This document shows, piece after piece, positions 1-27,786 of a stretch of 27,786 bases of DNA. Position 1 is the first letter of the stretch, and each line of letters starts with the position of its first letter. Under the pieces are notes generated by a model. It was not told the origin of the DNA, did no database searches, and worked only from the letters and a program-made list of their open reading frames with translations. This stretch comes from a virus. The stretch spans positions 1 to 27,786 of the IMG/VR virus record IMGVR_UViG_3300006919_000330. One strand, 5' to 3'. The translations under genes and the position numbers were made by a program.

Positions 1-334
1 CTTTTCGTTGGCCGTTGATAACGGCAAGGACAAGAACGGCAACAAACGTGACTCGACCTGGTATGATTGTTCAATCTGGGGGAAACGCGCCCAGTCGCTT
101 CAAGGCCACATATCCAAGGGCAGTAAGCTGACGCTTTCAGGGCGTCCATCTGCGCGGTGCTACAATGACAAGGCGTATCTGGGCATCACGGTGAACGAAC
201 TGGCCTTCCAAGGCGGCGGGCAGCAACAGGGCGAACCACAGGGCGGAGGCTATGCCGGTCAGGGGGCAAGTGCTGGCGCTGGTGGCGTTGGCGACCTAGA
301 TGACGAAATCCCCTTCAATCGGGTGGATGCGTGA
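1..334 (+). CDS. ssb: Single-stranded DNA-binding protein, 5'-truncated
   Basis: C-terminal part of a bacterial/phage SSB that coats single-stranded DNA during replication and recombination. The reading frame is already open at the left edge (codons from base 2), so the start lies outside the window. Visible are the OB-fold segment around FSLAVDNG and the TWYDCSIWGKRAQSL strand, then SKGSKLTLSGRPS, a Gly/Gln-rich linker and an acidic tip DLDDEIPF. The tip is followed by five more residues (NRVDA), whereas bacterial SSBs normally end at IPF; the extra tail could change binding to host SSB partner proteins (inference). The stop overlaps the next ATG (TGATG), which suggests translational coupling. 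The family call is firm. Confidence 0.9.
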   Translation, partial: FSLAVDNGKDKNGNKRDSTWYDCSIWGKRAQSLQGHISKGSKLTLSGRPSARCYNDKAYLGITVNELAFQGGGQQQGEPQGGGYAGQGASAGAGGVGDLDDEIPFNRVDA

Positions 335-573
335 TGGGCATACGGGAAAGATGGCGTAAATTTTGGTGCAAGCACAAGAACGTCAGGACGGTAGTTACGA
401 TGTACTATGGACCGATGGTAGAGACGAAATCTACATGCATAGGCTGCGGGGAAACCGTTTTGCCAAGAATTGGGGTCATGTCGCACGAATCGATTGTCAA
501 GCATCTATCAGAGGGACGAAATTTAATTGAGGGCGAAGATGTCGTTTTATTTGATGATTGTGCGGGCGTGTGA
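334..573 (+). CDS. Small hypothetical protein with Cys/His pairs
   Basis: A 79-residue protein of unknown function. The start is taken as the ATG inside the TGATG overlap with the SSB stop; a GTG lies one codon upstream. It carries a WCKHKN segment near the N-terminus and a CIGCG pair near residue 37, a CxH...CxxC arrangement that could bind zinc; this is a pattern seen by eye, not an established family match. It belongs to a chain of small genes joined by stop/start overlaps, so it is probably co-translated with its neighbours. Confidence 0.6.
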   Translation: MGIRERWRKFWCKHKNVRTVVTMYYGPMVETKSTCIGCGETVLPRIGVMSHESIVKHLSEGRNLIEGEDVVLFDDCAGV

Positions 574-725
574 TGACCGAGCAAACAATCAAAGACCTAT
601 GCAAGCCGCTATCAGCAAAGGTTATGCCCAAATCAGCCCATATGTCTGAAGTCGGTCTATTGAAAACCGATGCTGAAATGCTGGCAATACAACGCAGACA
701 GCAGAAGAAAGGTAAGGCTAAGTGA
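573..725 (+). CDS. 50-residue hypothetical protein
   Basis: Short open frame beginning MTEQTIKDLCKPLSAK and ending in a very basic tail, QRRQQKKGKAK. Its ATG overlaps the preceding stop as TGATG and its own stop overlaps a downstream GTG, so it fills exactly the gap between two better supported small genes. No family recognised. The basic C-terminus would fit nucleic-acid or membrane contact, but that is only inference. Support comes from the overlap pattern, not from homology. Confidence 0.5.
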   Translation: MTEQTIKDLCKPLSAKVMPKSAHMSEVGLLKTDAEMLAIQRRQQKKGKAK

Positions 726-739
726 TTGAAGGTATAGAA

Positions 740-934
740 ATGATTAGGATTGGCGGCGTTCAGGCTGAAGTGATGAATGATCGTTTGTATTTCCCGTATT
801 GGGAACTTGAATTGAATGACGACCAAGTTCACGCACTTTGCGCGGTATTCGCGGCGCTTGGCTATGACCTTAGCGGTTATGCGTCTCTCGGCTTGCCTGA
901 ATACACATACAAAACTAAAGCGAAGGTGAAGTGA
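740..934 (+). CDS. Small hypothetical protein, 64 residues
   Basis: Unknown function. I prefer the ATG at 740 because GAAGG stands seven bases upstream; an in-frame GTG at 722 overlaps the previous stop and is also preceded by AAAGG, so a version six residues longer is possible. The protein is acidic in the middle (PYWELELNDDQVHAL), followed by a short alanine-rich helix and a basic tail (KTKAKVK). The stop overlaps the next gene's ATG (TGATG). No domain recognised. Confidence 0.55.
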   Translation: MIRIGGVQAEVMNDRLYFPYWELELNDDQVHALCAVFAALGYDLSGYASLGLPEYTYKTKAKVK

Positions 935-1179
935 TGGTGGATATTGTTCTGTTTGCTATCACTGTGGCAGCTACTCTCGCTATTTTATGGCCGTTATGGT
1001 GCAATGAAAAGACATACCGGAACAAGATTCGCCTACTGGATAGATACAGGGAAAGCGGCTTTGTGGATGAAAAATTGCGCCGCATGGCTTATGATGTGTC
1101 TTACGAAGATGAGTTTTACGACAGGTTGTTTTTACGAAACTGGCGAAAGCGATACGAGGTAAAAACCCTTGAAAAATAA
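934..1179 (+). CDS. Small single-pass membrane protein
   Basis: An 81-residue protein with one clear transmembrane segment at about residues 3-20 (IVLFAITVAATLAILWPLW), followed by a charged Arg/Lys/Asp/Glu-rich cytoplasmic-type domain. The ATG is taken at the TGATG overlap; a GTG one codon upstream is less likely. Function unknown; small early membrane proteins of this kind in phages are sometimes exclusion or host-takeover factors, but nothing here shows that. The last codons overlap the -35 element of the promoter at 1169-1196. Confidence 0.6.
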   Translation: MVDIVLFAITVAATLAILWPLWCNEKTYRNKIRLLDRYRESGFVDEKLRRMAYDVSYEDEFYDRLFLRNWRKRYEVKTLEK

Positions 1180-1196
1180 GGGCAATTTGCTACAAT
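1169..1196 (+). promoter_or_regulatory. Sigma70-like promoter
   Basis: TTGAAA at 1169-1174 and TACAAT at 1191-1196 with a 16-base spacer. Each hexamer matches the consensus in five of six positions. It lies at the very end of the preceding small gene and faces a non-coding stretch of about 180 bases before the next start codon, so a separate transcript with a long leader is expected. Assigned by eye only. Confidence 0.6.
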
Positions 1197-1202
1197 AAAC
1201 CA

Positions 1203-1352
1203 CTACAGGTGCCAAGGCTACCTGACCCAAACCAGCCTTACGGTCGATGGTGGGGCCGATATAACCACCACCCACATTTTGATCATGCGACCTTAGCCGC
1301 AATTCTGGCGAGCAGCGGGGAACCAATGATGGTTCTTGGTCGTATGTTCTAA
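1203..1352 (+). promoter_or_regulatory. Non-coding, hairpin-rich leader (candidate structured RNA)
   Basis: Between the promoter at 1169-1196 and the ATG at 1374 there is no gene of normal size. Pairings seen by eye: AAGGCT 1214-1219 with AGCCTT 1234-1239; a competing CAGGT 1206-1210 with ACCTG 1220-1224; TGGTGG 1248-1253 with CCACCA 1265-1270; and a possible three-way junction closed by CATGCGACC 1284-1292 with GGTCGTATG 1338-1346 (nine pairs, one G-U), enclosing CCGC 1297-1300 with GCGG 1315-1318 and GAACCA 1320-1325 with TGGTTC 1330-1335. An eight-codon frame (MMVLGRMF, 1326-1352) lies in the last hairpin. I do not recognise a known riboswitch or tRNA. It could be a riboswitch, an attenuator or a small RNA. 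Confidence 0.45.
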
Positions 1353-1373
1353 GCGTGTAGAGTGGAGAGCAAC

Positions 1374-1637
1374 ATGGACTTACAGACATACATCATCGCG
1401 GCCTTTGCCAAGGGCAAGCCACGAACAACAGCGGAGATTTGTGAATCGTTCCAGCGTGAAACGGAACGGGTCATCGACGCACACACGATGGCCAATCACT
1501 TGCGGTTCCTAGAACGTAACGGCGTTATCGAAAACGGCGGTCAGGTTGGTAACGACACAATATGGGACCCGGTAGCCCCAAGGCCGGTGTTTAAGTCGGT
1601 GCGCACTGAAACGGCATTCGTGCCAGCAGACATGTAG
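1374..1637 (+). CDS. Small predicted winged-helix DNA-binding protein
   Basis: An 87-residue protein starting MDLQTYIIAAF; GGAGAG lies just upstream of the ATG, which makes the in-frame GTG at 1362 unlikely. The order KPRTTAEICESF, then DAHTMANHLRFLERNGVIENGG, then NDTIWDPV, resembles a winged helix-turn-helix: a recognition-type helix with HLRFLERNGVI followed by a beta wing. This suggests a small transcription regulator (inference from pattern). It is the first gene downstream of the promoter and structured leader, so its expression may be controlled by that RNA. Confidence 0.6.
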   Translation: MDLQTYIIAAFAKGKPRTTAEICESFQRETERVIDAHTMANHLRFLERNGVIENGGQVGNDTIWDPVAPRPVFKSVRTETAFVPADM

Positions 1638-1648
1638 GGGGGTCTGAA

Positions 1649-1963
1649 ATGAGTAAGACTTTCACAGTTATTCCTTACGGCAAAAGGTTCAAGACTATTT
1701 GCCAAGTAGATGGGGTGCCGACTGTATCGTGGGTATCTAAAAACAAACGATCAGCCCGCCGAAAGGGTGAAGAATACGTGTACGGCAAGCGTACAGCAAC
1801 TCGAAGATACACTACTGCCCACGGGCGGAGGTTGAACGAGGACAGAAGCAGAGTGCCAAAGTGCGCCCCTATGATTTCGGGCACCGGTCCTATCTCAAAG
1901 GCGCAGTTTGCCGTATTGTTTGCCGGACTTTTTGGAACGGAACACAAGGAGCAACAGCAATGA
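1649..1963 (+). CDS. Small basic hypothetical protein
   Basis: A 104-residue protein with a good ribosome site (AGGGGGG before the ATG). The N-terminal 70 residues are rich in Arg and Lys (KNKRSARRKGEEYVYGKR, then TATRRYTTAHGRR), with an aromatic beta-like start (FTVIPYGKRFKTICQVDG). The tail is hydrophobic and then Gln-rich. No family recognised; the strong positive charge would fit nucleic-acid binding. The stop overlaps the ATG of a very short downstream frame. Confidence 0.55.
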   Translation: MSKTFTVIPYGKRFKTICQVDGVPTVSWVSKNKRSARRKGEEYVYGKRTATRRYTTAHGRRLNEDRSRVPKCAPMISGTGPISKAQFAVLFAGLFGTEHKEQQQ

Positions 1964-2007
1964 CTGATACCAGCGACACCACACCAATTGACCAACACCA
2001 CCAATAG
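1960..2007 (+). CDS. Possible 15-residue peptide
   Basis: A tiny frame (MTDTSDTTPIDQHHQ) whose ATG overlaps the preceding stop as ATGA and is preceded by a very good AAGGAG ribosome site about eight bases away. Nothing else in this stretch would use that site. It could be a real micropeptide, a translation-coupling element or the remnant of a longer gene. Support is the ribosome site only. Confidence 0.25.
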   Translation: MTDTSDTTPIDQHHQ

Positions 2008-2028
2008 GCATACAATCAGCAAAACACG

Positions 2029-2520
2029 ATGGGGCAGGCCGTGAAAGTAAAGAAGCGCAAAAGAACCAAAGCGCCGGAAATCGAAACAGGCAATGGCAGC
2101 GCAGTGCGCCCAACGCCAGAGCGAATGGCCCAAGGTGAATGGGCAATGCCGCAGGGAAACATGAAATCACAGCAACCAATCGTTGATATGGCATGCGACA
2201 CTATCGGCAGGCTGTTTGCATCTAGGCAAATCAACGGTAGCCAAGAGCAGGCCGCAAGATCGTTCCAAGAGGCAAGAGAAGCGTTCAAGCGAGAACTGCC
2301 AGATATATCTGGTTTCAAGTCGTGCATAGCTGGATCGGTTCCAGGTTATGACGATGGCGACGGGGACCAATCCGTTCTTGACCGATACCGTGGCCTTGAA
2401 CGCAAACTGACCAGACACCAGCGCGTTGAACTTGTCAGAGCATGTGACGATGAGCGCCTTGTATCATTAGCCAATCTAACATCAGGGCTAGACGCATTGA
2501 TATACGTTGACAGGGGCTAA
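2029..2520 (+). CDS. Hypothetical protein in the late-regulator position
   Basis: A 163-residue protein with a strongly basic N-terminus (VKVKKRKRTKAP), a segment RPTPERMAQGEW and a helical C-terminal half (QEQAARSFQEAREAFKREL; LDRYRGLERKLTRHQRVEL). The layout resembles, by eye and weakly, an alphaproteobacterial phage family found just upstream of terminase genes whose helical C-terminus looks like a sigma or helix-turn-helix domain. Its 3' end contains a promoter-like sequence and is followed at once by an intrinsic terminator, the context of lambdoid Q-type late antiterminators. A regulatory role is inference from position; sequence similarity to Q proteins was not seen. The start codon has only a weak ribosome site. 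Confidence 0.6.
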   Translation: MGQAVKVKKRKRTKAPEIETGNGSAVRPTPERMAQGEWAMPQGNMKSQQPIVDMACDTIGRLFASRQINGSQEQAARSFQEAREAFKRELPDISGFKSCIAGSVPGYDDGDGDQSVLDRYRGLERKLTRHQRVELVRACDDERLVSLANLTSGLDALIYVDRG

Positions 2521-2535
2521 AAAATTGCCTACTTT
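2507..2535 (+). promoter_or_regulatory. Candidate late promoter
   Basis: A perfect TTGACA at 2507-2512, a 17-base spacer and TACTTT at 2530-2535 (three of six consensus positions). It overlaps the last codons of the 163-residue gene. Predicted initiation near 2542 would place the intrinsic terminator at 2551-2577 immediately downstream, as in the promoter/terminator pairs that Q-type antiterminators act on. The weak -10 keeps confidence moderate. Confidence 0.45.
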
Positions 2536-2550
2536 CACATCTAACGAATT

Positions 2551-2577
2551 GCGTCCAGATTATAGGGCGCTTTTTTT
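2551..2577 (+). terminator. Intrinsic terminator
   Basis: GCGTCC at 2551-2556 pairs with GGGCGC at 2565-2570 (six pairs, one G-U, eight-base loop) and is followed directly by seven T residues at 2571-2577. It separates the early/middle genes from the late operon, both of which read rightward, so transcription of late genes must start after it or read through it. Confidence 0.8.
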
Positions 2578-2607
2578 GTATCAAGCCCACAGTGGGGCAA
2601 ACCACAC

Positions 2608-2754
2608 ATGACACCACAACAGCACATGGCTGACGTTGCCCTTGCCGATTGGTTAATCCAGTCAGAGCAAGACGGGCACGAACGCAAAGACCTTATCGAA
2701 GCAATGGCCCGTTTCATCCAAGATGTAATGGCCACAAGAGAAGCAACGGACTGA
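2608..2754 (+). CDS. 48-residue hypothetical protein
   Basis: Short frame starting MTPQQHMADVALADWLIQSE, predicted helical and acidic, with no recognised domain. An internal ATG at 2626 is an alternative start; the ribosome site before either is poor. It is the first gene after the terminator and lies a few bases upstream of the next small gene, so it is probably the first gene of the late operon. Its coding status rests on position and on a compact open frame in an otherwise fully coding region. Confidence 0.45.
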   Translation: MTPQQHMADVALADWLIQSEQDGHERKDLIEAMARFIQDVMATREATD

Positions 2755-2758
2755 TTGT

Positions 2759-2971
2759 ATGCCGACAATCCAATCGCTAGCAATCATCAGAAATAGAAGC
2801 AAGGCACTTGGCAAGCGCCCATCAACAAAGTCCGATCGGATCGTAAGTCTGATGACTTATGGGACAGACGCCGCCTTAACGGAATATGCCGGTTACCTTC
2901 TATCGCAAGGTGACGAAGTAGGTCACGACGCCATTCTGGGCATTTCCAAGTGGCTCAACGAACAGGGATAA
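2759..2971 (+). CDS. Small hypothetical protein, 70 residues
   Basis: Unknown function. It starts MPTIQSLAIIRNRSKALGKRPS, followed by a helical region with TDAALTEYAGYLLSQGDEVGHDAILGISKWL. No motif recognised. It sits between two other small genes directly upstream of terminase, separated by four bases from each, a typical tightly packed phage arrangement. Confidence 0.55.
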   Translation: MPTIQSLAIIRNRSKALGKRPSTKSDRIVSLMTYGTDAALTEYAGYLLSQGDEVGHDAILGISKWLNEQG

Positions 2972-2975
2972 GACA

Positions 2976-3266
2976 ATGGCACTAGCACAAATCGCTTTCG
3001 TAAAGGCACTTGATGGCCTTGCGCAAATATCAGCGGCAACACCGCGAGCGACAGAAACGAAAACATCTTTCGCAACCAGCACGCAAACAACGATGACGTC
3101 ATCCAATTTTGACACATTGGAAATCACGACAGACACAACGCTTTGGGTAGCTGTAGGCACAAACCCAACAGCAGCGTCAAACGCTGATAGGCTTGTATTG
3201 GCCGGACAAACCCGCAACTTTGGGCATATTCCAGTGGGTTCGAAAGTGGCAATCATCGCCGCTTAA
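2976..3266 (+). CDS. Small Thr/Ala-rich protein, possible virion component
   Basis: A 96-residue protein rich in Thr, Ala and Ser, with alternating hydrophobic positions suggesting beta strands (FDTLEITTDTTLWVAVGTNP, then RLVLAGQTRNFGHIPVGSKVAII). The composition resembles small phage structural or decoration proteins, but its place upstream of terminase is unusual for such a gene. Function not assigned. The start follows the previous stop by four bases. Confidence 0.5.
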   Translation: MALAQIAFVKALDGLAQISAATPRATETKTSFATSTQTTMTSSNFDTLEITTDTTLWVAVGTNPTAASNADRLVLAGQTRNFGHIPVGSKVAIIAA

Positions 3267-3300
3267 ACCGTAAAGCATTCAAAAGGTTGGTGATTTTAAA

Positions 3301-3591
3301 ATGGCAGGTAACGCAAACTCAGGCAGAAAGGCCAACGAGAACGTATTTAGACACGCAATTCTTGAGAAGCTGGACGCGCTTGATCCTAAAAGCGACCGCA
3401 AGAGAATATACAACATTGCGGGCGTTCTTCTCAAACTTGCAGAAGGCGGAGACCTTCAGGCTATCCGTGAAGTCATGGATCGCGTTGATGGCAAGCCAAA
3501 GCAGTCTACAGAGGTAAGCGGACCTGATGGGGGGGCAATCCCAATTAGTGAGGTTGTCTACAAGATAATTGACCCAACAAGGCAGGATTGA
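3301..3591 (+). CDS. terS: Terminase small subunit (putative)
   Basis: A 96-residue protein that would recognise phage DNA and deliver it to the packaging motor. Visible are the N-terminal GNANSGRKAN motif common in small terminases and terminase-associated proteins, a helical middle with LLKLAEGGDLQAIREVMDRVDGKPKQ, and an SGPDGG turn. GGTGA lies seven bases before the ATG. It directly precedes and overlaps the large terminase gene. At 96 residues it is shorter than P22 gp3 (about 160); it may correspond to the GRK-type DUF5681-like family. Role inferred from motif plus position. Confidence 0.7.
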   Translation: MAGNANSGRKANENVFRHAILEKLDALDPKSDRKRIYNIAGVLLKLAEGGDLQAIREVMDRVDGKPKQSTEVSGPDGGAIPISEVVYKIIDPTRQD

Positions 3592-4948
3592 ACCAAAGGT
3601 AGCCAGATGGGCTGTTCCTCTAATTGGTCCCTGCCGTTACAAGGGGGCCAGGGGCGGTCGTTCCGGCGGTAAGTCGCATCAGTTTTGTGAATTGGCTGCG
3701 GCAAAGATGGCGGCGCGGCCTGACTTCAAGGTTGCCGGGATTCGGGAAATCCAGAAGTCTATCAAATACAGTTTGAAAAGCCTGTTGGAGAAAAAGATAT
3801 ACGAGCAGGGCGCTTCGTATCTGTTTGATATGCAGGGGCAGGAAATAAAGAGGCACGGTGCTGATGGTGTTGCCATATTCTTAGGCATGCAGGACCACAC
3901 GGCGGACGCTGTGAAGGGGCTTGAGGACTTTGACCTAGGACTGGTTGATGAGGCCAACGCACTAAGCGCAACATCGGTTAAGAAGCTAACACCTACATTT
4001 CGTAAGCAGGGGTCTGAACTTTGGTTCGCATGGAACCCTGACAATGAACTAGACGCGGTTGACAGGTTCTTCGCCGATAACGACGGACACGAAGATTTCA
4101 CGGTTGTTGATGTAAACATTTCGGATAACCCGTTTGTCAGTGACACGGCTTGGTCTGAATATGAGAGGGAAAAGGTAAGGGCTGACGCGGCTAAGGCCAG
4201 AATATCTGCATCAAGGGCTGTTGGTGAGGAACCAGCACCGGCTGATTTGGCTATTCTTGACATATTCACCCACGTTTGGCTTGGCGGGTATGACAGCAGA
4301 TCGCAGCGCATTGTGTTTCACAACTGGCGTCTTGGCGAGGTTATGGTGCCGGATAACGCAGTATGGTTCTACGGTGTGGATTGGGGTTTTGCGTCTGACC
4401 CACTGGCGGGCAATAGGTTCTGTTTGCCTGATTACGACGCGGCGATAAGGGAAAAGCGACCACCGAAGTTATACATAACGCACGAAATAAACGGCGTTGG
4501 CATTCGGAATGAAGATTTGGTTGACAAGATCAGCGAATTGCCTGGCGTCGCCAAATGGCCATCATACGCTGACAATGCGCGGCCAGAACTGATCGACCAG
4601 TGTAGAAGAAACGGCCTGCCAAGGATGCGGGCAGCGAAAAAGGGTAAAGGTTCTGTTGAGGATGGGTATTCCTTCCTCCAAAGCATGGATATTATTATCC
4701 ACCCTAGATGCACAAACACGGTGCAGGAATTCAAGACGCATTCTTACAAGGTCATAAAACATACGGGCGAAATTCTTACCGTACCGGAAGATAAAGATAA
4801 CCACCACATTGACGATATACGTTACGCTGTTGAAGGCCTTCACCGGAAAGGCAAGCTAATTGCAATCGAGACAGTTAAACCAGAACGTCGCCGGGACTAT
4901 GGCACAGATGATGATTACGAGGCGGAAACTTCATGGAAAGTAATGTAG
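3569..4948 (+). CDS. terL: Terminase large subunit
   Basis: The packaging motor and nuclease: it pumps DNA into the prohead with ATP and cuts the concatemer. ATPase motifs: Walker A-like GGRSGGKS at residues 29-36, Walker B LGLVDEAN at 123-130 with D127 and E128, and a coupling motif LWFAWNPD at about 151-158. The RNase-H-like nuclease domain follows, with acidic residues D271 (GVDWGF), D335 (YADNA) and D415/D416 (HIDDIRYA). At 459 residues it is normal for Terminase_3/PBSX-type proteins. The start is TTG at 3569, inside terS; no in-frame ATG precedes the Walker A motif, so the exact start is uncertain. Its end overlaps the portal start by 16 bases. Confidence 0.95.
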   Translation: MTQQGRIEPKVARWAVPLIGPCRYKGARGGRSGGKSHQFCELAAAKMAARPDFKVAGIREIQKSIKYSLKSLLEKKIYEQGASYLFDMQGQEIKRHGADGVAIFLGMQDHTADAVKGLEDFDLGLVDEANALSATSVKKLTPTFRKQGSELWFAWNPDNELDAVDRFFADNDGHEDFTVVDVNISDNPFVSDTAWSEYEREKVRADAAKARISASRAVGEEPAPADLAILDIFTHVWLGGYDSRSQRIVFHNWRLGEVMVPDNAVWFYGVDWGFASDPLAGNRFCLPDYDAAIREKRPPKLYITHEINGVGIRNEDLVDKISELPGVAKWPSYADNARPELIDQCRRNGLPRMRAAKKGKGSVEDGYSFLQSMDIIIHPRCTNTVQEFKTHSYKVIKHTGEILTVPEDKDNHHIDDIRYAVEGLHRKGKLIAIETVKPERRRDYGTDDDYEAETSWKVM

Positions 4949-6726
4949 AAAAGCGCGTCCAGCAGTTTGAGGCTGCTGAGGACGCGACTTTCGCCGCCCG
5001 CCAATCGTCTGAGCGGTGCCGCGACTATTACAATGGCAAGCAACTGTCTGCCGCTGAACTTCTGGAATACAAAAAACGCGGGCAACCACCAATCGTCAAC
5101 AACCGCATTCGGCGCAAGGTGGACTGGCTGCGTGGTCTTGAAATGCAATCAAGGACAGACCCACGGGCGTTCCCGCGCACACCCGACCATGAACAGGGGG
5201 CGGAGGCGGCTACGGATTCCATCCGGTATGTGTGTGACAACGAGGACTTTGACAAAAAGCGTTCTGGCGTATGGGATGACATTCTGGTTGAGGGATACGG
5301 CGGCGTTGAGGTCGTCCATAAGTTCAAGCCACCGATGAACGAGCCGAAGATATGCATTAACCGCTATCCGTTCGACCGTTTGTTCTATGACCCGCATTCA
5401 CGGGAGGCTGACTTCTCAGACGCGCAGTATAAAGGCGCAGTCGTTTGGTCTGATGCTGAAACTGTAAAGCGTGATTACCCTCGCGCCAAGGCCGCAATCG
5501 ATGGCCTTTTGACAGATGCAGGCGGAAGCGACACATACGACGACAGACCATCGTTCAAGGTTTGGGGTGATGCGTCACGCAAGCGCATTCGTGTTGTGCT
5601 TATCCACTATCGGGAAGATGGCATTTGGAAGTGGGCGAAGTTTACAAAGGGCGCTATCCTTGATGAAGGCGAAAGCCCGTATGTAGATGAGGACGGGGAG
5701 AGCGAATGCCCGTTGATTATGCAATCAGCTTATGTCGACCGGGACAATGACCGCTATGGCATGGTCAAAGACATGCTGGACCTGCAAGACGAGGTAAACA
5801 AGCGACGCTCAAAGGCCCTGCACTTGCTAAATTCTCGCCAGACCATCGGTGAAAAGGGTGCTGTTGATAGCGTCAAGAAGATGAAATTGGAAATGGCAAA
5901 GCCGGACGGACACATCGAGGTCCAGCCGGAAATGCGTTTCGAAATGATGAACACTAGCGATGTTACGGTCGGCCAGTTCAATTTGATGGAAGAAGCCAAG
6001 GCCGAACTTGACCTTATGGGGGCAAACTCAGGGCTTGCTGGTAAGACGGAGGGTAACGAGTCAGGCCGCGCTATCATGGCACGTCAGCAAGGCGGCATGA
6101 TTGAAATAGCACCACTCACGGACAATCTAAGCCACTTTACACGCGCCGTGTATCGGGCGGTCTGGAACCGCATCCGTCAATATTGGACGGCAGAGAAGTG
6201 GATCAGGGTTACAGACGACGAACGCAACGTTCGCTTTGTCGGCCTAAACCAGCCCGTGACGTTGCGTGAAAAGTTCAACACAATGGATGAGGACGCTATT
6301 CAAGAGATTGCGTACCAGATGCAGTTGGCCCCAGGCGACCCACGACTTGATATGGTCGCTGAGGTTACAAACCCAGTGGAGGAAATTGACGTTGATATTC
6401 TGCTGGAAGAAGTGCCGGATCAAGTCACGCTTGCTGGCGAAACGTTCGAACAACTGGTTAACCTGGCGACGTCACGCCCCGACGCAATCCCGATGGAAAT
6501 TCTAATCGAAAGCGCACCAAACATGCGCCGTGATATGAAAGAGAAACTGATCGAGGCTCTTGAAGCCCGTTCACAAGCAAATCAAGAACAAATGCAAATG
6601 CAGTCTCAGCGTGAAGATCAAAAGACGCAGACTGAAAGCATGAAGGCGATGGCAACTATCAATAAAGACAACGCCACAGCCGAAAAGACGCAGGTGGAGG
6701 CACAACTTGCCGCCATAGGCTACTGA
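4933..6726 (+). CDS. Portal protein, P22 gp1 type
   Basis: Forms the dodecameric ring at one capsid vertex through which DNA enters and leaves. The 597-residue sequence shows hallmarks of the P22-type family: SSERCRDYYNGKQLSAAELLEYKKRGQPPIVNN-type N-terminus, NRIRRKVDWLRGLE, then FDRLFYDPHSREADFSDA, an EVNKRRSKALHLLNSRQ helix and TEGNESGRAIMARQQ near residue 380. The C-terminal 50 residues are Gln-rich and helical, like the P22 portal barrel, though the protein is shorter than P22 gp1 (725). GAGGCGGAAAC precedes the ATG, which lies inside the terminase gene. Confidence 0.93.
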   Translation: MESNVEKRVQQFEAAEDATFAARQSSERCRDYYNGKQLSAAELLEYKKRGQPPIVNNRIRRKVDWLRGLEMQSRTDPRAFPRTPDHEQGAEAATDSIRYVCDNEDFDKKRSGVWDDILVEGYGGVEVVHKFKPPMNEPKICINRYPFDRLFYDPHSREADFSDAQYKGAVVWSDAETVKRDYPRAKAAIDGLLTDAGGSDTYDDRPSFKVWGDASRKRIRVVLIHYREDGIWKWAKFTKGAILDEGESPYVDEDGESECPLIMQSAYVDRDNDRYGMVKDMLDLQDEVNKRRSKALHLLNSRQTIGEKGAVDSVKKMKLEMAKPDGHIEVQPEMRFEMMNTSDVTVGQFNLMEEAKAELDLMGANSGLAGKTEGNESGRAIMARQQGGMIEIAPLTDNLSHFTRAVYRAVWNRIRQYWTAEKWIRVTDDERNVRFVGLNQPVTLREKFNTMDEDAIQEIAYQMQLAPGDPRLDMVAEVTNPVEEIDVDILLEEVPDQVTLAGETFEQLVNLATSRPDAIPMEILIESAPNMRRDMKEKLIEALEARSQANQEQMQMQSQREDQKTQTESMKAMATINKDNATAEKTQVEAQLAAIGY

Positions 6727-6805
6727 ACCCGCCGCCGGGGTTAACCGGGCGTTCGTGCCGCCAACGTTAAGGGCGTTTCGTGAAATCACAACGATAGGTG
6801 AAAAT

Positions 6806-7510
6806 ATGTCTGAACTTGGAGAAATCCTAGATGGTGAACCTGTGGCAGAAGCCGAGACACCAGAGGTGGAAACACCCGAAGCAGTAACCGAAGCCCCGGT
6901 TGTAGAGCCGGAAAAGCCAGAGGAACCGAAGGCGGAAGAACACCCGCATACAGTTCCGGTCGCAGCCTTGCAGAAAGAACGCGAGAAATCGCAAGCATTA
7001 GGCGAACGATTGGCCCGCATTGAGGGCATGTTGGCAGCACCGGCACAGGTTAAGGAGCCTGTTACGCGCCCCGATCCAATCGAAGACCCCGAAGGGGCGG
7101 CAAGTTACGATATGCAAGTGTTGCATGTTCGTGATTTGAACCGCTCACAGCGCATTGCTGAACGGGATCATGGAAAAGACTTTGTTCAAGAGGCTTTCGA
7201 AGCGGCTAAGGCCGCTGGCAAGGCGTCTGAGTTTGGTCAAAGCCAATTCGGATGGGAAGATATGGCGGATTGGCACAAGGCCAACGTTGAGGCCCAAAAG
7301 GCCAATGAAGCGTTGTCCGAGATTGGCGATCCAGTCGCTTATCGGGACAAAATACGGGCTGAAATTCTGCGCGAAGTTCAGGCAGAACAGGTAGCAAAAA
7401 CAATGTCGGCAAAGGCACCGTCCTTAGCTGGCGAAACAAGTTTGGCAGCACGAACCGGACCCGCATATTCGCCTCCTTCTTTGGATGCGATTATCGGTGA
7501 AGGCGGCTGA
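6806..7510 (+). CDS. Scaffolding protein (putative)
   Basis: A 234-residue protein expected to guide capsid assembly and then leave the prohead. The start is the ATG at 6806 (AGGTGA upstream); a longer frame from GTG 6755 lacks a ribosome site. The N-terminal 45 residues are Glu/Pro/Val-rich and low-complexity; then comes a coiled-coil stretch (ALQKEREKSQALGERLARIE), a charged helical middle and a C-terminus ending in SPPSLDAIIGEGG. Acidic composition, helical content and location between portal and major capsid genes all fit a scaffold. The 80-base gap before it contains a short GC-rich inverted repeat (6726-6742) that may affect readthrough from the portal gene. Confidence 0.78.
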   Translation: MSELGEILDGEPVAEAETPEVETPEAVTEAPVVEPEKPEEPKAEEHPHTVPVAALQKEREKSQALGERLARIEGMLAAPAQVKEPVTRPDPIEDPEGAASYDMQVLHVRDLNRSQRIAERDHGKDFVQEAFEAAKAAGKASEFGQSQFGWEDMADWHKANVEAQKANEALSEIGDPVAYRDKIRAEILREVQAEQVAKTMSAKAPSLAGETSLAARTGPAYSPPSLDAIIGEGG

Positions 7511-7532
7511 CCGTTTTTAAGGAAAAAAGAAA

Positions 7533-8645
7533 ATGGCTGATACACCAGCAGTGGCAGGCCTAACGCCACAACAGTGGGACTCTAAGTTCTACACCGAGTA
7601 TTTCCAGAAGTCGCTGTTTAAGCGTGAAATGGGAACATCTGAAAACGCTATCATTCAGGTCAAAGAGGACTTGAGCGGTAAACCCGGCGATTCCATCACA
7701 TATGCACTGGTCAACAAAATGTCCGGCGCAGGTGTCACCGGTACGGCAACGCTGGAAGGCAACGAAGAAGCGATTGACACCCGGTCGCAAAAAGTAACGG
7801 TCGTTAAGCGCCGTAACGCCTTCCGTGTTTCTGAGCAAGACGAGGCTTATTCTGCAATCTCACTTCGCCAAGCCGGTAAGACGGTATTGATGAATTGGGC
7901 AGAAGAAAACACGCGCGACCGCATGATTGCCGCTATGGCATCTATCGATGGCGTTGCCTACGGAACCGCGACAGAAGCGCAGAAAGATGCATGGCTGGAC
8001 AACAACACCGACCGCGTTTTGTTCGGTGCAGCACAAAGCAACCTGTCTACAGCCGCACCCGCTGGCGGCGCTACCTATGACCACTCTGGTTCATTGGCAA
8101 ACGTAGATGGAACCAACGACAAACTGACAGGCTCAATCGCCACGGTTATGAAGCGCATGGCGCTGACAGCCGCGCCGAAGATCACGCCGGTTACATCTGC
8201 GTCGTCTGGTCGTCGTTACTTCACGGCCTATGTGCATCCATACACATTCCGTGACTTGAAGTCTGATCCGGCGATTATTGCCGCACAGACAGGCGTTTCG
8301 CTGCGTATGCAGAATGAAAAGCTGTTCCAAGGTGGCGACATTGAATGGGAAGGCATCATCTTCAAGGAACTGGATGACATTCCTGTTCTTTCCGGTGTTG
8401 GCGCATCGTCTATCAACGTTGCACCTGTGTACCTGTGTGGCGCTCAGGCGCTTGGCTACGCGATCCGCCGCAAGTGGTGGTCTGTTGACGAGCAATTCGA
8501 TTACCAAGACAAAAAGGGTGTTTCCATCAACGCCTTTGACGGTATCGAAAAACTTCGCTTCGGCACTGACGCGACTGTTGAGACAGACGTTCCGAAAGAC
8601 CACGGCATCGTGACGGGCTTCATGGCCTGTGTTGCCGACGCATAA
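7533..8645 (+). CDS. Major capsid protein, N4 gp56/DUF4043-type
   Basis: The main shell protein. The 370-residue sequence carries the family signature: KREMGTSENAIIQVKEDLSGKPGDSITYALVNK, then a glycine-rich GVTGTATLEGNEEAI loop, VTVVKRRNAFRVSEQDEAYS, and a C-terminal YLCGAQALGYAIRRKWWSVDEQFDYQDKKG segment. AAGGAAAAAAG upstream gives a strong ribosome site, as expected for the most abundant protein. P22 itself uses an unrelated-looking coat sequence (gp5), so pairing this coat with a P22-type portal and tail is a mosaic also known from other podoviruses. The gene is followed by a terminator-like hairpin at 8653-8680. Confidence 0.88.
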   Translation: MADTPAVAGLTPQQWDSKFYTEYFQKSLFKREMGTSENAIIQVKEDLSGKPGDSITYALVNKMSGAGVTGTATLEGNEEAIDTRSQKVTVVKRRNAFRVSEQDEAYSAISLRQAGKTVLMNWAEENTRDRMIAAMASIDGVAYGTATEAQKDAWLDNNTDRVLFGAAQSNLSTAAPAGGATYDHSGSLANVDGTNDKLTGSIATVMKRMALTAAPKITPVTSASSGRRYFTAYVHPYTFRDLKSDPAIIAAQTGVSLRMQNEKLFQGGDIEWEGIIFKELDDIPVLSGVGASSINVAPVYLCGAQALGYAIRRKWWSVDEQFDYQDKKGVSINAFDGIEKLRFGTDATVETDVPKDHGIVTGFMACVADA

Positions 8646-8652
8646 TGAAAGC

Positions 8653-8680
8653 GGGGCGGGCCTAACGGTTCGCCCCATTT
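8653..8680 (+). terminator. Hairpin after major capsid gene (attenuator or partial terminator)
   Basis: GGGGCG-GGCC at 8653-8662 pairs with GGTT-CGCCCC at 8667-8676, ten pairs including two G-U around a TAAC loop, followed by ATTT. The T tract is short, so leakage is expected. It would lower transcription of the tail genes relative to the capsid gene, or protect the 3' end of the capsid message. Confidence 0.55.
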
Positions 8681-8693
8681 CTAGGGGGTTACT

Positions 8694-8861
8694 ATGAAAT
8701 TCAAATACACTGGCGAACAAGCCGAAGTCACAATCCGCGACACGACATTCCCGTCTGGAAAGGCGGTAGAGGTCAGTGACGAATTGGCGGCTAAGATTTC
8801 CAGACTTGATGACTTTAAAGAAGTAAAGAGCAAGGCGAAAAAAGATGGCAACAAAGTCTGA
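8694..8861 (+). CDS. 55-residue head-region hypothetical protein
   Basis: A small protein starting MKFKYTGEQAEVTIRDTTF and ending in a Lys-rich tail (KEVKSKAKKDGNKV). A strong AGGGGG ribosome site stands before the ATG. Short proteins of this build (a beta-strand start, a SGKAVEVSDELAAKI segment, basic end) commonly follow major capsid genes in phages, where they are annotated only as hypothetical. It overlaps the next gene by 17 bases. Likely real; role unknown, possibly head completion. Confidence 0.65.
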   Translation: MKFKYTGEQAEVTIRDTTFPSGKAVEVSDELAAKISRLDDFKEVKSKAKKDGNKV

Positions 8862-9231
8862 GGTTGTCGGGGCCGCACTTCGTCGTTTGGGCATCTTGTC
8901 CGTTGACGAAACGGTATCGGCAGATCAAATAGGATACTGCGGCGACGTGCTTGACGCGCTGCTATCGGAATTGCAAAGCCTTTGGGGGGTTACCTTCTCA
9001 TGGACTGTTGCGACAGTTCCCGCTGCTGGTTTCTTGCCGTTGTCATATCTTTTAGCGGCTGAGGTTGCGCCGCATTACATGGTCAACCCACCAGAGACAC
9101 CCGGTCGGTCGATGGCCCGTTTCCGCGCTTATGCACTGCCAGATGATAGGGATGACCGTCGGGACACGAACGATGATGGAATAGTTTCTGCGGACGAGGA
9201 AACTGCTGGCCTTGCAACGGCGTTTTACTGA
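8845..9231 (+). CDS. Tail accessory factor, P22 gp4-like
   Basis: A head-completion adaptor that in P22 binds beneath the portal ring and receives gp10. The 128-residue sequence starts MATKSEVVGAALRRLGILSVDETVSADQ, then DVLDALLSELQSLWGVTFSW and LPLSYLLAAEVAPHYMV, the helical pattern of the gp4 family; it is shorter than P22 gp4 (about 166 residues). The stop overlaps the next ATG (TGATG), and its neighbour is the gp10-like gene, which matches P22 gene order exactly. Assignment from pattern and synteny. Confidence 0.8.
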   Translation: MATKSEVVGAALRRLGILSVDETVSADQIGYCGDVLDALLSELQSLWGVTFSWTVATVPAAGFLPLSYLLAAEVAPHYMVNPPETPGRSMARFRAYALPDDRDDRRDTNDDGIVSADEETAGLATAFY

Positions 9232-10583
9232 TGCAATTCCCGCTCGCCATTCAATCCAGCCGCGACCCTGATAATATTGCGGCTAACCCGGAGCGTTTGG
9301 TGAACGCCTATAGCCTTCCGGTTCCGCGTGGGCATGAAATAAAGTCGGTGCTTGGGGAAACCCTGCTGACGTCAGTTTCGTCTGTATTCCTGCGGGCAAT
9401 GGATTCTTTTAATGGCACACTTTACGCCGCAACGGGCGGCAAGGCATATATGTTTAGTGCGTCGAATGTCGCCACACAAATAGGCACGATTACGGACGAT
9501 CAGAATACGGACATATCCAGCAACTTTGACGCAACATGCTGGACTGCTGGCGGGCAATATTTCGTTTACGATGGCAGCTTCACGGAGCCAACGGCGGGAA
9601 ATTTCTCATCCTTCGGGTCTGTTACGTTCTTGGCCGGTCGCACAATTCTAACCGAAAAGGACGGATCGCAATTCTGTTGGTCGGACATTTCCACACCAGA
9701 CACACTTCCCGCGCTAAACTTTGCGTCGGCTGAAAGCCGGGACGACAACCTAATTCGCGGCAAGGCGTTCAATGGGAACCTTTGGCTGTTCGGCGCGGAG
9801 TCAACAGAGGTTTGGTATCCAACCGGGGCTGGCGGCGCTGATGCGTTCGCGGCTGTTTCAGGTGGTGTTATAGAAACCGGCCTCAAGGCGTTCAATCTTG
9901 TTACGAGGTTTCCAGGCGGGCTGTTCCTGATCGGGAATGATGGGATTGCCTACATTACGGCTGGCGCTGCGTTTCAGCCGGTGTCTACCGTTCCTGTGGC
10001 TACCGCCATTTCGCAGGGTGAGCCGACAAACTGCTTTTATTATGAGGACGAGGGCAGCAAGTTTTGTGTTATCCGCTTCCGCGACCGTCCGGCATGGGTT
10101 TACGACATTACCACGGGGAAATGGGCTGAACGCGCCACTGGCGACCTTGATGCATGGCGGTCGGTTGTGTCGACACTTCACAACGGGTCTTGGCTTGTCG
10201 GTACGGACAGCGGGAACATCAGCACGTTGGGCCGCACAAACTCAGACGGGGACAAGGTTCTAACGCGCACAATCGTATCCGATAACCTCTACAATGATGG
10301 GGAACGTTTCAGGATTGCGGAGTTCGAACTGTTTGGGCGTATCGGTTGGAATACGGTGACTGACACAGAAACCAGAGCGCCAAAGTTAATGTTGCGCACA
10401 TCGCGAGACGGCGGGCTGTCTTGGGGGCAGGAACGCGTCCTGTCGCTTGGGTATCTTGGGGACTTCTCGGCAAGGGTTCTGGCAAGGTCCTTGGGGCAAT
10501 ACCGCAGGTTTACCAGCGAAATAAGAATGAATGACCCGGTTGATGTAACATTGACAGCATCGGCAAGGGTTCGTCCGCAATGA
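9231..10583 (+). CDS. Packaged DNA stabilization protein, P22 gp10-like tail-tube protein
   Basis: The hexameric tail factor that closes the portal channel after packaging. At 450 residues it is close to P22 gp10 (472). Recognisable parts are NPERLVNAYSLPVPRGHEIKS-type N-terminus, repeated beta-propeller-like strands (FNGTLYAATGGKAYMFS; TAGGQYFVYDGS; GKAFNGNLWLFGAESTEVWYPTG; FPGGLFLIGNDGIAYIT) and a C-terminal FRIAEFELFGRIG region. The segment with NCFYYEDEGSKFCVIRF also fits the family. It overlaps both neighbours by a few bases, so the tail-tube genes are translationally coupled. Confidence 0.88.
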   Translation: MQFPLAIQSSRDPDNIAANPERLVNAYSLPVPRGHEIKSVLGETLLTSVSSVFLRAMDSFNGTLYAATGGKAYMFSASNVATQIGTITDDQNTDISSNFDATCWTAGGQYFVYDGSFTEPTAGNFSSFGSVTFLAGRTILTEKDGSQFCWSDISTPDTLPALNFASAESRDDNLIRGKAFNGNLWLFGAESTEVWYPTGAGGADAFAAVSGGVIETGLKAFNLVTRFPGGLFLIGNDGIAYITAGAAFQPVSTVPVATAISQGEPTNCFYYEDEGSKFCVIRFRDRPAWVYDITTGKWAERATGDLDAWRSVVSTLHNGSWLVGTDSGNISTLGRTNSDGDKVLTRTIVSDNLYNDGERFRIAEFELFGRIGWNTVTDTETRAPKLMLRTSRDGGLSWGQERVLSLGYLGDFSARVLARSLGQYRRFTSEIRMNDPVDVTLTASARVRPQ

Positions 10584-11485
10584 CCGCGCCGAACATCAAT
10601 ATATCCTATGTTGACCAAAACGGCAGGCCAACGATTGAGTTTATGAAGCTGCTGCAAGACCAGCAGGCAAGAATCGAGGCGCTTGAGGGCGGGGGCGGGG
10701 ATATGAAGATAGCACAGGCCGAACGCGAAATTCTAGGGACATATGGGCAGAAAGTATCTGTTGCGGAAAAGCGTAAAAGCCTGTTGAAATTCGGCAAGAA
10801 TGAGTCTGTCGGCACGTCCTATCAGACGGTTTGGGCCAACGGCGGCAACGAGTCTTATGTGACGACCGATGCCATCGATACGGTGTCATCAAGTAATGCA
10901 GGCGATGCGGTCACAATGAAGATTGAGGGCCATACGGTAAGCGGCACCGGCGCTGATGCGCAATATACGTTCGTCATTCAGACGGTGGTGTTGAACGGGC
11001 AGACAAAGGTTGTGTTAGGAACACCTCTGGCCCGCGTTAGCCGTGCTTATATCGACAGCTCCACGCCATTGGCTGGGGATTTCTATGTGTATGAGGACAC
11101 CGCTATTTCCGGCGGCGTTCCGAGCGATTCAACAAAGGTGCATTTGAAGATCGATGGCTCTCTGGGCGAAACACAGTCGTTCAAGTGCGCCACAACGGTG
11201 TCCAACACTGATTACGGCATAATCACAGGCGGGTATGCGTCTATTTCAAAGAAAACATCTGCTTCGGTTGATTTTGTCATTGAGAAACGGCAACCAGGCG
11301 GCGTGTTCCGGCCCGCGGGCGGTCGCGTGACGCTAAATTCGGTTGGCCTATCAGCAATGGAAATCAAGTTTGATCCGTATTTAATCCTTCCGAAAAACTC
11401 GGATATTCGCGTTCGGGCTATTTCAACGGCGGCAAACACTGCGGTTGATGCGTCAATACAAATGTATCTAGCCATCGTCATTTGA
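10580..11485 (+). CDS. Tail protein in the tail-needle/plug position
   Basis: A 301-residue protein occupying the slot of the P22 tail needle gp26. The N-terminus INISYVDQNGRPTIEFMKLLQ resembles a short docking motif at the start of several podoviral tail proteins, followed by a brief coiled coil (QARIEALEGGGG) and then about 230 residues of beta-rich sequence (SYQTVWANGGNESYVTTDAI; YTFVIQTVVLNGQTKVVLG; VDFVIEKRQPGG; MEIKFDPYLILPKNSDIRVRAI). It lacks the long helical needle shaft of P22 gp26, so it may instead be a knob, plug or short fibre. The start ATG overlaps the gp10-like stop as ATGA. Structural role inferred from position. Confidence 0.6.
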   Translation: MTAPNINISYVDQNGRPTIEFMKLLQDQQARIEALEGGGGDMKIAQAEREILGTYGQKVSVAEKRKSLLKFGKNESVGTSYQTVWANGGNESYVTTDAIDTVSSSNAGDAVTMKIEGHTVSGTGADAQYTFVIQTVVLNGQTKVVLGTPLARVSRAYIDSSTPLAGDFYVYEDTAISGGVPSDSTKVHLKIDGSLGETQSFKCATTVSNTDYGIITGGYASISKKTSASVDFVIEKRQPGGVFRPAGGRVTLNSVGLSAMEIKFDPYLILPKNSDIRVRAISTAANTAVDASIQMYLAIVI

Positions 11486-11504
11486 CTTAGAAAGAGAGAA
11501 TAAC

Positions 11505-12143
11505 ATGGTACTTCCATTGCTAGGATTGCTCGGCGGCGTTATCGGTGCCATTGGGGCTTCAAGCGCGGCCAGAGCGCAGGCGTCGGCGGCTGAAAAAGAT
11601 CGTCAGGCGGCAAACTCAGTATACCAAGACCAGAAGCGAATGACCCGCCCTTATCGACAGGACGGGCGGAAATATAGAAACGCTCTTAATTTCGAAAACG
11701 GTATTGGCGCGCGGCCAAGCAATTATGCAGGCTTTCAGGAAACACCGGGATACCAGTTCCAACTTGCCGAGGGCCTGGACGCGGCAGAGAGCGGCGCGGC
11801 TGCACGTGGTGGCCTTATGTCCGGCGCGGCATTGCAGGCGCTACAGGCGCGGGGCAACGGCTTGGCGAGCATGGAATACGGGAACTACCTGAACCGTCTG
11901 GGGCAAGGCGTGGATCGCGGCATCGGCGCTATAAACATGACCGCGAATGCTGGGCAGAACTTTGTATCTAACAATTCAAACGCATTGGCCGGGATTGGCA
12001 ACGCTAAAGCGGCTGGTGCAATCGGCGTGTCAAATGCATTTAACAACGGCCTTGAGAACTACATCGGCCTGAGCCAGTATCAGAACGGCCTTAACAGCGG
12101 CGGCGGAAGTAGTTGGTTTGGTTCGCCCAACGGGGGCAGCTAA
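11505..12143 (+). CDS. DNA transfer (ejection) protein family
   Basis: A 212-residue protein of the Gly/Ala/Asn-rich type often annotated as phage DNA transfer or ejection protein. It starts with a hydrophobic glycine-rich stretch (LPLLGLLGGVIGAIGASS), then a helical AAEKDRQAANSVYQDQ region, then the family's best marker, ETPGYQFQLAEGLDAAESGA, followed by ARGGLMSGAALQALQARGNGL and MEYGNYLNRL. The tail is low-complexity Asn/Gly. It is thought to leave the virion with the DNA and help form a channel across the envelope, in the P22 gp7/gp20/gp16 region. The stop overlaps the following ATG (TAATG). Confidence 0.72.
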   Translation: MVLPLLGLLGGVIGAIGASSAARAQASAAEKDRQAANSVYQDQKRMTRPYRQDGRKYRNALNFENGIGARPSNYAGFQETPGYQFQLAEGLDAAESGAAARGGLMSGAALQALQARGNGLASMEYGNYLNRLGQGVDRGIGAINMTANAGQNFVSNNSNALAGIGNAKAAGAIGVSNAFNNGLENYIGLSQYQNGLNSGGGSSWFGSPNGGS

Positions 12144-12661
12144 TGGAACAGGAAATTCTCATTGGCTTAATGCGGCGCGGGATTCCAGAGCATATAGCGC
12201 GTGGCATTGTCGGCAACATGATGGTCGAAAGCGGCCTGAACCCCGGCATCAATGAGATTTCACCGATTGTTGAGGGGTCACGCGGCGGGTACGGGCTTAA
12301 CCAATGGACAGGGCCACGGCGTAAGCAATTCGAGGCATTTGCCGCAGAGCGAGGCGCGGCACCTGATGACTTAAATGCCCAGCTGGACTTCACCCTATGG
12401 GAACTGCAAAACACAGAAAGCAAGGCGGCGAACGCCCTTTACGGCGCGACGAATGCAACAGAAGCCGCGCAAATATACAGCAATCAGTTTCTTCGCCCCG
12501 GCATACCCCATTTGGATCGTCGTATCGCTGCGGCAAATCAATTAGGCGTTGTGCAACCGCAAAGCCAAAACCAACTACAGCAATTCGCTATGAAATCACA
12601 GACACAAGACGCAGCGCCATTTATGCGCCAAAGAAATGCACTAGCAACGGTAGGATTCTAA
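12143..12661 (+). CDS. Virion-associated lysozyme-like protein (phage tail lysozyme domain)
   Basis: A 172-residue protein matching the phage tail lysozyme fold: HIARGIVGNMMVESGLNP (candidate catalytic Glu29), GGYGLNQWTGPRRKQF at residues 48-63, LDFTLWELQ, a helical AANALYGATNATEAAQIY segment and RPGIPHLDRRIAAA. It would cleave peptidoglycan locally so the ejection proteins can cross the cell wall. The start is the ATG at 12143 (TAATG overlap); a longer frame from 12113 would read through the end of the preceding gene without a ribosome site. The C-terminal 45 residues are Gln-rich, as in other ejection-module proteins. Position among ejection genes argues against it being the endolysin. Confidence 0.8.
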   Translation: MEQEILIGLMRRGIPEHIARGIVGNMMVESGLNPGINEISPIVEGSRGGYGLNQWTGPRRKQFEAFAAERGAAPDDLNAQLDFTLWELQNTESKAANALYGATNATEAAQIYSNQFLRPGIPHLDRRIAAANQLGVVQPQSQNQLQQFAMKSQTQDAAPFMRQRNALATVGF

Positions 12662-12662
12662 C

Positions 12663-13760
12663 ATGCCATTAAACGCAAACCTCATCCTTGCAGGCAATCA
12701 GCCCAATTTCCTTGCACAAGTTCAGCAGGGCAACCAAGCGGCTGCGTTCCAGAACCAATCTAATCGAACGAATGACCTAGCCAACTTCAACCAAGCCAAT
12801 GGTGCTGCCGTTATGCGGGGCGACCAGAACGCTCTGAACGGTTATGCAAGGGTCGCTGGCCCAGAGGCAGCAATGGGGATGCAGGCGACACGTCAGGGGA
12901 TGGCTATCAGCGCGGAATACCTTGAAATGGCAAAGACTGAGGCAGCACGGCAAGCTGAGGCAGAGGCGGCTGACATTTCCGCAGAAGAAGCGGCGGCGGC
13001 ATCTGGTAGGCTAAAAGAGGCATGGACAAACCTTGCGGTCGTTCCAGACGAGGCAACGTATAACGCATTGGCGCAGAATTACGGCATTGACCCAAATCAA
13101 GCGCCATTTGCCGAGCGTGAATTGAACGCGGCTAAGGCCGCTGGATACATCGCCGTTCTGGACGCAAAGACCAAGGCGAACCCACCGGCAGATGTACCGG
13201 GTTTCGATGACAATTCTTCATTCAGGAAAGAGTTTAACGGCATCGCACAGGTCAAGGCATTTTCAGAGCAAGCACAGGCGTTTGGCAGGATAGAAGCATC
13301 AGCAAGCGACCCAAGCCCTGCGGGCGATCTGGCACTGATCTTTAACTTTATGAAGGTTCTTGACCCAGGGTCTGTTGTGCGGGAAAGCGAGTTTGCAACG
13401 GCGGAAAACGCGTCAGCTTGGTTGCAAGAAAGCGAGCAAATGGGCGTCACTGTGCCAAGGCCGGTTGCAAACGCGATTCGCAGAATGGCAACAGGAGAAC
13501 GATTGTCAGACGAACAGCGCAGCGATTTCGTCGGCAGAGCGAAAGGTATTTACGGATCAGCCGAAAGAGGTTTTGACGGGATTTATGGCCAGTATTCAGA
13601 GATTGCGAAACGATCAGGATTGAAGCCGGAGGACGTTCTGATTGATTATCGCTACAAGCCTAAGGCAGACGACACAAAGGGCGACGGTTCAAATTCGCAA
13701 ATTCTTCCAGAGGACATTCAGGCGCTACATAATGAATTTGGTGGCGGTGGTACGAATTGA
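12663..13760 (+). CDS. Ejection/internal virion protein (putative)
   Basis: A 365-residue, Ala/Gln/Asn-rich, largely helical protein. The most telling segment is FRKEFNGIAQVKAFSEQAQA followed by PSPAGDLALIFNFMKVLDPGSVVRESEFATA, a signature found in many phage internal or structural proteins of the ejection module. The N-terminus is Gln/Asn-rich, with VQQGNQAAAFQNQSNRTNDLA. It probably corresponds to one of P22 gp7, gp20 or gp16, which travel into the host with the DNA. Good TAGGA ribosome site; one base separates it from the lysozyme-like gene. Confidence 0.72.
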   Translation: MPLNANLILAGNQPNFLAQVQQGNQAAAFQNQSNRTNDLANFNQANGAAVMRGDQNALNGYARVAGPEAAMGMQATRQGMAISAEYLEMAKTEAARQAEAEAADISAEEAAAASGRLKEAWTNLAVVPDEATYNALAQNYGIDPNQAPFAERELNAAKAAGYIAVLDAKTKANPPADVPGFDDNSSFRKEFNGIAQVKAFSEQAQAFGRIEASASDPSPAGDLALIFNFMKVLDPGSVVRESEFATAENASAWLQESEQMGVTVPRPVANAIRRMATGERLSDEQRSDFVGRAKGIYGSAERGFDGIYGQYSEIAKRSGLKPEDVLIDYRYKPKADDTKGDGSNSQILPEDIQALHNEFGGGGTN

Positions 13761-13962
13761 TCAGCCTTGACGTTGCTAGGCAAGCCATCGCAAGCGGCCA
13801 TGCGTTTAATATCAAAACGTCAATAAAGTCTGTTGCGGCGAAAATTGAAAGCACAAGAAACCAAGCGACAAACAGGCACCACACGACTATTAAATATTTA
13901 AACAAAATTAGCTTCATACCTTGAAATATACGGTGTGAGCGTCTTTGGCGCAAGGAGCGGTA
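13761..13962 (+). other. Intergenic stretch, AT-rich, no confident gene
   Basis: The longest gap in the late block. It becomes AT-rich at about 13885-13930 (runs such as TATTAAATATTTAAAC). A frame from TTG 13757, overlapping the previous stop, to TGA 13924 would encode 55 residues beginning LISLDVARQAIASGHAF, but it has no ribosome site and no recognised match. TTGAAA at 13921-13926 resembles a -35 element but no convincing -10 follows. It may hold a weak internal promoter or the remains of a gene. Confidence 0.35.
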
Positions 13963-15867
13963 ATGGCAACCTATTTTGAAGTGATGAAATCGGCGTCAAA
14001 CGCCTTGAAGTCGGGCAATAAGGACGCAGCCAAAAAGCTGTATGATTTTGCGCAAACAATGAGTGACGCCCCAAGACAATCTGGTCCGGCAAACCCAAAT
14101 GGAGACCCACGGGCGCTTGATGCGCCAATTACGCCAACTCCGCCAGAAGTTGACAGGTTTGGTGACACGATACGCGACACAGTGGCGGGGCCATTGGCGG
14201 CTACCAAGGCGTCTGCGGCTGGCATCGTTGACCCATCCAAAAGCATCACCGGAAACGCATTGCCAGAATGGGTTCCAGATAACGCGCGTCGGCGCATTGG
14301 CGGAATGGGCGACATTGCCTTAACCGGTCTGAACGCCGCTGGCGCGGCTATCGCGGGAGGTGCGGGTATTGTCGGTGAAGTATTCGGCGGAAGCCCCGAA
14401 AATGAAAAGAGGCTGGCGCGGGACGTTATGGCCGCGTCTGAGGTGCTAGTTCCTGAAATGGCTGGGCCATCGGCAGCGGTTCGCGCTGTTAGGCGCGGGG
14501 AGAAGGCAGCGGAGAATATTTCGTCTTTCAACAAATCAAAAACAGCGCAGTCAGCCGATGACCTTGGCATAACGCCTAGCCTTGGAATGACAGGGAAAAC
14601 TGGTGCGCAAGTCGCCGCGACATTGGAAAAGGTTCCCTTCTCTGGCGGTGTTATTGCGAATGACGCTGCGCGTGTTGGGGCTGAGATTGAAACTGCATTC
14701 CATAAGATAAACTCTATGGGCGGTGGCATTGCGACACGGGCAGATAGCGCGGGCGCGTCAATACAGTCTGGCCTTAAGGACTTCACCGACACGGTTCGGG
14801 TGCGGGCTAAATCTCTATACGACAAGGTTGAGGCAAAAATACCGGCTGATACTGTTATAACAACACCAGAAACAGTTGCCGCCATGCGTGATCTAGTTTC
14901 TAAATTTGGCGATAACGAGGAATTAGTTAAGTTAATCGGTGTTGATAAGTGGTCGAGGATGGCGGACGCTCTTGATGGCGGCGTTTCATTCGCTGCGGCC
15001 AGAGAACTTAGATCACAACTTGGCGATGCTATCGGAAAATTATCAGGGCCATTTGCCAACCTTGACGGCGGGCGGATTAAGCAGGCTTACGCGAATCTCA
15101 CAACGGACCTTGAGGACGCCGCGCGTCTTGCTGGTGCCGGAAATGAGTGGGACCGTGCCACAAGTTACTACAGGTCAGCCTCAAAGCGCATAGACACGCA
15201 GCTTGATTCATTGATTAACGCCAAATCACCTGAACGGGCATTTGAGATATTCAGTGCCGCTACAAAGGGTGATAGGTCAACTTCTGACCTGAACAGGTTG
15301 CGAGCAGTTAAGCAGTCTATAGGCGAGCAGGAATGGGCAGACGTTTCTGCATCGATAGTCGACCGGCTTGGCCGTTCCGCTCCGGGGCAGCAGAACGCCG
15401 CTGGTGACGCATTTTCGGCGGTTAAGTTCCTTACGGAATGGAACAAGTTAGCACCTGATGCCCAAGCGATACTATTAAAGCCAGAAGCTAGGCGCGAATT
15501 ATCTAAGTTGTTGGATGTAATGGAATCCGCGAAGAAGGCTAATGTTGAGCGAAACTTCTCGAACACAGGAACCGTTGTCGGCAACCTTGGCCTTGCCCTA
15601 ACCGCAGGAATGGGGTCAACAACGGTTGCTGCCGGAATCGTCGGTGGTTCGCTTATCGGTTCGAAGGCGTTAACGAATGTTACATTTCTGCGGAGCGTCA
15701 ACGCCGCAGCAAAGGGGAACGACAAAGCGATAAAGGCGATGGCTGGCGGAAGCGGCCCGTTCGCGCAAGATGCTCAGGCCATTCTAAGAATTATGGCTAT
15801 AGAAACTTCAACAGGCGGGAACGCCAATTCGAACACGCGTCCAGCGGCAACCGCAGTAGGTAGATAA
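13963..15867 (+). CDS. Large ejection protein, P22 gp16-position (putative)
   Basis: A 634-residue protein in the place of P22 gp16. The ATG at 13963 follows AAGGAG; a TTG 18 bases upstream is less likely. The N-terminus is helical (ASNALKSGNKDAAKKLYDFAQ), a Gly/Ala-rich hydrophobic region spans about residues 100-140 (DIALTGLNAAGAAIAGGAGI), a long charged helical body follows, and a second hydrophobic Gly-rich stretch lies near residue 545 (NLGLALTAGMGSTTVAAGIV). Two potential membrane-active regions in a long helical protein fit an injection protein that inserts into the host envelope. No enzymatic motif seen. Assignment by context. Confidence 0.68.
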   Translation: MATYFEVMKSASNALKSGNKDAAKKLYDFAQTMSDAPRQSGPANPNGDPRALDAPITPTPPEVDRFGDTIRDTVAGPLAATKASAAGIVDPSKSITGNALPEWVPDNARRRIGGMGDIALTGLNAAGAAIAGGAGIVGEVFGGSPENEKRLARDVMAASEVLVPEMAGPSAAVRAVRRGEKAAENISSFNKSKTAQSADDLGITPSLGMTGKTGAQVAATLEKVPFSGGVIANDAARVGAEIETAFHKINSMGGGIATRADSAGASIQSGLKDFTDTVRVRAKSLYDKVEAKIPADTVITTPETVAAMRDLVSKFGDNEELVKLIGVDKWSRMADALDGGVSFAAARELRSQLGDAIGKLSGPFANLDGGRIKQAYANLTTDLEDAARLAGAGNEWDRATSYYRSASKRIDTQLDSLINAKSPERAFEIFSAATKGDRSTSDLNRLRAVKQSIGEQEWADVSASIVDRLGRSAPGQQNAAGDAFSAVKFLTEWNKLAPDAQAILLKPEARRELSKLLDVMESAKKANVERNFSNTGTVVGNLGLALTAGMGSTTVAAGIVGGSLIGSKALTNVTFLRSVNAAAKGNDKAIKAMAGGSGPFAQDAQAILRIMAIETSTGGNANSNTRPAATAVGR

Positions 15868-15869
15868 TC

Positions 15870-16745
15870 ATGGCAGACTTAATCAACATCGTTCAACAGC
15901 GCATCACGGATGACAACGACGATCCAGTTCCCGGCGCGAAAGTATACGTCTATCAGGTCGGGACCGTTATAGCCGAGACTGTTTATCAAGACAGCGGACT
16001 TGCCACGCCCCACACGACGCCGATCACGGCGGATGCAAACGGCCTTTTGCCGCGGATATTCCATAACGGCGCTGTAAAGGTTAACGTCCTTACTGCGGAC
16101 GATGTGCAGGTTTCAGGGTTCCCACTTGACCCGGTGCATTTCTCAACATCAGACCAAAGCGCGGCTGATGGTGTCAGCATAACACCAACCGGCGAATTAC
16201 CATATGCGGACGTGCAGGAGGCACTTGAGGGCAACGTTGCGCGTATTGTGGCCCTTGAGGATGCTAGTCAATCAGGTTCCCGCGTCCTGATCAGTGAAAC
16301 GGTCGCAGATAATACGGTCAGCGAATATTCATTTACATTGAACAACACGCTGTATCAAAAGCACGAGTTTGAATTGGACGGGGTTCTGCACGGCGGTGTT
16401 ACCAGCTTGCAGGCATATTTCGGGGCCGCTGGTGTGCTGGATGTTTCGGGGCAGGTCGACGCTATAGCTGGTGGGTCGTCTACGGTGACAGGCTTTACCG
16501 CCGCCGCATCTTTAATACTACAATCTACGACCAGCGCTGTACCCAAGACGGGCAAAATCGAGATATTTTCCGCCGGGAATTCAGCAGCAAAAACTGTCAT
16601 GATGAGCCGCATATCAGCAGATTCCGAGGCCAGAGACGTTTGGGCATCTGTGGACACGGCACAGGCTGACACGGCTTTCACTATTGAAGCCAGTTCCGGC
16701 AATATAACCAGCGGCACAATACGGCAATATGGCTACCTGAAATAA
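15870..16745 (+). CDS. Tail fibre/adapter protein with P22-tailspike-like head-binding domain
   Basis: A 291-residue protein. Residues 1-95 resemble the particle-attachment domain of P22-type tailspikes: GAKVYVYQVGTV, a TPITADANGLLP turn and FHNGAVKVNVLTADDVQVSG. A linker (GELPYADVQEALEGNVARIVALED) typical of fibre repeats follows. The C-terminal half is beta-rich and ends SGTIRQYGYLK. It has no long beta-helix or enzymatic part, so it is probably an adapter carrying the two larger adhesins encoded just downstream, or a short fibre. Two bases separate it from the ejection gene. Confidence 0.72.
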   Translation: MADLINIVQQRITDDNDDPVPGAKVYVYQVGTVIAETVYQDSGLATPHTTPITADANGLLPRIFHNGAVKVNVLTADDVQVSGFPLDPVHFSTSDQSAADGVSITPTGELPYADVQEALEGNVARIVALEDASQSGSRVLISETVADNTVSEYSFTLNNTLYQKHEFELDGVLHGGVTSLQAYFGAAGVLDVSGQVDAIAGGSSTVTGFTAAASLILQSTTSAVPKTGKIEIFSAGNSAAKTVMMSRISADSEARDVWASVDTAQADTAFTIEASSGNITSGTIRQYGYLK

Positions 16746-16778
16746 TAACCGCCAAGGCGCGGCAACAAGGAACACGAA

Positions 16779-18545
16779 ATGACACTTGGTATTTCTAATC
16801 TGAGCCTTGGACTGGCTGGCAACTCCACCGGCATATCGGCGGCGTTTACTGCGAGCATATCGGGCCTGACAAGTGGGCGAGCACAAACCGGCGTTTTGCT
16901 GACAGGCGCTATCGCCGGTCTTGTAGGCGGTGAAACCGTTGTGCATGTGTGGACCGAGGGTGGAACACCTATTGGCGGCGCAACAGCATCTACATTCACG
17001 CCAACCATCGGCGGCAACGTCTCAGACCTTGGGCTGCTTCGCTACGCTCCAACGGTTGACGGGACAGAGTACGCATCAGCGGCAGCTACCATTGCATATG
17101 CAGCGGGATCGGCAGCGGGTGCTTTGGGCGACCAATCCTGGACCGTTGATGCTGCGATTTCAACGCTTGACCCAACCGGCGACTTCACGCTTACGAACCT
17201 GACGGTCACATGGTCAGCCACCGGCCTGCCTACGGGTCTTTCAATCAATTCCGGCACGGGCGCAATCACTGGAACGCCAACGGTTCTTGGAACTGGCTCG
17301 TCAGTTGTTGTTATCGCCACAGACCAATATGGACGCACTGTGTCGAGCGGCTTTAGCGCAGATATTGTCGAGGCTTCTGCCGCACCTGTTTTATCCGGTT
17401 TCAGCATAGACGACACGGCAGACGACATAACAGTCACCACCGATGTTGATGCGACAATATACTGGCTTCGGACACCAACCGGCCCGGAAGCAAGTGCTGC
17501 GGATATTCGGGCGGGAACGGGTACGGACAGCGGATCATTCGCGGCGACCGCTGCGGGTTCACCCGTTACTGAAAACATCACATTCGCGGCTGGTACAGAT
17601 GGGGTGCAGCGTATCGACCTTGTGGCCCAAGTTGGGACGGGAACGCTCTCAAACGTTGTTGGTGGTGCTATCACCATTGATACGGTAGCACCAACGCTTG
17701 TTCCTGCGTCATGTACCCCTGCGGATGGGGCAACGGGCGTAGCGATTGATAGCAACATAACTCTTATTTTCTCTGAAACAGTCTTGGCTGGTAGCGGCAA
17801 TTTTACAATCTACGACACAAGCGGCCCGACATTGGTTGAAACGATTGCCGTGGGTGCTGCAACAATTGGTACAACGGACGTTGTTCTGAATCCGGTTTCT
17901 GATCTGTCAGCCTCGACCAGCTATTCAATCCGGTGGGAAGCTGGCGTAGTTGCCGATGCCGCTGGTAATGACGTAGCCGTGAATGCAACAGATACCTTGC
18001 TGAACTTCACAACGACATCTTCATCACCTACACTTTATGACGAAGATTATAGTGGTACTACTGACGCCTATGAGGTTAACTTCGATGCGGAACGCATATT
18101 CCAAGCCAACGATGGAACCCCGATTACGATCACACACAACAATACTGGTACGCCGAATGCGTCCTTGACTGCGGCCACGGATGGCCGAATAATCCTATCG
18201 GACACAACACTGGGGAATACAACGACTGTCTTGATTACAATCAAGTATGCACCGACTTGGTATTCCTCGATCTTTATCACGGCAAGGCCCTTCACGACTG
18301 GCGCAACATCCAGCGTAAAAAGCGGGGCATTTAGGTGGTTGCAGTCTGATAAGTCCACACAAACGGGCAGCGACTTTAATATAGTAAGTGGTTCCACCGC
18401 AAACGGCTTCGTTGCCTATAATGGGTCACAATCTCTTGGAACTGTACCAGGTGACGCCGGATACCTTCAAATAGAACTGGTATCTAATTTCGTCAGCGGG
18501 GAGACATCCTCAGTTCAAATTCACGATTTAACATTGGTGGTATAA
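16779..18545 (+). CDS. Tail fibre with bacterial Ig-like domains
   Basis: A 588-residue, Thr/Ser/Gly/Ala-rich, all-beta protein. In order: an N-terminal beta domain; a putative-Ig (He_PIG-type) module at about residues 116-197 with the hallmark GLPTGLSINSGTGAITGTP; a fibronectin-like stretch at about 200-300; an SbsA/Big_5-type Ig module from about 303 (PADGATGVAIDSNITLIFSE); and a C-terminal 170-residue domain, probably a jelly roll, ending VQIHDLTLVV. These domains are known for weak sugar and cell-surface binding in phage fibres. AAGGA precedes the ATG. It has almost no cysteines, fitting an extracellular fibre. Confidence 0.78.
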   Translation: MTLGISNLSLGLAGNSTGISAAFTASISGLTSGRAQTGVLLTGAIAGLVGGETVVHVWTEGGTPIGGATASTFTPTIGGNVSDLGLLRYAPTVDGTEYASAAATIAYAAGSAAGALGDQSWTVDAAISTLDPTGDFTLTNLTVTWSATGLPTGLSINSGTGAITGTPTVLGTGSSVVVIATDQYGRTVSSGFSADIVEASAAPVLSGFSIDDTADDITVTTDVDATIYWLRTPTGPEASAADIRAGTGTDSGSFAATAAGSPVTENITFAAGTDGVQRIDLVAQVGTGTLSNVVGGAITIDTVAPTLVPASCTPADGATGVAIDSNITLIFSETVLAGSGNFTIYDTSGPTLVETIAVGAATIGTTDVVLNPVSDLSASTSYSIRWEAGVVADAAGNDVAVNATDTLLNFTTTSSSPTLYDEDYSGTTDAYEVNFDAERIFQANDGTPITITHNNTGTPNASLTAATDGRIILSDTTLGNTTTVLITIKYAPTWYSSIFITARPFTTGATSSVKSGAFRWLQSDKSTQTGSDFNIVSGSTANGFVAYNGSQSLGTVPGDAGYLQIELVSNFVSGETSSVQIHDLTLVV

Positions 18546-18546
18546 A

Positions 18547-21192
18547 GTGGCATTCAAGAGGAACTCAACTATAACCGCGACGGTTTCGGCTGGCGCTCTT
18601 ATGCCGTTCACAAATGCAACATCGGCATCGGCTGATGCGTCCACCCTGTCATTTGATGCTTCGGTCCCCGTTGGGGCGGACCCTAACGGATCACCGATCA
18701 TTCTAAGCACAAACGCCTTCAACATAACCGGCGATACGCCAACCTCAGAGATTTTGGCCTCATACGCTGCCAACGGAATAATGATTGACCCCTACAATTC
18801 TGATGGGTTTGCAGACCCCGGCCAAGGTTTTGACGGTCGCATGGGCAATCTTGGGGGTAGATCGGCGACATATACAGCAGCCCTTAATGTTGCGCCGTCG
18901 TTGGCGGGAAATGGGTCAATCGCTGTTTCGGCTGGGTGGGAAGGAACAATTGTAAAAGCGGTTCGTAACCCTTCCCCCGCGAACGGGTATACATACGTCC
19001 AACAGTATGATGTTTATACCGTTTTAGCAGCCGCGCCCTTAGCTGGGGCCTTCCGTCCGCCAGTGAGTGCGACTTCTAAGGCCATTCTTGCCTATGAAAG
19101 TGATTTCGACGCAACGGTGCTGCGCAGTCTGACAATGCCAGCAAGCTGCCCGACACTTGCCGCAGCAAGTGCTGAAATACCTTTGAACTTCCCGTGGTAT
19201 GGGTGGGGACAGGAACGCTTTCGCGGCTGGCACGCCTTTGTCACGCCAACCGATAGTGGATATTCGGCATATATTGCCGGGTACATGGCGAACTGGTGGG
19301 ACGCGATGCATTCCAGCGCAGAATCGGCGGCGGACAAAAAAGCCGCTGCACTGAAGGCAATATGTCACGGTTATGACGTTTACGGCTTATATCTTCGTGG
19401 CCACACAATGGGCGTTGGTGCGGGTCAATGGCACGGCCATCTTTCCCAAATGGCAATCGCTGGTTTTCTGACTGGAAATCAAGACCTGATCGACGCGGCC
19501 TTTAGCGGCAACATGATGGGCAACATGGTTGGTGCCTTGGAATGGGTAGCAGCGGCACAGGTTGGCGATGATGTAGATTACCCGTCGCCAAGCGGTGTGG
19601 GCAGTCGATATGACGACACATATTTTCCGCAAAATGTTGGGATGCCAGCATATAAGGCTGCGGGAACGGGGTCCGGTATATTCAGACGTTACGTGGCGAC
19701 ATCCTTATGGGGGATACACACCGAAGTATTTTCAGTGGCTCTCATGCAAAATGGGCCAACTGGACAAACTGGTTTTGAGGCTATGGCAAGGGGTGGCGTA
19801 TATGGTCCAACCAACGAATATGCAAAGTCATTGGCTTATGTAGACAGATCACACACATGGATTCCGTTCCAGTATGGGGAAACAGGAATCCCCACAAGTT
19901 CCATTGACAAGTACAATGATTGGCGCGGAACGCTGGAAACAGATGGCTGGACGCGCTGGACCGGCGTTCCTGATACCCCAGATCAAACTTGGGTCGGCAA
20001 TACGCCGGAAGATACATCGCACCGATTTACAGCATCGGCCACGGCGGGCGAAGTTGATTGGGACTATACAGGGTGGGAATTTAACACCGAAGGGTCTCCA
20101 ACCTATGACATTCGATATTCGCTAGACCCCAACAACGTGCAGTTCGTTGAAGTGACGGACGTTGCCATATCCGGCACACAAGCGGGGCTTATGTCTGGTG
20201 TGCAACATCTGTTCGGCTGGCGTCAGGTGACGGCGTCTGGTGCGGCTGTATGGACGCCAAACCATCCGATTGATTCCGACACAAGGACCGGACTTAGAAA
20301 CATAGCAACGCCAGCAGGGACGCCAACGCTTGCGGTTCCTAGTTATTCCGGCCAGCCGGTTCCATCCCTGCACTACAGCCCCTATCCTGCATGGGGTGCG
20401 CCGTGGTTCGAGCCAATCAATACGGGTGTTGATCTTGATGTCGATGTTGTCACAATCGCGGCTGGCGTTGGGTATCCATCTGGGTATGGTTCTTCTGGTA
20501 TTACCTTCTCGTACAGGTGGTTTCTCGACGGCGTTCCGCAAGCCGAAACCAGTTATTTATTCACGCGGGTTGCAGCCGATGCCGGGAAGGTTCTAACGGC
20601 GGGTGTGACAGCAACAAATAGTCAAGGTTCATCGGCTGAATACATTACAGCCGGGGCGACGATACCCGCGCTTACAACGATTCCAGCAGGGACAATCATC
20701 GACACCACGTTTGAGGGCCGTCATATAATTGATTACGAGGGTATGACCTTCACAGACACGGGCGGTTATTTGCCCTTCCACCTTCCAACGAAGCAATTTA
20801 AGGAAAACCCGTCCGTTGGTATGGGGGCGATGCTCTTTGAAAACGAAGGTAGTACGCCGAATACAAACGCTCAATTTACAAGGGCGTTCGAAGTCGCAAG
20901 CTACAGAATTCAAGCCACAATCGTCGCTAACCATCGCCGGGATGGTGACACCACATACTCATGGACGCATGACCAGCTTTTGCGGATTAGGAACGCCGCG
21001 AACAATGTAACGTATCTGAGTGTTGATCTAAGCAAGGGCGACGAAACGACAGAAAGCGTCATTACGATTGACGAAACATTCGCCGTTACTGTGGCGGAAC
21101 AAGGCAAGCTGACATTTTCACAGCCAACAAACAGCGTCGGTGGTATAGGTGGCCCAATATTCATGACGTCACTAACCATAACGAAGGTCTAA
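18547..21192 (+). CDS. Large receptor-binding protein/tailspike, possible glycan-active
   Basis: At 881 residues the largest protein in the window, starting with GTG just after the fibre stop. The N-terminus is Ser/Thr/Ala-rich; residues about 200-480 are rich in Trp, Tyr, Gly and His, with ADKKAAALKAICHGYDVYGL and VGAGQWHGHLSQMAIAGFL, a helical pattern reminiscent of alpha/alpha-toroid polysaccharide-active enzymes. Around residues 627-708 lies an Ig-like module (FSYRWFLDGVPQ, DAGKVLTAGVTATNSQGSS). The last 170 residues look like a jelly roll ending FMTSLTITKV. No beta-helix repeats like those of P22 gp9 are obvious. Adhesin role is well supported by position; enzymatic activity is a guess. 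Confidence 0.68.
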   Translation: MAFKRNSTITATVSAGALMPFTNATSASADASTLSFDASVPVGADPNGSPIILSTNAFNITGDTPTSEILASYAANGIMIDPYNSDGFADPGQGFDGRMGNLGGRSATYTAALNVAPSLAGNGSIAVSAGWEGTIVKAVRNPSPANGYTYVQQYDVYTVLAAAPLAGAFRPPVSATSKAILAYESDFDATVLRSLTMPASCPTLAAASAEIPLNFPWYGWGQERFRGWHAFVTPTDSGYSAYIAGYMANWWDAMHSSAESAADKKAAALKAICHGYDVYGLYLRGHTMGVGAGQWHGHLSQMAIAGFLTGNQDLIDAAFSGNMMGNMVGALEWVAAAQVGDDVDYPSPSGVGSRYDDTYFPQNVGMPAYKAAGTGSGIFRRYVATSLWGIHTEVFSVALMQNGPTGQTGFEAMARGGVYGPTNEYAKSLAYVDRSHTWIPFQYGETGIPTSSIDKYNDWRGTLETDGWTRWTGVPDTPDQTWVGNTPEDTSHRFTASATAGEVDWDYTGWEFNTEGSPTYDIRYSLDPNNVQFVEVTDVAISGTQAGLMSGVQHLFGWRQVTASGAAVWTPNHPIDSDTRTGLRNIATPAGTPTLAVPSYSGQPVPSLHYSPYPAWGAPWFEPINTGVDLDVDVVTIAAGVGYPSGYGSSGITFSYRWFLDGVPQAETSYLFTRVAADAGKVLTAGVTATNSQGSSAEYITAGATIPALTTIPAGTIIDTTFEGRHIIDYEGMTFTDTGGYLPFHLPTKQFKENPSVGMGAMLFENEGSTPNTNAQFTRAFEVASYRIQATIVANHRRDGDTTYSWTHDQLLRIRNAANNVTYLSVDLSKGDETTESVITIDETFAVTVAEQGKLTFSQPTNSVGGIGGPIFMTSLTITKV

Positions 21193-21223
21193 CAGGGCAA
21201 CAGCCCGCAACAAAGGAAAGAAC

Positions 21224-21511
21224 ATGGCTAATCTATCTGAACAAGAGGCGAAACTGGTTGCATCTATGCAGGCGGATATGGTGACAGCGAAGAACGCGCT
21301 GCGTGATATTGCCGTTGCATCGCGCGAATTGATGCAGATCAATTACAAGGCTGGTCGAGCCGTTGATGGCAACGCTGCAATGCGTCTGCACGGTGCTGTT
21401 ACCAAGGTGCGCGGTGAACTCGTCATGGCCCATGCTGATGCGTCTGACGCGCTGGCGAACGCTTACGATGATGGCGGGCCGGTTGTTCTTGGTGGCGGCG
21501 GCGGTCGGTAA
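21224..21511 (+). CDS. Small helical hypothetical protein
   Basis: A 95-residue protein, helical and Ala-rich (EQEAKLVASMQADMVTAKNALRDIAVASRELMQI), ending in a glycine run (VVLGGGGGR). AAAGGAAAG gives a strong ribosome site. It lies between the receptor-binding protein and the membrane-protein genes of the lysis region; it could be a chaperone for the adhesin or a minor virion component. No family recognised. The stop overlaps the next ATG (TAATG). Confidence 0.6.
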   Translation: MANLSEQEAKLVASMQADMVTAKNALRDIAVASRELMQINYKAGRAVDGNAAMRLHGAVTKVRGELVMAHADASDALANAYDDGGPVVLGGGGGR

Positions 21512-21978
21512 TGGCCTGGACCGTCGCATATATCACGTTGCTTGCCATAGCCTTAGTTCTCGGCAAGCCAACATCCCGCGTTTGGGTGGTGATGATTGCC
21601 AACCTGATTGGAACGATTGTCCTACATGACAACTTTCTATCGGTCGGCATACTTGACCTTATATGCGTCGTGTTCCTTCTCGGCCATGATCGAACACAAA
21701 ACACGTTAGCGTTGCTTTTCGTCCTTATGCTGCCCGTTTATGTCGCGGGAAAGTATTTTGGGTGGGAAAAATCGACAACCTATGCGATAGTGGACCTGTT
21801 AGCTTACATTCAGCTTTGGGTCATTGGTCGTGCATGTTTTGGATTATCTAGTTTCAATAGGCCTCCTCGTGGACGCCGCAATCTTGGCATACATTTTGCA
21901 TCGACGCGGCGTAACGCTGGCCACGATCCTGCAATGGTTCCTCGAAGCTGGCAGGAAATAAACAATGGCAAAAGATGA
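21511..21978 (+). CDS. Polytopic membrane protein, holin candidate
   Basis: A 155-residue protein with about five hydrophobic segments in residues 2-110: WTVAYITLLAIALVLG, VWVVMIANLIGTIVL, ILDLICVVFLLG, LALLFVLMLPVYVAG and IVDLLAYIQLWVIG. The last 45 residues are suddenly polar and Arg/Pro/Asn-rich (NRPPRGRRNLGIHF) and look like out-of-frame sequence, while a good hydrophobic frame runs across the same bases at 21830-21961. Either two genes overlap here or the real protein ends differently. Position at the head of the lysis cassette fits a holin or other lysis membrane protein; no family recognised. Confidence 0.55.
   Translation: MAWTVAYITLLAIALVLGKPTSRVWVVMIANLIGTIVLHDNFLSVGILDLICVVFLLGHDRTQNTLALLFVLMLPVYVAGKYFGWEKSTTYAIVDLLAYIQLWVIGRACFGLSSFNRPPRGRRNLGIHFASTRRNAGHDPAMVPRSWQEINNGKR
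21830..21961 (+). CDS. Small overlapping membrane peptide (alternative frame)
   Basis: A frame shifted by +1 relative to the polytopic membrane gene, open from 21803 to TAA 21959-21961. From GTG 21830 it encodes 43 residues: LDYLVSIGLLVDAAILAYIL as a transmembrane helix, then HRRGVTLATILQWFLEAGRK as an amphipathic basic tail. It ends four bases before the next ATG, the spacing normal for this operon. Alternative starts are TTG 21824 and TTG 21839; none has a strong ribosome site. It may be an independent gene, the product of a frameshift from the upstream gene, or evidence of a base error in the sequence. Confidence 0.4.
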   Translation: MHVLDYLVSIGLLVDAAILAYILHRRGVTLATILQWFLEAGRK

Positions 21979-22201
21979 CGAACTTGAAAAGTACAGAACA
22001 GGACCGCCCGCCGACGAAACGGCTTGGCAAAAGATGCACCGTGCCGCAGATCGGGCAGACCAAACGTGGCTAGTGTCTAAGCCGATTGTTGCCGTTGTTG
22101 GTAATTGGCGGGCGCTAGCGGTCATCATGGCTATTGTGCTATACTTGAACAACCCGAAGATAATCGCGGCTTTGCGCGTTTTGGCGGGGGAAGGGCAATG
22201 A
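21965..22201 (+). CDS. Small single-pass membrane protein of the lysis region
   Basis: A 78-residue protein with a charged N-terminal half (KDDELEKYRTGPPADETAWQKMHRAADRADQTW) and one transmembrane helix at about residues 49-63 (WRALAVIMAIVLYLN), ending LRVLAGEGQ. AGGAAA precedes the ATG. It could be a pinholin-like or antiholin-like protein, but no family is recognised. The stop overlaps the next start (ATGA). Confidence 0.6.
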   Translation: MAKDDELEKYRTGPPADETAWQKMHRAADRADQTWLVSKPIVAVVGNWRALAVIMAIVLYLNNPKIIAALRVLAGEGQ

Positions 22202-22641
22202 GTATGACGCAAACTATTGTAGGTGGCGCAATCATGGTCGTATTAGGTTCGGCGGTTCTGCAAGGCGTGTTGCCATCGCCTGCCCCGATTGTCGTTCACA
22301 AGCTAGAATATCTGGATGGGGACGTATTTCAGGACAGGACGATCACGTCTGACGTGCCGTTTTTCATTTCATGGGCAGCGCAAGTCGTGTTCGCAGATAC
22401 GAATAGCATTGTTCCTTGGTGCGCTGGTTCTGGGGCCAATCCATACCCGCCAGGCCATAAGATCGTTAGCTTCCCTCTTGAAGATTGGACGGGAAAGCCC
22501 GGTGTTTGCACACCCGATTCATTGCCTGACGGTGAATACAAACTTGCAGTTGCATGGCGGTGGGGCGATGAAACAACGGGGGCCGAAAGCGCAGTGTTTA
22601 TAATCAAGGACGGCGTTCAGGTTAAGGGTGACGACAAATGA
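22198..22641 (+). CDS. Membrane-anchored periplasmic protein, unknown
   Basis: A 147-residue protein. The start is the ATG at 22198 (GGGGGAAGGG upstream, ATGA overlap); a longer frame from 22105 has no ribosome site and a poor N-terminus. Residues 5-25 form an uncleaved signal-anchor (TIVGGAIMVVLGSAVLQGV), followed by a beta-type periplasmic domain with two Cys (PWCAGSG and PGVCTPD) that might form a disulphide, and strand-like KLAVAWRWGDET near the end. It sits directly upstream of the amidase. Possibly a lysis accessory or envelope-interacting factor; no family recognised. Confidence 0.6.
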   Translation: MSMTQTIVGGAIMVVLGSAVLQGVLPSPAPIVVHKLEYLDGDVFQDRTITSDVPFFISWAAQVVFADTNSIVPWCAGSGANPYPPGHKIVSFPLEDWTGKPGVCTPDSLPDGEYKLAVAWRWGDETTGAESAVFIIKDGVQVKGDDK

Positions 22642-23165
22642 GGCCAATCACAGAGATAATTGTTCACTGCACAGCAACCAGACCTGATTGGTGGGCAAAG
22701 AAGCCGCTCAAATCGCAGATTAACGAGGTTCGGCGCTGGCACGTCCAAGACCGTGGCTGGTCTGACATAGGCTATCATTACCTGATCGGCAGGGATGGCG
22801 GCATGGATGTTGGCAGGCCGATTGAAAAGGTCGGGGCGCATGTTAAAGGCCACAACACCGGAACAATCGGGATTAGTCTGTTTGGCGGCGCTGGTGCGGC
22901 GGCTGATGATAACTTCGCGGATCACTTCACAGACGAACAATCTGGCGCGTTGCAATCACTGATATTGCACTTGCAGAAAGAATATGGGCCGGGATTGAAG
23001 TTGTCAGGCCATAACGAATACGCCGCGAAGGGTTGCCCCGGCTTTCGTGTTGGCCCTTGGTGGAATAGCGTTCAGGCCGAAAAGCCCTACGGCGTCATTC
23101 AACCCACAAACATCATCGCTACAATCATCACCGCAATCATGCGGGCGTTAGGAGTAAAGAAATGA
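22638..23165 (+). CDS. Endolysin, N-acetylmuramoyl-L-alanine amidase (T7-lysozyme type)
   Basis: Cuts the bond between MurNAc and L-Ala in peptidoglycan to release progeny. The 175-residue protein is an Amidase_2 domain with zinc ligands H10 (IIVHCTAT), H124 (LSGHNEY) and C133 (KGCPGF), and the catalytic pair Y46 (DIGYHYLI) and K131, equivalent to H17, H122, C130, Y46 and K128 of T7 lysozyme. GAHVKGHNTGTIGISLFGG is also typical. The C-terminus (residues 155-172) is hydrophobic (NIIATIITAIMRALGV), which may aid membrane contact and is not part of the T7 enzyme. No signal peptide, so a holin is needed. Overlaps both neighbours by ATGA. Confidence 0.93.
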   Translation: MRPITEIIVHCTATRPDWWAKKPLKSQINEVRRWHVQDRGWSDIGYHYLIGRDGGMDVGRPIEKVGAHVKGHNTGTIGISLFGGAGAAADDNFADHFTDEQSGALQSLILHLQKEYGPGLKLSGHNEYAAKGCPGFRVGPWWNSVQAEKPYGVIQPTNIIATIITAIMRALGVKK

Positions 23166-23362
23166 AATACCTCAAACCCACGTCGCTAACCTGGTGGGCA
23201 AGTGCCACGCCGCTTGTAGCAGGCCTTCTGGTCGCTGCGGAGCCGCTACACGGCCTGTTCGGTGTTGTGCAGACCATCAACGCCGTGACTGGCAACATCC
23301 CCGCAGCGGCGCTTATAAACGCTGGTCTGGCCGGGATTGGCATTCGTGCAGCCATAAAATGA
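23162..23362 (+). CDS. Small hydrophobic protein of the lysis cassette, holin candidate
   Basis: A 66-residue protein with two hydrophobic segments (WWASATPLVAGLLVAAEPL and PAAALINAGLAGIGIRAAI) separated by a short turn. Proteins with this KPTSLTWWAS start and GLAGIGIR end are common next to endolysin genes in alphaproteobacterial phages and prophages, usually without assigned function. Size and two-helix layout fit a class II-like holin. ATGA overlaps on both sides tie its translation to the amidase and the i-spanin. Confidence 0.6.
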   Translation: MKYLKPTSLTWWASATPLVAGLLVAAEPLHGLFGVVQTINAVTGNIPAAALINAGLAGIGIRAAIK

Positions 23363-23571
23363 AGGTCTGGGCGTCACTCGCTGGCCTACTTGCAAAGATA
23401 GGCGCGGTTCTTGGCCTGTACTTCAAGGGCCGTGGCGACGCGCGACGCAAGCAAAAGCAGGTCAACAGCGATAACCGCATTACAGCATTGGAGACTGAAA
23501 ATGAAATCAACGACATTGGCCGGGATGCTGTTGATAAGCGTCTATCTAAGTGGATGCGTGACGGTAAGTGA
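23359..23571 (+). CDS. i-spanin, Rz-like
   Basis: Inner-membrane half of the spanin complex that fuses inner and outer membranes at the end of lysis. The 70-residue protein has one N-terminal transmembrane segment (WASLAGLLAKIGAVLGLYF, residues 4-22) followed by a charged helix (DARRKQKQVNSDNRITALETENEINDI) likely to form a coiled coil in the periplasm. It is short compared with lambda Rz (153). The call is greatly strengthened by the lipoprotein gene that starts inside it in another frame, the classic Rz/Rz1 arrangement. The ATG overlaps the previous stop. Confidence 0.75.
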   Translation: MKVWASLAGLLAKIGAVLGLYFKGRGDARRKQKQVNSDNRITALETENEINDIGRDAVDKRLSKWMRDGK

Positions 23572-23680
23572 ATGTTGGTCTAAGCCAATCCGACCATCGG
23601 TTGATGATGTTCTGACCGATGACACCGCGCGGCAAATCCTAACGCACAACGAAAGCGGCGCTAAGATTTGCGGCTGGTGA
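23501..23680 (+). CDS. o-spanin, Rz1-like outer-membrane lipoprotein
   Basis: A 59-residue lipoprotein: signal MKSTTLAGMLLISVYLSGC with lipobox LSGC, lipidated Cys19. The mature part has KPIRPSVDDVLT, then TARQILTHNESGAKICGW, an ending I recognise from many alphaproteobacterial phage lysis cassettes. GGAGACTGAAA before the ATG supports the start; a longer in-frame version from 23411 lacks a ribosome site and would bury the signal. It starts inside the i-spanin gene in a different frame and ends one base before the convergent leftward gene. Confidence 0.85.
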   Translation: MKSTTLAGMLLISVYLSGCVTVSECWSKPIRPSVDDVLTDDTARQILTHNESGAKICGW

Positions 23681-24103
23681 CTAAACTCCAAGTGCGGCCA
23701 ATATCTTTCTTTGCAATCCTTCGTCCCTCTCAATTACGTTCATCAGGTCACGAAATTCTTGCTCATCCTTGGCATAGTAGTGCGTCCGCATCACCGGAGA
23801 CCATGATTTCATAGAGGTGTATTGTGCGGGAATATCCATTGGCGCACGTTGGTCATGGTAGCGTTGTTGCTGCAACCTTTCCTTTGCCCTCCACCAGTTG
23901 CTTCGATGTTCATCGAAGGTTTCCAATTCTTCCTGTGGTATGGTATGATCTTCGACCTCATACATTTCACCGCCTATCGACGAAATCGCTGACTTCATCG
24001 CGCCGCTTGACAAAACTTGTGCTTCTGCTGCCTTCGCGGTCGCTGTCAATACGGCAGGCATTGCCATGATTGCCCGCAGCGCCGTGCGTCTACCCATGCT
24101 CAT
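23681..24103 (-). CDS. Exported protein with Tat-like signal, unknown
   Basis: A 140-residue protein, last gene of the leftward operon. The N-terminus MSMGRRTALRAIMAMPAVL continues into an Ala-rich stretch ending AAEA, which resembles a short twin-arginine (Tat) leader with RR at residues 5-6; it could also be a plain Sec signal. The rest is hydrophilic and charged (ELETFDEHRSNWWRAKERLQQQRYHDQR), with helical repeats near the end (DEQEFRDLMNVIERDEGLQRKIL). No catalytic motif seen. A strong AAGGGACGG ribosome site precedes the ATG, and its stop directly abuts the o-spanin stop from the opposite strand. Confidence 0.6.
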   Translation of the reverse strand: MSMGRRTALRAIMAMPAVLTATAKAAEAQVLSSGAMKSAISSIGGEMYEVEDHTIPQEELETFDEHRSNWWRAKERLQQQRYHDQRAPMDIPAQYTSMKSWSPVMRTHYYAKDEQEFRDLMNVIERDEGLQRKILAALGV

Positions 24104-24276
24104 TTATCCGTCCCTTTCATGTTGGTGACTAGTGCCGCAGCGCAATCAGCGCACGGCGTTATATGTTCGCATGGTTCCACAAGGTCAGGAAGCATCCAGC
24201 ACGGCGGTTCGCCAAACTCTGCGCATGTTTCAGCACACAGTTTCTTGATTTCGTCCGTAAAGCCTTCTGGGTTCAT
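24100..24276 (-). CDS. Cys-rich 58-residue protein
   Basis: Short frame starting MNPEGFTDEIKKLCAETCAE, with six Cys at residues 14, 18, 26, 36, 42 and 45, including a CEHITPCADC cluster that could bind zinc. The ATG is preceded by AAGGAACGG and the stop overlaps the next ATG (ATGA). No family recognised; a small zinc-binding protein is the most likely reading. Good evidence of translation from ribosome site and coupling. Confidence 0.6.
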   Translation of the reverse strand: MNPEGFTDEIKKLCAETCAEFGEPPCWMLPDLVEPCEHITPCADCAAALVTNMKGTDK

Positions 24277-24300
24277 TTATCCGTTCCTTCCAAAAATAGG

Positions 24301-24489
24301 TTAACAAAAACCTCTATAGGCCCCAAAATGACGCGCCGCGTAAACGGCCTTTTGGCACCAACCAACGCGCTGTGCTTCTGTGTAGTGTTCTTCCCATGAA
24401 CCGCCGTTTATTGCTTCTGCCATGGCCTTAGCTTCACACTGAATGTAAACGGTGAAGCTATCTGTTGTTAGTTTTTTCGGTGACATCAT
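24301..24489 (-). CDS. Small hypothetical protein, 62 residues
   Basis: Begins MMSPKKLTTDSFTVYIQCEA; the second ATG (24486) is better spaced from the AAAGGGACGG ribosome site and may be the true start. It contains EAKAMAEAINGGSWEEHYTEAQRVGWCQKAVYAARHF, predicted helical, with two Cys. Unknown function. Its start overlaps the stop of the upstream 37-residue gene (ATGATG containing TGA). Confidence 0.55.
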   Translation of the reverse strand: MMSPKKLTTDSFTVYIQCEAKAMAEAINGGSWEEHYTEAQRVGWCQKAVYAARHFGAYRGFC

Positions 24490-24599
24490 CCGTCCCTTTC
24501 CTCTTTACTCATGTTTTCGAACTGTTCCACCTGACGCCAGAACCTTTCCTGACGACGCGCTTCTAGTTGGTATCGTAACCAATTAATCAGTCTGCGCAT
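24486..24599 (-). CDS. 37-residue basic amphipathic peptide
   Basis: Starts MRRLINWLRYQLEARRQERF and ends ENMSKEERDG; rich in Arg, Trp and Glu, predicted to be one long amphipathic helix that could lie on a membrane. AGGA is eight bases before the ATG at 24599. A longer frame reaching 24722 overlaps the upstream gene and has no ribosome site, so the short version is preferred. Stop overlaps the next start. No homology claimed. Confidence 0.5.
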   Translation of the reverse strand: MRRLINWLRYQLEARRQERFWRQVEQFENMSKEERDG

Positions 24600-24609
24600 G
24601 GTGTGTGTC

Positions 24610-24894
24610 CTATGTTCTGATTGAAGATGGGTTGTGGCGATCAGCAATTTCGACAAGCAAAGGGTCAGACATGTCGGGAATGTTTCCGCCGTATGGATTG
24701 CCGGTGTCGTACCCTGTTTCAAACCAATAGCAAATTAGCGCTGATAGGATTTGCCGCGCGTGGGCCTTAGTCGGCCTTTTGAGTAATTTCTCCAAGTGTT
24801 CACCCTCAAACCAACCCCCTGTCATGTCGGTGGCTGGACCGTAAGTGTCGAAAAGATAGTCCCTGTCAGCTAATGCTTGTTCATATGTCACCAT
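24610..24894 (-). CDS. Hypothetical protein, 94 residues
   Basis: Starts MVTYEQALADRDYLFDTYGPA; the ATG at 24894 lies nine bases from a perfect AGGAGG, while an ATG two codons earlier (24900) is too close to it. The middle is helical (GEHLEKLLKRPTKAHARQILSALICYWFETGYDTG), and the end LLVEIADRHNPSSIRT. No domain recognised. Likely cytoplasmic, because there is no signal or membrane segment. Part of the leftward operon. Confidence 0.6.
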   Translation of the reverse strand: MVTYEQALADRDYLFDTYGPATDMTGGWFEGEHLEKLLKRPTKAHARQILSALICYWFETGYDTGNPYGGNIPDMSDPLLVEIADRHNPSSIRT

Positions 24895-24923
24895 AATCAT
24901 CCGCCTCCTGTGTGTTGGTCAAT

Positions 24924-25502
24924 TCAATAAGCCCGCAACTTCCGCAACATAACCAACGCACCGGCCAGCAATAGGCCACCAGCGGGCAGCGGAATAGGTG
25001 CAGGCGGTGATGGTGGAACAACGGGCGGTTCGATCACAGCAACGTCATACGGGCAACCAATGCGGAACGTGGCTATCTTGCCTTCCTTGGCAATCTTTGA
25101 GCCGCGTGTGACGCAGCCTGTGGTGCCGTGGAAGGCCGCTGACCAGTAGTCCGGCACGTCCTTGTAGAAAAAGATGAACGCCTTGTTTGTGGTCGTTGTG
25201 ATGCGTGTGCGCGTCGTGGTGACGTGCTGCCCGCCCATAAAGCGAAAGTCCATGTTGGCAATGGAAAATGTTGATCCGCGCCCTTTTTCGTTCAGGCCGT
25301 TTTTATAGCTGATGGTTGCCCAGTCAAATCCGTCTGACTGCCCGCCGTCCAGCAACTTGATATATGATCGGTTGCTTGATCCCACGCGCTGGATGGTTGT
25401 GTCGTCGGTGAATGATACGGTTGCGGAATTGGCTTGCCATGCTGCGAATGATGCAGCGGCGATGATTGCCCAGCCTGCGATGATGTTGCGTTTGTGGTTC
25501 AT
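24924..25502 (-). CDS. Exported protein with VPLPA-CTERM-type sorting signal
   Basis: A 192-residue protein. The ATG at 25502 follows GAGGAGAACGAA; the 13 residues upstream in frame are ignored. The N-terminus RNIIAGWAIIAAASFAAWQ with ANSA at 24-27 is a cleavable Sec signal. The mature part is beta-rich with two Cys (TTGCVTRG, RIGCPYD), then a Pro-rich linker (VVPPSPPAP) and the tail IPLPAGGLLLAGALVML followed by RKLRAY: motif, hydrophobic helix and basic end, the three-part pattern of VPLPA-CTERM (PEP-CTERM-like) exosortase substrates. In bacteria such tails are cut by exosortase/archaeosortase-type enzymes and the protein reaches the cell surface or exopolysaccharide. I know of no phage use of it. 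No sortase gene is visible here. Confidence 0.8.
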   Translation of the reverse strand: MNHKRNIIAGWAIIAAASFAAWQANSATVSFTDDTTIQRVGSSNRSYIKLLDGGQSDGFDWATISYKNGLNEKGRGSTFSIANMDFRFMGGQHVTTTRTRITTTTNKAFIFFYKDVPDYWSAAFHGTTGCVTRGSKIAKEGKIATFRIGCPYDVAVIEPPVVPPSPPAPIPLPAGGLLLAGALVMLRKLRAY

Positions 25503-25512
25503 TTCGTTCTCC

Positions 25513-25656
25513 TCAATCATGTACCTGAACCCATTGGACAAACAGGCGATTGCTTGTCGTGTCCGCGCAGGTCATTTTCTGGAACATTCCATCCTGCTGC
25601 CGTATCTTGTAGTGGATGGTGCCGTTCTTTATCTTCAGCTTAGTTAGATCAATCAT
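25513..25656 (-). CDS. 47-residue hypothetical protein
   Basis: Starts MIDLTKLKIKNGTIHYKIRQQ and ends NRLFVQWVQVHD; basic, probably beta-rich, with one Cys. GAGGGG lies about ten bases upstream of the ATG at 25656. A longer frame reaching 25896 runs antisense-like through the barrel gene and is rejected. It sits between two exported-protein genes, ten bases before the start of the next. Unknown function. Confidence 0.5.
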   Translation of the reverse strand: MIDLTKLKIKNGTIHYKIRQQDGMFQKMTCADTTSNRLFVQWVQVHD

Positions 25657-25684
25657 GAGTTTTGCACCCCTCTGCCCGCAGGCG

Positions 25685-26143
25685 TTAAAACTTCGCTTCC
25701 AGCCCGAAGGCTGCGACCAGCGGCAATTTCTTCGCGCCACCCGGCATAAGCCGCAGTGACAGGCCAACAGAACCGCCGGGATACCACACAGCCTGTCCAC
25801 CACCGACAGGGACAACATCGCCCCACGCAATCGGGAACCAGTCTGTATAGCCTTTGTATGTCGCCAGCCCGATGAACGGCCCAACTTCCAGCGCATCCGT
25901 TTTGATCAGGTCATAGCCAGCCGTCAGCGTGTATGACATTTCGTTGAAGCTGTTCCTGTACGCGCCTGCCGTTATGTCGGTCCGGTCGAAGTCCCACGTC
26001 AGCGCAAGGCCGGGGTTCACTTCGTTGAAGTCATAGCCGTGCGATCCGAAATGCTTTGAACCCGCAATGATGCTGACGCGATCCGGCACGATGTCGGCAT
26101 GTGCGCTTGTGGCTGCTAGGCATATGGCGATGGCAAGCTTCAT
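25685..26143 (-). CDS. Predicted outer-membrane beta-barrel protein
   Basis: A 152-residue protein with a clear Sec signal (MKLAIAICLAATSAHA, cleavage before D17). The mature part alternates short strands typical of small barrels: DRVSIIAGSKHFGSHGYDFNE, NPGLALTWDFDRTDITAGAY, MSYTLTAGYDL, VGPFIGLATYKG and GGSVGLSLRLMPG, and it ends KLPLVAAFGLEAKF, with a terminal Phe as outer-membrane proteins require. The NPGLAL and AGAYRNSF pattern recalls a family of small predicted outer-membrane proteins found in several tailed phages. Likely located in the host outer membrane, where it could block receptors or alter permeability (inference). AAGGA precedes the ATG. Confidence 0.75.
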   Translation of the reverse strand: MKLAIAICLAATSAHADIVPDRVSIIAGSKHFGSHGYDFNEVNPGLALTWDFDRTDITAGAYRNSFNEMSYTLTAGYDLIKTDALEVGPFIGLATYKGYTDWFPIAWGDVVPVGGGQAVWYPGGSVGLSLRLMPGGAKKLPLVAAFGLEAKF

Positions 26144-26165
26144 GGTTGGTCCTTCTGTGGTGATG

Positions 26166-26185
26166 ACGGGGGCCTAAGCCCCCGT
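26166..26185 (-). terminator. GC-rich hairpin between operon genes
   Basis: ACGGGGGC (26166-26173) pairs perfectly with GCCCCCGT (26178-26185) around a four-base loop, eight pairs. Read on the minus strand, the direction of the flanking genes, it is not followed by T residues; on the plus strand it is followed by TTGGTTT. It may slow transcription or stabilise message ends between the first gene and the barrel gene, or stop rightward transcription. Confidence 0.4.
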
Positions 26186-26191
26186 TTGGTT

Positions 26192-26605
26192 TCAGACTGG
26201 GATCAGCTTGACGTTGTTGTTCGATGCTCTGGCCAGTTCGTAGCGGCTACCGTCTAGTTCGATAACGTCGCCCCATGCCTGAGCGCAAATGATTTTATGC
26301 TCACGCTTTCCTGCAGTGAGGGATACACCGTTAGCGAACGCCCATGCCAGCTTGTGGCCTGACCACGGCTCAGCTTCAGCTAAATGCATACATCTGGCGA
26401 TTGCGTCAATCTCGCTCTTACCCTCCAACCGAGCGTGACCTGCGATTGTTCCGAAAGTGAACTGGCGGTACATAGTGCCGTGATTTCTGGTCTCAAATGG
26501 CATCGCAAAGACGTCCTTCGTCTTATAGACGCCGTTGCCTTGAGCGTAGTCGAAGGCTGGCCGGCTTTGGATGATTGTTCCGGGCTCTTTAATATTGTTT
26601 GTCAT
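26192..26605 (-). CDS. Hypothetical protein, first gene of leftward operon
   Basis: A 137-residue protein starting MTNNIKEPGTIIQSRPAF; GAGGAG lies upstream of the ATG at 26605, so the eight extra in-frame residues upstream are rejected. It has mixed alpha/beta character (MYRQFTFGTIAGHARLEGKSEIDAIARCMHL; HKLAWAFANGVSLTAG; DVIELDGSRYELARA), with no signal peptide or membrane segment. Probably cytoplasmic; no family recognised. It is the first gene behind the consensus promoter and should be well expressed. Confidence 0.65.
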   Translation of the reverse strand: MTNNIKEPGTIIQSRPAFDYAQGNGVYKTKDVFAMPFETRNHGTMYRQFTFGTIAGHARLEGKSEIDAIARCMHLAEAEPWSGHKLAWAFANGVSLTAGKREHKIICAQAWGDVIELDGSRYELARASNNNVKLIPV

Positions 26606-26627
26606 TTGGCTTTCTCCTCTTTCCACC

Positions 26628-26655
26628 ACAATACAGCATTGCTACGCGTTGTCAA
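26628..26655 (-). promoter_or_regulatory. Strong consensus promoter, leftward
   Basis: Read on the minus strand: TTGACA (26655-26650), a 16-base spacer, then TATTGT (26633-26628). The -35 is perfect and the -10 matches four of six. About 20 bases later come GAGGAG and the ATG at 26605, so the leader is very short. It should drive the leftward operon from 26605 to 23681. The sequence around the -35 contains GTGTCGCAA and GTGTTGACAA, an imperfect direct repeat that could be an operator. Confidence 0.65.
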
Positions 26656-26678
26656 CACATTTGCGACACGTTGCCGGG

Positions 26679-26879
26679 TTAGAAATCAGGCCTTGTTTTC
26701 GGCCTAACCGATACAACAGGCGCTAGGGTATATTCACAGAACATATCCGCCGCGTGGCCCTGACTTTCGATGAACCCAACAGCAACCGCCCCCCATGAAC
26801 ATTCAACGGGGGCGGTTGTTTTCCATTCAACGCCTTGAACTGACGCTAGGGTGATAGTGACGAAGGCTAGGGTGTTCAT
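26679..26879 (-). CDS. Small protein with hydrophobic N-terminus
   Basis: A 66-residue protein starting MNTLAFVTITLASVQGVEW, a possible short signal peptide lacking the usual positive charge, followed by APVECSWGAVAVGFIESQGHAADMFCEYTLAP with two Cys and a basic end (RPKTRPDF). The ATG at 26879 overlaps the previous stop (ATGA); the longer frame to 26906 has no advantage. Function unknown; possibly a small secreted protein with a disulphide. Its coding sequence contains the perfect inverted repeat at 26783-26818. Confidence 0.55.
   Translation of the reverse strand: MNTLAFVTITLASVQGVEWKTTAPVECSWGAVAVGFIESQGHAADMFCEYTLAPVVSVRPKTRPDF
26783..26818. repeat. Perfect 11-bp inverted repeat inside a gene
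   Basis: CAACCGCCCCC (26783-26793) and GGGGGCGGTTG (26808-26818) pair perfectly with a 14-base loop. On the plus strand it is followed by TTTT (26819-26822), which looks like a terminator for rightward transcription; on the minus strand, the coding direction, no T tract follows. Confidence 0.6.
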
Positions 26880-27094
26880 GGCGTCACGTCTGCACGGGTG
26901 TTCCATGCGTCAGCGGCTTCTTGCGTCGTTGGAAAGTCGCAGGAAAAGTCGCCTAGATCGTCCGACATGCTATCACCCATGCACGGCGTGTCGCTTACGC
27001 AGGTGACTGAATAATACGGAACGTTACGCGCAAGGCTTGCCACGATCTCTGCCTCGCCACCGCAAAACGGGCATGGCTTTAAAAAAATGTCCAT
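26876..27094 (-). CDS. Lar-like restriction alleviation protein (putative)
   Basis: A 72-residue zinc-ribbon protein: LKPCPFCGGEAEI at residues 5-17, a second Cys pair (TCVSDTPC, C32 and C38) and EAADAWNTRA at 59-68. This order is the signature of the Lar/phage zinc-ribbon family, named after the Rac prophage protein that eases type I restriction. Many family members have no tested function, so anti-restriction activity is only a family-based suggestion. The AAGGAG ribosome site before the ATG is strong; the stop overlaps the next gene's start. Confidence 0.72.
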   Translation of the reverse strand: MDIFLKPCPFCGGEAEIVASLARNVPYYSVTCVSDTPCMGDSMSDDLGDFSCDFPTTQEAADAWNTRADVTP

Positions 27095-27109
27095 AACTAT
27101 CTCCTTGCC

Positions 27110-27463
27110 CTATAGGCTGTTAATCTTTTCCTCGACCCAATCAAGCCACTCATAATCCTTGCCATACTCGGCTTCCCACGTTTCCTGCCCGTTATGGTAT
27201 CCGATCTTGCCCTCATCGCCTGGTATTGGCCGCAGCTTGTTGTGGTGGGAATGGCAGAGCGGGATTGTCTTTGTGTCTGCTTCCTTCGCGCGACTGAACC
27301 GGCCTGACTTGCAGTGATGCACTTCGGTGCGCGAGTTTTGGCGCATGAAGAATTCGTAGCAGATCACACACGGCAGACCAGCCACCAGTGCTAGGTGGTT
27401 TGGGTTCTTCGGTTCCTTTGGCGTCTTTTGCGCCACTGGACGCTGTGGTATTCCGTGGGCCAT
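27110..27463 (-). CDS. HNH nuclease, P1 Ref-like (putative)
   Basis: A 117-residue protein with a Cys/His metal site: C32 and C35 (PCVIC), H49 and H50 (EVHHCKSGRFSR), C70 with H73 and H74 (TIPLCHSHHNKL), then IGYHNGQETWEAEYG near residues 88-101. This is the core of the phage P1 Ref family, a RecA-dependent HNH nuclease that boosts recombination, also grouped with DUF968-type proteins. It lacks the long basic N-terminus of P1 Ref but keeps a Lys/Pro-rich start. The start overlaps the upstream stop (TAATG), so it is coupled to the truncated gene at the window edge, probably another recombination gene. Confidence 0.72.
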   Translation of the reverse strand: MAHGIPQRPVAQKTPKEPKNPNHLALVAGLPCVICYEFFMRQNSRTEVHHCKSGRFSRAKEADTKTIPLCHSHHNKLRPIPGDEGKIGYHNGQETWEAEYGKDYEWLDWVEEKINSL

Positions 27464-27786
27464 TACAGAGGCTCCGGCAGGGTCAGCACAGCGCCCTTTT
27501 CCGTCCAGAAGATAAAGACCATATCCATGTATTGCGTCATAGCCTTCACCTTCATCAGCGACGTTACCGGCAGAAAATCCATCACCTCTAGCTTCTGCTC
27601 GTACGTCAGTGGCTTGATTGATTTATCATACATTTCCCTGAAATCCGTGTCATCGCCTCGCAAGATTGGAACACCGATCCGCAGCTTAGATTCGCGCCGC
27701 GCTTCAACAGCGGTCCACCCATCGAGCCTGCCCGCCTCGGCGTACCACTTATGCGAAAGGCGGTTTTGTGCCAGTGTGCGGTCCTC
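27463..27786 (-). CDS. Conserved phage protein, recombination-region, 5'-truncated
   Basis: The frame is open at the right edge, so the N-terminus is missing; 107 residues are visible. Recognisable stretches are RTLAQNRLSHKWYAEAGR, ARRESKLRIGVPILRGDD, SIKPLTYEQKLEVMDFLPVT and TQYMDMVFIFW. This pattern (SLxQN near the start, GxPIL, LxYEQKL, PVTSLM) is common in phage proteins that sit beside recombination nucleases, like NinB/Orf-type ssDNA-binding mediators, but the family assignment is uncertain. An internal TTG at 27663 is not a start, because the frame and the conserved pattern continue upstream. Confidence 0.7.
   Translation of the reverse strand, partial: EDRTLAQNRLSHKWYAEAGRLDGWTAVEARRESKLRIGVPILRGDDTDFREMYDKSIKPLTYEQKLEVMDFLPVTSLMKVKAMTQYMDMVFIFWTEKGAVLTLPEPL

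Follow-up and report, generated by a model that had tools for sequence, protein, structure and literature searches.

A phage gene for a predicted exported protein with a VPLPA-like C-terminal tail, and similar sorting tails in unrelated phages

Gene Content and Organization of the Locus

The window (the whole stretch of DNA that was analysed) is a 27.8-kb linear IMG/VR record that carries genes for a terminase, a portal (phrog_156), a major head protein, a head-closure protein and a DNA-ejection protein in a P22-like layout. Within it, the gene here called P0001 starts at an ATG at position 25502 and occupies the minus strand. Its features and those of its surroundings are listed below.

22638-23165, plus strand: phage amidase (endolysin), flanking P0001 on its other side (PF01510; phrog_822, E 6e-48)
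24924-25502, minus strand: P0001, a 192-residue predicted exported protein with a C-terminal VPLPA-like sorting tail
24927-24995, minus strand: sorting tail of P0001, IPLPAGGLLLAGALVMLRKLRAY, residues 170-192, with motif, hydrophobic helix and basic end (TIGR03370 and our own HMM)
24996-25031, minus strand: Pro-rich linker of P0001, EPPVVPPSPPAP, residues 158-169
25422-25502, minus strand: putative Sec signal peptide of P0001, MNHKRNIIAGWAIIAAASFAAWQANSA, residues 1-27, with a hydrophobic peak at residues 5-22
25509-25514, minus strand: GAGGAG ribosome-binding site of P0001, spaced 6 nt from the ATG
25513-25656, minus strand: 47-residue open reading frame that ends 10 bp before the P0001 start
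25685-26143, minus strand: small PagP-like outer-membrane protein that itself carries a signal peptide; one gene separates it from P0001 on the upstream side (phrog_3600, E 7e-14)
26876-27094, minus strand: Lar-like restriction alleviation protein (PF14354, 36.8 bits; phrog_599)
27110-27463, minus strand: Ref-like RecA-dependent nuclease (PF16786, 39.7 bits)
27463-27663, minus strand: NinB/Orf-like recombination protein (phrog_7283, E 3.8e-11)

The NinB, Ref-like and Lar genes stand upstream of P0001 on the same strand, with the amidase and the structural genes on its other side, and the P0001 gene belongs to an early or host-takeover operon of the phage. The 47-residue frame is packed so tightly against P0001 that a single transcript is suggested. 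Since phage genes occur on both flanks, the stretch is phage DNA and not host chromosome, in agreement with the original prediction. The GC content of the gene (55.4%) was judged to be like that of the remainder of the phage (52.5%).

Several other features of the record deserve description. The PagP-like protein possibly alters lipid A during infection. A 140-residue frame at 23681-24103 (minus strand) opens with a Tat-like start, MSMGRRTALRAIMAMPAVLTATAKA, matches no family and is a third possibly exported protein on that strand; no relatives of it or of the PagP-like protein were found in IMG/VR. On the plus strand, an 881-residue protein (18547-21192) has a tail-spike-like placement and no family match. 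The overlap of record L002 with the window is exact, and L002 extends 853 bases further to the left; neither L002 nor L003 reaches P0001. In the comparison of L003 with window positions 8694-13169, identity falls from 99.8% to about 97% after position 8699, where about 190 additional bases are present; recombination is one reading, and an insertion after the major head gene is another.

Architecture of P0001 and Nature of Its Tail

The N-terminus of P0001 consists of a charged start (MNHKR) and a hydrophobic segment, together within residues 1-22, as expected of the N-terminal signal of an exosortase substrate; a possible cleavage site, judged by eye, lies near NSA/TV. The body of 142 residues is rich in Thr (12.7%), with 7.7% Ser and 3.5% Asn. 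It holds two cysteines (1.4%) and 11.3% Lys + Arg, both above typical PEP-CTERM bodies (reference values from PMC1569441). At the other end, a hydrophobic peak spans residues 168-191 with RKLR close to its end. The PLPA motif, the hydrophobic helix and the basic residues follow one another within about 25 residues of the C-terminus. The Sec-type signal, the Pro-rich linker and the tail with basic residues that had been described for this protein were thus all seen, and the minus strand is to be added to that description. The "beta-rich body" fared less well: strands do appear in an AlphaFold model, as does a helix at residues 176-190, but confidence is low (pLDDT 39). The single-sequence models of P0001 and of its PagP-like neighbour (pLDDT 30) were set aside as unusable, and their Foldseek matches as meaningless.

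The best NCBIfam match of P0001 is TIGR03370 (VPLPA-CTERM), at 15.1 bits and E 0.017 over 18,950 models. The match covers residues 170-183 and model positions 1-14 of 25 only, and its score does not reach the curated cut-off (25.35 bits); the proposed check against this model returned the expected family, though short of certified membership. Because the match was suggestive but sub-threshold, we trained a tail HMM on 15 VPLPA tails taken from other viral contigs, leaving P0001 out. On this model P0001 scored 21.5 bits, at the low end of the leave-one-out range of the 15 tails themselves (18.9-58.9). None of 83 hydrophobic C-termini reached that score, nor did any of 5000 shuffles of the P0001 tail, the best of which came near at 20.3 bits. 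Among 2,503 control C-termini of viral contigs lacking P[LE]P, three reached it, and all three resemble exosortase-type tails. The motif drives part of the score, since the 15 tails were picked by PLPA.

Judged by these sequence comparisons, the match of the P0001 tail exceeds chance. The TIGR03370 match and the controlled HMM support the assignment to the exosortase-substrate type made by the original prediction, and the tail is best described as VPLPA-like rather than as a certified TIGR03370 member: a good but sub-threshold case.

Sorting Tails on Other Phage Contigs

A search for the same kind of tail in other phages had been suggested, and pattern scans of IMG/VR found it, with roughly 100 contigs bearing C-terminal VPLPA or PEP-CTERM tails, many of them with terminases. 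The pattern [VI]PLPA[GA]xLLLxG gave six matches, one of which is a true C-terminal tail (L048), while a scrambled-motif control gave three matches and no C-terminal one. A second VPLPA spacing returned 35 contigs; 20 passed the automatic tail test and 17 were accepted, the other three (L063, L074 and L084) being dropped as look-alikes without a basic end. The tail protein of L073, another match to the VPLPA pattern, had no NCBIfam match at E 0.01. At least 120 contigs matched the PEP-CTERM pattern, and 72 of the first 80 matches listed are C-terminal tails.

A phrog_2 terminase was present in 26 of 50 tail-bearing records. Among the remainder there may be incomplete contigs, phages whose terminases are of other kinds, or host DNA that entered the collection, and true phage cases are therefore fewer than the contigs counted. 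Grouped by their bodies, the tail proteins form 68 clusters: one family has 38 members, another has 15, and many clusters are singletons; a few of the assigned members are false.

Individual cases place such genes in several phage contexts. In L048, a 170-residue protein scoring 32.8 bits against TIGR03370 (cut-off 25.35) is surrounded by a terminase, a portal and two ParB-methylases. The PEP-CTERM genes of L099 and L153 abut a portal of phrog_156, the portal family of the window, a few kb after the terminase, and the L099 protein reaches 26.2 bits against TIGR02595 (cut-off 16). In L118 and L155, PEP-CTERM genes neighbour the major head protein and the portal. Six prophage-like records whose names indicate an origin in isolate genomes (L053, L067, L069, L071, L072 and L077) carry a VPLPA gene that comes immediately after the final large gene on the plus strand of the late region and is convergent with it. 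These six score 20.8-31.8 bits against TIGR03370 and three of them exceed the cut-off, with L067 (22.7) and L071 (20.8) among those below it. The VPLPA-gene cluster of L069 includes a tail-fibre gene most like that of Paracoccus phage Shpa, and an integrase lies 3 kb beyond the VPLPA gene of L072. No isolated-phage relatives were found for the tail proteins of L069, L099 and L118.

These gene contexts and the 68 body clusters show that sorting tails occur repeatedly, in phages that are not related to one another and attached to unrelated bodies. That certified tails turn up again and again in other phages is a stronger and more interesting result than P0001 alone.

Two groups of tail proteins were noted along the way. 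The 38 related PEP-CTERM proteins on viral contigs (L088-L207), one of which adjoins the major head protein gene in L118, apparently form an undescribed phage gene family. The same 150-residue protein, which has a hydrophobic segment near its N-terminus and ends in a PEP-CTERM tail, occurs in L101, L134 and L165, which are large contigs (56-103 kb) without a phrog_2 terminase match.

Proposed Role of P0001 and Alternative Explanations

We propose, with a probability of about 0.6, that P0001 is a phage-encoded substrate for a host exosortase and that the infected cell displays or releases it. The protein would be made alongside the host-takeover genes (NinB, Ref, Lar and the PagP-like envelope protein) and exported by Sec. 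Its C-terminal helix would hold it in the inner membrane, with the RKLR end in the cytosol, until the host exosortase recognised IPLPA and removed the tail; the Thr-rich body would then be freed, or re-attached at the cell surface or in the matrix. The likeliest use is to alter the cell envelope during infection or lysogeny, for instance so that superinfection is blocked, and P0001 may mask receptors or change exopolysaccharide. The PagP-like neighbour suggests a set of envelope-modifying proteins.

P0001 has every element of the architecture described by Haft et al. 2006 (PMC1569441): signal, unique body, motif, helix and basic end. As originally stated, the window encodes no exosortase (PF09721 was looked for), and none scored over the cut-off in the 33 tail-bearing records tested, which fits use of a host enzyme. 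Against this reading stand the sub-cut-off score, the short basic end (RKLR) and the elevated Cys (1.4%) and Lys + Arg (11.3%) contents.

The main rival, which we regard as unlikely, is that the tail does no more than anchor the C-terminus in the inner membrane and that P0001 is a tethered periplasmic protein with no exosortase involved, such as a superinfection-exclusion protein blocking DNA entry. Many phage exclusion proteins are small and membrane-anchored, and the short basic end and a sub-cut-off match confined to the first 14 of 25 TIGR03370 positions would suit such a protein. However, the 83 hydrophobic C-termini included no score like that of P0001, and its exact I-P-L-P-A-G with a Pro-rich linker is the layout of exosortase substrates, seen likewise in L083 and L141.

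It is less probable still that the gene is host cargo, a bacterial VPLPA-CTERM gene captured by chance and of no benefit to the phage. Repeated capture would give body clusters that are mostly singletons, as found among the 68, but P0001 has a good ribosome-binding site, tight operon packing and phage-like GC, and the families of 38 and 15 tail proteins persist on other viral contigs, some beside head genes. A lysis (spanin-like) or virion protein is the most improbable of these explanations. An N-terminal hydrophobic segment combined with a C-terminal anchor would be compatible with it, as would the amidase 1.8 kb away, yet P0001 lies in the NinB-Ref-Lar operon on the strand opposite to the lysis and structural genes, has no visible lipobox and matches nothing in PHROGs.

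Relation to Known Systems

Like P0001, the VPLPA-CTERM proteins of TIGR03370 combine an N-terminal signal, a unique body, a [VI]PLPA motif, a hydrophobic helix and a basic end; P0001 differs in being phage-encoded, in its score (15.1 versus 25.35 bits) and in its short basic end. In the PEP-CTERM/EpsH model (Haft et al. 2006, PMC1569441), proteins are exported by Sec, retained by the C-terminal helix, cut at the motif, and released or attached outside. P0001 shares this architecture, the proposed processing and the Thr-rich, unrelated bodies, whereas in PEP-CTERM/EpsH substrates and enzyme reside in one bacterial genome and in the present case the substrate lies in a phage and the window encodes no enzyme. 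The tail proteins of L048, L053, L069, L077, L099, L118 and L153 are phage-borne like P0001, and those of their records that were tested lack an exosortase; they have unrelated bodies, different phages and different gene positions, and the six that were scored (L048, L053, L069, L077, L099 and L118) reach a curated cut-off, unlike P0001.

One study (PMC11003980) counts 13 TIGR03118 proteins, which bear an exosortase-interaction C-terminus, among the genes that hot-spring viruses are reported to have gained by horizontal transfer. These also place exosortase-type C-termini on virus contigs, but they belong to another family and are mentioned as a count of transferred genes, without phage context or mechanism. 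This mention aside, a full-text literature search that covered few subscription journals returned no papers on phage-encoded PEP-CTERM or VPLPA-CTERM proteins. Envelope-modifying phage morons offer a further parallel: the operon neighbour of P0001 is PagP-like and both proteins have putative signal peptides, although P0001 could be assigned to no known enzyme family.

Some phages may use the host sorting machine to decorate infected cells. More broadly, and only tentatively, use of the host exosortase could be a general strategy of unrelated phages, giving them control over what infected and lysogenic cells display or shed, with tail genes located within early operons, next to head genes or where prophages carry their morons. 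Such a strategy would affect superinfection, aggregation and biofilm. Exosortase substrates have been known as proteins of the bacterial matrix and surface. Were phages to provide such substrates themselves, host sorting would become part of phage-host conflict and lysogenic conversion, and the many unexplained exosortase-tail genes on viral contigs would gain a testable role.

Relatives and Host of the Phage

The P0001 body had no relatives among the phages, plasmids, IMG/VR records and GTDB species genomes searched, and a BLAST search with the consensus tail gave no match, the query probably having been masked as low complexity. Searches for the host with the portal and terminase returned distant relatives only. 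The nearest terminases come from spring viromes, a Xanthomonas phage and a Rhodovastum plasmid; the nearest portals, at 42-46% identity, belong to Pseudanabaena phages and CBW1004C-Prop1, so the Rhodobacterales host that had been suggested is possible but unsupported. The CBW1004C-Prop1 portal (MZ188970.1, L208), 42% identical to that of the window over 90%, is annotated as 6-phosphogluconolactonase, which is likely a misannotation.
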